Shown here: positions 1 through 64,000 of the stretch, piece by piece
Layout of the letters: the number at the start of each line of letters is the position of its first letter
Numbering within the stretch: the first letter of the stretch is position 1
Assembly (NCBI GenBank): GCA_949299535.1
Contig: CASGAQ010000005.1
Location: forward strand, 1 to 64,000
Origin: an uncultured Eubacteriales bacterium
Lineage (GTDB): Bacteria > Bacillota > Clostridia > Oscillospirales > CAG-272
Direction: 5' to 3'
DNA length: 64,000 bases
Translations under genes and position numbers: made by a program
Notes under the pieces: model-generated
The model's database searches: none
What the model was told of the DNA's origin: nothing
The model's input: only the letters and a program-made list of their open reading frames with translations

Positions 1-19
1 TTAATTATACCAAAAAGCA

Positions 20-61
20 AGCGGATGCTCAATACCTTTCGGTAAATAGCATCCGCTTTTT
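20..61. terminator. bidirectional hairpin terminator
   Basis: Ten-base arms AGCGGATGCT (20-29) and AGCATCCGCT (48-57) enclose a smaller TACC/GGTA stem. A T run follows on the plus strand and TTGCTTTTT follows on the minus strand, so it can end rqcH transcripts and any plus-strand transcript entering from the left. Confidence 0.75.
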
Positions 62-68
62 CTGTTTT

Positions 69-98
69 GGGGCTATCTTAATGAGACAGCCCCTTTTT
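69..98 (+). terminator. hairpin overlapping the 3' end of rqcH
   Basis: GGGGCT (69-74) pairs with AGCCCC (88-93) and is followed by TTTTT on the plus strand. It overlaps the rqcH stop codon on the opposite strand and would block plus-strand readthrough into rqcH. Confidence 0.5.
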
Positions 99-1826
99 AG
101 GGTCGACATAAGCTGTATAATTGGTGTAATAAACAACATGTCCGGGAGCTGAGCCGGAGGGTTTTTTTACGTTTTTTGCAAGAGTATAATCGACCGCAAC
201 ATTTTCCCCGTCGCGCAAACTTGAATAATAAGCCGCTATCTGAGCCGCCTGCGTAAATTCCGAAGCGTCGGGGTCTTCCCCTTCGTCGCACACCATTACG
301 ACATGAGAACCGGGTTTGTTCTTGACATGGAACCACCAGTCGCTCTTTTTTGCAAGCTTCGTTGTGATAAAGTCGTTTTGGATATTGTTCTTGCCGCAAA
401 GCACTGTATGGCCTCCGTCCGTCGTAAATTTGAGCGGTATAATATCGGCTTTCTTCTGTTTTTTTCCGGTTCTGTCGTCTTTAGCTCTGGATATAAATCC
501 GGCTTCGGCAAGCTCCGCCCTTATTTCGGCTATATCGCGTTCGTTTTCAGCAAGGGATATGGCAGTCTCGACTGTCTCAAGGTAAGCTATCTGAGCGGTC
601 GCCTCTTTAAGCTGCGACGAGAGTATATCTTTTGCTTTTTTGAGTTTTGTATATTTTTTAAAATATTTGGCGGCATTTTGAGAAGCCGTCAGTTTTATAT
701 CAAGAGGAATCTTTACAGTTTCCATCTCTTCGCTGTAATAGTTCACGACCTCGCAGCTGGCGCTCTTTCCCGTGAGCATATAGAGAGATGAAGTTATAAG
801 ATCGCCCCAAAGCTTATATTTGTCCGCTTCACGACATTCGAGCAGATCACGTTCAATATATCCGATCTTTTTCACAAGTCTTGCTTTAGAGTTTGCGGCG
901 ATAAGCGAAACATCGTGAGTTTTCGCTTTCATCACCGCTATCTTGTCGCGTTCGCCGAAAAATTCGTCAAGAAGTTCCGAAAGCGTGGGAAAAATTTTCT
1001 TTTGCATACTCGTGCCGTACTGTAAAATATCCATAAACGAATATTCCATCGGCGTTCCGTCGTCAGATATGAGCATGACAGGCGTGTACCCTTTGTCGAG
1101 CGAATCGCAATAATCTTTAAGACTGACAAATAATGCAGGGATATCAGTCTCTCCTATCTCTTTTCCGAGCGCGCCGGCGCGGTAAGCTATTTCGCGCGTT
1201 ATCAGCGGCGAAAGACCTATATAGTTTGCAAGAAGAAAATTTTCCGCCGTCTTGTTTTTCACAAAGCCTGCGGCACGCAGGCAAAAGCCTTCTTCGCTCT
1301 CCTGCATAGGAAGTATCTTTCCCTCCTGCAAAGGCGGAACCTCGTATATCATTCCGGGTAGCACCTGACGTTTTCCACTCGTGCTGAAATCAACGGCGCG
1401 AAGCACGCCGAGTATCTTGCGGTTTTCGTCCAAAAGCATGATATTGCTACATTTGCCCATGATCTCCGTAACTATCGTTCTCGTCACGGAAAAACCCATT
1501 TCATCGTAAGCGGCAAAATCGACCTCTACCGCGCGTTCGAATCCGTTCTGTCTTACTGCGGCAATGCTTGCGCCGGCCAAATGCTTGCGAAGAAGCATAC
1601 AGAACATGGGGGAAACCTTGGGGTTTTCAAAAGTCTGTTCCGTCAGACAAATCCGCGCCCGCAAAGGATTTGCGGAAAGAAAAAGCTTTCTCGTTTTTCC
1701 CGCCTTATAGCAAATTATAACTATCTCGTCCTTTGAAGGCTCGGTAACTTTTTCAACTTTTGCACCTGTCAGGAGCGCGGAAAGCTCCGCGCATACAGCG
1801 TGAGTAAAACCTGCGTCATACGCCAT
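78..1826 (-). CDS. rqcH: RqcH/NFACT family ribosome quality control protein
   Basis: A 582-residue protein of the Rqc2/NFACT family. In Firmicutes RqcH binds stalled 50S subunits carrying peptidyl-tRNA and recruits tRNA-Ala to add C-terminal alanine tails that mark nascent chains for degradation. The N-terminal NFACT-N half holds an acidic-Arg pair (Glu97-Arg98) where B. subtilis RqcH has its essential Asp97-Arg98 pair. A charged coiled-coil region follows, and the last ~90 residues are the NFACT-R (DUF814) domain with the hallmark WWFHVKNKPGSHVV near residue 497. The start has a good GGAGG site and overlaps the upstream radical SAM gene by 11 bp, so translation is probably coupled. Length is normal. 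The family call is firm; the function is inferred from B. subtilis. Confidence 0.93.
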   Translation of the reverse strand: MAYDAGFTHAVCAELSALLTGAKVEKVTEPSKDEIVIICYKAGKTRKLFLSANPLRARICLTEQTFENPKVSPMFCMLLRKHLAGASIAAVRQNGFERAVEVDFAAYDEMGFSVTRTIVTEIMGKCSNIMLLDENRKILGVLRAVDFSTSGKRQVLPGMIYEVPPLQEGKILPMQESEEGFCLRAAGFVKNKTAENFLLANYIGLSPLITREIAYRAGALGKEIGETDIPALFVSLKDYCDSLDKGYTPVMLISDDGTPMEYSFMDILQYGTSMQKKIFPTLSELLDEFFGERDKIAVMKAKTHDVSLIAANSKARLVKKIGYIERDLLECREADKYKLWGDLITSSLYMLTGKSASCEVVNYYSEEMETVKIPLDIKLTASQNAAKYFKKYTKLKKAKDILSSQLKEATAQIAYLETVETAISLAENERDIAEIRAELAEAGFISRAKDDRTGKKQKKADIIPLKFTTDGGHTVLCGKNNIQNDFITTKLAKKSDWWFHVKNKPGSHVVMVCDEGEDPDASEFTQAAQIAAYYSSLRDGENVAVDYTLAKNVKKPSGSAPGHVVYYTNYTAYVDPKKGLSH

Positions 1827-3426
1827 CGTATGGCACCTCCGATCTTATCAAAATCTTATTTTTTCTGTCAACAATAATGTATTTGTCGCTCATAAAAGGT
1901 AGTTTTGCCGCCTCGCAGTCGGCGCGCCGCGCGCGCGGAACGACCGAAAGGAGAGTTTCTCTCATCTCGCCTTCGGCAAGAACGCCATCTGAGATTTCTG
2001 TCGGAAGCCTGCGCGTTTCTCCCAACAAAAAGTCAAGCGCAAGCCGCGCGCGCACCTCATCGGCGTTGTCCATAAAGCTTTGTGCAAAGGCAAGAATGAG
2101 CGTGAACGCGTGCGCCTGCGATATCTTTGATATATCGCGCGTATCAAATCTTTTTTCAAAAAATTCTCCCAATTTTTCAAAAAACTCAAATGCATTTCCG
2201 TAGGCAAGGGGAAGCCACGGGAATGTGTTTTTAAACTTTCCGCTGTTTGAAAAGCGTTCGCAAAGTTCATCTGTCAGAGAGAGCTTTTCAAGCTTGTCAA
2301 ATGAGATGAAGTCTGTTTTAAGCACCTTGTACGGTGGCTTGTCGGAGTATACGATACCGTATCGCTGTGCGTCCTTCTCCATTTCGCAGCCGCACAATAT
2401 CTTTAAAAATCCGAGCTGAAGCTCGTCGCAGATTCCGTAAGCGTCGTTGAAAGAACGGGCAAAAGATGCATAATCCTCAAAAGGAAGTCCTGCTATAAGA
2501 TCAAGATGGACAAAAAGATTACCCGATTCATAAAGTCGTTTCGTATATTCAAGCGTCTTTTTAACATCAAGCTTGCGGCGTATAGCCTCAAGAGTTTTCG
2601 GATTAGTGCTTTGCAGCCCGATCTCAACACGGAATTTACCTTTAGGAGCGTTAGAAAGCAGTTCGACGGATTCTTCGTCCAGAAGTGAAGCGCATATCTC
2701 AAAGTGATATTCCTTTGTGTATTTGTCAGAAGAAAGTCCGCGCCATAATTCTTTTGCCCTTTCAACATTGAAATTGAAAGTGCGGTCGACAAATTTTACA
2801 GTCTTTATATTATCGAAGCGTTCAAAACCCAACAAGTCTTTAAGAGCCTGAGCGGCGCTTTTGGCGCGTATTTTATTGTCCGTGGAAGAAAGACAATATG
2901 TGCATGAAAAAGGACAGCCGCGCACGGATTCATAATAGACCAGACCGTGAGGCAGCTCTCCGTATTCTCCGTAATATATTCCGCTCTGTTCGAATCCGGC
3001 AAACTTATGCGCGTCTATTATACGGTCGCAAAGCTCTCCCGACGCTATTTTTTCGCAGAGCGAGGGAAAAACTTCTTCTCCCTCACCGCGTATGATATAT
3101 GACACGAAAGGATTTCGTGATAAAAACTCATCTCCGCGAAAAAGCACTTCCGGACCTCCGAAAATTATCGACGCCGAGGGCAGAACTTTTTTTAAAGATG
3201 AAGCATAATCCAGCATGTCCTCAATGTTCCAGATATATGAGGAAAACCCGTAAATGTCGGCTTTGGCATTTATAAGGGAGGCGAGTATTAGACCGCGCTT
3301 GTCTTTTTGATTTTTTTCTATTATTTCATATTCAAGTCCGTGTCTCTCCATGCCTGCGGCAATGGCGCGCACGGCAAGATTCGTATGCGAATAAGAGCTG
3401 TTCAGTGCAAAAAGTACCGTTTTCAT
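1816..3426 (-). CDS. B12-binding domain radical SAM protein (DUF4080 type)
   Basis: A 536-residue protein starting MKTVLFALN. The first ~140 residues resemble a cobalamin-binding Rossmann domain, followed by the radical SAM cluster motif Cys171-x3-Cys175-x2-Cys178 (GCPFSCTYC), a radical SAM barrel and a C-terminal region like DUF4080. The substrate is unknown; relatives are annotated only as B12-binding radical SAM proteins. I chose the ATG at 3426, which has a GGGG site about eight bases upstream, over in-frame starts further up that would fall in the hairpin at 3444-3474. It is probably cotranscribed with rqcH, which it overlaps by 11 bp, and perhaps with the YfhO gene, since no clear terminator separates them. 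Confidence 0.85.
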   Translation of the reverse strand: MKTVLFALNSSYSHTNLAVRAIAAGMERHGLEYEIIEKNQKDKRGLILASLINAKADIYGFSSYIWNIEDMLDYASSLKKVLPSASIIFGGPEVLFRGDEFLSRNPFVSYIIRGEGEEVFPSLCEKIASGELCDRIIDAHKFAGFEQSGIYYGEYGELPHGLVYYESVRGCPFSCTYCLSSTDNKIRAKSAAQALKDLLGFERFDNIKTVKFVDRTFNFNVERAKELWRGLSSDKYTKEYHFEICASLLDEESVELLSNAPKGKFRVEIGLQSTNPKTLEAIRRKLDVKKTLEYTKRLYESGNLFVHLDLIAGLPFEDYASFARSFNDAYGICDELQLGFLKILCGCEMEKDAQRYGIVYSDKPPYKVLKTDFISFDKLEKLSLTDELCERFSNSGKFKNTFPWLPLAYGNAFEFFEKLGEFFEKRFDTRDISKISQAHAFTLILAFAQSFMDNADEVRARLALDFLLGETRRLPTEISDGVLAEGEMRETLLSVVPRARRADCEAAKLPFMSDKYIIVDRKNKILIRSEVPYDGV

Positions 3427-3443
3427 AAAATACCCCATCACGA

Positions 3444-3474
3444 TTGAAATGCCGTGCACCGCACGGCATTTCAA
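3444..3474. repeat. perfect 14-bp inverted repeat with 3-base loop
   Basis: TTGAAATGCCGTGC, ACC, GCACGGCATTTCAA forms a perfect hairpin just upstream of the radical SAM gene. Neither strand has a following T run, so it is not a standard intrinsic terminator. It may be an RNA processing or stability element, or a REP-like unit. Confidence 0.7.
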
Positions 3475-3545
3475 AGCGCGTAAAAGCGAATCATAATTTT
3501 CCGCATTATCGTTTTACACACAAAATCGCTTGTTTTCTGTTTCTT

Positions 3546-6500
3546 TTAACCTTGTATATCGCCGTTGAACTGTTCATTGGACGTGCGTGCCTCGTTATCG
3601 CATTGCTCTGCCTCCGAGCGGGCGGAACATGCCGATGTCGAATCAGTTTTCGGCTCGGCGTTTTCCGATATGATATCTTCAGATATTTCAGGCGCGGTAT
3701 TTTCGTCGCCTGAGCAGTCGGCGCAGATATCGGTGCTTTCAGCACAAGCAACCTGTTCGGGATTTTGATTCGAAATACCCTGAGCCAATACAGGCGCGCG
3801 TCTTTTCTTTATTACGGTCAATACTATAACGGCGGCAAAAGCAGCAAATCCGATCCCTGAAAGCACGAATCCAATTACATAGCAGTCGGGCATATATCGA
3901 AATTCTATCGTGTGTTCGCCGGGAGTGGATTCAACGGCGAGAAGCGAGCCGAGCACTTTTACCGATTCGACTTTTTCACCGTCGATATAGCAGTTCCAGC
4001 CTTCGTCGTAAGGGATGGTCGTAAGAATAAGTTCCTGACCTTCGGGAAGGTTTATAGTGCCTTTTATTTTGGTATTGCCGTATTCTTCGATATCGATAGC
4101 CGCATTGCTCAGATAAGAGAGCGCCTCGTCTGCAGCTTCATAATCCATATAGAAGAAATAATATCCTGATTCCTGAGAGAAATATATCACATCATTAAGT
4201 GCAAGTTCGACCGTAACGCGGTCGCCTTTGTTAAATTCGCCTATTTCCACTATCTGAGAATGGTTATAATCGCAGACATAAGAGCCGTTTACATATATCT
4301 TGCAAGTTTTGCCGAAGTTGTCCATGGGAAAATGAGCGTATATCATTCCGGTATAAGGAGTGACGAATGTGAACTTTACAGTCGGGTCATCTCCGTTCGA
4401 AGTATAGCTCTTATAAGGAACGTTCTTCGACTTTTCTTCGCCGTTGTCGTCTATATAGCGGCATACCTGAGTAAAGTTTCCTTCCGTGCAGTCATTTGTA
4501 ACGGCATATGTGAGTATGGGTTTATACACATCTTTTCCGCTGTAATCGGTGTCGTATAGGAAAGCTTTAATGATATCGTTCTGCGCCTCCGAGCCGTTCG
4601 GATAATATGGAGTAGACATTTCGGAAAGCATATCGAGCGTATATTTGCTTACACCGTAAGCAATGGGCAGAGCCTTTGTATTCTGCATTGCGTATATAGT
4701 TGAGGACGAAGGAACATGGTCGTAATGTTCCGCGGCGTAATAAGCCGTATCATAAAAATGATCGTCAAGCATGTCGTCCTTCGTTATAACGTATTTTATG
4801 CCGAGCAAAGCGTCCGATAAAGCTGTTCCTCCCAGATATTTTGTCCAGTGGGACTGCGAAGCGTATCCAAGGTTGTTGAAAAGTCTTATAACGCTTGCGT
4901 TAAGAGTGGAAGTAGAATGAGCTATACCGTTGTAGCCGAAAGCCATACTTTCGTTTTCTCCGCCCTCTCTGCGGTAGATTTTGCTTTCCATACGATAGAA
5001 AGAATCATCGTTTTCAGTGACCATATCCACAACGTGCTGTATGCGGTTTATGGCAGCGTTGTAAGAGGAATAATTTTCCTGTCCGTTGGAATCGACATAA
5101 CTTCCGTAACGCACCATACCGACATCTGAGGTAACATCGCTCAGATTTATAAGACCGCCCGCGAACATTTCCACGCACACCACGGCGGCAAGAACGAAAG
5201 TGCCGACATTTTCCAGTTTGTCATTTGATATCAGATAGACGATTATAACGTATATCACGATAAATATTACGGAAAGAAGGATACTCGTAAGATTTTTTGT
5301 GCTTGCGTTTGCAAACTGGCCTTGATCCGGATCGATATGATATTTCATAGTCTGAACGACGGAAACAAGCGCCAAAAGCACACCTCCCACGGCGGCGACG
5401 CTAACGGGTTTTATCTTTTTGACATCGCACAGCGCGTCCGCGGCAAGCGAGATGACAAAGAAAGAGAAAAGGAACGAATATCTGAAATTAAGCCAGTTCG
5501 GCAGACTGAATCCGTGCCATACAAGATCAAATGGATTTATGACAAAGCTGAGCACGAGCAGGAGAAGGACGATCGTAGCGCCTATCTTTTTTCCGGGTTT
5601 GACGGAAGGAGCCATATAAAACATAGGCAGAGCGATAAGCGCAAGCATTCCGCTGTATATCATCGGCAGACCGTTTGGCTTTACCGTATCGTAAGAGCCG
5701 ATGAGCATCTTGTTGAATATTTCAATAAAATCAAAGCGCAGAGCAAAAGTCCAGTTTGTATCCTGGAAATTGTTTTTACCGAAAGAAAGAGAGTACGCCG
5801 CGGCGATTATCATAAACGCGCATATAAGGATAGCTACTATCGTAGCCAGCGCTATTCTTGAAAATGTGCGTACACCGCAGCAAGAAGAAAATCTGCGTAC
5901 AACTCCCCCCTGCTTTGCAGGGTATCTTGCGATAAGCTCGGAACGGTTGACAAAATAATAATACACAAAGTATATGAGCGTGAAAATGCAGACCATATAA
6001 CCAATATAATAGTTTGCAAGAACGGTAAGAGAGAGCGAAACTATATAAAGAATTATCTTTCGTTCTTTTATAAGGTTTTCAAGTCCGAGTATAAGCAGCG
6101 GCAGATAGACGAGAGCGTCGAGCCACATGGGGTTGAGAGTTTGAACCACAGAGTAAGCGCAAAGCGCATACATGCAAGAGAGCGCGAGCGTTTTCATTTC
6201 TCCGGGACGTCTTGTTTTATGAATGTAAATTCCGAAAGTAAGACCCATTGAACCTATCTTCATAAGATTTATGAACATCATGGCGTCAGCTATCATACTT
6301 TTCGGGAAAATAACGAAAATAAGGTTGTAAAGACTTGCGCCGTAGTAAGCGACGATACCCATAAATTCGCCGCCGAGCGTGCGTTTCCATGAATATAAGA
6401 AGCTGCCGCCTTCGGTGAGAAGACTTCTTATTTCTTCATAATAGTAGATATACTGTGCCTGAAGATCCAACATCAGAACGGAGTTGTTACCGAAAGGGTG

Positions 6501-6677
6501 TACTTCCATACAGGCATAGATACCGAGCATTATCGTGAAAGGCAGCAAGAACGCCGCGATAAGATAGATATATTCGCTTGTTTTGAGCCGTCCGCAGGCT
6601 CCGGAAAAGCGCATCAGAACGCCGCGCACACCGCGTTCTCGTTCAAGCGGCAGTAATACCGTGTTATCCTTGTTCAT
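3546..6677 (-). CDS. YfhO family polytopic membrane protein
   Basis: A 1043-residue integral membrane protein of the YfhO family, which has a GT-C glycosyltransferase-like fold. B. subtilis YfhO is implicated in glycosylation of lipoteichoic acid. Visible are an N-terminal block of about a dozen hydrophobic helices (roughly residues 35-520), a long extracytoplasmic domain (about 530-910), one more hydrophobic helix near 940-965 and a cytoplasmic tail of about 80 residues rich in Glu, Ser, Asn and Cys. The tail is longer and more acidic than I expect for the family. It lies upstream of the radical SAM-rqcH pair on the same strand and has its own promoter at 6727-6755. The transferred sugar and acceptor cannot be read from the sequence. 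Confidence 0.88.
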   Translation of the reverse strand: MNKDNTVLLPLERERGVRGVLMRFSGACGRLKTSEYIYLIAAFLLPFTIMLGIYACMEVHPFGNNSVLMLDLQAQYIYYYEEIRSLLTEGGSFLYSWKRTLGGEFMGIVAYYGASLYNLIFVIFPKSMIADAMMFINLMKIGSMGLTFGIYIHKTRRPGEMKTLALSCMYALCAYSVVQTLNPMWLDALVYLPLLILGLENLIKERKIILYIVSLSLTVLANYYIGYMVCIFTLIYFVYYYFVNRSELIARYPAKQGGVVRRFSSCCGVRTFSRIALATIVAILICAFMIIAAAYSLSFGKNNFQDTNWTFALRFDFIEIFNKMLIGSYDTVKPNGLPMIYSGMLALIALPMFYMAPSVKPGKKIGATIVLLLLVLSFVINPFDLVWHGFSLPNWLNFRYSFLFSFFVISLAADALCDVKKIKPVSVAAVGGVLLALVSVVQTMKYHIDPDQGQFANASTKNLTSILLSVIFIVIYVIIVYLISNDKLENVGTFVLAAVVCVEMFAGGLINLSDVTSDVGMVRYGSYVDSNGQENYSSYNAAINRIQHVVDMVTENDDSFYRMESKIYRREGGENESMAFGYNGIAHSTSTLNASVIRLFNNLGYASQSHWTKYLGGTALSDALLGIKYVITKDDMLDDHFYDTAYYAAEHYDHVPSSSTIYAMQNTKALPIAYGVSKYTLDMLSEMSTPYYPNGSEAQNDIIKAFLYDTDYSGKDVYKPILTYAVTNDCTEGNFTQVCRYIDDNGEEKSKNVPYKSYTSNGDDPTVKFTFVTPYTGMIYAHFPMDNFGKTCKIYVNGSYVCDYNHSQIVEIGEFNKGDRVTVELALNDVIYFSQESGYYFFYMDYEAADEALSYLSNAAIDIEEYGNTKIKGTINLPEGQELILTTIPYDEGWNCYIDGEKVESVKVLGSLLAVESTPGEHTIEFRYMPDCYVIGFVLSGIGFAAFAAVIVLTVIKKRRAPVLAQGISNQNPEQVACAESTDICADCSGDENTAPEISEDIISENAEPKTDSTSACSARSEAEQCDNEARTSNEQFNGDIQG

Positions 6678-6726
6678 TTTTTCCTCCGAAAGAATAATAA
6701 AATAATATCTGAATTATCTGTCGTTT

Positions 6727-6755
6727 ATTATACCATAAATTCTCAGCTATTGGAA
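6727..6755 (-). promoter_or_regulatory. sigma-A promoter for the YfhO gene
   Basis: On the minus strand, TTCCAA (6755-6750), a 17-base spacer and TATAAT (6732-6727), preceded by TGG as an extended -10. The weak -35 is offset by the TG motif. Confidence 0.65.
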
Positions 6756-6796
6756 TAGAAAAATATCAAAAATCGCTCATCTTTTAATTTCTTTAT

Positions 6797-6824
6797 TTCA
6801 TTACCGCAAAAAATATGGTAAAAT
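6797..6824 (+). promoter_or_regulatory. possible promoter of the 107-residue gene
   Basis: A TAAAAT -10 (6819-6824) has a poor TTCATT -35 sixteen bases upstream. It is the best candidate in a short divergent spacer with the YfhO promoter. Confidence 0.35.
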
Positions 6825-6862
6825 TATCGCATAAGCATCTCAAAATACACGGAGGTAAAGCC

Positions 6863-7186
6863 ATGTGGCCTTTCAAAAAGAAAAAACTCGAAGATAAAAT
6901 ATCGTTTCGCCGCGAAATGGCAAAAAAGATAGCCCGACATCGCATACGTTACGTCAGCGAGCGCGAAGGAGACATGGATATTATAATCGGGCGTGACGGC
7001 GGCTTCAACATACGCGACGGAGAATTTATCGTCAGCGCAGACAATAAGGTCATATTCCGAGCCAATGTAGACGAGCTTCAGGCATCGGAGCTTATGAGTC
7101 TGGAGGGAGCGATACTTTCCGCTCCCGACCTTGAAAACGGCGGGAAGATGCGTACAATAATCGCATATTATGTATATTACAGATAA
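6863..7186 (+). CDS. small conserved-looking protein of unknown function
   Basis: A 107-residue protein starting MWPFKKKKLEDK with an ACGGAGGT site nine bases before the ATG; a longer in-frame start at 6815 has no ribosome site. After a basic N-terminus the remainder is mixed alpha/beta and soluble, with a GRDGGFNIRDGEF stretch (about residues 42-55) and a C-terminal IIAYYVYYR. There is no signal peptide or membrane helix. Codon use is like that of its neighbours and the ribosome site is strong, so I take it as real. I do not recognise the family. It is monocistronic, between a divergent YfhO gene and a bidirectional terminator. Confidence 0.7.
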   Translation: MWPFKKKKLEDKISFRREMAKKIARHRIRYVSEREGDMDIIIGRDGGFNIRDGEFIVSADNKVIFRANVDELQASELMSLEGAILSAPDLENGGKMRTIIAYYVYYR

Positions 7187-7265
7187 GGTCGAATATAAAG
7201 TTTGATAAAGTCTGAAGAATTTCATAAAATAATTTTGACGGATAAAGTCAAGCGTATCCTCAGGC

Positions 7266-7300
7266 AAAAAAAGAACGCCCTTTATCGACGTTCTTTTCCT
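7266..7300. terminator. bidirectional terminator
   Basis: AAAGAACG (7270-7277) pairs with CGTTCTTT (7289-7296). The minus strand has seven Ts after the stem and the plus strand TTTTCCTT. It ends the 107-residue gene and would also end the candidate minus-strand RNA at 7266-7435. Confidence 0.8.
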
Positions 7301-7435
7301 TAAGCATTTCGGGGCTCGATTCGGACGCGCCGATGCCGACGCCGATGCCCGAAACCCAAGCACCTATCGCGGTGCAGCTTTCGCAGAGAGGCGCTTGGCT
7401 CGGCTTTCAACTATTTGTCGAAGTTAGAAAGACAA
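7266..7435 (-). ncRNA. candidate structured small RNA
   Basis: The 433 bp between the small protein gene and the pyruvate oxidoreductase hold no convincing gene but can fold strongly. Read on the minus strand there is a 10-bp helix (7398-7389 with 7365-7356, one G-U), a 7-bp helix (7354-7348 with 7313-7307) enclosing a GC-rich GGCATCGGC repeat, and then the U7 terminator at 7266-7300. I see only a weak promoter-like TTTACA near 7455. It matches no RNA family I can recall (not 6S, SRP, RNase P, tmRNA or a known riboswitch). The 5' end is a guess. Confidence 0.35.
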
Positions 7436-7481
7436 TATCTCACATGCATAAATGTAAATTTTTTATTTTTTCAAGACAAAC

Positions 7482-7523
7482 TTTTGTATATATCAAACTT
7501 TTTTGTATATTTTTTGTATATAT
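7482..7523 (+). repeat. three TTTTGTATAT direct repeats upstream of nifJ
   Basis: TTTTGTATATAT at 7482-7493, TTTTGTATAT at 7501-7510 and TTTTGTATATAT at 7512-7523 lie just upstream of the -35 element of the pyruvate oxidoreductase promoter. They could be an AT-rich UP element or regulator sites. Confidence 0.4.
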
Positions 7524-7527
7524 GATA

Positions 7528-7556
7528 TTTACTTTTTTTTCTTCAAGTGGTATCAT
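7528..7556 (+). promoter_or_regulatory. sigma-A promoter of nifJ
   Basis: TTTACT (7528-7533), a 17-base spacer and TATCAT (7551-7556), about 60 bases before the start codon. Confidence 0.75.
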
Positions 7557-7619
7557 TAAAATAAATAGTGTTGTTGTAAAAACAATGATGCTCTAAAAAT
7601 TTACGGAGGTTCTTATAAC

Positions 7620-10600
7620 ATGGCAAGAAAGAAAATTTCCATGGATGGCAACACCGCCGCGGCGCATGTTTCTTATGCGTTCACAGAAGTTGCCGCTATC
7701 TATCCTATCACACCTTCAAGTGTAATGGCGGAACTAACCGATTCCTGGTCCGCCACAGGTCTGAAAAACATTTTGGGCGAAAAAGTCAAAGTAATGGAAA
7801 TGCAGTCCGAAGCAGGCGCTGCAGGTACAGTTCATGGCTCACTCGCCGCGGGCGCGCTTACAACAACGTATACCGCATCTCAGGGACTTCTCCTCATGAT
7901 CCCGAATATGTATAAAATCGCAGGCGAACTTCTTCCCTGTGTAATTCATGTTTCGGCACGCTGCGTCGCTTCCCATGCACTCAACATTTTCGGAGATCAC
8001 TCCGACGTGTACGCTTGCCGTCAGACGGGATTTGCAATGCTGTGTGAATCCAATCCTCAGGAAGTTATGGATCTTGGCGCCGTTGCTCATCTCTCGACCA
8101 TAAAAGGCAGAGTTCCTTTCATCAACTTCTTCGACGGATTCCGTACTTCTCATGAAATACAGAAGATAGAAGTCTGGGATTATGCCGACCTTGAAGAAAT
8201 GGTCGACAAAGACGCCATCGCCGCATTCCGTTCCAGAGCGCTTAACCCCAACCACCCCGTTCTCCGCGGCTCTGCAGAAAACGGAGATATATTCTTCCAG
8301 CACAGAGAAGCGTGCAACCCCTATTACGACGCGCTTCCCGATATCGTTGAAGAATATATGAACAAAGTAAACGCAAAAATAGGCACAAACTATAAACTCT
8401 TCAACTACTACGGCGCACCGGATGCAGACCGTGTAATAGTAGCGATGGGCTCTTTCTGCGACGTTTCGGAAGAAGTTATAGACTACATGCTTTCAAAAGG
8501 CGAAAAAGTAGGTCTTGTCAAAGTACGCCTTTACAGACCTTTCCGTGCGGACAAGCTCATTGAAGCCATTCCCGCAACAGCTAAGAAAATAGCCGTTCTC
8601 GACAGAACAAAGGAACCAGGTTCCCTTGGCGAACCTCTCTATCTCGACGTTGTAACGGCTCTTGCAACGGCAGGCAGAACAGATATCAAAGTAGTAGGCG
8701 GCAGATACGGTCTCGGTTCAAAGGACACTCCTCCCGCTTCCGTTTTCGCAGTTTTCGAAAATCTTACGCTTGACGCTCCGAAAAACAACTTCACTATCGG
8801 AATCGTGGACGACGTCACGAATCTTTCTCTTGAAGAAAAAGATTCGCCCGATACGGCTCCCGAAGGCACTATCTCCTGCAAATTCTGGGGATTGGGCGGC
8901 GATGGTACCGTCGGTGCAAACAAGAACTCTATCAAGATCATCGGCGACCATACAGACAAATATATTCAGGCATATTTCCAGTATGACTCCAAGAAAACCG
9001 GCGGCGTAACGATATCTCATCTGCGCTTCGGTGATAAACCAATAAAATCCTCATACTATATTACAAAAGCAGACTTCGTCGCTTGCCACAATCCCTCTTA
9101 TATGCTCAAAGGCTATAAAATAGTTGAAGATGTCAAACCCGGCGGCACGTTCCTTCTCAACTGCCAGTGGAAGGCAGACGAACTTTCCGCAAACCTTCCC
9201 GCGTCCGTAAAACGCTATATAGCAGAAAACAATATTAATTTCTATATTGTAGATGCTATCAACAAAGCGCGTGAAATCGGTATGGGCAAACGTACGAATA
9301 CGATTCTCCAGTCCGGCTTCTTCGCATTGGCAAACATCATGCCCATAAACGAAGCTGTCGAATATATGAAGTATATGGCTAAAAAGTCATACCTCAAGAA
9401 GGGCGAAGCCATTGTAGAAATGAACTACAAAGCTATCGACGCAGGCGTTGATGCACTTGTAAAAGTAGACGTACCTGAAGAATGGAAGAATGCAGAAGTT
9501 GTTCCCGCCAGTGACGTTGTCATCGGCACACGTCCCGACCTTGTAAACTTTGTAAGCGATATCGTACTCCCTGTTTCCAAGATGCAGGGCGACTCCCTGC
9601 CCGTTTCTGCCTTTGCCGGCGAACGCGCAGACGGTACAATGCCTCAGGGAGCTTCCGCATATGAAAAACGCGGTGTTGCGGTTGATGTTCCCGTGTGGAT
9701 TGCAGAAAACTGCATACAGTGCAACCAGTGTTCCTATGTATGTCCTCATGCGACAATTCGTCCTTTCGCAATGAGCGAAGAAGAAGCTGCAAACGCTCCC
9801 AAAGCTACAAAATTCGCTCCCAAGATGATAGGAAAAGGCTGTGAAAACTATAAGTTCACGGTAGCTATCTCTCCTCTCGATTGCATGGGCTGCGGACTCT
9901 GTGTAAAAGTATGTCCTACAAAACCGGAAAAGAGAGCGCTTGAAATGGTTCCTCAGGCAACACAGCACGATCAGCAGGCAGTATTCGATTATGCTGTCGC
10001 AACAGTATCGAAGAAAGCAACTCCTTTTGCCGATACAACAGTCAAAGGCAGCCAGTTCAACCAGCCGCTGCTTCAGTTCTCGGGCTCTTGTGCAGGTTGT
10101 GCCGAAACATCATACGCGCGCCTTATCACACAGCTCTTCGGCGAAAGAATGTATATCTCCAACGCAACAGGCTGTTCCTCCATCTGGGGCGGTTCGGCAC
10201 CTGCTACACCTTACACTGTAAACAAAGACAGCGGCCGCGGTCCCGCATGGGGCAACTCCCTCTTTGAGGACAATGCTGAGCACGGTCTTGGTATCTACCT
10301 TGCACAGAAGACTATCCGCGAAAAACTCATCGGTTATGTAAAGACTCTGCGCGAATCCGTAACAGATGAAGCTAAACTCGCAGTTATAGACAACTATCTG
10401 GGCACGCTCGACGACGGTAAAGCAAACGACGCGGCAACAACGGCGCTTGTTGAAATGCTCTCCTCCTGCTGCTGCGAAAACGAACTTAAAGATAAGATAC
10501 TTGCCGAAAAGGATTACCTCTCCAAGAAGTCCGTATGGCTCTTCGGCGGTGACGGTTGGGCATACGATATCGGCTTCGGCGGTCTTGACCATGTTCTGGC

Positions 10601-11183
10601 TTCCGGTAACGATATCAACGTAATGGTATTCGATACAGAAGTTTACTCCAATACGGGCGGTCAGGCTTCCAAGGCCTCTCAGATAGGTCAGGTTGCTCAG
10701 TTTGCTGCAGCAGGTAAAGCCATAAAGAAGAAAGACCTTGCAAGTATCGCAATGTCCTACGGTTATATTTATGTTGCACAGATAGCTATGGGCGCTGACA
10801 TGAACCAGACTATCAAAGCTATCTCCGAAGCCGAAGCATATCCCGGTCCTTCCCTTATCATCGGCTATGCACCTTGCGAAATGCACGGCGTCAAAGGAGG
10901 CATGGGCAACTGCCAGAGCGAAATGAAACGCGCAGTTGAAGCAGGTTACTGGCAGATGTTCAGATTCAACCCCGCACTCAAAGCAGAGGGCAAAAATCCG
11001 CTTACAATAGACAGCAAGCCGCCCATGGCAAGCTATGTTGACTTCATCAAGAGCGAAACACGTTACAGCCGTCTTGAACAGCAGTTCCCCGAAAGAGCAA
11101 AAGTTCTTTTTGCAGAAGCGGAGGTTCAGGCGAAAGCTAAATACGAACGCCTTGTCAAGCTCGCTAAGATGTACGAAGACTGA
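7620..11183 (+). CDS. nifJ: pyruvate:ferredoxin (flavodoxin) oxidoreductase
   Basis: A 1187-residue homodimeric-type enzyme that oxidises pyruvate with CoA to acetyl-CoA and CO2 while reducing ferredoxin, the main pyruvate outlet in saccharolytic clostridia. Domain order is visible: a pyrimidine-binding TPP domain with YPITPSS at the N-terminus, transketolase-C-like and gamma domains, a ferredoxin domain with two 4Fe-4S motifs (CIQCNQCSYVCP from Cys698 and CMGCGLCVKVCP from Cys755), then the TPP diphosphate-binding domain with CAGCAETSYARL near residue 826 and GDGWAYDIGFGGLDH. The ACGGAGGT site is well placed. It is monocistronic, with a strong promoter upstream and three hairpins downstream. 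The reduced ferredoxin probably feeds the hydrogenase encoded at 45.7-50.2 kb. Confidence 0.97.
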   Translation: MARKKISMDGNTAAAHVSYAFTEVAAIYPITPSSVMAELTDSWSATGLKNILGEKVKVMEMQSEAGAAGTVHGSLAAGALTTTYTASQGLLLMIPNMYKIAGELLPCVIHVSARCVASHALNIFGDHSDVYACRQTGFAMLCESNPQEVMDLGAVAHLSTIKGRVPFINFFDGFRTSHEIQKIEVWDYADLEEMVDKDAIAAFRSRALNPNHPVLRGSAENGDIFFQHREACNPYYDALPDIVEEYMNKVNAKIGTNYKLFNYYGAPDADRVIVAMGSFCDVSEEVIDYMLSKGEKVGLVKVRLYRPFRADKLIEAIPATAKKIAVLDRTKEPGSLGEPLYLDVVTALATAGRTDIKVVGGRYGLGSKDTPPASVFAVFENLTLDAPKNNFTIGIVDDVTNLSLEEKDSPDTAPEGTISCKFWGLGGDGTVGANKNSIKIIGDHTDKYIQAYFQYDSKKTGGVTISHLRFGDKPIKSSYYITKADFVACHNPSYMLKGYKIVEDVKPGGTFLLNCQWKADELSANLPASVKRYIAENNINFYIVDAINKAREIGMGKRTNTILQSGFFALANIMPINEAVEYMKYMAKKSYLKKGEAIVEMNYKAIDAGVDALVKVDVPEEWKNAEVVPASDVVIGTRPDLVNFVSDIVLPVSKMQGDSLPVSAFAGERADGTMPQGASAYEKRGVAVDVPVWIAENCIQCNQCSYVCPHATIRPFAMSEEEAANAPKATKFAPKMIGKGCENYKFTVAISPLDCMGCGLCVKVCPTKPEKRALEMVPQATQHDQQAVFDYAVATVSKKATPFADTTVKGSQFNQPLLQFSGSCAGCAETSYARLITQLFGERMYISNATGCSSIWGGSAPATPYTVNKDSGRGPAWGNSLFEDNAEHGLGIYLAQKTIREKLIGYVKTLRESVTDEAKLAVIDNYLGTLDDGKANDAATTALVEMLSSCCCENELKDKILAEKDYLSKKSVWLFGGDGWAYDIGFGGLDHVLASGNDINVMVFDTEVYSNTGGQASKASQIGQVAQFAAAGKAIKKKDLASIAMSYGYIYVAQIAMGADMNQTIKAISEAEAYPGPSLIIGYAPCEMHGVKGGMGNCQSEMKRAVEAGYWQMFRFNPALKAEGKNPLTIDSKPPMASYVDFIKSETRYSRLEQQFPERAKVLFAEAEVQAKAKYERLVKLAKMYED

Positions 11184-11257
11184 TAAATCAAACTTCGCAT
11201 AAATGTCACTCAAATAAGAGCTGATGTGAGCAGAAATAATAGTCATGACAACTTTGG

Positions 11258-11280
11258 AACCACCCGCTAAGCGGGTGGTT
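11258..11280 (+). terminator. first hairpin after nifJ
   Basis: AACCACCCGC / GCGGGTGGTT with a TAA loop, followed only by TTTTCGG. It is a strong stem with a short T run. Confidence 0.6.
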
Positions 11281-11285
11281 TTCGG

Positions 11286-11312
11286 GAGAAACTTTCCAAC
11301 GTAAAGTTTCTC
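11286..11312. repeat. perfect 10-bp hairpin
   Basis: GAGAAACTTT / AAAGTTTCTC with a 7-base loop. It lies between two terminators and has no T run, so its role is unclear. Confidence 0.5.
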
Positions 11313-11316
11313 ATAC

Positions 11317-11367
11317 AAAAATAGCCCCGACAGACTTTTGATAAAATCTGTCGGGGCTATTTTTTTA
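11317..11367. terminator. strong bidirectional terminator between nifJ and nrdG
   Basis: Perfect 18-base arms (11317-11334 and 11347-11364) around a 12-base loop, with A and T runs on both flanks. It can terminate the convergent nifJ and nrdDG transcripts. Confidence 0.9.
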
Positions 11368-11453
11368 TTAGCGGCGGGGAGTAAGCCCCCACCCTACGAA
11401 TAACAGACATATGATTTCTCCGCTAAGAACATTGCCCTTTGTACCACCGTTTT

Positions 11454-11981
11454 TTATTTCAATTCAAATAATACCGCTTTACCCTGCTCTATCGATTTTC
11501 TTATATCTAGCACACGCTGATTTGACGAACCTCGGAAACGAAGAGATATATCTTTTTTCTCTTCGACAAATTCACCGTCGACCAGCACATCGATAAGAGA
11601 AAGCATTTCATCGGTGTATTCACATCTTGCGCGCGACGGGATACTGCCGTTCAGTTCTTCGAAAAGATATCCGGAATAAGCCCAAACATTTTTTTCGGGT
11701 AATTCCGCGCGCAAACGGCGCAAAAGACCAATCAATGCGGCTTGATTGCAAGGCTCGAAAGGCTCGCCGCCCAGAAGCGTCAGCCCGGCTATATAGTAAG
11801 GCGCAACAGAGGAAATTATATCGTCCTCCACCTCTTTTGTAAAAGGTTCGCCGTATTCGAAATTCCACGTTTCCGGCTGAAAACAGCCTTTGCAATGATG
11901 CGTACAGCCGGAAACGAAAAGAGATGTTCTCACGCCCAATCCGTTGGCAATATCATTTTTCTTTATCTGGCAGTAATTCAT
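11454..11981 (-). CDS. nrdG: anaerobic ribonucleotide reductase activating protein
   Basis: A 175-residue radical SAM activase that installs the glycyl radical on NrdD using SAM and a 4Fe-4S cluster. The cluster motif is Cys26-x3-Cys30-x2-Cys33 (GCTHHCKGC), followed by the typical LTLLGGEPFEP segment. Its start codon overlaps the nrdD stop by one base (TGATG), so translation is coupled and the two proteins are made together. Length is typical for the family. Transcription ends at the terminator near 11317-11367. Confidence 0.96.
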   Translation of the reverse strand: MNYCQIKKNDIANGLGVRTSLFVSGCTHHCKGCFQPETWNFEYGEPFTKEVEDDIISSVAPYYIAGLTLLGGEPFEPCNQAALIGLLRRLRAELPEKNVWAYSGYLFEELNGSIPSRARCEYTDEMLSLIDVLVDGEFVEEKKDISLRFRGSSNQRVLDIRKSIEQGKAVLFELK

Positions 11982-14158
11982 CAGAGATGCAATACCCTTT
12001 CCTTTATCTCCTGCGTACGGCCCTGATTCCAGAACTGCGTTCCGATGTAACCGCAGGTACGTCTGGCAACATTCATTTTAGACTGGTCTTGATTTTTGCA
12101 ATGCGGGCATTCCCAAACGAGCTTGCCTTCGCTGTCGTTTACTATAAGTATCTCGCCGTCGTAACCGCAGACCTGGCAATAGTCGCTCTTCGTATTGAGC
12201 TCCGCATACATGATGTTTTCATATATAAACTTCATAACTGATATTACCGCATCGATATTTCCGTCCATATTCGGAACTTCAACATAAGAAATAGCGCCGC
12301 CGGGTGAAAGAGCCTGAAATTTTGCTTCGAGAGCAAGTTTTGAAAAAGCGTCTATCGGCTCAGTCACGTGAACGTGATAGCTGTTTGTAATATAATTCTT
12401 GTCGGTAACGCCTTTTACTATGCCGAAACGCTTCTGGAGACATTTTGCGAATTTGTAAGTCGTGCTTTCAAGCGGTGTTCCGTAAAGCGAATAGTCGATA
12501 TTTTCATCGGCTTTCCATTTAGCGGTATACTCGTTGAGTTTGCGCATTATTTCAAGCCCGAGTTCCTCTCCTTCGGGTTCCGTAAGTTTCTTTTCTATAA
12601 GTCCGTAAACACATTCCCAAAGTCCGGCATATCCCAAAGAAATCGTCGAATATCCGCCGTGCAGATACTTGTCTATTTTCTCACCTTTTTCAAGTCTGAG
12701 AAGCGCACCGTGCTGCCAGAGTATGGGAGCGGCATCCGAAAGAGTGCCTGTAAGCCTTTCGTGGCGGCACTGCAACGCTCTGTGACAAAGCTCCATACGC
12801 TCGTCAAATATCTGCCAGAATTTATCCATATTTTTATGAGCGGAAAGAGCCACGTCAACAAGGTTTATTGTAACAACTCCTTGGTTGAATCGTCCGTAAT
12901 ATTTCGGCTTTCCGTTTTCGTCGATATACGGGGTCAGGAAACTGCGGCAGCCCATGCAGGTATAGCAATGCCCCTCGCCGTTTTTGTCTATTTTATTTTT
13001 GAGCATGATCTTTTCCGAGATATAGTCAGGAACCATGCGCTTGGCGGTACATTTAGCCGCAAGTTTTGTAAGATAGAAATATTTGCTGTCCTCGTGTACA
13101 TTATCCTCTTCAAGAACATAAATAAGCTTCGGGAACGCCGGTGTCACCCATACGCCGTCCTCATTTTTTACGCCCTGATAACGCTGAAGCAGCGTTTCTT
13201 CTATAATAAGGGCCAAATCTTTCCTTTCCTGTTCATCCTTTGCTTCGCCGAGATACATAAACACCGTCACGAAAGGAGCCTGACCGTTTGTCGTCATAAG
13301 CGTTACTACCTGATACTGAATGGTCTGAACGCCGCGGCGAATCTCTTCGCGGAGTCTGTCCTCCACAATTTTATTTATCTTTTCCTCAGAAGCCGAAGCT
13401 CCGAGTTCTTCTATCTCTTTAATAACGGATTTCCTTATCTTTTCACGCGATACCTGAACAAACGGGGCAAGATGAGTGAGGCTTATGCTCTGTCCGCCGT
13501 ACTGGTTGCTTGCTACCTGCGCGATTATCTGAGTCGCAATATTGCACGCGGTGGAAAAACTGTGAGGTTTTTCTATCTTCGTTCCGCTGATAACAGTTCC
13601 GTTCTGCAGCATATCTTCAAGGTTTACAAGATCGCAGTTGTGCATATGCTGGGCAAAATAGTCCGAATCATGAAAATGTATTATTCCGTCCCTGTTAGCC
13701 TGAACGATATCTTCCGGCAAAAGGACTCTGTCGGTTATATCCCTGCTGACCTCTCCCGCCATATAGTCGCGCTGAACGCTGTTTACCGTAGGATTTTTGT
13801 TGGAATTTTCCTGCTTGACTTCTTCATTATTGCATTCTATAAGAGAAAGTATCTTGTCGTCTGTCGTATTGGCTTTGCGCGCCAAAGAACGAATATATCT
13901 GTATTTAATATAGTTTCTCGCAACATTGAACGCACCGCGCTCCATGATTCCGTTTTCCACCATATCTTGTATCTCTTCAACACCGAGTGCGCGTGACATG
14001 TTGTTTCCGACAGCACGTATATGAGCTTCTATATCCAGTATATCCTGTTCGTTAAGCCGTTCGTCCTCGGGTACTGTAGCATTTGCTTTAGAAATAGCAA
14101 TTCTTATTTTGTCTCCGTTATAAGATGCCTGAGAACCGTTTCTCTTTATAATGTTCAT
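11981..14158 (-). CDS. nrdD: anaerobic ribonucleoside-triphosphate reductase
   Basis: A 725-residue class III reductase that makes dNTPs from NTPs without oxygen. An N-terminal ATP-cone (about residues 3-95, MNIIKRNG start) is the allosteric site. The glycyl-radical domain follows, with four zinc cysteines near the C-terminus (CQVCGY and CPHCKNQD) and the radical loop RRTCGY, where Gly703 is the expected radical site. I chose the ATG at 14158, which has an AGGGGTG site, over a longer in-frame start that would overlap the promoter. It is transcribed from the promoter at 14193-14221, with nrdG coupled downstream. Candidate NrdR boxes flank the promoter. Confidence 0.97.
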   Translation of the reverse strand: MNIIKRNGSQASYNGDKIRIAISKANATVPEDERLNEQDILDIEAHIRAVGNNMSRALGVEEIQDMVENGIMERGAFNVARNYIKYRYIRSLARKANTTDDKILSLIECNNEEVKQENSNKNPTVNSVQRDYMAGEVSRDITDRVLLPEDIVQANRDGIIHFHDSDYFAQHMHNCDLVNLEDMLQNGTVISGTKIEKPHSFSTACNIATQIIAQVASNQYGGQSISLTHLAPFVQVSREKIRKSVIKEIEELGASASEEKINKIVEDRLREEIRRGVQTIQYQVVTLMTTNGQAPFVTVFMYLGEAKDEQERKDLALIIEETLLQRYQGVKNEDGVWVTPAFPKLIYVLEEDNVHEDSKYFYLTKLAAKCTAKRMVPDYISEKIMLKNKIDKNGEGHCYTCMGCRSFLTPYIDENGKPKYYGRFNQGVVTINLVDVALSAHKNMDKFWQIFDERMELCHRALQCRHERLTGTLSDAAPILWQHGALLRLEKGEKIDKYLHGGYSTISLGYAGLWECVYGLIEKKLTEPEGEELGLEIMRKLNEYTAKWKADENIDYSLYGTPLESTTYKFAKCLQKRFGIVKGVTDKNYITNSYHVHVTEPIDAFSKLALEAKFQALSPGGAISYVEVPNMDGNIDAVISVMKFIYENIMYAELNTKSDYCQVCGYDGEILIVNDSEGKLVWECPHCKNQDQSKMNVARRTCGYIGTQFWNQGRTQEIKERVLHL

Positions 14159-14171
14159 ATGTACACCCCTA

Positions 14172-14187
14172 ACATAAAATATTGTGT
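14172..14187. promoter_or_regulatory. candidate NrdR box 1
   Basis: ACATAAAATATTGTGT (minus strand ACACAATATTTTATGT) resembles the NrdR consensus ACACWATATATWGTGT. It lies between the nrdD -10 element and the ribosome site, where bound repressor would block transcription. Confidence 0.55.
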
Positions 14188-14192
14188 AGATA

Positions 14193-14221
14193 ATAATACC
14201 ACAAATATTATTGATTATCAA
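14193..14221 (-). promoter_or_regulatory. sigma-A promoter of nrdDG
   Basis: TTGATA (14221-14216), a 17-base spacer and TATTAT (14198-14193) on the minus strand. Confidence 0.75.
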
Positions 14222-14239
14222 GTGCAAATCTACAAAAAA

Positions 14240-14255
14240 ACACAAAATACAGTAT
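14240..14255. promoter_or_regulatory. candidate NrdR box 2
   Basis: ACACAAAATACAGTAT is a partial match to the NrdR consensus upstream of the -35. It is 33 bp (about three helical turns) from box 3, as is usual for NrdR box pairs. Confidence 0.4.
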
Positions 14256-14272
14256 TTTTGTTAAAGTTGACC

Positions 14273-14288
14273 ACAAAATATCCTGTGT
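14273..14288. promoter_or_regulatory. candidate NrdR box 3
   Basis: ACAAAATATCCTGTGT keeps the outer ACA/TGT and central ATAT of the NrdR consensus. The stretch from 14289 to 14529 beyond it shows no gene or clear element. Confidence 0.45.
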
Positions 14289-14529
14289 TTTCTATGTGAC
14301 AAAAAATTTAATTTTTTGTCGGGATCAGCCGCTTTGCAGGACGCTCACGGCAAAGAAAACATTGATAAGAACTTGTTTTTCAGCATTTTAATTTTGACGG
14401 AAATCATCATTTTCGAGCATCTTGACAAAACGAAAATATATTGTTCCAAACCATAAAACAAGAACTTACAATATCTCATATTTTGACAGCATATGAATCT
14501 CCAAACATATATTTTGAACAAAAGCAACA

Positions 14530-14565
14530 AAAACTTCCGACACAATATATTGTGTCGGAAGTTTT
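14530..14565. terminator. 36-bp perfect palindrome, comF-recD2 terminator containing an ideal NrdR-box sequence
   Basis: The two 18-base halves are exact reverse complements centred at 14547/14548. On the minus strand the stem is followed by TTTTTGTTGC, so it should terminate comF. Its core at 14540-14555 reads ACACAATATATTGTGT, a perfectly symmetric version of the NrdR box. Confidence 0.75.
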
Positions 14566-14584
14566 CACTTTCAATATAAAAATA

Positions 14585-15283
14585 TCATGCTTTCGCCACA
14601 GAAACAACAATGATACGCGCGGCTCCACAAAGCTTCAAAAGCGCAGCTAATCGAGCAGCTGTACTTCCGCTGGTGACAACATCATCTATAAAGATAACAC
14701 ATTTTCCCGAAAGCTCCGCCTTTTTGGAGATATCGAATGTTTTTTCGGCATTCTTTTCGCGCTCATCGGCAGAAAGAGTTTTCTGTACCTTCGCTCCGGC
14801 ACTACGCCTGAAAATATTTAAAATAGGTATGCCGGTTATTTTCGAAACCTCTTTTGCGAGTATCTGAGCCTGATCAAAACCGTATGTTCTGATACCGCTC
14901 CTGCTTCTCGGAGGAAAAACGATAACATGATCAGCATATGGCAGCCGAGCCGTTTCCTCAATGACAGCTTCCGAACATTCGCGCGCAAGAAAAAGCCTAA
15001 GTTCTCTTAAATTCTTTCTCTTCAAGCGATAGATAAGAGAGCGGGAAAGTTCTCCGTCAAATGCAAAAACGTGACGTTGACTCAACGGTAAGCCTATATC
15101 TTGAAGTTTTGGTACTACACAGTGGCATTTAGAGTGCGGCGCGCCGCAAACACGGCACTTTTCCCGCTTTATAGATTCGTATTTCGTTCGGCATATCATA
15201 CAGAAAACGTCTTTTTCAGCATTTTCGATAAAATCTCCGCACGAGATACATTTCTTGGGAAAAATGATGTTTATCAAACTCAT
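14585..15283 (-). CDS. comF: ComF family phosphoribosyltransferase-like protein
   Basis: A 232-residue protein with an N-terminal four-cysteine zinc region (CISCGDF, CMICRTKY, CRVCGAPHSKCHC) and a C-terminal PRTase domain whose PRPP-binding loop reads VIFIDDVVTSGST (about residues 195-207). Family members take part in uptake of transforming DNA in competent Firmicutes and may have a helicase-linked role in DNA repair elsewhere. The start overlaps the recD2 stop by four bases (ATGA), coupling the two. No other competence genes are visible in this window, so a role in DNA processing with RecD2 is as likely as competence. Confidence 0.9.
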   Translation of the reverse strand: MSLINIIFPKKCISCGDFIENAEKDVFCMICRTKYESIKREKCRVCGAPHSKCHCVVPKLQDIGLPLSQRHVFAFDGELSRSLIYRLKRKNLRELRLFLARECSEAVIEETARLPYADHVIVFPPRSRSGIRTYGFDQAQILAKEVSKITGIPILNIFRRSAGAKVQKTLSADEREKNAEKTFDISKKAELSGKCVIFIDDVVTSGSTAARLAALLKLCGAARIIVVSVAKA

Positions 15284-17496
15284 TCGTATTTTGAAAAAAT
15301 GAAAGAAAGTCCCGTATAACGCTTTGTTCTGCGATTGTTTTCTATCATTCTTTTTGAAACCTCCTCATCTCCGACTAAAACGACCATTTTTTGCGCGCGT
15401 GTAAGCGCTGTATAAAGAAGATTTCGCGTGAGCAGTCTTTGAGAGTATCGATAAAGAGGGATAACGACTATCGGATATTCGCTTCCCTGACTTTTGTGAA
15501 CGGTTATCGCATAAGCCAAATCAAGCTCATCAAGCATGGAGAAATCATACTCTGCTCTCTTGTCGTCGTAATTCACTATCACGCGTTCTGCGGAAAGATT
15601 TATTTCTTCAACAACGCCGATATCTCCGTTGAATATACCTACTCCCTCGCCGCCTCCGTTCCGAGTCCATTCGATGTCGTAGTCGTTTTTTACCTGCATA
15701 ACTTTGTCGCCTTCGCGCAATACGATATCGCGCACGCGTTTCTCACGTTTATTTGCGTCAGGCGGATTAAGCGCCTCTTGAAGCGCATTATTTAACATTT
15801 CCGTTCCGTTTACGCCTTTTTTTGAAGGCGTTATGACTTGTATGCCACCGAAAGCGGTAACTCCGTATGTTTTCGGCAGGCGTTTCGCGCAGAGCGCAAC
15901 GATAGTCGACGCTGTTTCCTCATCGGAGGCTCTCGGAAGAAAGAAGAAATCAGCGTCTTTTTTCGAAAGATCCATATATTGACCGTTGTTTACGGCATGA
16001 GCGTTCATGACGATAAGGCTTCTGCTCGCCTGACGAAAAACATGAGTAAGAACGACGGTGGAAAAGCGTTCGCTCTCTATTATGTCACGGAAAACATAAC
16101 CGGGGCCGACAGGCGGAAGCTGATCCGCGTCGCCTATAAGCACAAGTCTTGCCGATGGCTTTATCGCTTTAAGCAGAGCCGACATGAGAAAAACATCTAT
16201 CATGGAGGACTCGTCTATTATGATCGCGTCCTCATCAAGCAGATTGTTCTCGTTTCTGCCGAAAACGGAAGCGTCATCAGCGGTATACTGCATCTCAAGA
16301 AGTCTGTGTATCGTCTTTGCCTCCATGGAAGCGGCTTCGGAAAGACGTTTTGCGGCGCGTCCGGTAGGAGCGGCAAGAGCGATATTCATTCCCATGCTTG
16401 AGAAGATTCGTATTATCGCACGCACAACAGTCGTCTTACCCGTACCTGGTCCGCCTGTCAGCACAAAAACAGAGTTTGAAACAGCGTCTTCTATGGCGCG
16501 GCGCTGAAGTTCCTCATAGCGAATATTATTTTCAAGTTCTGTTTTCTTTACGAACTCGTCCAAATTGTCAACATCAAGAGAATGATTCACGCCCTCCATG
16601 ATATCGAGCTTTTTGGCGATATACGTTTCAGCTTCATGCGCTTCCGGCAAATATACGCAGCGCATTCCGGGACGGCGCACAATAAAAAGCTCTCGCTTGA
16701 CGGCAAGAAAATCGAGAACATCCTCCGCTTGCTCTGAGGAACAGCCCAAAAGCTTTGCGGCTGTCGCTATAAGCTTATCGTCCGGCAGAAAAACATGCCC
16801 GTTTTGATAAAGATTATGCGACAGTACAAATTTAAGTCCCGCGCCTATCCTTTCGTCGGAATTTGATGAAAATCCGAGACTTTTTGCAATAGAGTCTGCT
16901 TTCTCAAACGTGACTCCGTTTATTTCATCGCAGAGAATGTACGGATTAGATTTTATAATATCTATGGCGCCCATGCCCCATTTTTTATATATCCTTACGG
17001 AAATAGTCGGACCGAAATATTGCCTGCAAAAGACCATAACATTTCTCATTCCGAATTGAGAGCGGAATATCTCTCCTATCTCCTTTGCCTTGCGCGCAGA
17101 GATACCGTTTATATCGGAAAGCCATTCAGGGTGATTTTCAAGGACGTCGAAAGTATCGTCGCCGTATCTGTCGACGATACTGCGCGCAGTAACGGGACCT
17201 ATTCCCTTTATCGCTCCTGAGGCAAGGTATTTAAGTATGGAGCTTGCGTTTGAAGGAAGCTGTTTTTCATAATATTCCACTCTAAACTGGCGTCCGAACT
17301 GCGGATGAGTTACAAAATCGCCCAACGCCTTTATAGTTTCGCCGACGGCAAGATACGGCATATTGCCGCATATCGTGTAAAGCTCATCGGAAAACGCCAA
17401 AATCTCACAAACGACATAACCGTTACTTTCGTTATGATATATGATTTTTTCAACAGTTCCCTCTAATGAAACGAAGTCGTTTTCAACGTTAGGCAT
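15280..17496 (-). CDS. recD2: RecD2 (YrrC) ATP-dependent DNA helicase
   Basis: A 738-residue SF1B 5'-3' helicase of the RecD2 type, which works without RecBC and acts in repair and replication restart. The N-terminal region has helix-hairpin-helix repeats (GIGPVTARSIVDRYG, DINGISARKAKEIG). Motif I is GGPGTGKTT near residues 343-351, motif II is DESSMID, and the C-terminal UvrD-like domain carries AYAITVHKSQGSEYP and YTALTRAQ. A GAGG site precedes the ATG. It is the first gene of a coupled pair with comF. Length matches the family. Confidence 0.95.
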   Translation of the reverse strand: MPNVENDFVSLEGTVEKIIYHNESNGYVVCEILAFSDELYTICGNMPYLAVGETIKALGDFVTHPQFGRQFRVEYYEKQLPSNASSILKYLASGAIKGIGPVTARSIVDRYGDDTFDVLENHPEWLSDINGISARKAKEIGEIFRSQFGMRNVMVFCRQYFGPTISVRIYKKWGMGAIDIIKSNPYILCDEINGVTFEKADSIAKSLGFSSNSDERIGAGLKFVLSHNLYQNGHVFLPDDKLIATAAKLLGCSSEQAEDVLDFLAVKRELFIVRRPGMRCVYLPEAHEAETYIAKKLDIMEGVNHSLDVDNLDEFVKKTELENNIRYEELQRRAIEDAVSNSVFVLTGGPGTGKTTVVRAIIRIFSSMGMNIALAAPTGRAAKRLSEAASMEAKTIHRLLEMQYTADDASVFGRNENNLLDEDAIIIDESSMIDVFLMSALLKAIKPSARLVLIGDADQLPPVGPGYVFRDIIESERFSTVVLTHVFRQASRSLIVMNAHAVNNGQYMDLSKKDADFFFLPRASDEETASTIVALCAKRLPKTYGVTAFGGIQVITPSKKGVNGTEMLNNALQEALNPPDANKREKRVRDIVLREGDKVMQVKNDYDIEWTRNGGGEGVGIFNGDIGVVEEINLSAERVIVNYDDKRAEYDFSMLDELDLAYAITVHKSQGSEYPIVVIPLYRYSQRLLTRNLLYTALTRAQKMVVLVGDEEVSKRMIENNRRTKRYTGLSFIFSKYE

Positions 17497-17524
17497 AAAA
17501 ATTCCTCTTTAATATTCAATCAAA

Positions 17525-17842
17525 TCAACTTATGTAATTTATTTTTATCTCTCCTTTATTACAAGAGAGATTTTCCGTTATAAATGCAAGTTCTTCGGCG
17601 TCAAAAGATTTTGCGTCTATATTGACGATTATTATTTCTGTATCTCTTACAGCCACAGCCATTCGTATATAAAACTCAAGGCTGTCCGCGCACGCAAATA
17701 TTTCAAGCGTTTTTCCGTATCGCCGCACTTCACGGCTTTTTGATATTTCTCTTTCGGCAAAATATGAAAACAGAAACCTCATCAAAAAGTAAAAAAGCGT
17801 AAACACGGCGGCAGAAAGCGCAATAACAGCTCCGATTGGCAT
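17525..17842 (-). CDS. small single-pass membrane protein, unknown
   Basis: A 105-residue protein starting MPIGAVIAL. I chose this ATG because a GGAG lies seven bases upstream; longer starts fall inside the hairpin at 17852-17895. One N-terminal hydrophobic helix (about residues 4-28) is followed by a basic linker and a cytoplasmic-looking domain with FACADSLEFYIRMAVAVRDTEIIIVNIDAKS, a plausible alpha/beta fold. I do not recognise the family. It sits between metK and recD2 on the same strand, 28 bp before recD2, so cotranscription with recD2-comF is plausible. Confidence 0.65.
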   Translation of the reverse strand: MPIGAVIALSAAVFTLFYFLMRFLFSYFAEREISKSREVRRYGKTLEIFACADSLEFYIRMAVAVRDTEIIIVNIDAKSFDAEELAFITENLSCNKGEIKINYIS

Positions 17843-17851
17843 AATATTCTC

Positions 17852-17895
17852 CATATAATAGATTTGCGGCGATACCGCCGCAAATCTATTATATG
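17852..17895. repeat. perfect 20-bp hairpin with ATAC loop
   Basis: The arms 17852-17871 and 17876-17895 are exact reverse complements. There is no T run. It sits directly in front of the small membrane protein gene and could form in its 5' untranslated RNA. Confidence 0.75.
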
Positions 17896-17902
17896 TTTGA
17901 GA

Positions 17903-17924
17903 GCCGCTTTTCGTGAAAAGCGGC
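17903..17924. repeat. perfect 10-bp hairpin
   Basis: GCCGCTTTTC, GT, GAAAAGCGGC: a second hairpin seven bases beyond the one at 17852-17895, in the spacer downstream of metK. On the minus strand it is not followed by a T run. Confidence 0.65.
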
Positions 17925-17965
17925 GCAAAAGCTTCACTCACCTCGCGGACTGTTTTGCAAATAAT

Positions 17966-19153
17966 TTATTTAATTCCTGCTTTATCACGAAGAATGTCGG
18001 CAATGTCAGTTTTTTCCCAACGAACGCCGAGATCTTCTCTTCCGAAATGACCGTACGAAGAAAGAGGTTTATATATAGGAGCGCGAAGCCCGAAATAATC
18101 GATTATCGCAGCAGGGCGGAAATCGACAGAATCATGGAGAATAGCCGCGATTTTATCGTCCGGTATAACGCCTGTGCCGAATGTGTTTACGTTTTCGCAA
18201 AGCGGTTTTGCAACGCCGATAGCGTAAGCTATCTGTACCTCGCATTTTTTAGCAAGACCTGCCGCAACGATATTTTTCGCCGCGTATCTTGCCGCATAGC
18301 TTGCGCTTCTGTCGACCTTTGTCGGGTCTTTTCCGGAGAAAGCACCGCCGCCGTGTCTGCCGTAGCCGCCGTAAGTATCAACAATTATTTTTCTGCCCGT
18401 CAGGCCGCTGTCGCCGGCAGGACCGCCGATAACAAATCTGCCCGTGGGATTGACGTAGATTTTTGTGTTGCTGTCTATAAAGCGTTCCGGAACAACAGGT
18501 TTTATAACATTTTCAACAACATCGCTTCTTATCTGTTCAAGAGATACGTCGGGGTTGTGCTGTGTGGAAACAACGATATTTTCAAGTCTTACGGGAGTAT
18601 CGCCGTCATATTCAACAGTCACCTGAGTCTTGCCGTCGGGACGAAGGTATGCAAGTGTTTTATCCTTACGTACAACTGTAAGTCTTTTGGACATATCAGT
18701 TGCCAAAACATAGCCAAGGGGCATTTTGCAGTCAGTCTCATCGCAAGCAAAACCGAACATCATACCCTGATCGCCGGCACCTATTTCATATTTGTCGTCA
18801 GCGGCGCCGCCCTTTGCTTCAAGAGATCTGTTTACGCCCATAGCGATATCGGGGGACTGGCTGTGAATAGAGTTCAGCACAGCGCAGGAATCCGCATCAA
18901 AACCATATTTCGCTCTGTCATATCCGACTTCGCGAACAGCGTCTCTTGCGATGGTTTCGATATCGACGTAAGCGGAAGTCGTTATCTCGCCCATAACCAT
19001 TATAAGACCTGTTGTCATACATGTTTCGCACGCAACGCGCGCAGTAGGATCCTTTTCAAGGATTGCGTCAAGCACGGAATCGGAAACTCTGTCGCAGAGT
19101 TTGTCGGGATGTCCTTCCGTTACCGATTCAGTGGCAAAGAATTTTTTAGCCAT
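17966..19153 (-). CDS. metK: S-adenosylmethionine synthetase
   Basis: A 395-residue enzyme making SAM from methionine and ATP. Signatures include the N-terminal [10 protein letters not shown], the [16 protein letters not shown] segment and the glycine-rich [17 protein letters not shown]. The length is normal, and a GAGG site precedes the ATG. A SAM-I riboswitch with terminator lies in the leader (19193-19320), so expression should fall when SAM is plentiful. Confidence 0.98.
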
Positions 19154-19192
19154 ATTTTATCCTCATTTTTATATTTTTTAATTTATCAAAAG

Positions 19193-19215
19193 AAAAACCC
19201 CCGGTTTTCCGAGGG
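19193..19215 (-). terminator. riboswitch expression-platform terminator of metK
   Basis: CCCTCGG, AAAA, CCGGGGG followed by TTTTTC on the minus strand, about 40 bases before the metK start. Confidence 0.85.
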
Positions 19216-19227
19216 AGAGAAAGCTTA

Positions 19228-19320
19228 AACAATCTCATCTATCGGGAATTGGCACCTTGCAAAAAACAGGTTGCCGGGCTTCACAGGGCCTGTCCCTCCA
19301 CCTCTCTTGATAAGATTGTT
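19228..19320 (-). promoter_or_regulatory. SAM-I (S-box) riboswitch
   Basis: On the minus strand the S-box core is clear: CAAGAGAGGTGGAGGGAC, the GCCC-TGTGAAGCCCGGCAACC segment and GGTGCCAATTCC, closed by a P1 helix (CAATCTTATC with GATGAGATTG). The downstream terminator indicates transcriptional control. Confidence 0.96.
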
Positions 19321-19323
19321 TTT

Positions 19324-19352
19324 ATTCTACCACATATCTGCAAAAAATTCAA
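19324..19352 (-). promoter_or_regulatory. sigma-A promoter of metK
   Basis: TTGAAT (19352-19347), a 17-base spacer and TAGAAT (19329-19324), directly upstream of the riboswitch. Confidence 0.75.
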
Positions 19353-19392
19353 TAGGATTTTGTAGCTTTTTGCAAAAAGCAGTTTTAAAAAG

Positions 19393-19425
19393 AAAAACAC
19401 GCGGGAACATAATAAATACCCGCGT
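19393..19425 (-). terminator. terminator of the DUF368 gene
   Basis: ACGCGGG (19399-19405) pairs with CCCGCGT (19419-19425); on the minus strand the stem is followed by GTTTTTC. Confidence 0.75.
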
Positions 19426-19432
19426 ATTTTCA

Positions 19433-20278
19433 TCATTTTGCATCAGCAAATTTTTGGTTGAATTTATCGAGCGCAAGAGCTGCGACTACGCCGCAAACGA
19501 TACAAATGACATTCACTATTGCGCTTGCCGCCGAAACAGCGAAGCTTTCAAAAGGAATTATCATAACGGTAGCAGCAATAACAATGCCCACGATTGCATG
19601 AAAAGCTATCGAATAATAACGTTTGAAAAGCATATCGACAGCTTTTGCAAAGAGTATTACAGTTAACAGGGCGCCTATACCGCCGGGTATAAGAACAGAC
19701 AAATCGAAATGTCCTATTCCACCGACAAAAGGCTCGTAAAGTCCGAGAGGCATGAGCAAAGTAGAAAAGCTCATACCCGGAGCGATAACGCTCAAAGCAA
19801 GACAGAATCCGCAGAAAAGATACCAGAAAAAGTTCGGCGTTATGGTCACTGACAATATCTCAAGAGATGTCAAAAGAGCGAACACGACTATCATCGCAAC
19901 AACAAGCGAGATATAAGAGCCTTTGCTTCTGCCATTTTCACCGGCTTCTCTGAAAAGCGACGGCAGCATACCCGCGATAAGACCTATGAACACACAAACA
20001 GACGGCGCAGGATACTTTTCGAGCAAAAATGAGAGTAGATTAGCAATACCCAGAAAACCGAGAACAACACCGATTCCGTAAGGAATGAGCTTAGGAACAT
20101 GAGTTTTGAAATTGCGTATGGGATTAGCCAAAAACTCCATTATAGTCTGATATATACCGAAAATAACGCACAGCACTCCTCCGGAAATTCCCGGCAGTAC
20201 CGCGCCCAATCCCACGAACGCGCCTTGAAATATTTTAAAGAGAAATCCGAACACGGATCTGTTTTTTTCTTTTTCCAT
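19433..20278 (-). CDS. popT: DUF368 family polyprenyl-phosphate transporter (PopT-like)
   Basis: A 281-residue polytopic membrane protein with about eight hydrophobic helices. DUF368 proteins (PopT) are one of two families shown to recycle undecaprenyl phosphate across the membrane for envelope synthesis. The family signature GAVLPGISGGVLCVIFGIYQTIM is near residue 30 and the pseudo-repeat SVIAPGMSFSTLLMPLGLY lies in the second half. I chose the ATG at 20278 (MEKEKNRS) because AAGGGG lies upstream; the longer start has no site. It follows ribU by 63 bp on the same strand with only an AT-rich hairpin between, so it may share the FMN-controlled transcript. Confidence 0.88.
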   Translation of the reverse strand: MEKEKNRSVFGFLFKIFQGAFVGLGAVLPGISGGVLCVIFGIYQTIMEFLANPIRNFKTHVPKLIPYGIGVVLGFLGIANLLSFLLEKYPAPSVCVFIGLIAGMLPSLFREAGENGRSKGSYISLVVAMIVVFALLTSLEILSVTITPNFFWYLFCGFCLALSVIAPGMSFSTLLMPLGLYEPFVGGIGHFDLSVLIPGGIGALLTVILFAKAVDMLFKRYYSIAFHAIVGIVIAATVMIIPFESFAVSAASAIVNVICIVCGVVAALALDKFNQKFADAK

Positions 20279-20297
20279 GTAAAATCCCCTTGCTTTG

Positions 20298-20326
20298 AAA
20301 ATAACCATATCAAATATATGGTTATT
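20298..20326. repeat. AT-rich 12-bp hairpin between ribU and the DUF368 gene
   Basis: AAATAACCATAT, five-base loop, ATATGGTTATTT. On the minus strand TTTTC follows, so it could be a weak terminator, but the stem is AT-rich. Confidence 0.5.
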
Positions 20327-20341
20327 TATCAGTTTTTATTT

Positions 20342-21040
20342 TTATTTTTTGAAAAAATCAAAATCACCGTTCATATAAAAAACAAATATCAAAAGACACG
20401 CAACGACAATCACAAGTCCTGCAACGGTAATCAATATGGATTTTTTGTCAAATTTATAATTTTCCGAATTTGATGTTATAAATCGTGCTTTTCTCAAAAC
20501 TTCCTTTATCGGCTTATAAAGCACCATTACTAACGAAGCGTTGAGCAATGATTTGAGGAAATTAAACGGCATGAGGACCGGCACTACCATCTGAGCGACA
20601 ACTACCCTCTCTGTATTTAAGTAGATCGGTGTTATCACAAGATTCAAAATAATCATTGTTAAGGTCGTAGCCAAAACAGAAGCCAAGAGTCCTACGATAG
20701 CGCCTTTCATCGTTTTTTTGATTTTCGGAATGTACATATAGACACAGCTTGCGACAAAAGCAAATACAGCAGTGGAAACAAAATTCATAAGGAAGCCCCA
20801 AGGTCCCGTTCCGCTGACCGTCACCATTTCTATAAGAGCAACTATAAGCGCTATCGTCACACCTGAAACAGGTCCGAATATCATCGCGGCAAGACAAACT
20901 ATGGTATCTTTTATATCAAAAGTAAGAAATCCGCCTATACCGGATATACGGAAAGCATAAAGACTGAGATACGCAAAAGCCGAAAAAACAGCAAGAGCCG
21001 AAATTTTTTTAATTGCCGAAGAACGTTTTGAAGTATTCAT
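20342..21040 (-). CDS. ribU: riboflavin ECF transporter substrate-binding (S) component
   Basis: A 232-residue integral membrane protein with about six helices, like RibU, the S component that captures riboflavin for the shared energy-coupling module. The FLTFDIKDTIVCLAAMIFGPVSG region (about residues 38-60) and the AALAVFSA-like N-terminus are typical. The ATG at 21040 is preferred to a TTG at 21052. An FMN riboswitch directly upstream supports the substrate assignment. The EcfA/EcfT genes are not in this window. Confidence 0.93.
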   Translation of the reverse strand: MNTSKRSSAIKKISALAVFSAFAYLSLYAFRISGIGGFLTFDIKDTIVCLAAMIFGPVSGVTIALIVALIEMVTVSGTGPWGFLMNFVSTAVFAFVASCVYMYIPKIKKTMKGAIVGLLASVLATTLTMIILNLVITPIYLNTERVVVAQMVVPVLMPFNFLKSLLNASLVMVLYKPIKEVLRKARFITSNSENYKFDKKSILITVAGLVIVVACLLIFVFYMNGDFDFFKK

Positions 21041-21054
21041 AATAGTAACCAAAT

Positions 21055-21079
21055 AAAAAGCCCCCGATAACGGCAGGGG
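21055..21079 (-). terminator. FMN riboswitch terminator before ribU
   Basis: CCCCTG pairs with CGGGGG (one G-U) around CCGTTAT, followed by CTTTTTATTT on the minus strand, ending about 15 bases before the ribU start. Confidence 0.8.
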
Positions 21080-21112
21080 ACTTAATACCTCTCATAGTGA
21101 GAGATCCTTTCT

Positions 21113-21222
21113 TTTTTCATCCGGACTGTAACCGTCGGCACAGGATTTTCACCTGTTCGGGCAACCTTTCGCTGCTTCGCGGGCTATACCGCCGATATGG
21201 AATTTCACCATTCCCCAAAGAA
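21113..21222 (-). promoter_or_regulatory. FMN riboswitch (RFN element)
   Basis: On the minus strand the RFN core segments are present in order: GGGGAATGGTGAAATTCC, ATCGGCGGTATAGCCCGCGA, GGTTGCCCGAACAGGTGAAA, CCGACGGTTACAGTCCGGAT. A terminator follows, so FMN should switch ribU off. The rest of the 21041-21402 spacer holds a TATGTAT-gcatg-ATACATA palindrome (21249-21267) and the tuf terminator. Confidence 0.96.
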
Positions 21223-21330
21223 GCCGCCAGATAAGCGGCAAATCAGCTTATGTATGCATGATACATACAAAAACTTTAAATATAAAATTCAAAAATCAGG
21301 CATATAGACAAAAGCAAGCCTGAATATGAC

Positions 21331-21365
21331 TTTGTCAGAGAACAGTAAAACTGCTCTCTGACAAA
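21331..21365. terminator. probable tuf terminator hairpin
   Basis: TTTGTCAGAGA pairs with TCTCTGACAAA around an inner CAGT/ACTG stem. The T run is poor, so it may be a 3'-end stabilising hairpin rather than a full terminator. Confidence 0.55.
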
Positions 21366-21402
21366 ATTTAAACGTATTGGTAATCTGAAATCTTATTCGA
21401 AA

Positions 21403-22608
21403 TTACTCGATGATTTCGGAAACGACACCGGAACCAACTGTTCTGCCGCCTTCACGGATAGCGAAACGGAGGTTCTGATCGATAGCGATAGGAGTGATAA
21501 GTTCAACTGTGATATCAACGTTATCGCCGGGACGAGCCATTTCTACGTCAGCGGGAAGAGAGATTGTACCTGTAACGTCTGTTGTTCTGAAGTAGAACTG
21601 AGGACGGTAGCCGGCGAAGAAGGGTTTCTTACGTCCGCCTTCTTTTTCTGTAAGAACGTATACATGGCCTTTGAATTTGGTGTGAGGATGGATAGAGCCG
21701 GGTTTGCAGAGAACCTGACCTCTTTCGATTTCTTTCTTATCGATACCACGGAGGAGAAGACCTACGTTGTCGCCTGCTTCAGCCTGGTCAAGAAGTTTGT
21801 GGAACATTTCAACACCGGTAACCGTTGTGGATTTCTTTTCGTCTGTAAGACCAACAAGCTCAACAACGTCGCCGACTTTAACTGTACCGCTTTCTACTCT
21901 ACCTGTAGCAACTGTACCACGACCGGAGATAGAGAATACGTCTTCGACAGGCATAAGGAAAGGAAGATCGGATTTTCTGTCGGGAGTGGGGATATAGGAG
22001 TCAACAGCATCCATAAGCTCTTTGATGCAAGCATATTCAGGAGCGTTGGGATCTGTGCTTGTGCTTTCGAGAGCTACACGAGCGGAGCCGCGGATGATAG
22101 GAGTATCGTCTCCAGGGAAATCGTACTGGTTGAGAAGGTCGCGAACGTCCATATCAACAAGTTCGAGAAGTTCTTCATCGTCAACGATATCGCATTTGTT
22201 AAGGAAAACAACGATAGCGGGAACGCCTACCTGGTGAGCAAGAAGAACGTGCTCACGAGTCTGCTGAAGGGGACCGTCAGAAGCAGCAACAACGAGGATA
22301 GCGCCGTCCATCTGAGCAGCACCTGTAATCATGTTTTTAACGTAGTCAGCGTGTCCGGGGCAGTCAACGTGTGCGTAGTGACGAGCGTCTGTTTCGTATT
22401 CTACGTGTCTTGTGTTGATTGTGATACCACGAGCTTTTTCTTCGGGAGCGTTATCGATCTGATCGTAAGCAAGGAATTCGTTCTTGCCGTTAGCGATAGA
22501 AAGATATTTTGTGATAGCAGCAGTAAGAGTTGTTTTACCGTGGTCAACGTGACCGATAGTACCAATGTTTACATGGGGTTTTGTTCTTTCAAATTTAGCC
22601 TTTGCCAT
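21403..22608 (-). CDS. tuf: elongation factor Tu
   Basis: A 401-residue GTPase that delivers aminoacyl-tRNA to the ribosome. G1 is [10 protein letters not shown]3 [12 protein letters not shown] and G4 NKCD; domains 2 and 3 end with the normal VVSEIIE. It is downstream of fusA by 82 bp in a str-type cluster and carries strongly biased codons. Length is as expected. Confidence 0.99.
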
Positions 22609-22690
22609 TGGAAAAATCCTCCTTATATTTTCACGAAAATACCATTTTTCGTGATTGATTATATTTTTTTATTTTTAAAGCAAACAATAA

Positions 22691-24769
22691 TTATTTGCTT
22701 GCTCTGCCGGCAATGATCTCGTCGGCAATGCTCTTGGGAACCTGTTCAAAGTGGCTGGGTTCCATAGAGTACTGACCGCGTCCCTGTGTTCTGGAACGAA
22801 GTTCCGTAGCATAACCGAACATGTTAGCAAGAGGAACGATAGCGGTGATCTGCTGAGCGCCTGCAACAGGTTCCATAGACTGGATCTGACCGCGGCGGGA
22901 GTTGATATCACCCATAACGTCGCCCATGTAATCGTCGGGAGTAATAACTACAACCTTCATTACAGGTTCAAGGATAACGGGGTTGGCTCTTTTCATAGCG
23001 TTCTTAAAAGCCATTGAACCGGCGATCTTAAACGCCATTTCAGAAGAGTCGACTTCATGATAAGAACCGTCGTTAAGAGTAACCTTAACGTCTACAACAT
23101 TATAACCTGCAAGAACACCTGTCTGCATAGCGCCCTGAATACCTGCGTCAACAGCGGGGATATATTCCTTGGGAATGTTACCGCCGGTAACTTTGTTGAT
23201 AAATTCATAGCCTTTGCCGACTTCGTTGGGTTCAATGGTGATCTTAACGTGACCGTACTGACCTTTACCACCGGACTGACGTGCATATTTGCAGTCTTCA
23301 TCAATAGATTTAGTGATTGTTTCTTTGTAAGAAACCTGAGGTTTACCTACGTTTGCTTCAACTTTGAACTCACGCATAAGTCTGTCTACGATGATCTCAA
23401 GGTGAAGCTCGCCCATACCGGCGATAATTGTCTGACCTGTTTCTTCGTCTGTGTATGTCTTGAACGTGGGGTCTTCTTCAGCAAGCTTGGAAAGAGCGAT
23501 GCCCATTTTTTCCTGGCTGGCTTTAGACTTGGGTTCAATGGCAACTTTGATAACAGGTTCCGGGAATTCCATGGATTCGAGAATGATCGGGTGGTTTTCG
23601 TCGCAGAGAGTATCACCTGTCGTTGTGTTCTTTGTACCAACGATAGCGGCTATATCACCGGAATAAACAACGTCTATATCCTGTCTTGCATTCGCATGCA
23701 TCTGAAGGATACGGCCGAAACGCTCGCGGATACCCTTTTCAGGGTTGTAAGCAGTCTCGCCTGCATGGATAACACCGGAATATACACGGAAGAAGCAAAG
23801 TTTTCCTACGAACGGGTCTGTCGCAATCTTAAAAGCAAGAGCTGCGAAAGGTTCGCTGTCGGAAGTAACTCTTTCTTCTTCTTCGCCCGTGTCGGGATTG
23901 ATACCCTTGATATTTGGGATATCAACAGGAGCGGGCATGTAATCGATTATAGCGTCGAGAAGTTTCTGAACGCCTTTGTTTTTATAGGAAGTACCACAGC
24001 AAACGGGAACAAGTTTGTTCGCAATGGTTGCAGAGCGGATAGCTTTTTTAAGTTCGTCAACAGTGATTTCTTCACCGTCACAGTATTTGAGGAAGAGCTC
24101 TTCATCTGTTTCAGCAACAGACTCAACAAGTTCCTGACGATATTTGTTTGCTTCTTCAAGCATATCCTCGGGAATAGGCTCCGTTCTCATGTCTTTGCCC
24201 AAATCGTCGTAGTATATATCGGCTTCCATGTTTACAAGGTCGATAATTCCGCGGAACGTATCTTCCTTACCGATAGGAAGCTGGATTACCAGAGGATTTG
24301 TTTTGAGTCTGTCTTTCATCATCTGAACAACACGATAGAAATTTGCGCCCGTGATGTCCATTTTATTGACATAAGCCATTCTCGGAACGCCGTATTTATC
24401 TGCCTGACGCCATACAGTTTCAGACTGAGGTTCAACACCGCCTTTAGCGCAGAAAACTGTTACAGAACCGTCAAGAACACGAAGGGAACGTTCAACTTCA
24501 ACTGTGAAGTCAACGTGTCCGGGAGTGTCGATGATATTTATACGGTTGCCTTTCCAGAAGCATGTGGTAGCAGCAGAGGTAATAGTGATACCTCTTTCCT
24601 GCTCTTGTTCCATCCAGTCCATGGTAGCGGAACCGTCATGTGTTTCACCGATCTTGTGTGTTTTACCGGTATAGAACAGAATTCTCTCTGTTGTCGTTGT
24701 TTTACCTGCATCTATATGAGCCATAATACCGATATTACGCGTTAATTCGAGCGGGTATTCTCTAGCCAT
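22691..24769 (-). CDS. fusA: elongation factor G
   Basis: A 692-residue translocase GTPase with [15 protein letters not shown] (G1), DTPGHVDF (G3) and NKMD (G4), plus domains II-V of normal length. It drives movement of tRNA and mRNA after peptide bond formation. It lies between rpsG and tuf, in str-operon order. A small AAGCGGA/TCCGCTT hairpin sits in the 71-bp gap after rpsG, with no strong T run, so cotranscription with rpsG is likely. Confidence 0.99.
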
Positions 24770-24840
24770 AATTGTAGCTCCTTATAATATGCATTAAAAA
24801 TTCAAAAAGATTGAAAGCGGAGATGAATATCCGCTTAAAA

Positions 24841-25311
24841 TCAATATCTGTAATGAGCGAAAGCTTTGTTAGCTTCAGCCATTTTGTGTGTTTCTTCTTT
24901 TTTCTTAACTGCGCCGCCTACATTAGCAAGTGCGTCTGTAATTTCAGCTGCGAGCTTATCTGCCATTGTTCTTTCGCCACGTTTGCGAGCAAACATAACG
25001 AGCCAACGCAGACCGAGAGTCTGTTTTCTTTCGGGGCGAACCTCCATAGGAACCTGGTAAGTAGCACCGCCTACACGGCGACCTTTAACTTCCAGAACGG
25101 GCATTATATTCTCGAAAGCTTCCTGGAATACTTCAAGCGCGTTCTTTCCTGTTTTAGTTTCAACTGTTGCGAAAGCGTCGTAAACGATCTTCTGTGCAAC
25201 ACCCTTCTTACCGTCTTCCATAACTGTGTTGATAAGCTTTGTTACGAGCTTGGAATTATACACGGGATCCGGCAATACATCTCTTTTGGAAATTTGACCT
25301 CTTCTTGGCAT
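24841..25311 (-). CDS. rpsG: 30S ribosomal protein S7
   Basis: A 156-residue protein starting [21 protein letters not shown], the normal S7 N-terminus, with a GGAGGG site; an in-frame start six codons earlier is rejected. S7 nucleates assembly of the 3' major domain of 16S rRNA and contacts the E-site tRNA. It sits between rpsL and fusA, separated from rpsL by an unusually long 186-bp spacer. Confidence 0.98.
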
Positions 25312-25497
25312 TTGTCTTCCCTCCTTCACATAATAATGAATCTCATAGGTACTCGAAAGTTTTCTTCCGTCATGCTGTTTTGTGATTTTGAAAGAGGTGT
25401 TTGTCCACGCACAGAGCGGGTATAAACATTTTATCTGTCAAAATGCAAAAGCACGCGATTAGACATCTTTTAAGTTTTACCTTTGTTTAGCTAAGTT

Positions 25498-25920
25498 TTA
25501 TTTTGCTGCTTTTTTACCGCGTTTAGCACCGTACAAAGAACGGCTCTGCTTACGGTCGGAAACGCCCTGAGTATCGAGCGTACCGCGAATGATGTGATAA
25601 CGCACACCGGGAAGGTCACGTACTCTTCCGCCTCTGATAAGAACTACAGAGTGCTCCTGAAGGTTGTGTCCAATACCGGGGATATAGCATGTAGCTTCAA
25701 GTCCGTTTGTAAGTCTTACTCTGGCAATTTTACGAAGAGCGGAGTTAGGCTTCTTCGGTGTTGTCGTAGTAACCTTTGTGCAAACGCCGCGTCTCTGGGG
25801 AGCGGCAAGTTCCGTATACTTCTTTGTAAGAGTGTTGAAGTTCTTCTGAAGTACGGGAGATTTAGACTTGTACACGCGTTTTTCACGTCCCGAGCGAACA
25901 AGCTGGTTAAAGGTTGGCAT
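25498..25920 (-). CDS. rpsL: 30S ribosomal protein S12
   Basis: A 140-residue decoding-centre protein. The first conserved loop [14 protein letters not shown] keeps both lysines. The second loop reads [13 protein letters not shown] where E. coli has [13 protein letters not shown], so the lysine known as Lys87/88 is arginine. That substitution is a classic streptomycin-resistance change in E. coli and mycobacteria; here it appears to be the native residue. It lies downstream of the L7Ae-like gene and upstream of rpsG. Confidence 0.99.
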
Positions 25921-26016
25921 ATCGCACCTCCTCTTTATTTTGATAGATATAAATGTTTATATAATCCGCAAATTTTGAAACGCACTTCAAAAAAAGGGAA
26001 AATATCATAAATTAAA

Positions 26017-26280
26017 TTATTTCAATGTGACGCAAACGGCGCAGTCAACGTCGATCTCGCACATTGTTCCGAGTTCTTTTTTTGTCTTTGTATCGTCAAA
26101 CGGAACATCGTTTGCGCGGCAAAGTTCAGCCATTTGATGAATTATCTTGGCGTCGGCATCTTTTGCAATAAAAGCCGATGAAGCCGTTCCTCCTTTGATG
26201 AGCTTTTTGGACTGTGCAAGTCCTGCCACTAACATAGGCAAAGGGCCGTCGGTTGACATATTACATTCGATTCCTTTCAT
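26017..26280 (-). CDS. L7Ae/YbxF-like RNA-binding ribosomal protein
   Basis: An 87-residue (or 80 if it starts at the ATG at 26259) L7Ae/L30e/S12e/Gadd45-fold protein. The AQSKKLIKGGTASSAFIAKDADAKIIHQM segment and the KKELGTMCEIDVDCA segment match bacterial YbxF/YlxQ-type proteins, which bind kink-turn RNA. B. subtilis ybxF also lies between rpoC and rpsL. Neither candidate start has a good ribosome site. The N-terminal extension before LVAGLAQSKK is not typical. Confidence 0.85.
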   Translation of the reverse strand: MKGIECNMSTDGPLPMLVAGLAQSKKLIKGGTASSAFIAKDADAKIIHQMAELCRANDVPFDDTKTKKELGTMCEIDVDCAVCVTLK

Positions 26281-26333
26281 TTTTATAGTGACTGATAAAA
26301 AGACATATTATCACACATAGTCACATATGTCAT

Positions 26334-26362
26334 ATTGTATCACCATTTTAGGTATTTGTCAA
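26334..26362 (-). promoter_or_regulatory. sigma-A promoter of the L7Ae-rpsL-rpsG-fusA cluster
   Basis: TTGACA (26362-26357), a 17-base spacer and TACAAT (26339-26334) on the minus strand. With the rpoC terminator it makes this cluster a separate transcription unit. The rest of 26281-26607 shows only a GATTTTC/GAAAATC hairpin near 26403-26420. Confidence 0.85.
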
Positions 26363-26539
26363 CCGGATTTTTATGATTTTACGTCATACTCGTCAAAAAA
26401 TTTGATTTTCAAATAGAAAATCGCTTAGTTAAAGAGCGTTTCAACGTCCGGAAGACATTCAGAAATTTCTTTCTTGAAGAATTATATCATATCGGGAGAA
26501 AAAAATCAATATTCTTATGTTTTGATGTTTTAACAAGGC

Positions 26540-26572
26540 AAAAAGCCGCAGACTTTCATCTGCGGCTTTTTT
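26540..26572 (-). terminator. rpoBC terminator
   Basis: AAAAAGCCGCAGA (26540-26552) pairs with TCTGCGGCTTTTT (26559-26571); T runs are present on both strands. Confidence 0.9.
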
Positions 26573-26607
26573 ATATTCAGAATCGAATAAATCAGACGTT
26601 CAAAAGA

Positions 26608-29600
26608 TCATACAGAAGCTTCGTCCGAATATTCTTCGTCGGAAGGTTCGACTTTTTTGATCTCTATATCGCGGTATTTCTTAAGACCCGTACCTGCGGG
26701 GATAAGTTTACCGATAAGAACGTTTTCTTTAAGTCCGATAAGATGGTCGACCTTGCCCTTGATAGCGGCTTCGGTAAGAACCTTTGTAGTTTCCTGGAAG
26801 GAAGCTGCTGACAGGAAGGATTCCGTCTGAATAGCAGTCTTGGTTATACCAAGGAGCATAGGTGTCGCAGCAGCAAGACGGAGCGTGCGTTCGCCTGCGT
26901 CTATGCGAGCCTGTACTCTCTTGTTTTCGTCGTTAAATTCGTCGATATCGACAACAGAACCAAAGAGAAGTTCTGTGTCGCCGCTATCTTCAACGCGAAC
27001 CTTGCGCGTCATCTGACGTGCTATAACTTCGATATGCTTGTCGTTTATCTTGATATCCTGGCTCTTATACACGCGCTGTACTTCGCGGGTAATATAGTCG
27101 TAAGCGGCTTCAAGGCCCTGAACTCTCGCAATATCAGCCGGAGCAAGGTTGCCTTCGGTAATAAGCTCGCCGCGCATGATGTAAGAGCCTTCAGAAGGAA
27201 GTATCTTTGTTCCGTAAGGAACGGGATATACATGTTCTTCGCCGTTTTCGCTTGTGATGATAACGTTTCTGGCGCGTTTAGCATCCTGAATGCGGACGAT
27301 ACCGGAGTATTCTGCAAGAGTTGCGGTCTTTTTGGGTTTGCGCGCTTCGAAGATCTCCTCAACTCTGGGAAGACCCTGAGTGATATCCGCACCGGCGATA
27401 CCGCCAAGGTGGAACGTTCTCATCGTAAGCTGTGTACCGGGTTCACCGATAGACTGTGCGGCGATGATACCGACAGCTTCGCCTGCGGCAACGAGCTTGC
27501 CTGTCGCAAGGTCGGTTCCGTAGCATTTAGCGCAAATGCCGTGGCGGCATTTACATTTGAGTATGGAGCGAACGTGAACCTTTTCCACGCCTGCGGCAAC
27601 TATCTTGGACGCCTGAGCAGCAGTCAAAAGCTCGCCTGCGCTTGCAATAACTTCGCCGTTTGCAGGATCGACGACATCCTCGACAAGAGTTCTGCCGGGA
27701 AGTCTTTCTTCGAGTTTTTCAATTGTTTCATCTCCGTCGACAAGGTCGTATACCCAAATGCCTTCAGTAGTACCGCAGTCTTTTTCACGAACGATAACTT
27801 CCTGGGAAACGTCGACAAGTCGGCGTGTAAGGTAACCGGAGTCGGCTGTTTTAAGAGCCGTATCGGAAAGCGTCTTACGGGAACCACGGGCGCCGATGAA
27901 GTATTCAAGCACGTTAAGACCTTCACGGAAGTTACTCTTGATAGGCAACTCCATAGTCTTACCGGATGTAGACACCATAAGTCCGCGCATACCTGCAAGC
28001 TGTTTCATCTGAGAGATAGAACCACGGGCACCGGAGTCACTCATCATCTTGATAGGATTGTATCTGTCAAGGCCCTTCTGGAGCGCTTCCGTAACATCTT
28101 TTGTAGCCTTATCCCAAACCGAGATAACGCCCCTGTAACGTTCGTCATCGGACAGAAGTCCGCGGCGGAAATCTTTTGCTATCTTTTCCACTTTCTTTTC
28201 CGCATCATGTACGATTTCCTGTTTTTGAGGAGGAACGACCATGTCAAGAACGGAAATGGATATGGAAGCTTTTGTGGAATATTTAAAACCATTTGATTTG
28301 ATAGCATCAAGAACCTCAGCCATTACCGTAGGTCCATGAAGCTTTATAGTACGGTCAACTATTTTTCCAAGCTCGCTTTTAGCGGTTGTAAAGTCAACTT
28401 CAAGGTCAAGCATTTTTTCCGGGTCGCTTCTGTCGACAAATCCAAGATCCTGAGGAATGGGTTTGTTGAAAATAAGGCGTCCGAGAGTGGCATTTATAAG
28501 TTTCGTATAGACCACGCCGTTAATCTCTTTGGAAGCACGTACCTTGATCGGGGCATGTATACCGAGCTGACCGTTTTCGTAGGCCATCATCGCCTCGTCA
28601 AAATCACGGAACACTTTCCCCTCGCCGGGTTCCCCTGCTTTGTCTATGGTAAGATAATAAGAACCAAGCACCATATCCTGAGAAGGAACGGTAACGGCTT
28701 TACCGTCGGCGGGTTTCAGGAAGTTGTTGGCGGAAAGCATAAGGAATCTTGCCTCTGCCTGAGCTTCGCTGGAAAGAGGAATATGAACAGGCATCTGGTC
28801 GCCGTCGAAGTCGGCGTTAAACGCCGCACATACGAGCGGGTGGAGCTTTATGGCTCTGCCCTCTACAAGCACGGGTTCGAAAGCCTGAATGGAAAGACGG
28901 TGAAGCGTAGGTGCACGGTTCAAAAGAACAGGGTGGTCTTTGATAACGTTTTCAAGAGCGTCCCAAACCTCGTTGGAAGCCTTGTCGACTTTCTTCTTAG
29001 CGTCTTTTATATTGGAAGCATTCTGAGTTTCAACAAGACGTTTCATAACGAACGGCTTGAAAAGCTCAAGCGCCATTTCTTTGGGAAGACCGCACTGGTA
29101 TATCTTCAGAGTCGGACCTACGACGATAACAGAACGTCCGGAATAGTCTACTCGTTTACCGAGCAAGTTCTGACGGAAACGTCCCTGTTTACCGCGAAGC
29201 ATTTCCGAAAGAGATTTGAGCGGTCTGTTAGATGAACCGCCTATTACGGATTTGCCGCGTCTGCCGTTGTCGATAAGCGCGTCAACAGCTTCCTGAAGCA
29301 TACGTTTTTCGTTGCGGATAATGATTTCGGGAGCGGAAAGCTCCATAAGCTTAGCAAGCCGGTTGTTTCTGTTAATTACTCGTCTGTAAAGGTCGTTGAG
29401 GTCGGATGTGGCAAAACGTCCGCCGTCAAGCTGTACCATGGGTCGGATATCCGGAGGAATAACGGGAACAACGTCGAGTATCATCCATTCCGGTCTGTTT
29501 CCGGATTTACGGAAAGCTTCAACAACTTCAAGGCGTTTGATTATGCGAAGCTTTTTCTGACCGGAAGCTTTGTCAAGCTCTTCACGAAGCTCTTTTGCAA

Positions 29601-30156
29601 GTGCCTCAAGGTCGAGTTCGGAAAGAAGTTCCTTGATGGCCTCCGCGCCCATGCCGACGCGGAAGTCATCTTCGTATTTTTCATAAAGATCGCGGTATTC
29701 GCGTTCCGAGAGAAGCTGTTTCTTCTCAACGGGAGCTCTGCCCGGATCAAGAACTATATACTGTGCGAAGTAAAGAACTTTTTCAAGGAGTCTGGGGGAA
29801 ATATCGAGAAGAAGTCCCATTCTCGAAGGGATAGCGCGGAAATACCAGATATGGGAAACAGGAGCGGCAAGCTCAATATGTCCCATTCTTTCGCGGCGGA
29901 CTTTCTTCGTAGTAACTTCTACGCCGCATTTTTCGCAGACTTTGCCTTTGTAACGAACGCGTTTGTATTTACCGCAAAGACATTCCCAGTCTTTTGTCGG
30001 TCCAAATATTTTTTCGCAGAACAAGCCGTCGCGTTCGGGTCTGAGAGTTCTGTAATTGATCGTTTCGGGCTTTGTTACCTCGCCGAAAGACCAAGATCTT
30101 ATCATATCGGGAGATGCAAGACCTATTCTAATAGAATCAAAAGTGTTCTTAGCCAT
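26608..30156 (-). CDS. rpoC: RNA polymerase beta' subunit
   Basis: A 1182-residue subunit. The N-terminal zinc-binding region is CLCGKYKR...CEKCGVEVT (near residue 60), the catalytic magnesium loop is [12 protein letters not shown], and a second zinc site is [13 protein letters not shown] (near residue 870). It lies 18 bp downstream of rpoB in the same operon. Length is as in other Firmicutes. Confidence 0.99.
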
Positions 30157-30174
30157 TATTATTCGCTCCCTTAA

Positions 30175-33100
30175 TTATTCGTCGTAATTTTCGGTGTCGC
30201 CGTATTCTTCGTATTGTCCGTCTTCATCGAATTCGTCGTAATATTCGCCATCGTTTTCGTCGGGAACATTTTCCTCGTCATCAAGACTTGCCTGTTCGCT
30301 AAGATCGTCAACGATGGTAATATCGTCCGCGTCACTGTCCGTTTCCACAGTTCTGCCTACATCGTCGGCAGTAATCTTGGAATCGCCGTTCATTTCGTCG
30401 TCCTCCTCGCACAGCTGAGAAATTTCTATTTCGTTTCCGTCCTCGTCAAGAACGCGAACATCAAGCGCCAAAGACTGAAGTTCTTTGACAAGTACACGGA
30501 ATGCTTCGGGAACGCCGGGGGTGGGGATATTCTTTCCTTTGACAATGGCTTCATAAGCTTTAACGCGTCCGGTGACATCGTCGGATTTGACAGTGAGAAT
30601 CTCTTGAAGAGTATAAGCTGCACCGTAAGCTTCAAGCGCCCAAACTTCCATTTCGCCGAAACGCTGACCGCCGAACTGAGCTTTACCGCCGAGAGGCTGC
30701 TGCGTAACAAGCGAGTAAGGACCTGTGCTTCTCGCGTGTATCTTATCGTCTACCAGATGATGCAGTTTAAGATAATACATTATACCGACTGTTACGGGGT
30801 TGTCGAAAGGTTCGCCCGTGCGGCCATCATAGAGAATACGTTTTCCGTCAACGGTTTTGAGTTTTTTCTCCGCAATCTTTTCTCTTACCCACTCTTTGTC
30901 TGCAAGAAGATCCGCGGGAACTGTGTTGTAAACTTTGTTGCCTTCTTCGTCGATGGTTTCTTCGTAAACGGATTTGCCGAAGAAATTCTCGCCCGGAAGT
31001 ATTTCACGGTAAAGACCTGCTTCCGTGAGAGCTTCCGTTATGTCTTTTTCCTTTGCGCCGTCGAACGCAGGAGTCATTACTTTGACGCCGAGTTCCCTTG
31101 CCGCAATACCGAGGTGAACTTCAAGAACCTGACCTATGTTCATTCGGGAAGGAACGCCCAGAGGATTAAGCACAATATCAAGAGGCGTGCCGTCTGCAAG
31201 ATAAGGCATATCTTCGGGAGGAAGTATACGCGAAACGACACCTTTGTTTCCGTGACGTCCCGCCATCTTGTCACCGACGGAAATCTTTCTCTTCTGAGCA
31301 ATATATACTTTAACCGCTTTGTTTACACCGGGAGCAAGGTCGTCGCCGTTTTCGCGGGAGAATACTCTTATATCGGAAACGACGCCGCTGGTACCGTGAG
31401 GAAGTTTGAGAGATGTGTCACGCACTTCTCTTGCCTTCTCGCCGAAGATGGCGCGGAGCAGTCTTTCTTCAGCGGTGAGTTCCGTTTCGCCCTTAGGCGT
31501 AACTTTACCGACGAGGATATCGCCTGCATGAACTTCCGTACCTATGCGAACGATACCGTCGGGATCAAGATCTTTGAGCGCTTCGTCGCCGCAGTTGGGG
31601 ATCTCGCGCGTTATCTCTTCCGGTCCGAGTTTCGTATCTCTGGACTCCATGAGATATTCTTCGATATGGATAGACGTGTAAACGTCATCTCTTACAAGGC
31701 GCTCGTTAAGGAGAACGGCGTCCTCGTAGTTGTAACCTTCCCAAGTCATAAATCCGATAAGAGCATTCTTACCGAGTGCAATCTCGCCCTTGTCCGTTGC
31801 AGGACCGTCGGCAAGCACGTCGCCTGCATTGACGACATCTCCGACATTGACGATAGGTCTTTGATTTACGCAGTTGCCTTGGTTGGAACGTTTGAATTTG
31901 AGAAGCGTATAGTTGTCTTTTGCACCGTTGGGGCGAGCGACGACTATTTTATCGGAAGAAACGTATTCAACAACGCCGTCGTTTCTTGCTATGATACATA
32001 CGCCGGAATCAATACCTGCCTTATATTCCATACCCGTACCTACAATAGGAGAATCAGTCGTAAGGAGAGGCACAGCCTGCTTCTGCATGTTAGAACCCAT
32101 GAGCGCGCGGGCGTTGTCATCGTTTTCAAGGAACGGGATATGGCTCGTTGCTACCGAAATAGCCATTCTGGGAGAAACGTCGATGTAATCGGGAACGCTT
32201 GAATCGACTTCTATGATCTCAGCGCGGTCACGGACAGTAACGCGTTTATTGATAAATCTTCCCTCTTCGTCAAGAGGTTCGTTAGCCTGCGCGATAATGT
32301 AATTATCTTCTACATCGGCGGTCATATATTCAACGATATCGGTAATTTTTCCGGTAGCCTTGTCTATCTTGCGATAAGGAGCTTCGATAAAGCCGTAATC
32401 GTTTATTTTAGCATAGGTAGCAAGATAAGAAATAAGACCGATGTTAGGACCTTCAGGCGTTTCGATAGGACAGATACGTCCGAAGTGAGTGTAGTGTACG
32501 TCGCGGACGTCAAAGGAGGCACGGTCACGGGAAAGACCACCGGGACCGAGAGCCGAAAGACGGCGCTTATGCGTAAGTTCTGCCAGAGGGTTGTTCTGGT
32601 CCATAAACTGAGAAAGGGGCGAAGAGCCGAAGAACTCGCGTATAGCGGCAACGACAGGTCTGATATTGATAAGTGCCTGAGGCGTAAGTGACTCAGCGTC
32701 CTGTGTCGTCATGCGCTCTTTGATTATCTTATCCATTCTGGAGAAACCTATTCTGAGCTGGTTCTGAATAAGTTCGCCTACCGCGCGTATACGGCGGTTG
32801 CCGAGATGGTCGATATCATCGGGCGTGCCTATACCGTGGGAGAGGCAGATAAGGTAGTTGATAGACGCAAAAATATCGTCTTTTGTTATATGTTTTGGGG
32901 AAAGTTCAGCGGCACGGTCGCGAGCCTGTTTTTTAAGTTCGTCAAAATCGCCGCCGACTTCTTCGAGCATCTGAAGCAGGAGAGAGAGTTTTACTTTTTC
33001 GTTTATGCCGACTTCACGGAGGTCACAGCCTACAACTTTTGCAGGATCTACCATACCGTTGCCGAACACTTTTATCTCTCTGCCGTCTTCTATCTCAACG

Positions 33101-34113
33101 TAAGCTTCATTGACGCCGGCATTTTCGACAGCAAAAGCTTCATCTACCGTAAGTTCCTTGCCCGCGTCAAAGAGTATCTCGCCCGTGATGGGGTTGATAA
33201 CCGGGCGCGTGAGTTTTCTTCCGGCAAGACGTTTGCCGAGGGCAACCTTCTTGTCGAATTTATATCTTCCGACGCTGCCGAGGTCGTATCTCTTGGGATC
33301 GAAAAAGAGATTATTGAGAAGCAGCTGAGCGCTTTCCACAAGAGGAGGTTCTCCGGGACGCATTTTCTTGTATATCTCTTTGAGAGCTTCTTCGTAAGGC
33401 GTAGTACCGTTCTTTTCGGCTTCAGCCTGCATACCGTCCTTTTCAAGAGTGGCAAGAATCTTTTTATCTTCTCCGAAATATGTTTTGATATCCGTAGACG
33501 TCGAAACACTCTCGTCAAGAGCGCGGATGAGCGTCGTAACCGGCATTTTGCGGTTCTTGTCTATCTTGACATAGAAAACGTCGTTCATGTCCGTTTCATA
33601 TTCAAGCCAAGCGCCGCGGTAAGGAATAACCGTGCCGGCATAATTGTTTTTACCCAGTTTATCTGTCTGTATTTCATAGTACATACCGGGGGAACGAACA
33701 AGCTGCGAAACAACTACGCGTTCCGCGCCATTGATAACGAACGTACCCGTTTCCGTCATGAGCGGGAAATCGCCCATGAAGATATCCTGCTGTTTAACTT
33801 CGCCCGTAGATTTGTTCGTAAGTCTTACGGTAACACGAAGAGGAGCCGCATAGTTTACGTCACGCTCCTTGCTCTCTTCAACGGAACATTTGGGCGTTTC
33901 GCTGAGGTTGTAGTCTACAAATTCGATAACAAGATTACCGGCATAATCGACGATAGGGGAAACTTCTTCAAGAACTTCCGCAATACCCTTTTCCAAAAGC
34001 CATGTATATGACTTTTTCTGGATATCGAGGAAATCGGGCATTTCCAGGATCTCGTCTACCTTGGCAAAAGACATTCTCGTTACTTTACCAAGTTTTCTCG
34101 GTTTTGTTCTCAA
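30175..34113 (-). CDS. rpoB: RNA polymerase beta subunit
   Basis: About 1312 residues. I choose a TTG start at 34113 (protein [10 protein letters not shown]) because GGAG lies eight bases upstream; a further TTG at 34131 lacks a site. The rifampicin region ([26 protein letters not shown]) is wild type at the Gln513, Asp516, His526 and Ser531 positions, predicting sensitivity. The C-terminus extends beyond the usual end by about 75 residues with very high Asp/Glu and Tyr content. No rplJ or rplL gene precedes it, unlike the usual order; instead it has its own strong promoter. Confidence 0.99.
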
Positions 34114-34269
34114 TACAATCACTCCATTCAAAAATTTATGTGAGTTGCGCCGTCCGCCGCGCCGCCGGCGGAATAAATTGTATTAAAAGCCTGAAATGCG
34201 CTTCTTTTCATGTATTTTCGATAAGCTGAAAAAAGGCCGACATTACAAGCAATTATAATGCAGTATGAA

Positions 34270-34298
34270 ATTATATCACAAGTTTTTATATATGTCAA
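34270..34298 (-). promoter_or_regulatory. consensus sigma-A promoter of rpoBC
   Basis: TTGACA (34298-34293), 17 bases, TATAAT (34275-34270): a perfect consensus. It leaves a leader of about 150 bases with a GC-rich CCGCCGGCGGCGCGGCGG stretch near 34150-34170. Confidence 0.92.
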
Positions 34299-34328
34299 GT
34301 ATAATATTTAACTTTTATTCAAATAATA

Positions 34329-34357
34329 TTGACATTTTATTTGTATAACAATATAAT
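34329..34357 (+). promoter_or_regulatory. consensus sigma-A promoter of alaS
   Basis: TTGACA (34329-34334), 17 bases, TATAAT (34352-34357), divergent from the rpoB promoter. The leader is about 87 bases and lacks T-box features. Confidence 0.92.
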
Positions 34358-34450
34358 AAATAATTATAACAAGAAAAACAGACAGCCGTATCCTACGCGG
34401 TTCGGCAAAAGACAAAACAAAAAAAATTAAAAGATCAAGAGGACACTCAC

Positions 34451-37084
34451 ATGAAATGGACATCTCTTAACGACCTGCGCGAAAAATACCTTTCATTTTT
34501 CGAATCAAAAGGTCATTTGAGCCGCGGCAGTTATTCTCTCGTTCCCGAAAACGACAAATCCCTGCTGTTGATAGTCGCAGGCATGGCTCCGCTCAAAAAA
34601 TATTTCACGGGCGAAGCAGAACCGCCCCGCCGCCGCATGGCCACCTGCCAGAAGTGCATACGCACAAACGATATAGAACACGTCGGATACACAGCCCGTC
34701 ACGGTACATTCTTCGAAATGCTCGGAAACTTCTCTTTCGGAGATTATTTCAAAGAAGAAGCGCTCACATGGGCATGGGAATTTCTTACGAAAGTGCTTGA
34801 AATACCCGAAGACCTTCTCTGGCCCTCCGTATATGAAAAGGACGAAGAAGCGTATTCCATCTGGAAAGACAAGATAGGCGTTCGTGAAGACCATATCGTT
34901 CGTCTGGGCAAAGAGGACAACTTCTGGGAACACGGCTCCGGTCCCTGCGGTCCCTGCTCCGAGATATATTTCGACCGCGGCGAAAAATACGGCTGCGACA
35001 GACCCGATTGCCGTCCGGGCTGCAACTGCGACAGATACATGGAGATATGGAACAACGTATTCTCTCAGTTCAATAACGACGGCAACGGAAATTATACGGA
35101 ACTCGCTCATAAAAACATCGACACAGGTATGGGACTTGAACGCTTGGCGTGCGTAATGCAGGGCGTAGACAACATGTTCGAAGTCGATACGATACAGAAC
35201 ATAATCTCTGCGGCAAGCCAAAAGGCAGGCGTTCGCTATAAAGAAGACGAAAAAGCCGACGTTTCCCTGCGTATAATAGCAGACCATTCCAGAGCCTCCG
35301 CATTTCTTATCGCAGACGGCGTAATGCCCTCCAACGAAGGACGAGGATATGTTCTCCGCAGACTTCTCAGACGCGCCTGCCGTCACGGCAGAATACTCGG
35401 CATCAAGGGAGCATTCCTCTGCGATGTTATGGCAGTCGTTGCGCGCGAGAACAGGACTGCATATCCCGAACTCACCGAAAAGCTTGATTATATAAGCAAG
35501 ATAGTACGCATGGAGGAAGACCGCTTCAATGCGACGGTCGAATCCGGTATGAATCTTCTCGACAGACTCATTTCCGAGGCAAAAGCCACAGGAAACTCTG
35601 CACTTGACGGCGCCGACGTATTCAAACTATCCGACACATACGGCTTCCCTCTCGACCTCACACGCGAAATAGCCGCAGAACAAGGTATCAGCATCGACGA
35701 AAAAGGATTTGAGGAGAACCTCGCCGCGCAGAAGCAACGCGCACGTGCCGCACGCGGAAATATCAGCGGTTGGGACGACAACATGAAGTCGCTCATCGAC
35801 ACTTCCGTAAAGACGGAATTTCTCGGATATGAAAAAGATGAAACAGAGGGTAAGATAATCTCAATCATCGACGGCGAAACGGATGAGCTTTGCGACATCG
35901 CAAGCGATTCCGCCGTGATCATCACGGACAAAACCGTATTCTACGGCGAAGGCGGCGGTCAGATAGGCGACACCGGCGTCATTATTGGTGCAAACGGCAA
36001 GGCAGTCGTTACGGATACAAAGAAGAACGACGGCGTCTATATGCACATCTGCAAAATAGAAACAGGTTCACTTTCCGTCGGAGATACAGTTACGCTTCGC
36101 GTAGACTCCGAAAGACGCGCTGCAATATCCCGCAACCATTCCGCAGTACATCTTCTCGACGCGGCTCTTCGCAGCGTGCTCGGAACACACATCCAACAGG
36201 CAGGTTCTTATGTAAGCGACAAGCTCGCGCGTTTTGACTTTACTCATTTTGCCGCAGTAAGCGCAGATGAACTCAAGAAAGTAGAAAAACTCGTAAACGA
36301 AAAGATTCTTGAAGCACTCGAAGTTACAACCGAGGAAACGGATATAGAAAGCGCAAAGAAATCCGGTGCGATCGCTCTGTTCGGTGAAAAATACGGCTCC
36401 ACTGTCCGCGTTGTACGCATAAGCGATTTCTCCGCAGAGCTTTGCGGCGGCGTACACGTTTCCAATACAGGCAAGATAGGACTCTTCAAGATACTTTCAG
36501 AAAGCTCCGTTGCCGCAGGTACAAGAAGAATAGAAGCCGTTACGGGACTTGAAGCATACGACTATGTAAACGGCAAAATAAGCACCGTATCGGAAGTAAT
36601 GTCGGCTCTCAAAGTAAACGACGAAAAAGATATAACCGCAAAGATATCGGCTCTTGAGTCAAGCCTCAAGGACGCAAAACGCGCTCTTGAAGAAGAAAAG
36701 CTCAAATCCGCAAAGGCAAGCGCCTCCGAAACGCTTTCCGGCGCGACTGTTCTCTCCTCTGGTATAAAAGTTGCTTCCATGAAGACGGATATGCCTATAA
36801 ACACAGTTCGTTCTCTCGGCGACGATATCAAAGCAAGTGACGAAAACATTGTTGCAGTAATATCTTCGCTTGTCGACGGCAAGCTCACCATATCCTGCGT
36901 ATGCGGTAAAAATGCCGTCAAAGCAGGAATTACGGCTCCCGCGGTACTCATAGGAGTATCGGCGTATGTCGGCGGCGGCGGCGGCGGAAGACCTGACAGC
37001 GCAACAGCGGGTGTAAAAGACCCTTCCCGACTCGACGAAGCAATGTCCGCTCTTCCCGAAATAGTAAACGCTCTTATAAAATAA
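34451..37084 (+). CDS. alaS: alanyl-tRNA synthetase
   Basis: An 877-residue class II synthetase. The N-terminal aminoacylation domain has SKGHLSRGSYSLVP and the FFEMLGNFSFGDYFK motif 2 region. The editing domain has the zinc ligands in NHSAVHLLDAAL and CGGVHVSNTG, and the C-Ala domain ends with a glycine-rich VGGGGGGRPDSATAG. It charges tRNA-Ala and hydrolyses Ser- and Gly-tRNA-Ala. A GAGGAC site precedes the ATG. The HIT gene follows by 39 bp and is probably cotranscribed. Confidence 0.98.
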   Translation: MKWTSLNDLREKYLSFFESKGHLSRGSYSLVPENDKSLLLIVAGMAPLKKYFTGEAEPPRRRMATCQKCIRTNDIEHVGYTARHGTFFEMLGNFSFGDYFKEEALTWAWEFLTKVLEIPEDLLWPSVYEKDEEAYSIWKDKIGVREDHIVRLGKEDNFWEHGSGPCGPCSEIYFDRGEKYGCDRPDCRPGCNCDRYMEIWNNVFSQFNNDGNGNYTELAHKNIDTGMGLERLACVMQGVDNMFEVDTIQNIISAASQKAGVRYKEDEKADVSLRIIADHSRASAFLIADGVMPSNEGRGYVLRRLLRRACRHGRILGIKGAFLCDVMAVVARENRTAYPELTEKLDYISKIVRMEEDRFNATVESGMNLLDRLISEAKATGNSALDGADVFKLSDTYGFPLDLTREIAAEQGISIDEKGFEENLAAQKQRARAARGNISGWDDNMKSLIDTSVKTEFLGYEKDETEGKIISIIDGETDELCDIASDSAVIITDKTVFYGEGGGQIGDTGVIIGANGKAVVTDTKKNDGVYMHICKIETGSLSVGDTVTLRVDSERRAAISRNHSAVHLLDAALRSVLGTHIQQAGSYVSDKLARFDFTHFAAVSADELKKVEKLVNEKILEALEVTTEETDIESAKKSGAIALFGEKYGSTVRVVRISDFSAELCGGVHVSNTGKIGLFKILSESSVAAGTRRIEAVTGLEAYDYVNGKISTVSEVMSALKVNDEKDITAKISALESSLKDAKRALEEEKLKSAKASASETLSGATVLSSGIKVASMKTDMPINTVRSLGDDIKASDENIVAVISSLVDGKLTISCVCGKNAVKAGITAPAVLIGVSAYVGGGGGGRPDSATAGVKDPSRLDEAMSALPEIVNALIK

Positions 37085-37123
37085 ATCAGGAAATAAATCA
37101 AGAAAAGGAGTATATATAATATT

Positions 37124-37468
37124 ATGGTAGAAAATTGTCTTTTCTGCAAAATAATAAACGGAGATATCCCCTCAAAAAAAGCGTACGAAGACGATAAGAT
37201 ACTCGCATTCTATGATATAGCGCCTCAGGCTCCCGTACACATTCTCGTCATTCCGAAAACGCACATCTCATGTGCAGACGAGATAAACAGCAGCAATTCC
37301 TCCATTGTAGCTTATATATTTGAAAAGATCCCCTTTATCGCCAAAGAAGCGGGTATCGAAAACGGATACCGCATAATATCAAACTGCGGCCCCGACGCCT
37401 GCCAATCCGTACACCATATCCACTTCCATATTCTCGGCGGCGCACAGCTTTCCGAAAAAATGGCGTGA
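37124..37468 (+). CDS. HIT family nucleotide hydrolase (HinT-like)
   Basis: A 114-residue histidine-triad protein. The N-terminal CLFCKIINGDIPSKKAYEDD and the catalytic HHIHFHILGG near the C-terminus mark the HinT branch, which hydrolyses nucleoside phosphoramidates such as aminoacyl-adenylates. Its position behind alaS fits a role in clearing such by-products, but this is inference. An AAGGAG site lies upstream. Confidence 0.93.
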   Translation: MVENCLFCKIINGDIPSKKAYEDDKILAFYDIAPQAPVHILVIPKTHISCADEINSSNSSIVAYIFEKIPFIAKEAGIENGYRIISNCGPDACQSVHHIHFHILGGAQLSEKMA

Positions 37469-37510
37469 CATCTGTTTGACATAAAATCATAAACATAAAA
37501 TATAATAAAA

Positions 37511-37569
37511 GGCTCAAAAACGTTCCCCCGCTCCCGTTCTCAAAAAACGGAATCGGGGGAGCATGAGCC
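37511..37569. repeat. nested three-stem hairpin after the HIT gene
   Basis: GGCTCA/TGAGCC (37511-37516, 37564-37569) encloses TTCCCCCG/CGGGGGA and an inner CCGTT/AACGG stem. The plus strand lacks a T run after the stems; on the minus strand Ts follow the inner stems. It may act as a terminator for alaS-hit, though atypical. Confidence 0.5.
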
Positions 37570-37613
37570 GTATATGTGATGAAAAAATATTTTCAGGAAA
37601 ATTCGCAAAACTA

Positions 37614-37643
37614 TTGACAAATCATATAAAAGTATGATAAAAT
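37614..37643 (+). promoter_or_regulatory. promoter of tRNA-Ser(GCU)
   Basis: TTGACA (37614-37619), an 18-base spacer and TAAAAT (37638-37643). Confidence 0.8.
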
Positions 37644-37687
37644 AATCAAGTCTTGTGAATGAGGTCTTATTTAATATATTTTTATTC

Positions 37688-37782
37688 GGAGAAGTACTCA
37701 AGTTGGCCGAAGAGGCGCCCCTGCTAAGGGTGTAGGTCGGGCTATTTCCGGCGCGAGAGTTCAAATCTCTCCTTCTCCGCCA
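37688..37782 (+). tRNA. tRNA-Ser (anticodon GCT)
   Basis: Acceptor GGAGAAG (37688-37694) pairs with CTTCTCC (37772-37778); discriminator G and an encoded CCA end the gene. The anticodon loop CTGCTAA gives GCT, and a long variable arm is present as in all serine tRNAs. The T-loop reads GTTCAAATC. It reads AGC and AGU codons. Confidence 0.97.
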
Positions 37783-37853
37783 AAATTGAATAATCCGAAC
37801 ACCATAGTTTTCGTGAAAGCGGAATACTGGGGAGTTTGGGTTACCAACAGAAT

Positions 37854-37890
37854 AAGGTAGGAACAAAGCGTTCCTACCTTTTCTTTTTTT
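37854..37890. terminator. tRNA-Ser(GCU) terminator, bidirectional
   Basis: AAGGTAGGAAC (37854-37864) pairs with GTTCCTACCTT (37870-37880), followed by TTCTTTTTTT. The stem also lies just past the stop of the convergent gene at 37889. Confidence 0.88.
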
Positions 37891-38689
37891 ATGTCGCCAC
37901 CTTCTGTATAGGCACATATTCGGGGACGGGGTCTGCCGCCTGTTCAGGTGCTTCCTCTTCCTCGTCTTCCTCCTCTTCAGGTTCAGGATGCGCGTCGAAG
38001 TACTGCATCGCCTGATTCATGAGGTCGGTCTGGTCGTCCATATAGTTTACGGTGTCAAAGACGATATTCTCGTAGCCGAACTTGTAGCCCGTAAAGCCGT
38101 TCATTACAACGGCGAGGAGCTTGAGCATACAGGATGCAAAAATCACCCATGTAGGCTCTACGACCATGTCCAGAACGATAATACTCATGACGAGCGATAT
38201 CAGGAAGGTCGAGACGAACTTCACGCCAAAGTTAATGCTCTTTTTGGTCTCAGGCTTCGTTCCGAGCGGAGCGCGGCGGCTTGAGCCTCTGCCGCGCTTC
38301 ATAATCATCTCAGGAGTGAGCTTTACGGGCTTTATGGCGTTTGCTTTTATGAGTGCCGCCTTCTGAACCTTGGAGAGCTTCGGGTCTTTCTCGATGGTCT
38401 CCTCATCCAGTCCGAGCCACTTTTTGCGATATTCCTTATATCCAAAGCCTACGACTGCCAGAACCGACATTCTTGCGTTCTTCAGCTCGTCGTCGATATA
38501 GTACCTGCAGAACTCGTGGAGTCTGGTCTGACGCTGAGCGTCGATGATATCTTTGTATGCAATGGTCGTTTCACCAGTTTGTATATTGAGAGCGTGCGAC
38601 TTGAAGATCATGGCGTTTTCTTCAAAATGCAGACGCCCTCCTACGGCTTCACTTCCTCTGAACAAATTAGCGGCTATGATTTTTTTCAT
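37889..38689 (-). CDS. GRAM/PH-like domain membrane protein, accessory
   Basis: A 266-residue protein starting MKKIIAANLFRGSEAVGG with GGAAAG before the ATG. Longer reading upstream crosses a tRNA fragment and is rejected. Residues ~1-50 (GGRLHFEENAMIFKSHALNIQ, then IAYKDI) look like a GRAM/PH-type domain. A charged region follows, then two hydrophobic helices (about 165-215), and the last 35 residues are an acidic EPEEEEDEEEE tail. I cannot name a function. It stands alone between two tRNA-Ser loci beside an integrase remnant, so it may be leftover cargo of an integrated element. Confidence 0.7.
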   Translation of the reverse strand: MKKIIAANLFRGSEAVGGRLHFEENAMIFKSHALNIQTGETTIAYKDIIDAQRQTRLHEFCRYYIDDELKNARMSVLAVVGFGYKEYRKKWLGLDEETIEKDPKLSKVQKAALIKANAIKPVKLTPEMIMKRGRGSSRRAPLGTKPETKKSINFGVKFVSTFLISLVMSIIVLDMVVEPTWVIFASCMLKLLAVVMNGFTGYKFGYENIVFDTVNYMDDQTDLMNQAMQYFDAHPEPEEEEDEEEEAPEQAADPVPEYVPIQKVAT

Positions 38690-38761
38690 ATGATCTTTCC
38701 TTCCAAAAAAAAATGAAGCCGCAAGGTTGCCTTGCGACATTTGCGGTTTCAGCCGCAACTT

Positions 38762-38818
38762 TGGCGGAGAGGAAGGGATTCGAACCCTTGTGGGGTTGCC
38801 CCCAAACGGTTTTCGAAC
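38762..38818 (-). pseudogene. tRNA-Ser 3' half
   Basis: Read on the minus strand, this carries the 3' half of a serine tRNA from the anticodon loop on: GAAAACCGTTTG, a variable arm GGGGGCAACCCC, a T-arm with GGTTCGAATCC, CCTCTCC, G and CCA. The 5' half is missing; the plus strand runs on directly into an integrase gene fragment. The acceptor strand CCTCTCC would pair with GGAGAGG, as found in the 5' halves at 39321-39362 and 39703-39744. Confidence 0.85.
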
Positions 38819-39033
38819 GAAACGGGCTGAAAAAGATCCGCTTCCACGATCTAAGGCACTCCTGCGCCTCGCTGATGCTGGCAAACGATATTTCCATGAA
38901 AGAGATTCAGGAATGGCTTGGCCATAGCAATATCAGTACCACGGCAAATATTTATGCGCACGTGGACAGCGAAAGCAAGCGAGAGAGTGCCAAAATCATC
39001 GACAAGGTTCTGTCATCAGAAGAAGCCGTATAA
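38812..39033 (+). pseudogene. tyrosine recombinase (phage-type integrase) C-terminal remnant
   Basis: The frame encodes FERNGLKKIRFHDLRHSCAS, then EIQEWLGHSNISTTANIYAHVD and a short tail to the stop. These hold the catalytic HxLRH, the second His (GHS) and the nucleophile Tyr of tyrosine recombinases. Only the last ~74 residues remain; upstream in frame is tRNA sequence, so the catalytic N-terminal part, with the first Arg, is lost. The join falls at TTTTCGAA, shared by the tRNA anticodon loop and the integrase codons for Phe-Glu. Confidence 0.9.
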
Positions 39034-39034
39034 G

Positions 39035-39067
39035 CAAAAAATAGGGTCAGGACTGCCATCCTGACCC
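39035..39067 (-). terminator. terminator of tRNA-Ser(UGA)
   Basis: On the minus strand GGGTCAGGA, TGGCAG, TCCTGACCC is followed by TATTTTTTGC. It ends the transcript just past the intact tRNA, before the integrase and 3'-half remnants. Confidence 0.88.
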
Positions 39068-39072
39068 CAAAG

Positions 39073-39161
39073 TGGCGGAGAGTGTGAGATTCGAACTCAC
39101 GCGCCGTTGCCGGCAAACGGTTTTCAAGACCGCCTCGTTATGACCGCTTCGATAACTCTCC
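39073..39161 (-). tRNA. tRNA-Ser (anticodon TGA)
   Basis: Acceptor GGAGAGT pairs with ACTCTCC; discriminator G and encoded CCA are present. The anticodon loop CTTGAAA gives TGA, the long variable arm is TTTGCCGGCAACGGCGC, and the T-arm carries GTTCGAATC. It reads UCA and, by wobble, other UCN codons. Its 5' half is repeated three times upstream. Confidence 0.97.
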
Positions 39162-39362
39162 GTGTATCAAACTGACCGTAAGGTCAGCAAATACCAAAGT
39201 ATGAAATTGAGAAAATTGCGAGAAAACTGCGAGATGCCCATCTCGCAAAGTGCAAGAAAAAGTGCGAAAAGCCCAATAAAATCAAGGGTTTTGGGGAGTT
39301 TGCTGTGATCAGAACGATAGTTTTTCAAGACCGCCTCGTTATGACCGCTTCGATACCTCTCC
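39121..39362 (-). repeat. direct repeat copy 1 (tRNA-half unit)
   Basis: A ~240-bp unit: 5' half of tRNA-Ser with acceptor GGAGAGT, ~158 bp of spacer with two hairpins (39172-39187, 39228-39247), then a second 5' half with acceptor GGAGAGG. Almost identical to 39514-39744, with one 11-base insertion (GCGAGAAAACT-like tandem duplication near 39217-39228). Confidence 0.9.
39321..39362 (-). pseudogene. tRNA-Ser 5' half (copy b1)
   Basis: Starts GGAGAGGTATCGAAGCGG on the minus strand and matches the intact tRNA up to the anticodon loop TTGAAAA, then departs. It differs from the intact gene at acceptor position 7 (G for T). Confidence 0.9.
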
Positions 39363-39513
39363 ATTTATGAAACTGTCTTTTGACAGAAATCATCTGATAT
39401 TCAATTGTTTTAGAAATTCTTTTAGAAATGCGCTTTTATGCTGCTTTCGGAGTACCGAAAAAGTCAGGTGTTGCAAGGCTTTTCCCGATTTTTGCGTCTG
39501 CATCGCTCGCAAA

Positions 39514-39554
39514 TTTTCAAGACCGCCTCGTTATGACCGCTTCGATAACTCTCC
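39514..39554 (-). pseudogene. tRNA-Ser 5' half (copy a2)
   Basis: Same 5' half as the intact tRNA-Ser(UGA), including acceptor GGAGAGT, ending in the anticodon loop TTGAAAA. Confidence 0.9.
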
Positions 39555-39702
39555 GTGTATCAAACTGACCGCAAGGTCAGCAAATACCAAAGTATGAAAT
39601 TTAGAAAACTGCGAGATGCCCATCTCGCAAAGTACAAGAAAAAGTGCGAAAAAACCAATAAAATCAAGGGTTTTGGGGAGTTTGCTGTGATCAGAACGAT
39701 AG

Positions 39703-39744
39703 TTTTTCAAGACCGCCTCGTTATGACCGCTTCGATACCTCTCC
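39703..39744 (-). pseudogene. tRNA-Ser 5' half (copy b2), promoter-proximal
   Basis: Acceptor GGAGAGG, ends in the anticodon loop at the same base as the other halves. It begins about 20 bases from the -10 of the strong promoter, where a functional tRNA gene would be expected. Confidence 0.9.
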
Positions 39745-39764
39745 GTATTTAACATAGCTTTGAT

Positions 39765-39793
39765 ATTATACCACGCAAACTCACTTTTGTCAA
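39765..39793 (-). promoter_or_regulatory. consensus sigma-A promoter of the tRNA-Ser array
   Basis: TTGACA (39793-39788), 17 bases, TATAAT (39770-39765) on the minus strand. It would transcribe three tRNA halves before the intact tRNA-Ser(UGA), a precursor of about 700 bases. The 39794-39879 stretch beyond shows nothing else. Confidence 0.9.
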
Positions 39794-39879
39794 TAATTTA
39801 TACAAAAATAATTTTCGCCGCACAGAATGTTCAAAAGCGGCTTGCTTTCGAAATCAAAATGTTCCATGCGGCAAAGATA

Positions 39880-40617
39880 TCAGATAACAAATCCTCCGTT
39901 CACCGAAACAACCTCGCCCGTGATAAAATCGGCAGCGTTCGAAGCCAAGAAATAAACGGCACCCGCCACATCTGACGGAGAACCTATGCGTTCAAGAGGT
40001 GTGCGTACGCGAAGCTCCTCCATCGTGTCCTTATCATAGCAAGTGTTCATCTCCGTATCTATAACGCCCGGAGCCACGCAATTTACAGTTATATTGGAAG
40101 GCGCCAATTCTTTCGACATAGCTTTTGTAAGTCCGATAACGGCGGCTTTTGTCGCAGAATACAGCGTCTCACAGGAAGCGCCGACTTGTCCCCACATAGA
40201 GGAAATATTTATTATCTTCCCTCCACCGGCGCCTATCATCTCCGGAATAACTGCCTGAGAAGTGAAAAAAACGCCGCCGACATTTGTAAAGAACATATCG
40301 GAAAAATCTTGTTCCGTAACGTCGGTCATCAGCGCAGCGCGGGCAATTCCGGCATTATTGACAAGCACATCTACTTTTCCGAATTCATATAAAGCCTTGG
40401 AAATCAAACGGCGCGCTTCATCTTTTTTTGAAATATCCGCGCAGAAAGCAGCGCACTTTACCCCGTATCCTGAAGCAGCGGCAAGAGTTTCCTCTGCCGC
40501 CGTTTTGTTACGATTGTATCCCACAAGCACGTCATATCCATGCTGTGCGAAAATCAGCGCGCACGCGCGACCTATACCGCGCGAACCGCCGGTTATTACA
40601 ACGCTTTTATTCGCCAT
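39880..40617 (-). CDS. SDR family NAD(P)-dependent oxidoreductase (FabG-like)
   Basis: A 245-residue classical short-chain dehydrogenase. The cofactor site is TGGSRGIG (residues 9-16), NNAG is present near residue 88, and the catalytic Ser and Tyr-x3-Lys appear as NISSMWGQVG and YSATKAAV. It ends with the common VNGGFVI. It resembles 3-oxoacyl-ACP reductase, but no fatty acid synthesis genes surround it; it follows purA by 7 bp, so the substrate is open. Confidence 0.9.
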   Translation of the reverse strand: MANKSVVITGGSRGIGRACALIFAQHGYDVLVGYNRNKTAAEETLAAASGYGVKCAAFCADISKKDEARRLISKALYEFGKVDVLVNNAGIARAALMTDVTEQDFSDMFFTNVGGVFFTSQAVIPEMIGAGGGKIINISSMWGQVGASCETLYSATKAAVIGLTKAMSKELAPSNITVNCVAPGVIDTEMNTCYDKDTMEELRVRTPLERIGSPSDVAGAVYFLASNAADFITGEVVSVNGGFVI

Positions 40618-40624
40618 TGTAATA

Positions 40625-41902
40625 TCAGAATACCTGAATGTATTCGTCGCGTTCAGCGCCGATGGAAATGTAACGTATCTTACATTCAGTAACTTCTTCT
40701 ATATATTTAATATACTTCTTTGCATTTTCGGGAAGGTCGTCCCATGTACGGCAGCCTGCAATATCACAGTTCCAACCGTCCATGTATTCAACTATGGGTT
40801 GAGCACGGTTGAGTCTGTCACCTGTGGGGAAAGAGGATATTCTTTCACCGTCCACTTCATAAGCTACGCAAACGGGGATTTTCTCAAAATAATTGAGTAT
40901 ATCGAGTTTTGTAAGCGCGACAGCGTCAGCTCCCTGGCAGCGTATACCGTATCTTGAAGCGACAACGTCAAAAGGACCTACGCGGCGTGGTCTGCCGGTA
41001 GCGGCGCCGTATTCGTTGCCTGCTGCGCGAAGCTTCTCTGCTTCTTCTCCGAACATTTCACAAGTGAAAGGACCTTCGCCTACGCATGAAGAATAAGCTT
41101 TCATTATACCGAGAGTATAATCGAGTTTTTTGCTGGGAATACCTGCACCGATAGGCGCATAAGCCGCGATGGTGGAAGAAGATGAAGTGTAGGGATAGAT
41201 ACCGAAATCGATATCTCTGAGAGCGCCGAGTTGCGCTTCGAACATGATGTTCTTTCCTTCTTTTACTGCGTTTTCGAGGTATTCTCCGACGTCACAGATG
41301 TAGGGTTTGATGATCTCGCCGTATTCTTCAAGCCAAGCCATGATCCCTTCAATGGTGTTGGGCTGAGCTTCATAAACCTTGGAGATGATAAGGTTCTTGA
41401 AATCGAGAATATCTTTTACATGAGAAGTAAGCACTTCTTTGGACTCGAAAAGATCTCCCATACGAAGACCTTTCTTCATATATTTGTCCCCGTAAACAGG
41501 CGAAATACCGCGGCGTGTAGAGCCGTATTTCTTGTCTGCGAGGCGCTCTTCTTCCAAGATATCCTGGCGAACGTGGTAAGGCATACAGATGATAGCCTTG
41601 TCGCTGATCTTGAGGTTGTCCGGTGTTATCTCGATTCCGGCGTTGCGAAGGTTTGAAATCTCCCCTGCGAGATGTTTGAGGTCGATAACCATACCGTTAC
41701 CCATAACATTTACAACTTCAGGACTCAAAATTCCGGAAGGCAGAAGGTTGAGAATAAATTTTCCGCGAGGATTGATTACCGTGTGTCCCGCGTTGTTACC
41801 ACCCTGATAACGAACGACGATATCATTTTTTTCGGCAAGAAGGTCGACCATACGTCCCTTTCCTTCATCGCCCCAGTTGATTCCGACAACAGCTGTAAGC
41901 AT
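40625..41902 (-). CDS. purA: adenylosuccinate synthetase
   Basis: A 425-residue enzyme joining IMP and aspartate with GTP to give adenylosuccinate in AMP synthesis. GINWGDEGKGRMVD at the N-terminus and GNNAGHTV are family hallmarks. The ATG at 41902 has a GGAGAG site eight bases upstream; in-frame starts further out are rejected. It is the first gene of a pair with the SDR gene. A ~100-base leader separates it from its promoter. Confidence 0.97.
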   Translation of the reverse strand: MLTAVVGINWGDEGKGRMVDLLAEKNDIVVRYQGGNNAGHTVINPRGKFILNLLPSGILSPEVVNVMGNGMVIDLKHLAGEISNLRNAGIEITPDNLKISDKAIICMPYHVRQDILEEERLADKKYGSTRRGISPVYGDKYMKKGLRMGDLFESKEVLTSHVKDILDFKNLIISKVYEAQPNTIEGIMAWLEEYGEIIKPYICDVGEYLENAVKEGKNIMFEAQLGALRDIDFGIYPYTSSSSTIAAYAPIGAGIPSKKLDYTLGIMKAYSSCVGEGPFTCEMFGEEAEKLRAAGNEYGAATGRPRRVGPFDVVASRYGIRCQGADAVALTKLDILNYFEKIPVCVAYEVDGERISSFPTGDRLNRAQPIVEYMDGWNCDIAGCRTWDDLPENAKKYIKYIEEVTECKIRYISIGAERDEYIQVF

Positions 41903-42000
41903 AAAATCTCTCCTATTCATTATATAAAGCATGAGCTTTTTATATGTTTTTTGCAGTCCGAAAAAGCGAAAGTGCCCAACGGACATGTCATTACCAATAT

Positions 42001-42029
42001 ATTATAACACACAAAATCCCATTTGTACA
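42001..42029 (-). promoter_or_regulatory. promoter of purA
   Basis: TGTACA (42029-42024), 17 bases, TATAAT (42006-42001) with TG one base before the -10. The neighbouring 42030-42176 region shows no gene. Confidence 0.65.
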
Positions 42030-42176
42030 GTAAAATCCATAATTTTTTATATTTTTATCTTTGATTGCGGATTTTTCTTTAATAATACATACCGATTTCG
42101 TCAAAAAATCAAGTGGATATAACGGGGATATTTTTGAGTATTAATAAAAGCAAGGAAAAAAAACGCAATCAAACCC

Positions 42177-42205
42177 TTGACATATTGAATTTTTTATGGT
42201 ATGCT
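42177..42205 (+). promoter_or_regulatory. sigma-A promoter of the rpmG-secE-nusG-rplKA operon
   Basis: TTGACA (42177-42182), a 17-base spacer and TATGCT (42200-42205). Confidence 0.82.
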
Positions 42206-42212
42206 GATAATA

Positions 42213-42403
42213 CCTCTGCGGATACCCTTTTTCGGGGCCTTTTTATTATCCGTGCTGAGGGAGGTACAAAAACAGGGCCGCTATCGCTTTTATCTAAAAG
42301 AATATCCGAATATGAACGTGCAATATTAAATAAAGCGCGTTTTATCGTTTCGTCAATAAAAGAGTACCCAGCTTCTGTTTTTATTTTCAAACAGAAGTTT
42401 TTT
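42213..42403 (+). promoter_or_regulatory. candidate attenuator leader of the rpmG operon
   Basis: About 240 untranslated bases lie between promoter and rpmG. A GCGGATA/TATCCGT hairpin comes first, then AAAAACAG (42268-42275), which can pair with CTGTTTTT (42375-42382) in the 5' arm of the terminator at 42372-42403. That gives a plausible anti-terminator. No coding sequence is convincing here. Confidence 0.4.
42372..42403 (+). terminator. intrinsic terminator inside the rpmG leader
   Basis: CTTCTGTTT, eight-base loop, AAACAGAAG and TTTTTT. An outer GTACC/GGTAC pair extends the stem. It lies 50 bases before rpmG, so it either attenuates the operon or ends a short leader RNA. Confidence 0.8.
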
Positions 42404-42453
42404 ATGTATGTGGTACATAAAAACTTCAAATCAAATTAGGAGGTGCCGAAAAC

Positions 42454-42615
42454 ATGGCTAGTGATGTAAGAATCAAGGTTACTCTCGCCTGCACCGAATG
42501 CAAGCAGAGAAACTATGACACAACAAAAAACAAAAGAAACGATCCTGACAGACTTGAACTCAACAAGTACTGCAAATTCTGCCGCAAGCACACACTGCAC
42601 AAAGAAACAAAATGA
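42454..42615 (+). CDS. rpmG: 50S ribosomal protein L33
   Basis: A 53-residue protein, [16 protein letters not shown]..., with a strong AGGAGGT site. Two CxxC pairs are intact (CTEC and CKFC), so this is the zinc-binding C+ form. It is the first gene of the operon and, as in many Firmicutes, precedes secE and nusG. Confidence 0.97.
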
Positions 42616-42657
42616 TCGTTAAAACGAACCGCCCCGCGGTTCGGCAAGGAGGAACTA

Positions 42658-42975
42658 ATGGCTAACGAAAAGGACGAAAAACTCGAAAAGACCGCCAAGT
42701 CTGAAAAAGGCGAAAAAGCGGCGAAAGAGCCGAAAAAAGACAAGCCCGCCAAAAAGGAAAAAGTCGGTTTCTTCAAAAAAATTGCAAAATTCTTCCGCGA
42801 CTACAGAAGTGAGTTCAAAAAACTCGTTTGGCCTACCCGCCAGCAGCTTTTCAAAAACTGCGCTGTCGTATTCACGGCAATAATCGTGTGCGGCGGTGCG
42901 CTCGCTTTACTCGACTTCGGCCTTTCCAAGGGTGTTCAAGGACTTTGGAACCTTGTATGGTATTTCATCGGTTGA
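42658..42975 (+). CDS. secE: preprotein translocase subunit SecE
   Basis: A 105-residue single-pass membrane protein. A lysine/glutamate-rich N-terminal extension of about 36 residues precedes the conserved amphipathic helix (FFRDYRSEFKKLVWPTRQQL) and one membrane helix. SecE clamps SecY in the translocon. The extension is longer than in the smallest SecE proteins. An AAGGAGG site precedes the ATG. Confidence 0.96.
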   Translation: MANEKDEKLEKTAKSEKGEKAAKEPKKDKPAKKEKVGFFKKIAKFFRDYRSEFKKLVWPTRQQLFKNCAVVFTAIIVCGGALALLDFGLSKGVQGLWNLVWYFIG

Positions 42976-42994
42976 TTAAGCAAGGAGGAAGACG

Positions 42995-43534
42995 ATGAGC
43001 ATAAGCAGCAGCAACGAAGCAAAATGGTATGTAGTTCACACTTACTCCGGTTATGAAAACAAGGTAAAAACAAACCTTGAAAAGATAATCGAAAACCGCG
43101 GTATATCTCATCTCATCTCTGAGGTAAGAGTGCCTGTCGAAAAGGTTATCGAAACAAACGCGGACGGCGTTCAGAAGGAAGTCGAAGTTAAGATATTCCC
43201 CAGTTACGTTCTCGTAAAAATGATCATGACCGACGAAACATGGCACGTTGTAAGAAACATCACCGGTTCCACCGGATTTGTTGGCCCAGGCTCGCGTCCC
43301 GTTCCGCTTACGGACAGTGAGGTTGAAGCTCTCGGCGTTGAAACACACATTGAATCCTGCGGATTCTCCAAGGGAGACGAAGTAAAGATAACGGTAGGAC
43401 CCATGTCCGGATTTACCGGAAAAGTCGATTCTGTTTCGGAAAACGGAAAAAAAATTACGGTACTCGCTTCCGTATTCGGCCGCGAGACGCCCGTTGAGCT
43501 CGATTCATCGAACATCGAGATCATCAAAGAATAA
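42995..43534 (+). CDS. nusG: transcription termination/antitermination factor NusG
   Basis: A 179-residue protein with the NGN domain (WYVVHTYSGYENKVK near the start, PSYVLVKM in the middle) and a C-terminal KOW domain (KGDEVKITVGPMSGFTGKV). It binds RNA polymerase and modulates pausing and elongation. It has AAGGAGG before the ATG and follows secE by 19 bp. Length is typical. Confidence 0.98.
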   Translation: MSISSSNEAKWYVVHTYSGYENKVKTNLEKIIENRGISHLISEVRVPVEKVIETNADGVQKEVEVKIFPSYVLVKMIMTDETWHVVRNITGSTGFVGPGSRPVPLTDSEVEALGVETHIESCGFSKGDEVKITVGPMSGFTGKVDSVSENGKKITVLASVFGRETPVELDSSNIEIIKE

Positions 43535-43574
43535 CAACATTCGCATTACCTGCAATTTGCCGCAGGAAATGTAC

Positions 43575-43616
43575 GTGGGAGGAAGAAAAATTTTTAATTC
43601 TTCCGCAGATTACCAC
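43575..43616 (+). promoter_or_regulatory. leader hairpin before rplK
   Basis: GTGG (43575-43578) and CCAC (43613-43616) close a stem with GGAAGAA / TTCTTCC. GTGGGAGG...CCAC hairpins recur between nusG and rplK in Firmicutes; here it may have a regulatory or processing role. Confidence 0.5.
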
Positions 43617-43633
43617 ATTTGGAGGTGTAATTT

Positions 43634-44059
43634 ATGGCAAAGAAAATAGTAGCTTTCATCAAGTTGCAGATCCCCGCTGGAAAAGCAACTCCCCAGCCGC
43701 CTATCGGTCCGGCTCTCGGTCAGCACGGTGTTAATATCGCCGCTTTCACAAAAGAATTCAACGAACGCACAAAGAACGACATGGGGCTTATAATCCCTGT
43801 TGTTATTACTGTTTACGCAGACCGTTCCTTCTCTTTCATCACAAAGACTCCCCCCGCTGCGGTTCTTATCAAGAAAGCCTGCGGAATCGAAACAGCTTCT
43901 GCAACTCCTAACAAGACAAAAGTTGCAAGTCTCACAAAAGCACAGGTTGAAGAAATCGCAAAAACAAAACTTCCCGACCTCAACGCTACGTCCCTCGAAT
44001 CTGCCATGAGCATGATCGCAGGTACAGCACGCAGCATGGGTATCACGGTAGTTGACTGA
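43634..44059 (+). CDS. rplK: 50S ribosomal protein L11
   Basis: A 141-residue protein with the invariant [19 protein letters not shown] near the N-terminus and the RNA-binding C-terminal domain. It forms the GTPase-associated centre with 23S rRNA and binds thiostrepton. It is 17 bp before rplA; the site TTGGAGGT is well placed. Confidence 0.98.
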
Positions 44060-44076
44060 AAGGAGGAGAAATAACA

Positions 44077-44772
44077 ATGTTTAAAGGCAAAAAATATCAG
44101 GACAGCGCAAAACTCGTTGACACATCTAAACTTTACGACGCAAGCGAAGCTCTCGCTCTCGTTTGCCAGACTTCCAAAGCAAAATTCGATGAAACGATCG
44201 AACTTCATATTCGTCTTGGCGTAGACAGCCGTTATGCAGACCAGCAGGTCCGCGGCGCCGTTGTACTTCCAAACGGTACGGGTAAGAAAGTAAAAACCCT
44301 CGTATTCGCAAAAGGCGACAAAGCAGAAGCAGCTAAAGCAGCAGGCGCAGATTATGTAGGCGCAGAAGACATGGTTGCTAAGATCACAGGTGAGAACTGG
44401 TTCGATTTCGACGTAGTTATCGCTTCTCCCGACATGATGGGTGTAATCGGTCGTCTCGGTAAAGTTCTCGGTCCTAAAGGTCTTATGCCTAACCCCAAAG
44501 CAGGTACTGTAACTCCCGACGTTGCTCGTGCAGTAACAGAAGCTAAAGCAGGTAAAGTTGAATATCGTCTTGACAAGACAAACATCATTCACTGCCCTAT
44601 CGGTAAAGCCTCTTTCGGTGCTGAAAAACTTCAGGCAAACTTCGACGCTCTCATGGGTGCGGTTATTAAAGCAAGACCCGCTGCATGCAAAGGTCAGTAC
44701 GTTAAGAGCTGCGTTGTAGCTTCTACAATGGGCCCCGGCGTTAAAGTAAATGCCGCTAAATTCGGCGCTTAA
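44077..44772 (+). CDS. rplA: 50S ribosomal protein L1
   Basis: A 231-residue L1 stalk protein with the typical [16 protein letters not shown] and PIGKASFG segments. L1 often autoregulates its own mRNA. It is the last gene of the operon; rplJ and rplL do not follow, and a terminator comes directly after. Confidence 0.98.
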
Positions 44773-44790
44773 TTTTGAATATAAAAACAG

Positions 44791-44827
44791 AAAATGCCAC
44801 GCGAATTTTTGCATGGCATTTTTTATT
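44791..44827. terminator. bidirectional terminator between rplA and the DUF1963 gene
   Basis: AAAATGCCA (44791-44799) pairs with TGGCATTTT (44814-44822), flanked by A and T runs. Confidence 0.85.
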
Positions 44828-44834
44828 TGTTGTT

Positions 44835-45680
44835 TCAGCAACACTGTAAGATAAGATGTACCCTGTCAAATCTCTTGTTCTTTAAATCTTTTTCACGAAT
44901 ATAATAGTAAATACAGCCGCAGTCCCCAAACATAATCTCATCAGAAATAGTTCCGAACTGTGCAAGCAATATCCAATCACGGCTCTTTTCCGCGATCTCT
45001 TTCTCTTTGTCCTGCGGCAGTTTTACGGGACTGCCGCAGTAGATTCCGGAAGTCACCTTTTCACATTCGATGAGCATAGAGCCTTGTATCGTATCCGCAT
45101 ATCCGAGTAATTTGAATATCTTTTCGGGATCGCGCTCGGTGTCGACTCCAAGCTCTGCAAGTATATCGTCATATTCTTCCCAATCGATGTCTTTTTCAAA
45201 TATATCACAAAATTCCTCATTAACAGGATAGCTTTCCGCGTTCCCGAAAGAAAGTTTCATTTCGGGGACACGGAGATTTTCATCTAAGTCATCAGGAAGC
45301 TCGTATTCGCAAAGCTTATCAGCTTCAACATCGAAATAATAAACTTTGGCGCACCCGATGTCGTCCGGAGAAAAACCCCAGCACATCGTGTTCAATTCAT
45401 AAAAGAAATACATAAAACCTGTATGCGGCAACATATTATCTGTATCAAATATGGCGATCTCCGACATATCGAACTGAGCGATAAACGAAAGAGGTCGATT
45501 TTTCACCTCGCCGTCGAAAATACTTTCGCCGCGGTAATATGGCCATTTAAAATTTTCAGGCAAAACAGGACGTCCTCCGATCTTCGAAAGACCGCCGAGC
45601 GAATCTTCCCCGCCGCTCGCGCTGAATGTTACCGAGTTGCGTCTTGTTTTTTTAATAAGCTGCAAAATATCGGAAACCAT
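44835..45680 (-). CDS. DUF1963 (YwqG-like) protein coupled to the hydrogenase operon
   Basis: A 281-residue soluble acidic protein. DUF1963 features are the N-terminal SKIGGRPVLPENFKWP and the later LSFIAQFDMSEIA, TGFMYFFYE, and the C-terminal LLAQFGTISDEIMFGDCGCIYYYI. No function is established for this family. Its ATG overlaps the hydrogenase stop by one base (TGATG), with GAGG upstream, so it is made from the same mRNA. Whether it serves the hydrogenase or merely follows it is unknown. Confidence 0.85.
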   Translation of the reverse strand: MVSDILQLIKKTRRNSVTFSASGGEDSLGGLSKIGGRPVLPENFKWPYYRGESIFDGEVKNRPLSFIAQFDMSEIAIFDTDNMLPHTGFMYFFYELNTMCWGFSPDDIGCAKVYYFDVEADKLCEYELPDDLDENLRVPEMKLSFGNAESYPVNEEFCDIFEKDIDWEEYDDILAELGVDTERDPEKIFKLLGYADTIQGSMLIECEKVTSGIYCGSPVKLPQDKEKEIAEKSRDWILLAQFGTISDEIMFGDCGCIYYYIREKDLKNKRFDRVHLILQCC

Positions 45681-47422
45681 CAAAGACCTCGTTTTATATA
45701 GAAAGTATGGAGTATCTCATGCGCTTTGTGACTGCCGGGACTGCCGAGATAATCATCATATATCTTCTGTACTGCGGGGTTGTCATGGGAACATCTTATC
45801 TTATTGCCGGCGTCAGACTTGTAAAGTACCTGAGCGCGTTTGGCTTTAAGGTCTACGGACGCCCTTACAGCCGCGCTTTGAACGGGCTGTCCGCCGCCGT
45901 TTACGCAGCCTCCGGGACAAGCCATGACTTCGATGAAATCAACTTTAACCTCACCTGCTTTTACCTTGTCGAGCAGTTCGCGCGCATTCTTTGCACCTGA
46001 CGTTACAGCAACATTTACCGTAACATCTCCCAATTTATACTGCGCGTATTTGATCGGAGCAGTTCCGCGCACATCGGGCAGATCGACTTCTTCAAGGTTA
46101 GTTCCGAGTATTGTTTTTGCCGCGGTACGGAGAGCCGCCTCCATAACGCCGCCCGTTGCGCCGAATATTTCTCCGGCACCGGAACGGATACCGAAAGGAG
46201 CGTCAAATTCTTCATCTTCAAGTTCGCGGAAGTTGATTCCCGCGCGCTCTATCATTCTTGCAAGCTCGCGCGTCGTGATAGCATAGTCGACATCAAAAAT
46301 GCCTTCTCCCGCGGCGCTTTGTCCGGGACGTCTTACCTCAAACTTTTTCGCCGTACAAGGAATAGCCGAAACAAAAACTATATCCGCAGGGTCAAGTCCG
46401 CGTTTCTGAGCATAGTATGTTTTGTACATTGCGCCGAACATCTGCTGGGGAGATTTGCACGTTGAAAGATTATCGGTCAATTCGGGATAATAATGCTCGC
46501 AGAATTTTATCCAGCCGGGAGAGCAAGAGGTTATAAGCGGCAACTTTTCACCTTTTGTGAATCTTTCGATAAATTCGTGAGCTTCTTCCATTATGGTAAG
46601 ATCCGCCGTAAGGTTCATATCGTATACGCCGTCAAAACCAAGACGCTTGATGGCCGCTACCATCTTACCTTCCACGTCTGTTCCCGGCTCATAACCGAAG
46701 CATTCGCCTATCGTAGCGCGGACAGAAGGAGCCGTGCATATGGCAACGTGTTTTGAAGGATCGTTAAGCGCCTGCCAAACGGCTTTTGTGTCGTCCTTTT
46801 CATAGAGCGCGCCTACCGGACAGGCAACAACACACTGACCGCAACCTATACAAGAAGTCGCGCCGAGCGGCATTTCAAAAGCGGAACCGATATGAGTATC
46901 AAAACCGCGATCAAGAGCGGCTATCGCGCCTATTCCCTGCATTTTGCAGGCACCGACACATCTGCGGCAGAGTATGCATTTATCGTTATCGCGCACAAGG
47001 AAAGCCGTGCTTTCGTCTTTAGGTGTGCGAAGCATTTTTCCTTTGAAATGCTCCTCGTCGTCAACGCCGTAGTCGCGGCAGAGTTTCTGAAGTTCACAGC
47101 TCTGGCTTCTTATACATGAGAGACACTTCTTTTCGTGAGTGGAGAGAACAAGTTCAAGGTTAGTTTTTCTCATCTTCTGAACTTTTTCGGTGTTTGTAAG
47201 AATCTCCATTCCCTCATTAACGGGAGTTACGCAAGCTGCCATCATGCCGCGCGCTCCTTTTACTTCAACAAGGCAAAGACGGCAGGCGCCTATCTCGTTT
47301 ATATCCTTGAGGTAGCAGAGAGTGGGAATGTCCACTTTTGCGATTCTCGCCGCGTCGAGGATCGTAGAACCCGCGGGAACGGAATAATCGCGTCCGTTTA
47401 TTTTTATATTTACGTTGTCCAT
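45680..47422 (-). CDS. hndD: [FeFe] hydrogenase catalytic subunit (HndD/HydA type)
   Basis: A 580-residue enzyme producing or consuming H2. From the N-terminus: a 2Fe-2S domain (Cys36, 47, 50, 64), a His-ligated 4Fe-4S site (His96, Cys100, 103, 109), two 4Fe-4S motifs (CILCRRCVGAC from 149, CIGCGQCVVAC from 191), then the H-cluster domain with TSCSPGW (Cys300), IPCTAKKFE (Cys356) and EVMACPGGCVNGGGQP. The small-subunit-like C-terminus is fused as usual. It is fourth in the operon with NuoE-, Fd- and NuoF-like subunits, so the complex probably couples H2 to NADH and ferredoxin (bifurcating or confurcating). The maturases HydEFG are not in the window. Confidence 0.96.
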   Translation of the reverse strand: MDNVNIKINGRDYSVPAGSTILDAARIAKVDIPTLCYLKDINEIGACRLCLVEVKGARGMMAACVTPVNEGMEILTNTEKVQKMRKTNLELVLSTHEKKCLSCIRSQSCELQKLCRDYGVDDEEHFKGKMLRTPKDESTAFLVRDNDKCILCRRCVGACKMQGIGAIAALDRGFDTHIGSAFEMPLGATSCIGCGQCVVACPVGALYEKDDTKAVWQALNDPSKHVAICTAPSVRATIGECFGYEPGTDVEGKMVAAIKRLGFDGVYDMNLTADLTIMEEAHEFIERFTKGEKLPLITSCSPGWIKFCEHYYPELTDNLSTCKSPQQMFGAMYKTYYAQKRGLDPADIVFVSAIPCTAKKFEVRRPGQSAAGEGIFDVDYAITTRELARMIERAGINFRELEDEEFDAPFGIRSGAGEIFGATGGVMEAALRTAAKTILGTNLEEVDLPDVRGTAPIKYAQYKLGDVTVNVAVTSGAKNARELLDKVKAGEVKVDFIEVMACPGGCVNGGGQPVQSAAVRASVDLKAKRAQVLYKSDAGNKIRCSHDNPAVQKIYDDYLGSPGSHKAHEILHTFYIKRGL

Positions 47423-47438
47423 ATATTTATGATCCTCC

Positions 47439-49226
47439 TCAACCTTTATGGATAGCGCCGAATTTACATGTTGACATGCAGGCGCCGCATTTTATACACT
47501 TCGAAGCGTCTATCACATGAATTTCTTTTACCTTGCCGGATATCGCACCGACGGGACATTTTCTCGCACAAGCCGTACAGCCCTTGCATTTATCCGGATC
47601 GATACTGAAACTGAGCAGTTTCTTGCATACGCCGGCAGGACATTTCTTGTCTTTAACGTGAGCGATATATTCGCCGCGGAAATAACGCAGTGTGGAGAGA
47701 ACGGGATTAGGCGCCGTCTGCCCCAGACCGCAGAGAGAAGCGCTCTTGATATAGTTGCAGAGTTCCTCCAAGCGCGCGATATCCTCCATTTCTCCGTTGC
47801 CTGAGGTGATTTTTTCGAGTATCTCAAGAAGTCTCATCGTACCCGTGCGGCAAGGAGTACATTTGCCGCATGATTCATCGACCGTAAATTCAAGGAAGAA
47901 TTTGGCGATATCGACCATACAGTCGCTCTCGTCCATTACGATAAGGCCGCCTGAACCCATCATGGAACCTATTGCGATAAGGTTGTCATAATCGATAGGC
48001 GTATCTACGAGAGACGCCGGTATACAACCGCCGGAAGGGCCGCCGGTCTGAGCAGCTTTGAATTTTTTGCCGTTCGGAATACCTCCGCCTATCTCCTCTA
48101 TTATCTCGCGCAAAGTCGTACCCATCGGAACTTCTACAAGACCGGTGTGAGTTATCTTGCCGCCGAGAGCAAATACTTTAGTTCCCTTGGATTTCTCCGT
48201 TCCCATAGAGGAAAACCAACCCGCGCCTTTGAGGATTATCTGCGGAACGTTCGCATATGTTTCAACATTGTTGATTATCGTAGGCTGACCGAAAAGACCT
48301 TTCACAGCCGGGAAAGGAGGTCTGGGCCTCGGTTCGCCGCGCTTGCCTTCGATAGAGGTGAGAAGCGCAGTCTCCTCACCGCAGACGAACGCGCCTGCGC
48401 CGAGTCTTATATGCACGTCAAAATCAAATCCTGTTTCGAATATATTTTTGCCGAGTAATCCGTACTCACGAGCCTGCTCTATAGCTTTTTTGAGTCGTCT
48501 TACAGCTATGGGATACTCTGCGCGAACATAGACATAACCCTCGTCCGCGCCTATAGCATAACCTGCAATAGCCATAGCCTCTATTACCGCGTGCGGATCT
48601 CCTTCGAGAATTGAACGGTCCATAAACGCACCGGGGTCGCCTTCGTCCGCGTTGCAGACAACGTACTTTTTATCAGAAACGCTGTTTGCGGCAAATTGCC
48701 ATTTGTTGCCTGTCGGGAAACCGCCGCCGCCGCGTCCGCGCAGTCCGGAGGATTTGATCTCATCTATAACGCCCTGCGGAGTCATTTCCGTAAGGACTTT
48801 TCCAAGCGCGGCATAGCCGTCTTTTGCTATATATTCCTCAATATTTTCAGGATCTATAACGCCGCAGTTGCGGAGAGCAACACGGTGCTGTTTTTTATAG
48901 AAAGTAGTTTCCTGAAGTGATTTTGCGTGCTGTCCCGTCACGCTGTCTTTGTAAACGAGCCTTTCGACTATATTTCCTTTGAGAAGATGTTCGGAAACAA
49001 TCTCGGGAACATCTTCTTCTTTCACCGCCGAATAGAAAATGCCTTCAGGATAAACTATCATTATAGGACCCAGCGCGCAAAGACCGAAGCAACCGGTCTG
49101 AACTACCTTTACTTCATCGGAAAGACCTGCTTTTTCAAGCTCTTTCTCCATTAAATCGTGTATTGTCACGCTTCCGCTTGATGTACAGCCGGTACCGCCG
49201 CATATAAGAACGTGTGAACGAATCAT
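47439..49226 (-). CDS. hndC: NuoF-like flavin/NADH subunit of the hydrogenase complex
   Basis: A 595-residue subunit. An N-terminal thioredoxin-like 2Fe-2S domain (CGGTGCTSSG, CFGLCALGP) is followed by the NuoF core with the NADH/FMN-binding GLRGRGGGGFPTGNKW and CNADEGDPGAFMDR, a 4Fe-4S motif CGKCTPCRTG, and a C-terminal two-cluster ferredoxin domain (CKGCTACARKCP, CIKCGACMSTCK). This is the HydB/HndC architecture, the site of NAD(H) reaction and electron bifurcation. Its ATG overlaps the upstream stop (ATGA). Confidence 0.96.
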   Translation of the reverse strand: MIRSHVLICGGTGCTSSGSVTIHDLMEKELEKAGLSDEVKVVQTGCFGLCALGPIMIVYPEGIFYSAVKEEDVPEIVSEHLLKGNIVERLVYKDSVTGQHAKSLQETTFYKKQHRVALRNCGVIDPENIEEYIAKDGYAALGKVLTEMTPQGVIDEIKSSGLRGRGGGGFPTGNKWQFAANSVSDKKYVVCNADEGDPGAFMDRSILEGDPHAVIEAMAIAGYAIGADEGYVYVRAEYPIAVRRLKKAIEQAREYGLLGKNIFETGFDFDVHIRLGAGAFVCGEETALLTSIEGKRGEPRPRPPFPAVKGLFGQPTIINNVETYANVPQIILKGAGWFSSMGTEKSKGTKVFALGGKITHTGLVEVPMGTTLREIIEEIGGGIPNGKKFKAAQTGGPSGGCIPASLVDTPIDYDNLIAIGSMMGSGGLIVMDESDCMVDIAKFFLEFTVDESCGKCTPCRTGTMRLLEILEKITSGNGEMEDIARLEELCNYIKSASLCGLGQTAPNPVLSTLRYFRGEYIAHVKDKKCPAGVCKKLLSFSIDPDKCKGCTACARKCPVGAISGKVKEIHVIDASKCIKCGACMSTCKFGAIHKG

Positions 49227-49591
49227 CGAGCTGCTCCCTCCTTTGTATATTCAGCGACGACCGTACCGCCTTTGATGTGTTTTTCAACGACTTCAAGCGC
49301 GCGTTCGGGCGTCATTTTTATATATGTGGTTCTATTTCCGTCTTCCGTAAAGACCTCGACTATCGGTTCGAACTCGCAAAGACCGATACAGCCTGTTTGA
49401 GTGACTGTAAACGTATCGGCAAGACCCGCGCCGTATACGGAATCCACAAATGTATTCAAAACTGCTCTTGCGCCGGCGGAGATACCGCAGTCTCCCATAC
49501 ATACGACGATACGGTTTGCTTTTTCTCCGTCGCGCAGAGCGACTTTATCTTTCATTCTTTCTTTTATAGAAGCAAGTTCCGATAATTTCAT
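49223..49591 (-). CDS. hndB: 2Fe-2S thioredoxin-like ferredoxin subunit (HndB-like)
   Basis: A 122-residue protein with a thioredoxin-like 2Fe-2S fold: CMGDCGIS near residue 31 and CIGLCEFEPIVEV near residue 68. It is the HndB position of the NAD(P)-linked hydrogenase operon, although HndB is not present in every such complex. Start has a GGGAAAG site. A 74-bp gap follows hndA. Confidence 0.9.
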   Translation of the reverse strand: MKLSELASIKERMKDKVALRDGEKANRIVVCMGDCGISAGARAVLNTFVDSVYGAGLADTFTVTQTGCIGLCEFEPIVEVFTEDGNRTTYIKMTPERALEVVEKHIKGGTVVAEYTKEGAAR

Positions 49592-49665
49592 GCTTTAACT
49601 TTCCCTTCTGAAATTTTTATCTGTAAAAATCGTAAGTTTTAAGATGCTATATGCTATATGCCATA

Positions 49666-50157
49666 TCAGTATTTTTCAAGAATATCCTTTACGTCTTCGG
49701 GCTTGAGTTTACCGTAAACGTCCTCGTTCACGGTAATGACGGGAGCCAGTCCGCAGGCGCCCAGACATCTTGTTGCGTCAAGGCTGAATTTTCCGTCAGA
49801 GCTCGTCTCACCCGGTTGTATACCCAAAATCTCAGAGATTTTCTCTATGACCTTTCCCGCGCCTTTTACATAGCAGGCGGTGCCAAGGCAGACCGAAATA
49901 GAAACCTTGCCTTTTGGGTTCAGCGAGAACTGAGAGTAAAAAGTCGCAACGCCATATATCTCCGCCAGAGGAACGCCGGTTTTTATCGAGATAGCCTGCT
50001 GCACCTCTATTGGCAGATAGCCGTAAACCTCCTGAGCGTCTTGAAGTATACGCATAACGGCGCCTTCGCCCTTGCCGTATTTTTCTATTATAGCGTCAAG
50101 TTTTTTCTCCTGTTCCGGAGTACCGGCGAATTTAACTGAAGTCATTTTCTTTTTCAT
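49666..50157 (-). CDS. hndA: NuoE-like 2Fe-2S subunit of the hydrogenase complex
   Basis: A 163-residue NuoE/HydC-type protein. An N-terminal helical region (GAVMRILQDAQEVYGYLP) precedes the thioredoxin-like 2Fe-2S domain with VCLGTACYVKGA and CLGACGLAPV, giving four cysteine ligands. It is the first gene of the operon. GGAGGGAG lies upstream, a little distant (12 bases). Confidence 0.95.
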   Translation of the reverse strand: MKKKMTSVKFAGTPEQEKKLDAIIEKYGKGEGAVMRILQDAQEVYGYLPIEVQQAISIKTGVPLAEIYGVATFYSQFSLNPKGKVSISVCLGTACYVKGAGKVIEKISEILGIQPGETSSDGKFSLDATRCLGACGLAPVITVNEDVYGKLKPEDVKDILEKY

Positions 50158-50239
50158 GATCTAAAAAAACTCCCTCCTTTGGAAGATGTATGATTTTTGT
50201 ATAAAACATATCTGCTTTTTTAAACATTCGAATCCATAT

Positions 50240-50268
50240 ATTATAAGTATAGCAAATATTTTTTTAAA
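50240..50268 (-). promoter_or_regulatory. probable promoter of the hydrogenase operon
   Basis: TTTAAA (50268-50263), 17 bases, TATAAT (50245-50240); an overlapping TGCTATACT gives an alternative extended -10. The region is very AT-rich, so the exact position is uncertain. Confidence 0.45.
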
Positions 50269-50378
50269 AATCTATATATTTTACTTAAAAAAACAAGTTG
50301 CATTCGACATTTTTTGTTGATTTTTTTTGGTGAAAAGCAACAATTATAAAATAAATGAAAGTAAATATTAAAAAAATA

Positions 50379-50407
50379 TTGATTTTCCGAAAAACGAGAG
50401 TTATAAT
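50379..50407 (+). promoter_or_regulatory. sigma-A promoter of the Crp/Fnr operon
   Basis: TTGATT (50379-50384), 17 bases, TATAAT (50402-50407), divergent from the hydrogenase promoter. Confidence 0.8.
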
Positions 50408-50421
50408 CTAAATAAAAAAAG

Positions 50422-50437
50422 TGTCCCATTTGGTACA
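50422..50437. promoter_or_regulatory. candidate Crp/Fnr-type operator
   Basis: TGTCCCATTTGGTACA is an imperfect palindrome (12 of 16 positions symmetric) at the expected transcription start of the regulator gene, a site suited to autorepression. Confidence 0.4.
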
Positions 50438-50447
50438 GGTTAAGAAA

Positions 50448-51110
50448 ATGATAACGAATAACATAACACCGGAAATGAAAGAGAAATTTCACTCATCTTT
50501 CCTTTTTCGCGGTATCTCATCTATTTCTGAAGAGATAGAGAGCCAACTGCTCTCTACCGCCGAATTTTTCTCGCGCGGAGAATGTGTTTACGAAAGCACC
50601 AACTTCCGTAAAGCTCTTGGAATAATAATCTTTGGCAAGGTGCGCGTCACCACGTCAGATGAAAAAAGTAAAGTCATACTGCGCGACATGGACGCAGGCG
50701 AAACATTCGGAGCAGCCGCGCTTTTCGGCGCAGGAGAGCTTTACGTCAGCACGATACGCGCCAAAACGAGATGTGCGGTAGTGTTCATAGACGAAAGCAC
50801 GCTTACCGAGCTTTTTGCGCTCCGCCCTGAGATATCGGTAAATTATATATCTTTTCTTTCCTCAAAGATACGTTATCTCAACGGAAAAATAGCGGAGCTT
50901 TCCACACGCGGAGCGGAGGAAAAGCTTTTGGACTATATGCAAAAATGCACCGAGTCTGGTAAGAAAGTAAAGGTCGGAGGTATGTCCGCCCTTGCCAAAA
51001 CGCTTAACATCGGACGTTCCAGCCTTTACCGCGCGCTTTCTTCTCTTGAGGATAGAGGTATTATTTTCAAAAACGGAGACGAATGGGAAACAGTTAAGGA
51101 GAAAAACTGA
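50448..51110 (+). CDS. Crp/Fnr family transcriptional regulator
   Basis: A 220-residue regulator: an N-terminal cyclic-nucleotide-binding-type beta barrel (IIIFGKVRVTTSDEKSKVILRDMDAGETFGAAALFG) and a C-terminal winged helix with LAKTLNIGRSSLYRALSSLEDRGII. It has no N-terminal cysteine cluster as in Fnr, so it probably senses a small molecule. The ATG at 50448 has a weak AGG site; a GTG nine codons earlier is less likely since it overlaps the operator. One base separates it from the binding-protein gene, so they form an operon, divergent from the hydrogenase genes. Confidence 0.9.
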   Translation: MITNNITPEMKEKFHSSFLFRGISSISEEIESQLLSTAEFFSRGECVYESTNFRKALGIIIFGKVRVTTSDEKSKVILRDMDAGETFGAAALFGAGELYVSTIRAKTRCAVVFIDESTLTELFALRPEISVNYISFLSSKIRYLNGKIAELSTRGAEEKLLDYMQKCTESGKKVKVGGMSALAKTLNIGRSSLYRALSSLEDRGIIFKNGDEWETVKEKN

Positions 51111-51111
51111 T

Positions 51112-52098
51112 ATGAAAGCAAAAAGAATAATATCCGCATTGCTCGCGGCAGTCGTTGTATGCTTTGCGCTCGTTTCCTGCGGAGGCAAAGAAGACATTGA
51201 TACAGTCTCCGTCGGAGTAATAAGCGGGCCGACGGGCGTGGGCGCAGTCAGTCTTATGGAAAGCTCGGCAAACGGCGAAACCGAGGGCAAATACGATTTT
51301 ACGCTTGCGGCAAATCAGGAGGACGCAAAAGCAAAATTTCTAAACGGAGAACTCGATATAGTAGCCATGCCGACAAATCTTGCCGCCTCCCTTTATGCAA
51401 AGGGCGAGGATATAGTAGTCCTCACCGTAAATACATACGGCGTTCTCTATATCCTTGACGCCACAGGCGAAATAAAAGATATCTCCGACCTTTCCGGAAA
51501 GACGGTATATTCCACGGGACAAGGCTCCAACCCCGAATACATACTCAAATATGTGCTGAGTCAAAACAATGTTGAAAACGTGACCATAGAGTTTATGGAC
51601 GACGCTTCCGCCATATCCGCTTCAATGGTAAGCGGCAGTATTAAGATAGCCATGCTTCCTCAGCCTGTGGCAACATCGACGGTCATTCAGGCAAAGCAGG
51701 CAGGTCTGACGATAAACACGGCACTTGATATGACTCAAGAATGGAATAAAATATCATCTGACAGCGCTCTTATGATGGGCTGCATGGTGACATCAAAAGA
51801 ATTTATAAAATCCCATAAAGAAGAAGTCGAACTTTTTCTGAAGGAATACGGCGCTTCCATAAACGCGGTCATTTCCGATACCGAAACAGCAGCTTCTCTC
51901 TGCGAAAAGCACGGAATAATCCCGAAAGCCGCTGTTGCCAAGCAGGCGATACCAAAATGCAACGTATGCTCTGTTACCGGCGAAGAAATGAAGACAAAAC
52001 TTTCAGGTTATCTTTCCGTACTCTATGAGGCGAACGCAAAATCTATAGGCGGAGCGATGCCGTCCGACGATTTTTACTACACAGATTATGAAGGATAA
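51112..52098 (+). CDS. ABC transporter substrate-binding lipoprotein (SsuA/NMT1-like)
   Basis: A 328-residue exported lipoprotein: signal peptide with lipobox LVSC (Cys23), then a periplasmic-binding fold with VGVISGPTGVGAVSLM, GELDIVAMPTNLAASLYAKG and DLSGKTVYSTGQGSNPEYILKYVL, as in the SsuA/ThiY/TauA group. Members bind sulfonates, nitrate or pyrimidine thiamine precursors; the ligand cannot be told here. It overlaps the permease gene by 11 bp. No ATPase gene follows. Confidence 0.9.
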   Translation: MKAKRIISALLAAVVVCFALVSCGGKEDIDTVSVGVISGPTGVGAVSLMESSANGETEGKYDFTLAANQEDAKAKFLNGELDIVAMPTNLAASLYAKGEDIVVLTVNTYGVLYILDATGEIKDISDLSGKTVYSTGQGSNPEYILKYVLSQNNVENVTIEFMDDASAISASMVSGSIKIAMLPQPVATSTVIQAKQAGLTINTALDMTQEWNKISSDSALMMGCMVTSKEFIKSHKEEVELFLKEYGASINAVISDTETAASLCEKHGIIPKAAVAKQAIPKCNVCSVTGEEMKTKLSGYLSVLYEANAKSIGGAMPSDDFYYTDYEG

Positions 52099-52840
52099 GC
52101 TCATAAAAATATCAAAGTACATTCTACTTGCCGTCTTTTGGTTGTCGGTGTGGCATATAATAAGCAGTGTCGTGGCGCGAGAGATACTTGTTCCCTCACC
52201 CTCTCGCACAGCGGAAGCGCTTTTATCGCTTGCCGAAACAAGTAAGTTTTGGAAAGCCGTCGGAGCTTCGCTTCTTAGGATATGCGCGGGATTTTTGATG
52301 GCAATAGCGGCAGGAAGCGCAGGCGCCGTTCTTTCGTACAGATTCAAATTTTTTCAGTTTGTTACATCACCTGTACTGACTCTGGTAAGAACGATACCGG
52401 TAGCTTCTTTTATAATCCTTGCGCTTGTATGGATACAAACGAATTTTCTGCCTGTTTTCATCTCATTTTTCACCGTCACGCCTATAATATGGGACACGTT
52501 GCTCTCCGGAATGAAAAATACGGACCCATATGCTCTGGAAGCCTCGTCTGTTGACGGAGCCGGCAAATGGTCGCAGATATTTTTTATCATAATACCGGGA
52601 CTTTACCGTTCCTTCCTTTCGGCTTTTGTGACGGGACTTGGTTTCGCTTGGAAATCAGGCATTGCCGCGGAGATAATCTGCCGCCCGAAGACTTCTCTCG
52701 GCACAATGATCCAGGATGCAAAAACATATCTTGAATCCCCGGAGCTTTTCGCGCTCACAGGCACTGTCATACTGTTAAGTCTTGTAATAGAACGCCTAAT
52801 CAAATATGTATGTATGCGACTTGCCGCCAAAGACGCTTAA
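52088..52840 (+). CDS. ABC transporter permease (SsuC/TauC-like)
   Basis: A 250-residue protein with six hydrophobic helices and the permease EAA loop (EASSVDGAGKWSQIFFIIIPGLYRSF near residue 155), typical of BPD_transp_1 permeases for sulfonate- or thiamine-precursor-type importers. It is the last gene of the operon and ends at a terminator; its partner ATPase must be elsewhere in the genome. Confidence 0.93.
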   Translation: MKDKLIKISKYILLAVFWLSVWHIISSVVAREILVPSPSRTAEALLSLAETSKFWKAVGASLLRICAGFLMAIAAGSAGAVLSYRFKFFQFVTSPVLTLVRTIPVASFIILALVWIQTNFLPVFISFFTVTPIIWDTLLSGMKNTDPYALEASSVDGAGKWSQIFFIIIPGLYRSFLSAFVTGLGFAWKSGIAAEIICRPKTSLGTMIQDAKTYLESPELFALTGTVILLSLVIERLIKYVCMRLAAKDA

Positions 52841-52880
52841 AGTTTCTTTAAAGAATAAAAAAACATCTCATAACAGCAAA

Positions 52881-52916
52881 AGAACTCCGTATTATTTGTT
52901 CATACGGAGTTCTTTT
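52881..52916. terminator. bidirectional terminator
   Basis: AGAACTCCGTA (52881-52891) pairs with TACGGAGTTCT (52903-52913), followed by TTT. It separates the convergent permease and deacetylase genes. Confidence 0.78.
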
Positions 52917-52935
52917 GAATTATTTGCAAGAATGA

Positions 52936-53754
52936 TCAAAGTTCGACCGTCTGCGAAGCGCCGATCTTTATATTCTCGTCGCCGCAAGAAACCCAAACAT
53001 CGGTATCGGTCGGATTATAGAGGATCTTACCGTTTGCAGACATACGAACGGACTTCATCGCATTGACATAGTCGTATATTTCCCCGTTCGTTGCAAACCA
53101 AACATCATGCTCAAGAGCCGAGAGCGTCTTGAGCGTTTCCTCAAATTCCTCCCATTTTACGGGCATATTGGCATTGTCAAATTCATAGCTGTGGCCCCAG
53201 ATATAAAGAAGTGCGCCGGCACGCCACGGAGCCTTCTCAACATTGTACACAAAACGTCTTACAACCTCTGCCGATTCGTTGTGATGAGTCGTGGGATTCC
53301 ATCTTGTAAAATCAGTCGGAAGCGCAAAGCCGTTTATCTGTGAAGCCGTCGTTCTGCCGTATACAAGTCCCGCAGTCTTCATAGCGGTAAGTGTATCATC
53401 GGAAAAAGTGCCGAACGGATATGCGAATCCCCGAATTATCTGTCCCCATGCAGGTTCCATTATCTCTCTGTCCTTTATCATCTCATCATACTGCTCTTTT
53501 ATAGCCATTTTTTCAAGATGAGGGTGAGAAAATGTATGCGCCGCTATCTCATGTCCCGCATATACTTCTTTTAGATTGCCGAGGTTTATGGGACTGTTCG
53601 GGTCGCTCAAGACCTTTGACATAAGGTTGAATGTGCATTTCATACCGTATTTGCGGAATAGTTCCGCCAGACGTATATCCTGTGCACCGCCGTCGTCATA
53701 ACTGAAAGTGCAGGCATATCTTTTGCCGTTCTGAAATCGGTCGAACAATATCAT
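52936..53754 (-). CDS. polysaccharide deacetylase family protein
   Basis: A 272-residue NodB-homology (CE4) protein. TFSYDD (residues 17-22) gives the catalytic and metal-binding aspartates, HTFSHPHL (about 73-80) the two metal histidines, and RGFAYPFGTF a third motif. There is no signal peptide, so it acts in the cytoplasm or on a soluble sugar, unlike secreted peptidoglycan deacetylases. A short beta-rich C-terminal domain follows. It has its own promoter and is monocistronic. Confidence 0.88.
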   Translation of the reverse strand: MILFDRFQNGKRYACTFSYDDGGAQDIRLAELFRKYGMKCTFNLMSKVLSDPNSPINLGNLKEVYAGHEIAAHTFSHPHLEKMAIKEQYDEMIKDREIMEPAWGQIIRGFAYPFGTFSDDTLTAMKTAGLVYGRTTASQINGFALPTDFTRWNPTTHHNESAEVVRRFVYNVEKAPWRAGALLYIWGHSYEFDNANMPVKWEEFEETLKTLSALEHDVWFATNGEIYDYVNAMKSVRMSANGKILYNPTDTDVWVSCGDENIKIGASQTVEL

Positions 53755-53793
53755 AGATAAAATCTCCTTTGTTGTTTTTTTGATTACAAATAC

Positions 53794-53821
53794 ATTCTAA
53801 CACAAATGCGGCGATTTGCAA
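53794..53821 (-). promoter_or_regulatory. promoter of the deacetylase gene
   Basis: TTGCAA (53821-53816), 16 bases, TAGAAT (53799-53794) on the minus strand. Confidence 0.65.
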
Positions 53822-53841
53822 TAAAAACTTGAAAAAATCGC

Positions 53842-53870
53842 TTTACAAATAATGATTTTTATATTATTAT
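53842..53870 (+). promoter_or_regulatory. promoter of galE
   Basis: TTTACA (53842-53847), 17 bases, TATTAT (53865-53870). Confidence 0.72.
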
Positions 53871-53954
53871 ATTTTTATATTCCAGTTAAAATAAACGGTC
53901 AGGCAACGTTCCAAAAAGCGTAGACCAAAATTCATATTTTCGGAGGTCAATGAC

Positions 53955-54971
53955 ATGAAAATATTACTCACAGGCGGCGCGGGATACATCGGCTCACACA
54001 CGGCGGTAGAGCTTATAAACGCCGGATTCGATATCGTGATATGCGATAACTTTTCAAACAGCAAACCCGAAGCCATCAAAAGAATAAAGAAGATAACGGG
54101 AAAGGAATTCCCCTTCTACGAAATAGACGTGGCAGACAAAGAAAAACTCGAAAAAGTATTCGCAGAAGAGGAAATCAGCACCGTCATCCATTTTGCCGGA
54201 TATAAGGCAGTAGGCGAATCCGTAGAAAAACCCGTCGAATATTACAGAAACAATATCGACTCGACTCTCTCGCTTCTCGAAACGATGAAAAAATACGGCG
54301 TCAAGAATTTCATATTCAGTTCCTCTGCAACGGTCTACGGCGCACCGGACGAAGTTCCGATAAAAGAAACAGCCGCAGTGGGCAGATGTACTAACCCTTA
54401 CGGCTGGACAAAATACATGATAGAGCGAATACTTGAAAGTGTTTGCATATCAGACAAAACGTTTTCCGTGGTTCTTCTCCGCTACTTTAACCCCGTCGGC
54501 GCTCATGAATCCGGACTTATCGGCGAGGATCCCAAGGGTATCCCCAACAACCTCATGCCCTATATCTCTCAGGTCGCTGTCGGCAAACTCAAGGAAGTCG
54601 GCGTATTCGGCAACGACTATCCCACGAAAGACGGCACGGGCGTGCGCGACTATATCCATGTAGTTGATCTTGCAAAAGGTCATGTAGCCGCTGTTAAATA
54701 CATCGAAAAGAACGACGGTCTTGAAGTATTCAATCTCGGCACAAGCGTAGGATACAGCGTTCTCGATATGATCCACGCTTTCGAAGAAGCAAACTCCATA
54801 AAGATCCCATTCCGCATAAAAGAACGCCGTCCCGGCGATATCGCAGAATGCTTCGCAGACGCCTCAAAAGCAAAGGAAAAACTCGGTTGGCAGGCTGAAC
54901 TCGGCGTTGTGGATATGTGCCGTGACACATGGAAATGGCAGAAAAACAATCCGAACGGTTACTCCGACTGA
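53955..54971 (+). CDS. galE: UDP-glucose 4-epimerase
   Basis: A 338-residue extended SDR enzyme interconverting UDP-glucose and UDP-galactose. NAD-binding GGAGYIGSHT (residues 7-16), the FSSSATVYG segment and the catalytic YGWTKYMIE are present, as is the C-terminal RRPGDIAECFAD. A GGAGGT site precedes the ATG. It is monocistronic, between its promoter and a terminator, not in a galactose operon, so it likely supplies sugar nucleotides for envelope polymers. Confidence 0.96.
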   Translation: MKILLTGGAGYIGSHTAVELINAGFDIVICDNFSNSKPEAIKRIKKITGKEFPFYEIDVADKEKLEKVFAEEEISTVIHFAGYKAVGESVEKPVEYYRNNIDSTLSLLETMKKYGVKNFIFSSSATVYGAPDEVPIKETAAVGRCTNPYGWTKYMIERILESVCISDKTFSVVLLRYFNPVGAHESGLIGEDPKGIPNNLMPYISQVAVGKLKEVGVFGNDYPTKDGTGVRDYIHVVDLAKGHVAAVKYIEKNDGLEVFNLGTSVGYSVLDMIHAFEEANSIKIPFRIKERRPGDIAECFADASKAKEKLGWQAELGVVDMCRDTWKWQKNNPNGYSD

Positions 54972-54982
54972 AAATAAAGCGC

Positions 54983-55015
54983 AAAAAAACAGGCATTTAC
55001 AATGCCTGTTTTTTT
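54983..55015. terminator. galE terminator, bidirectional
   Basis: AAAAAAACAGGCAT, five-base loop, ATGCCTGTTTTTTT. Confidence 0.9.
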
Positions 55016-55047
55016 GTTTTATAAGCAGAGCGATATGATTTCATTTC

Positions 55048-55986
55048 TCAGTTGAGCGCCGCTTTGAGAACTTCAACATTTTTCTTCATAAGATCGATAT
55101 ACCCCACTCCTGCTTCAAAATCGTCTTTGGAAACGTTATGGCAGGCATGAAAACACATCTTTTTCGCGCCGGTAGCCTCGCAAATAGTATCGGCTATCTT
55201 GCCATCGGAAAGTTCAAGATAAAATACGACGGGAATCTTATCTTCTTTGACCTTGTTGATAAGGCTTGCAACCGTCGCACCGCTTGGCTCAGTTTCGCTT
55301 GAGCAGCCCGGGAACGCGGAATGATATTCAAGTCCATATGCTTTGGCAAAATATATCAGCGGGAAACGATCGCCGAACACTATCTCATTCCGCTTTCCGT
55401 TCGCAACTGTCTGTTTGAAAGCTTCGTCAAGCGAACTGAGTTCCGCATTATATGAAGCGAGATTGGCTTTGTATGTTTCTTCATTTTCGCTGTCTACCTT
55501 GCAGAGCGCGTCGGCTATCTTTTCGCATATCAGCATTGCATTTCGCGGATTTGTCCATACATGTTCATCGTATTCTCCGGCGTGCTCATGGTCATGGTCG
55601 TGACCTTCTTCCATATAAAGCTCCTCGGTACAATCGATAAGCTTTATGACTATCATATCGGGATTGTCCGCGGAATCGAGTATCTCCTCCGCCCATACGT
55701 CGGATTCTCCGCCTACATATATGAAAATATCGCATTTGTTCACCGCGAGCATATCTTTCGGCGTCGGGTCATATGAATGGCTGTCCGCTCCGGGAGAAAT
55801 CAGCATATCCACGTCGGCGTTGTCTGCCGCGATGTTCCGCGCAAAATCGTACGAGGGAAATATGGTGGATACTATTTTTATATCCTTTTCCCCGCTGTCT
55901 CCGCCGCAGGAACATAGCGGCACGGCGCACAGCAATATCATTGCCGCGGATAATATCTTTGCAATAATTCCGGTATTTTTTTTCAT
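55048..55986 (-). CDS. metal ABC transporter substrate-binding lipoprotein (ZnuA/TroA type)
   Basis: A 312-residue exported lipoprotein: signal peptide with lipobox LCSC near residue 27, then the cluster 9 metal-binding fold. A histidine-rich loop (EEGHDHDHEHAGEYDEH, about residues 127-143) after SHSYDPTPKD suggests zinc, perhaps manganese. ATG at 55986 is chosen; its ribosome site is weak. No permease or ATPase gene adjoins it, so it is an orphan of its transporter within this window. Confidence 0.9.
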   Translation of the reverse strand: MKKNTGIIAKILSAAMILLCAVPLCSCGGDSGEKDIKIVSTIFPSYDFARNIAADNADVDMLISPGADSHSYDPTPKDMLAVNKCDIFIYVGGESDVWAEEILDSADNPDMIVIKLIDCTEELYMEEGHDHDHEHAGEYDEHVWTNPRNAMLICEKIADALCKVDSENEETYKANLASYNAELSSLDEAFKQTVANGKRNEIVFGDRFPLIYFAKAYGLEYHSAFPGCSSETEPSGATVASLINKVKEDKIPVVFYLELSDGKIADTICEATGAKKMCFHACHNVSKDDFEAGVGYIDLMKKNVEVLKAALN

Positions 55987-56109
55987 AGTAATACATATCA
56001 CTTTCGTTTTTTATTTGTCACTTTTAATATAATAACATATTTTGCGGCTTTTTCAATAAAGATAATAAAAATAAAATTTCCAAGCGCGCATTTTATCGAA
56101 AAAAAGCGG

Positions 56110-56138
56110 TTTACTTTTTTGCTTCTATGTGATATACT
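56110..56138 (+). promoter_or_regulatory. sigma-A promoter of the UPF0237-UPF0210 operon
   Basis: TTTACT (56110-56115), 17 bases, TATACT (56133-56138). Confidence 0.78.
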
Positions 56139-56211
56139 GATTTTGATATTGAATACAATAAATATTGAACAAAAACATTAAATCAACTATTAACGCGGAG
56201 GTTCTAAAAAT

Positions 56212-56481
56212 ATGAAAGCAGTTATTTCCGTAACAGGCAAAGACGGTGTCGGCATCGTTGCAAAAGTAAGCGCAAAATGCGCGCAGTACGGAGCAAATAT
56301 CGTTGATATTTCCCAGACTGTTCTCGACGGATATTTTGTAATGATAATGATAACCGATGTGAGCGCACTCAGCGTTCAGTTCGGCGACTTTGTAGACGCA
56401 ATGGCAAACTTCGGCAAAGAAAGCGGACTTCAGGTAAGCACGATGCACGAAGATATCTTCAACTCCATGCATAAAATCTGA
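56212..56481 (+). CDS. ACT domain protein, UPF0237 family
   Basis: An 89-residue single ACT domain starting MKAVISVTGKDGVGIVAKVS. ACT domains bind amino acids or other small ligands. This family is routinely encoded next to a UPF0210 protein, as here with an 18-bp gap, which suggests a joint regulated enzyme or sensor. CGGAGG lies before the ATG. Confidence 0.93.
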   Translation: MKAVISVTGKDGVGIVAKVSAKCAQYGANIVDISQTVLDGYFVMIMITDVSALSVQFGDFVDAMANFGKESGLQVSTMHEDIFNSMHKI

Positions 56482-56499
56482 TTGAACCGAGGTAACATA

Positions 56500-57864
56500 A
56501 TGTCTATTTTAACCACAAACGATATACGCGAAACGATCAACATGATCCAAAACGAAAATCTTGACGTTCGTACCATAACGATGGGCATCTCGCTCTACGA
56601 CTGCGTTTCCGACGATATCGACAGACTTTGCGACAACATCTACGACAAGATAACTCACAAAGCTGAAAATCTCGTCAAAACAGGCGAAAGCATAAGCAAA
56701 AAATACGGTATCCCGATAGTAAACAAGCGCGTTTCCGTAACGCCTATCGCTCTTATAGGCGGCAAAGCCGACAGCGACGGCTATGTAAAGATAGCAAAAA
56801 CTCTTGACAGAGCCGCAAAAACACTCGGCATAAACTTTATAGGCGGTTTTTCCGCACTCGTCCAGAAAGGTATGTCCAACGGCAGCGAACAGCTTATAAA
56901 AGCTATCCCCCAGGCTCTCACAGAAACAGATTTTCTCTGCTCATCTCTCAATGTAGCTTCCACAAAAGCAGGTATCAACATGGACGCTATATATATGGCA
57001 GGTAAAGCCATTAAGGAGATGGCTTACCTGACCAAGGACAAAAACTCCATCGGCTGTGCGAAATTTGTCGTATTTGCAAACGCGCCAGAAGATAACCCGT
57101 TCATGGCAGGCGCGTTCCACGGCATAGGCGAACCCGAATGTGTCATCAACGTCGGCGTTTCCGGTCCCGGAGTCGTTGCCGCCGCCATCAAGCGCGCAGG
57201 AAACTGCGATTTCGGTACACTTGCCGACATCATCAAGAAAACAGCATATAAGATAACAAGCGTAGGTCAGCTCGTAGCAACAGACGCGGCTAAAGCGCTC
57301 AACACGCCTTTCGGTATCGTCGACCTCTCTCTTGCTCCCACTCCCGCCATCGGCGACTCTGTTGCACGCATACTTGAGAATATGGGGCTTGAGCGCTGCG
57401 GCACTCACGGCACGACAGCAGCTTTGGCAATGCTCAACGACGCTGTCAAAAAAGGCGGCGTAATGGCAAGCTCCTCCGTCGGCGGACTTTCCGGTGCTTT
57501 CATACCGGTATCCGAAGACGAAGGTATGATCGAAGCTGCCGAATGCGGCGCTCTCACGCTCACCAAACTCGAAGCTATGACAGCTGTATGCTCGGTAGGA
57601 CTTGATATGATAGCGATTCCCGGCGATACGCCGACAGAAACGATATGCGGTATCATCGCAGACGAAATAGCAATAGGCGTTGTAAACACAAAAACAACTG
57701 CGGCTCGTCTTATACCCGCATACGGCAAAAAGGTCGGAGACAGCATAGACTTCGGCGGACTTCTCGGCACGGCTCCCATCATGGACATAAGCAAATACTC
57801 ATGCAAAGATTTCATTCTTCGCGGCGGTCATATTCCCGCGCCCATGCACAGTCTTAAAAACTAA
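56500..57864 (+). CDS. UPF0210 (DUF711/PFL-like) family protein
   Basis: A 454-residue protein of the UPF0210 family, with a pyruvate formate-lyase-like fold but no demonstrated activity; there is no glycyl-radical motif. The start [19 protein letters not shown] has GAGG before it; an in-frame ATG six codons earlier overlaps the end of the ACT gene. [20 protein letters not shown] and [16 protein letters not shown] are recognisable family segments. It is cotranscribed with the ACT gene and probably the amidase. Confidence 0.92.
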
Positions 57865-57885
57865 CATACAAAATCAAGAGGAAAA

Positions 57886-58926
57886 ATGAGCAACAATAAC
57901 AAAGACAATCTTGGCAAAGACGTCGAAGACAGATTCGCCACTCTCGACATCGACGGCATAAACGATATTTATTATCAGCAAAATGAACCGTCGAAAAAGA
58001 AGCCTGAAAAGAAGCCTGAAAAGAAGCCTAAAAAGTTCCCCGGCAGCAATCCTGATTTTATAAAGATCTTGGTACTCGTCCTTACGGTGATCGTCGTCAT
58101 AATGGCTATATATACCGCAATTGTCGGCATTTTAGGTTCCGGTTTCGAACGGCAGACGACCGGTTCTTCCTCTGTCTTGACCGGAGTTACGGTAACGAGC
58201 ACAACCATAACAGCTGAGTCGATAGTTAATGTTAGCTCACAAACAACGAAATTGCCGGAGATAACGACAGATAGAACGACAGAGATAACAACACAAGCCA
58301 CAACAAGAGATCCAATCTACAATCCTGAGTATGAAAACGCAGTCATATTCATCGATGCGGGACACGGCGGATCGGATCCCGGTTCGCTTGACTCCAGCAA
58401 AAAATATTACGAATCACATATAAACCTCGATGTTGCGCTTTTGGTTCAGAAAGAGCTTGAAAAACGAGGTCTCACCGTCATCATGTCGCGTACCTCAGAC
58501 GTAAGCGTGGAACTTGAAAGTCGCGCCGCACAGGCAAAAAAAGCAGGAGCCGATATGCTGGTATCGATCCACTGCAACTCTGCAGTGCCGGCGGCATACG
58601 GAACCAGAATATACTATACTGCCCGGAGCGTTACATATAACAAAACAAAGTTTGCCGCATATTTTGAGAAATCATTTGAAAAGATGGCAAAATCGTTCTC
58701 GGATATGAGGAAAGATGTTTTCGTACGTTCAGACGTAGAAGAGACAGGCGGAAAACTTGCCGTTCTCTGCAATACGAATATGCCGTCCGTTCTTATAGAG
58801 CTGGGCTTTATAACAAATGAAAACGATCTTAAATTGCTGTTGAACGATAATTGGCAGCAAAGCGCTGCGAAATCTATCGCCGACGCCATAGAAAATGCTT
58901 ACAACGCAGGTTTCTATGTAAAATGA
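57886..58926 (+). CDS. membrane-anchored N-acetylmuramoyl-L-alanine amidase
   Basis: A 346-residue peptidoglycan hydrolase. The cytoplasmic N-terminus has three tandem KKPE repeats (about residues 38-50), a membrane helix spans ~58-85, and a Thr/Ser-rich linker leads to an Amidase_3 domain. Zinc ligands and catalytic Glu are visible: IDAGHGGSDPG, ESHINLDVA, SIHCNSA and VLIELGFITN. A GAGGAA site precedes the ATG. It is 21 bp from the UPF0210 gene and ends at a terminator. Probable role: wall turnover or cell separation. Confidence 0.94.
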   Translation: MSNNNKDNLGKDVEDRFATLDIDGINDIYYQQNEPSKKKPEKKPEKKPKKFPGSNPDFIKILVLVLTVIVVIMAIYTAIVGILGSGFERQTTGSSSVLTGVTVTSTTITAESIVNVSSQTTKLPEITTDRTTEITTQATTRDPIYNPEYENAVIFIDAGHGGSDPGSLDSSKKYYESHINLDVALLVQKELEKRGLTVIMSRTSDVSVELESRAAQAKKAGADMLVSIHCNSAVPAAYGTRIYYTARSVTYNKTKFAAYFEKSFEKMAKSFSDMRKDVFVRSDVEETGGKLAVLCNTNMPSVLIELGFITNENDLKLLLNDNWQQSAAKSIADAIENAYNAGFYVK

Positions 58927-58971
58927 TCCGACACTGAGCTTCGGCGTTCCATCATATACGACGTTATGAAA

Positions 58972-59016
58972 AAAGCGTATACCGCAGAGCAGAAACTGCG
59001 GTATACGCTTTATTTT
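58972..59016. terminator. amidase/dut bidirectional terminator
   Basis: AAAGCGTATACCGCAG pairs with CTGCGGTATACGCTTT around an eight-base loop, then ATTTT. Confidence 0.88.
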
Positions 59017-59032
59017 AAATCTAAAAGAAAAA

Positions 59033-59479
59033 TCATTTTTTTCCGGTAGAGCCGAAGCCTCCCTCTCCGCGGGCAGTATCGGAAAGAGATTGGCTTTCGG
59101 CAAAATCCGCAGTGAAATACGGTGCGAAAACCATCTGTGCGACTCTCTCTCCGTTTTCTATAACGACGTCGTCGCAGCCGTGATTGTGAAGACATACGAT
59201 TATTTCTCCGCGGTAATCGGAATCTATAACCCCTACTTTGTTCGCAGGCGCGACGCCTCTCTTGCAAGCCATACCGCTTCGTGCATAGATAAGACCGACA
59301 ACGCCCTCAGGTATCTCAAGAGACAGTCCGGTGTGAACAAACGCGCTTTCGCCGGCGGGAATCGTCATTTTCTCGCTGCAGAGCGCATAAATGTCTGCTC
59401 CTGCGGAATACTTGGAACCGTATGTCGGCACTTTGGCATTTTCATCAAGCTTTTTAAATAAAACATTTATCTTTTTCAT
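59033..59479 (-). CDS. dut: dUTP diphosphatase
   Basis: A 148-residue trimeric dUTPase cleaving dUTP to dUMP and pyrophosphate. All five motifs appear: AGADIYA (1), ARSGMA (2), GVIDSDYRGE (3), RVAQMVF (4) and RGEGGFGSTG (5). The ATG at 59479 has GGAG nine bases upstream; a longer in-frame reading is rejected. Monocistronic. Confidence 0.97.
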   Translation of the reverse strand: MKKINVLFKKLDENAKVPTYGSKYSAGADIYALCSEKMTIPAGESAFVHTGLSLEIPEGVVGLIYARSGMACKRGVAPANKVGVIDSDYRGEIIVCLHNHGCDDVVIENGERVAQMVFAPYFTADFAESQSLSDTARGEGGFGSTGKK

Positions 59480-59528
59480 AACTAAAACTCCGAAAAAACT
59501 TACATAATAATAAGATAATATATTTTTA

Positions 59529-59557
59529 ATCTTACCATGCAGACGTAAAAAAATCAA
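59529..59557 (-). promoter_or_regulatory. promoter of dut
   Basis: TTGATT (59557-59552), 17 bases, TAAGAT (59534-59529) on the minus strand. Confidence 0.68.
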
Positions 59558-59583
59558 CCCCGTACAACAAAAGGAGAGCCGTT

Positions 59584-60711
59584 TTGAAAAAAATCATATC
59601 TGCTATTATCTTAGCATTATTTTCGATATCATTACCCTCATTTCCGAGTGTTCATGCTTCGCAAAGCAATGAAAAATTGTATATCGCCTTCGGAGATTCC
59701 ATATCGGCAGGCTACGGCATAGAGAGCAAAGAGCTGACATATCCGGCAATTATTGCAGAAAAATATGCCCTGTCGCTCAATAATCTCGCCGAAAACGGAG
59801 CCACGAGCGCCGATATGCTGATAACCATTGCAAATACGCCGGAAATAAAAAATGCAGAACTTATAACAATATCAGTCGGTGGAAACGACCTTATCGAAAA
59901 CAGAAATATTTTCCTCGCTTATTCGCTTCGTGAAAATCTATGTCAAGCAGGATTTACGCAAAAAAAAGCAGAAAGTCTTATAAAAAGCGTCGAGCTTCCG
60001 GGACTTTTCAACGGTACGAGCATAAATTTCGACACGATAGAAGCGGACATGGAGAGAGTATTCACGAATTTGAATGAAAATCTGTCAAATTCTATAAAGC
60101 TTATAAGAAGCCTGTCCGAGAATAGTGTAATAATACTGCAAACGCTTTACAATCCGTATCTTAACAATCCCGAATATAATATTTTCGGCTTTGACGTTGG
60201 CGTGCTCATAGATGATTATATAGACAGCATAAACTCCGTATATTATGCTTTGCAGGCTGACGCGGACATGAATATTCTTATTGCAGACGTGGCAAGCGGC
60301 ATGAACGGTAACAGCGAGTATTTCTACACCTCTTGGGATTTCCACCCGACGAAAGCAGGTCATGCTTATATCGCAAAAATAGTAGGCGACGTTTACGGAC
60401 AAGCCGCTCAAACCTCCGCTTCGCCGCAGACGGAGCAGACGACCGATACTGTGCAAATTCAGACAACGGAACTGACCGGTCAAACAGAACAAACGAACAG
60501 TACAGAGCATAAGACGTCTTCGCCGCAAACCGTCATAAACTCATCAGAGGTCACACAGTATAAAGATACAACCATGACGAGCGGGCAAACGGAAGAAGAA
60601 ACTCCGAATACCGAACCACGGCTTTCGCTCCCCGTAATTCTAACTTTCTCTGCGGTATCGGCTGTAATATTGTCCGTCTGCATTTTAATAGCGATAAAAC
60701 GAAAAAAATAA
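59584..60711 (+). CDS. secreted, membrane-anchored SGNH/GDSL hydrolase
   Basis: A 375-residue exported hydrolase with a TTG start seven bases after GGAG. A signal peptide (about residues 1-25, cut near VHASQ) precedes an SGNH domain: block I GDSISAGYG, block III GGND, block V DFHPTKAGH. A ~60-residue linker rich in Thr, Gln and Ser follows, then one C-terminal membrane helix (about 350-371) and KRKK. The anchor is a membrane helix, not an LPxTG motif. Substrates are probably acyl or acetyl esters of wall or dietary glycans; this is inference. No other gene shares its transcript. Confidence 0.88.
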   Translation: MKKIISAIILALFSISLPSFPSVHASQSNEKLYIAFGDSISAGYGIESKELTYPAIIAEKYALSLNNLAENGATSADMLITIANTPEIKNAELITISVGGNDLIENRNIFLAYSLRENLCQAGFTQKKAESLIKSVELPGLFNGTSINFDTIEADMERVFTNLNENLSNSIKLIRSLSENSVIILQTLYNPYLNNPEYNIFGFDVGVLIDDYIDSINSVYYALQADADMNILIADVASGMNGNSEYFYTSWDFHPTKAGHAYIAKIVGDVYGQAAQTSASPQTEQTTDTVQIQTTELTGQTEQTNSTEHKTSSPQTVINSSEVTQYKDTTMTSGQTEEETPNTEPRLSLPVILTFSAVSAVILSVCILIAIKRKK

Positions 60712-60758
60712 AAGAAGAGCGCACGCTCTGCTATGCATCTTTAGCGGAGAAAACACGA

Positions 60759-60792
60759 ACACCACCAAGGATTTTTCTTTGGTGGTGTTTTC
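60759..60792 (+). terminator. terminator of the SGNH gene
   Basis: ACACCACCAA pairs with TTGGTGGTGT, followed by TTTCT. Confidence 0.85.
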
Positions 60793-60810
60793 TATCGGTG
60801 GGAATATGCG

Positions 60811-60948
60811 AAAGGCTCCCTCCGGGAGGGAGCTGTCGCCGCAGGCGACTGAGGGAGAGCGCGTGACAATAAAATTCGCGTAAGCTGAAAGTCACGCGGG
60901 CTCCTTCCACCACTTCGTGGTCCCCCTTCCTCCCGGAGGAAGGCTTTT
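60811..60948. repeat. MITE-like element with imperfect terminal inverted repeats
   Basis: The left end AAAGGCTCCCTCCGGGAGGG and the inverted right end AAAAGCCTTCCTCCGGGAGG match at most positions. Inside are a CGCGTGAC/GTCACGCG stem and a CACTTCGTGG hairpin. Its GC content is well above that of the flanking genes. I recall similar GGCTCCCTCCGGGAGGGAGC units in gut Clostridia. Confidence 0.6.
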
Positions 60949-61100
60949 GCGAGTCATTTCTCTGCGTATAGTGGGTTCGGGCTTCTGCCCGATATTGTCC
61001 CAGCGTGAGCGCAGGGACGGTGCGAGACGGGCGCCGCCAAATGGCGGTGGACATCCACGCGCTATGCTTGCCCCAGACGCGAGCGTCGGGAAAGCAGAAA
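60949..61100. repeat. GC-rich run of small hairpins
   Basis: CGGGCTTCTGCCCG, GTCCC...GGGAC, CCGCCAAATGGCGG and GACGCGAGCGTC follow one another without a reading frame. With the preceding element they form ~290 bp of foreign-looking repeats. Bases 61101-61210 show nothing. Confidence 0.5.
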
Positions 61101-61210
61101 ATCTATTTATATATAGAGAGGTGAAACGATATTCTCGTTCCGCATATCCTCTTTCCAACCAAAGAGTGATTTTGGTTGGAATTGTATTTGCAAAGTCGCT
61201 GACGAGTCGC

Positions 61211-61239
61211 TTTACCTTTTGTCACAAATATGCTATAAT
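61211..61239 (+). promoter_or_regulatory. promoter of the XRE regulator
   Basis: TTTACC (61211-61216), 17 bases, TATAAT (61234-61239) with TG one base upstream (extended -10). Confidence 0.78.
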
Positions 61240-61269
61240 ATAATCATCCAAGAGAAGGAGGACGATTGT

Positions 61270-62136
61270 ATGTCAATGGGAAAGAATATTGCTTATTTCA
61301 GAAAGAGCAAAAGATATACACAAGAAGAGTTAGGGCAGAAGATCGGAGTGACCAATCAAGCAGTATCAAAATGGGAGTTAGAAACCTCTATGCCTGATAT
61401 CATGATTCTTCCTCAAATTGCAAATGCACTTGATGTCACCTTGGATGATTTATTTGCAGAACGGATAGTTCAAACCTCAACACCACAATCCCATGTTTTC
61501 AATGAAAACGCTGTTCACAACTTTCCGAAAGCAGCACAAGCCATGATCATTGATTCCTTGTGTCATCAAACAAATTTAGTGAATTGCAATTCTTGGGACT
61601 TTTTGAAAGCAGAACAGAATCCCTCCACGAAAAAGTACGATCAAATACGGCAGTTTTACACGATGTGTTGTTTATCTGACACCGCAGGAGCTGCATTCGT
61701 GTCTAATACTCTCACGATGATCGACTCCGGTATTAAGCCAACAGATATCGGTTCAATGTTTGATAAGCCTGAAGTAGCCTCTGGCATTAAAAAGCTATCG
61801 GATCCAAATGTGAGACAGGTGCTTTCTCATATTTGTAATGATTATTTTCAGAGCACAACACCGTTTGACCATAAGAATCCCGATTATTTTACGATAGAAA
61901 TCCGACCGAATGAACTTTCTCGTCATCTTGGAATCTCCAGTGACAATATACTGGAAGCTTTGGAAAAACTGATATCCCTGCACATCGTAGAATTAGAAAC
62001 AAATAACGGTACGCGCTATCTGCTTCACAAAATCAAAGCAATCGAGGCTGCAGTAACTTTCCGATTGATTGAAAGACTCATTCATAATGAAGCTGGCTTT
62101 GGTTGTGGTGAGTTTTTTGCACTGACACAATATTAA
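61270..62136 (+). CDS. XRE family transcriptional regulator
   Basis: A 288-residue protein. An N-terminal Xre/Cro helix-turn-helix (residues ~5-60; YTQEELGQKIGVTNQAVSKWE) is joined to a ~220-residue region containing a helical part (SFDKPEVASGIKKLSD-like) and a C-terminal winged-helix-like part (LSRHLGISSDNILEALEKL). GAAGGAGG lies eight bases before the ATG. Codons are more AT-rich than those of the neighbours, and GC-rich repeats lie upstream, so it was probably acquired. Target genes are unknown. Confidence 0.88.
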   Translation: MSMGKNIAYFRKSKRYTQEELGQKIGVTNQAVSKWELETSMPDIMILPQIANALDVTLDDLFAERIVQTSTPQSHVFNENAVHNFPKAAQAMIIDSLCHQTNLVNCNSWDFLKAEQNPSTKKYDQIRQFYTMCCLSDTAGAAFVSNTLTMIDSGIKPTDIGSMFDKPEVASGIKKLSDPNVRQVLSHICNDYFQSTTPFDHKNPDYFTIEIRPNELSRHLGISSDNILEALEKLISLHIVELETNNGTRYLLHKIKAIEAAVTFRLIERLIHNEAGFGCGEFFALTQY

Positions 62137-62155
62137 ATGGTTTTCTACAATCCTC

Positions 62156-62180
62156 GCCCCGCCACGCGCGGGGCTTTTCT
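62156..62180 (+). terminator. terminator of the XRE gene
   Basis: GCCCCGC, CACGC, GCGGGGC followed by TTTTCTTT. Confidence 0.85.
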
Positions 62181-62302
62181 TTGCTTTCAGCATATAAAAA
62201 AGCCACCACGAAAATCATAGTGACTGATTTCATTTTACCGCTAACTGTGCACGCCGTCTTCTTTTGTTTTTTGTTTCTTATCATTACTATAACCGTACGA
62301 TA

Positions 62303-63310
62303 TCAAAGAAGCACTATATTATTTTCCGTGCAGATACGCTTCGTTTCTTTGTCCCAAATGGAAACCTGAACCTCGCCTATATGAGCTTTCTGGAGCAAGA
62401 GCATAGAAAGTCTGGACTGACCTATGCCTCCGCCCATCGTAAGAGGAAGTTCTCCGCCAAGAAGCGCTTTGTGGAAAGGCATATTCTTTCTGTCCTCGCA
62501 TCCGGATTCCTTCAGCTGACGTTCAAGAGATTCTTTATCGACACGGATACCCATAGAAGAAATCTCAAAAGCGCATCCGAGAGTATCGTTCCAAAACATA
62601 ATGTCGCCGTTGAGCGCCCAATCGTCGTAGTCGGGCGCACGTCCGTCATGGCGCTGTCCGGATCTAAGTTTGCCGCCTATCTGCATGATAAAAGCCGTTT
62701 TGTGCTCGCACAGGAAAATATTTTCGCGTTCCTTCGGAGTTCTATCGGGATACATATCTTCAAGTTCCTGCGTTGTAACGAACGTCACTTTTCGCTCAAG
62801 TTCGAGAGTGAGCTCGGGAAAATGCGTTTTTATTGCGTCAAGCGTATCGCAAATGGCGTCGACCTCGCGCTGTACTGTGTCTTTGAGATATTCGATGTTT
62901 CTGTCATCTTTTGTTATTATCTTTTCCCAGTCCCACTGGTCAGTGTAGACAGAGTGGAGATTATCCATCTCCTCGTCGCGGCGAATGGCGTTCATATCCG
63001 TGTAAAGCCCCTCGCCCGCGGAAAATTTATATGTGTGAAGCGCCATACGCTTCCATTTTGCAAGAGAATGTACGACAACGGCGTCTTTGCCCGTTTCCTT
63101 TATATCGAATCTTACAGGGCGTTCGACACCGTTAAGATCGTCGTTAAGACCTGTGTCGGGATCTACGAACAAAGGAGCCGAAACACGTTTGAGATTGAGC
63201 GAGCTGCAAAGTTTATTTTCAAAAATTTTTTTAATCATGCCTATGGCAGTCTGGGTTTCATACATGCCGAGAAGCGACTTGTATCCCGCGGGAATGATTA
63301 CCTTACTCAT
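62303..63310 (-). CDS. asnA: aspartate-ammonia ligase
   Basis: A 335-residue class II synthetase-like enzyme making asparagine from aspartate, ammonia and ATP. Recognisable segments are VERPVRFDI, VVHSLAKWKRMAL, GLYTDMNAIRRDE and the C-terminal GGGIGQSRLSMLLL. The ATG at 63310 has GAGG five bases upstream; a start five codons earlier is less likely. It is monocistronic with a consensus promoter. No clear terminator is seen before the convergent XRE gene. Confidence 0.97.
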   Translation of the reverse strand: MSKVIIPAGYKSLLGMYETQTAIGMIKKIFENKLCSSLNLKRVSAPLFVDPDTGLNDDLNGVERPVRFDIKETGKDAVVVHSLAKWKRMALHTYKFSAGEGLYTDMNAIRRDEEMDNLHSVYTDQWDWEKIITKDDRNIEYLKDTVQREVDAICDTLDAIKTHFPELTLELERKVTFVTTQELEDMYPDRTPKERENIFLCEHKTAFIMQIGGKLRSGQRHDGRAPDYDDWALNGDIMFWNDTLGCAFEISSMGIRVDKESLERQLKESGCEDRKNMPFHKALLGGELPLTMGGGIGQSRLSMLLLQKAHIGEVQVSIWDKETKRICTENNIVLL

Positions 63311-63348
63311 GTTGACCTCTTTCATAATTCAAATTCACATTATTTTTC

Positions 63349-63377
63349 ATTTTATCATCTGACGGCGTAAATGTCAA
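63349..63377 (-). promoter_or_regulatory. sigma-A promoter of asnA
   Basis: TTGACA (63377-63372), 17 bases, TAAAAT (63354-63349) on the minus strand. Confidence 0.85.
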
Positions 63378-63498
63378 CCTAAAAGAAAGAAAAGAAGAAT
63401 ACTATCAGATATAAAGGTAAAAGCCGACGCAGAGCGAAGATATGACGTATAAAAGCATAAAAATAAAAATAAGTTTATAGCCTGTTCACAAAATATGC

Positions 63499-63527
63499 TT
63501 AAATTAAGTTTAAATTAAGTTTATAAT
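63499..63527 (+). promoter_or_regulatory. tandem 10-bp operator and -10 of the ABC exporter
   Basis: TTAAATTAAG occurs at 63499-63508 and 63510-63519 (11-bp period), directly before TATAAT (63522-63527). The -35 position falls within the first repeat. The layout fits activation by an OmpR/PhoB-type response regulator. Confidence 0.55.
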
Positions 63528-63583
63528 TAAAATATATCAATACAAAACAAATTAAAGATAACCGTAAGAACAGGAGTAGAAAA

Positions 63584-64000
63584 ATGCTTCAGCTAAAAAA
63601 CATCATAAAGAAGTATCATACGGGCGATGAAACGGTCGAAGCGCTGCGCGGCATAAGTATGGATTTCCGCGAAAGCGAGTTCGTTTCAATACTCGGTCCC
63701 TCAGGTTGCGGAAAAACGACTCTCCTCAATATAATAGGCGGACTTGACCAATATACGGAAGGCGACCTGATAATCGATGGTAAATCGACAAAAGAATTTA
63801 ACGACAGAGATTGGGATACATACCGAAACCATAAAATAGGTTTTGTTTTCCAAAGCTACAATCTCATCGGTCATCAAACCGTTCTCTCAAACGTAGAACT
63901 TGCCCTTACTCTTTCAGGCGTTTCAAAATCAGAACGCCGAAAAAGAGCCGTGGAAGCTCTTGAAAAGGTCGGACTCAAAGATCAGATACATAAAAAGCCG
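63584..64000 (+). CDS. ABC transporter ATP-binding protein, MacB/BceA-like, cut by the window end
   Basis: The first 139 codons of an ATPase; the gene continues past the window. It begins MLQLKNIIKKYHTGDETVEALRG with GGAG before the ATG. Walker A is GPSGCGKTT, and the Q-loop region is FVFQSYNLIGHQTV, as in the LolD/MacB/BceA group that partners FtsX-type permeases. Such transporters often confer antimicrobial peptide resistance under a two-component system; the tandem repeats upstream are consistent. The signature and Walker B motifs lie beyond the end. Confidence 0.92.
   Translation, partial: MLQLKNIIKKYHTGDETVEALRGISMDFRESEFVSILGPSGCGKTTLLNIIGGLDQYTEGDLIIDGKSTKEFNDRDWDTYRNHKIGFVFQSYNLIGHQTVLSNVELALTLSGVSKSERRKRAVEALEKVGLKDQIHKKP

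What the first reader, a model, noticed from the sequence alone, without database searches (positions are those of the whole stretch)
38762..39793. Serine-tRNA array with three 5' halves all broken in the anticodon loop
Downstream of one consensus promoter (39765-39793) lie, in minus-strand order, a tRNA-Ser 5' half (39744-39703), a second (39554-39514), a third (39362-39321), then an intact tRNA-Ser(UGA) (39161-39073) and, past a terminator, a tRNA-Ser 3' half (38818-38762). All three 5' halves stop at the same point, the TTGAAAA anticodon loop, and the 3' half starts there. The anticodon loop is a classic crossover site of tyrosine integrases, and an integrase fragment lies beside the 3' half. 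Two of the 5' halves have acceptor GGAGAGG, which matches the CCTCTCC of the orphan 3' half but not the intact tRNA (GGAGAGT/ACTCTCC), so they could be parts of one split gene. A strongly transcribed precursor carrying tRNA halves is unusual.
Basis: partly seen in the sequence, partly recalled or inferred. Interest (0 to 1): 0.66.

Follow-up and report, generated by a model that had tools for sequence, protein, structure and literature searches.

The report
Nested tRNA-replacing mobile elements
The three broken serine-tRNA halves are scars of mobile elements that repeatedly cut the host's tRNA gene in two and brought their own replacement copy, so that this probably essential gene has passed from one invader to the next; such layered arrays turn out to be common in gut Clostridia.

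Summary
In detail: three tRNA-Ser 5' halves, an intact tRNA-Ser(UGA), an integrase remnant and an orphan 3' half, all broken at the anticodon loop, behind one promoter. Relatives explain it. Integrative elements insert by tyrosine integrase into the 7-bp anticodon loop of tRNA-Ser(UGA/CGA), leaving the host's 5' half at one end and its 3' half at the other. They carry a complete replacement tRNA-Ser gene about 150 bp inside the left end, without its own promoter. The replacement is the target of the next element, so insertions nest and 5' halves accumulate at about 190-bp steps.
Evidence: in 12 of 12 genomes where both ends were found, the outermost 5' half and the orphan 3' half rejoin into a matched tRNA-Ser, one in a closed chromosome. 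Across 74 spacer families the downstream tRNA travels with the spacer; the upstream half does not. The innermost spacer tracks the adjacent integrase; outer ones do not. The window's inner unit is 98% identical to an element elsewhere whose integrase is complete.
Closest known: tRNA-dependent lysogeny of actinobacteriophages. New here: non-phage elements, promoter capture, serial nesting, prevalence in Clostridia.

The parts
39765..39793 (-). host tRNA promoter TTGACA-17-TATAAT, the only promoter-like site of the array
   Evidence: 12/12; same position before the uninterrupted gene in same-genus G002
39704..39744 (-). outermost tRNA-Ser 5' half (A1, acceptor GGAGAGG): left junction of the first insertion, most likely the original host gene
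39555..39703 (-). left-end remnant of element 1 (spacer type alpha)
39514..39554 (-). 5' half A2 (GGAGAGT) of the replacement tRNA of element 1, split by element 2
39363..39513 (-). left-end remnant of element 2 (spacer type beta; same type in L003/L004, L012, L120, L202; its end plus a complete tRNA also on viral-collection contig L030)
39322..39362 (-). 5' half A3 (GGAGAGG) of the replacement tRNA of element 2, split by element 3
39162..39321 (-). left-end remnant of element 3 (spacer alpha, 98% to L178 over the unit)
39073..39161 (-). intact tRNA-Ser(UGA) A4.B4, brought by element 3
   Evidence: ARAGORN; identical tRNA in L178
39042..39069 (-). terminator-like hairpin behind the replacement tRNA, part of element 3
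38815..39033 (+). C-terminal remnant of the tyrosine integrase of element 3 (complete, 415 aa, in L178)
   Evidence: PF00589
38762..38814 (-). orphan tRNA-Ser 3' half (acceptor CCTCTCC), preceded by core TTCGAAAA at 38818-38811: right junction; deletion point of the element bodies

Best explanation
This is the scar of at least three nested insertions of integrative elements that depend on replacing the tRNA they break. Each element's tyrosine integrase recombines a 7-10 bp core in its attP site with the anticodon loop (CTTGAAA or CTCGAAA) of tRNA-Ser. The host gene is cut in two and rebuilt at neither junction: the 5' half ends up at the left end, the 3' half at the right end. The element carries a full tRNA-Ser gene about 150 bp inside its left end, between putative integrase arm sites and usually next to the integrase gene. 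That gene has no promoter of its own and is presumably transcribed from the host tRNA promoter through the left end. It is also a fresh target, so a second element inserts into it, then a third, leaving one 5' half about every 190 bp. In the window the bodies of all three elements are gone; only left ends, the last replacement tRNA, about 200 bp of integrase and one 3' half remain. Shown by sequence: junction position, both halves, matched halves, element-borne tRNA, nesting, integrase association. Inferred: read-through transcription, essentiality of the tRNA, order of deletions.
For: Orphan 3' halves starting at the same loop in many relatives. Outermost 5' half + orphan 3' half give a tRNA-Ser with 7/7 acceptor pairs in 12 of 12 genomes, incl. 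closed chromosome G611. Complete elements of 15.5, 23.5, 30 and 92 kb on single contigs. Within spacer families the following acceptor is shared in 76% of pairs, the preceding one in 30%; 18 clusters against 2. L067: host half, then a half and a whole gene of a foreign tRNA-Ser lineage. Innermost spacer vs integrase Mantel r 0.66, 0/2000; outer spacers -0.16. Orphan 3' halves followed by an integrase in L102, L103, L105, L107 = nesting. L178 aligns to the window's inner unit at 98% with a complete integrase; the preceding half differs. Empty site in same-genus G002. Promoters only before the outermost half.
Against: No expression, excision or transfer data. Most genomes are fragmented MAGs. 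In G003 the two orphan 3' halves do not match their 5' halves one to one. The right flank of the window's 3' half could not be matched to the empty site of a relative, so whether it is the host's or element 2's half is open. 13 of 41 loci with over 1.5 kb downstream have no integrase within 2.5 kb.
Confidence: 0.93

Rival explanations
1. Simple tandem duplication or slippage of the tRNA 5' part, with no element involved.
For: The window contains a 382-bp imperfect tandem repeat at 97-98%, so the second alpha unit could in principle be a duplication.
Against: 153 distinct spacers in 74 families all join exactly at the anticodon loop; acceptors differ between halves in 54 of 90 arrays; orphan 3' halves and integrases accompany them; the two spacers following the type-2 acceptor halves of the repeat differ (beta versus tRNA).
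Confidence: 0.02
2. Ordinary islands that carry a 3' half and rebuild the host tRNA at one junction (Islander type), later decayed.
For: Integrase next to an intact tRNA and a displaced 3' half downstream.
Against: Such islands leave one fragment; here both a 5' and a 3' fragment flank the element and the intact gene lies inside, with its own acceptor and anticodon-stem letters.
Confidence: 0.02
3. A functional leader or regulatory RNA array built from tRNA halves.
For: One strong promoter in front; terminator-like hairpins in spacers; structured units derived from the 5' half upstream of some arrays.
Against: Complementarity of spacer to half is not above shuffles (mean z 0.1); spacer identity follows the integrase, not the host.
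Confidence: 0.02
4. A split tRNA gene whose halves are joined in trans, as in some Archaea.
For: A 5' half and the 3' half have matching acceptor strands.
Against: An intact tRNA of the same isotype is present; in complete elements the halves lie 15-92 kb apart; only the outer pair matches.
Confidence: 0.01

Closest known systems
tRNA-dependent lysogeny of actinobacteriophages (Guerrero-Bustamante and Hatfull 2024, PMC10865867), with prophage Lj965 of Lactobacillus johnsonii named there as a possible case
   Different: Here the examined elements are ICEs or islands; the tRNA sits in the attachment region itself without a promoter; the replacement tRNA is reused as the target, giving natural nested arrays (second-round integration was only a speculation there).
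tDNA islands with one displaced fragment (Islander, PMC4383910)
   Same: Tyrosine integrase, crossover at the anticodon loop, tRNA fragment as signature.
   Different: Islander islands rebuild the gene from a carried fragment and leave one fragment; here both halves are left and a whole gene is carried.
tRNA substitution by prophage-like sequences in Sinorhizobium meliloti (PMC11476347)
   Same: Host tRNA gene reported as substituted by a foreign-lineage tRNA from an integrated element.
   Different: No nested 5'-half arrays in the passages read.
tRNA gene disruption by integrated elements in Caldiarchaeum (PMC3293823)
   Same: Integrated mobile elements and tRNA fragments at one tRNA locus.
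   Different: Proposed there as a route to split tRNAs and introns; here an intact replacement gene is present.

Membership tests
tRNA-dependent lysogeny / integration | Tyrosine-family integrase encoded by the element | tested here: met
   PF00589 and SAM-like N-terminal domains in elements of G116, G124, G125; fragment in the window; adjacent in 28 of 41 loci
tRNA-dependent lysogeny / integration | attB in a host tRNA gene with only a short common core | tested here: met
   7-10 bp shared at CTYGAAA between right-end sequence and 5' half
tRNA-dependent lysogeny / integration | Functional host tRNA not rebuilt at either junction | tested here: met
   5' half followed by element sequence at one end, element sequence followed by 3' half at the other, 12 genomes
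[quoted passage not shown]
   ARAGORN tRNA-Ser 150 bp inside the left end; travels with the spacer family
tRNA-dependent lysogeny / integration | The element's tRNA is required for viable integrants | not testable with these tools
   needs an integration assay
tRNA-dependent lysogeny / integration | The element is a temperate phage | tested here: not met
   Relaxase, T4SS coupling proteins, restriction or metabolic cargo in the elements examined; so it works like it but is not lysogeny
Islander-type tDNA island | Target gene rebuilt at one junction, a single displaced fragment at the other | tested here: not met
   two displaced fragments and an internal whole gene
Archaeal split tRNA | Halves with complementary leaders, trans-spliced to the only tRNA copy | tested here: not met
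   intact tRNA-Ser present; halves 15-92 kb apart in complete elements

The most novel reading that the evidence does not exclude
A large class of conjugative and other integrative elements in Clostridia that take over a probably essential tRNA gene by promoter capture: the promoterless replacement tRNA is expressed only after insertion behind the broken host gene, makes the element's left end undeletable, and is itself the next element's target, so the gene changes owner again and again and the array keeps a countable record of past invasions.
Probability: 0.65. Interest if true: 0.72.

Novelty: new variant of a known kind. Interest (0 to 1): 0.63.

Why it matters
It answers an open question of the 2024 work (how far tRNA-dependent integration reaches beyond actinobacteriophages) with many Clostridia and non-phage elements, and shows in nature the second-round insertion into an element-borne tRNA that was only guessed there. 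It means that the tRNA-Ser genes of many gut Clostridia belong to mobile elements, that 5'-half arrays count past invasions, that island finders expecting one displaced fragment can miss or misplace these elements, and that assemblies tend to break here.

Tried and rejected
attC-like or regulatory hairpin between 5' half and spacer: the first folds looked suggestive, but complementarity over 153 spacers equals shuffles. Known RNA family in the arrays: Rfam gives only tRNA and sub-threshold noise. Promoter inside the spacers: none above chance. The gene at 37889-38689 as a host right-flank marker: no homologue next to tRNA-Ser in same-genus genomes, so the right flank could not be compared. Viral contigs: only one IMG/VR record has two halves in the pattern. 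Classical 3'-half islands, tandem duplication and trans-spliced split tRNA were considered and set aside for the reasons given under rivals.

Full report
What is there. On the minus strand, from one perfect promoter (39793-39765), come three tRNA-Ser 5' halves (39744, 39554, 39362), an intact tRNA-Ser(UGA) 39161-39073, a terminator, an integrase C-terminus (on the other strand) and an orphan 3' half 38814-38762. Each half ends at the anticodon loop CTTGAAA.

The same anatomy is widespread. A search of relatives found arrays of tRNA-Ser 5' halves at about 190-bp steps in several genera, for tRNA-Ser(UGA) and tRNA-Ser(CGA). With the exact pattern, 29 of 295 species genomes of the window's order have it, against 1 of 398 (the window's own genome) in an even sample of the phylum. 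In 90 of 116 loci the last half is the 5' half of an intact tRNA-Ser; most of the others stop at the end of the sequence held.

The two halves of the broken gene. Relatives hold orphan 3' halves that start exactly at the same loop. Where both ends were found, the outermost orphan 5' half and the orphan 3' half give a tRNA-Ser with 7/7 acceptor pairs in 12 of 12 genomes (the window and the pairs of G611 and G125 read), mostly better than the intact gene's own 5' half would: G079 GGATAGG/CCTATCC, G116 GGAGAAG/CTTCTCC, L169 GCAGGCG/CGCCTGC, G684 GCAGAGA/TCTCTGC, G611 GCAGACG/CGTCTGC; in G118 it is the anticodon stem that tells outer from inner. G611 is a single-contig 2.69-Mb chromosome with the element spanning about 30 kb, so assembly error is excluded there. 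Further elements of 15.5, 23.5 and 92 kb lie on single contigs of G124, G125 and G117.

The tRNA belongs to the element. Over 153 distinct spacers in 74 families, spacers of one family found in different loci share the acceptor of the FOLLOWING tRNA in 76% of pairs but that of the PRECEDING half in only 30% (means over 25 clusters; 18 clusters one way, 2 the other). In L067 the host 5' half is followed by a half, and then by a complete gene, of a different tRNA-Ser lineage. Spacer and integrase go together: Mantel r 0.66 for the innermost spacer (0 of 2000 permutations), -0.16 for outer spacers at the 13 loci with two or more. Repeats in the innermost spacer recur on the far side of the tRNA next to the integrase (a shared 10-mer in 53% of own against 11% of foreign pairs), as expected of integrase arm sites; that they bind integrase is inference.

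Nesting. Four orphan 3' halves are followed by an integrase in the same position as behind intact tRNAs (L102, L103, L105, L107): the tRNA of an older element has been split by a newer one. This predicts the order A1-A2-A3.B3 and, further right, B2 and B1.

The window. L178, a contig of another uncultured Clostridia genome, aligns from 39362 to 38810 at about 98%: left end, tRNA, terminator and integrase are the same element, while the preceding 5' half differs in three letters, and in L178 the integrase runs on to a 415-aa frame. In the window the element is cut off where the integrase meets the core of the orphan 3' half (TTTCG|TTCGAAAACC), a deletion either by integrase action on a similar core (CTCGAGAA in L178) or by microhomology (inference). 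Same-genus genome G002 has the same left flank (adenylosuccinate synthetase and SDR genes) with a single uninterrupted tRNA-Ser directly behind its promoter, i.e. an unoccupied site. So the window most simply records three insertions: alpha; beta into alpha's tRNA; alpha again into beta's tRNA; then loss of the bodies. That the second alpha unit arose by duplication of the 382-bp stretch cannot be fully excluded, but L178, L202 and L226 carry the same alpha-tRNA unit behind different halves.

Transcription. Promoters with at least 10 of 12 consensus letters lie upstream of the first half in 40% of arrays (4% in shuffles) and in spacers at the chance rate (2.6 against 2.5%). The replacement gene therefore most likely lives off the host promoter; read-through is not shown.

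What the elements are. G117's 92-kb element has a MobA/VirD2 relaxase, a T4SS coupling protein and a T2SSE ATPase; Sinanaerobacter's has a CD1115-type VirD4 protein and arsenic genes; G125's has type I restriction genes, G124's a transporter and enzymes. An HTH_17 protein lies near an end of several, excisionase-like in G124. They are ICEs and islands rather than phages.

Comparison with the known. The logic is that of tRNA-dependent lysogeny (PMC10865867): short core, tRNA not rebuilt, element tRNA of the same isotype. Those authors speculate that a second plasmid may use the plasmid tRNA as attB and ask how common the phenomenon is outside actinobacteriophages. The present elements are not phages, carry a promoterless tRNA inside the attachment arm, and are stacked naturally. 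Classical islands (PMC4383910) rebuild the gene and leave one fragment; that is not met here. No paper found describes nested 5'-half arrays, within the open-access library searched.

Limits. No expression or genetics; mostly MAGs; exact patterns give lower bounds; the order of deletions in the window and the identity of its 3' half (host's or element 2's) are inferred.

Noticed in passing
L094:908-1088 and 1103-1283, L229, L040, L136, L168, L233, L069, L078, L023, L179 (between promoter and outermost half): A conserved structured unit of about 165 nt built on a tRNA-Ser 5' half whose D-loop is replaced by an insert (GAAGTGG|GGACG...ACAGGA|CATAACGGGGC); 12 copies, 10 aligned at 77% identity, 6 pairs with changes on both sides; no Rfam match in the loci searched. 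Possibly an orphan 5' half turned into a small RNA.
   Followed up: partly
L057:12-270, L072:1254-1392, L074:18385-18514, L085:18613-18646, L086:1269-1408, first unit of L047: Another kind of array: about 105-bp units with a hairpin inserted after CATAAC of the 5' half and the acceptor letters mostly of the following tRNA; no integrase was found directly next to most of them.
   Followed up: partly
own genome G000:C14:34445-34611 (L058): The tRNA-Ser(CGA) of the same genome also has one 5'-half scar, 78 bp upstream, and sits at a contig end.
   Followed up: no
many contigs, e.g. G007:C43, G004:C111, G021:C77, L125, L129, L152: Assemblies break at these arrays unusually often, probably because of the repeated halves and variable elements, so array lengths are underestimated.
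   Followed up: no
L030:1988-6896 (IMGVR_UViG_3300031555_007811): The 10-kb record starts inside a beta-type left end with a complete tRNA-Ser, then an HTH gene and three consecutive large ORFs that look like serine recombinases.
   Followed up: no
window 38810-38818 against L178 oriented 1337-1345: The integrase gene itself contains a core-like CTCGAGAA at the point where the window's element is deleted, suggesting integrase-made deletions at pseudo-cores.
   Followed up: partly
window 21105-21226 and 19232-19316, minus strand: FMN and SAM riboswitches, ordinary.
   Followed up: no
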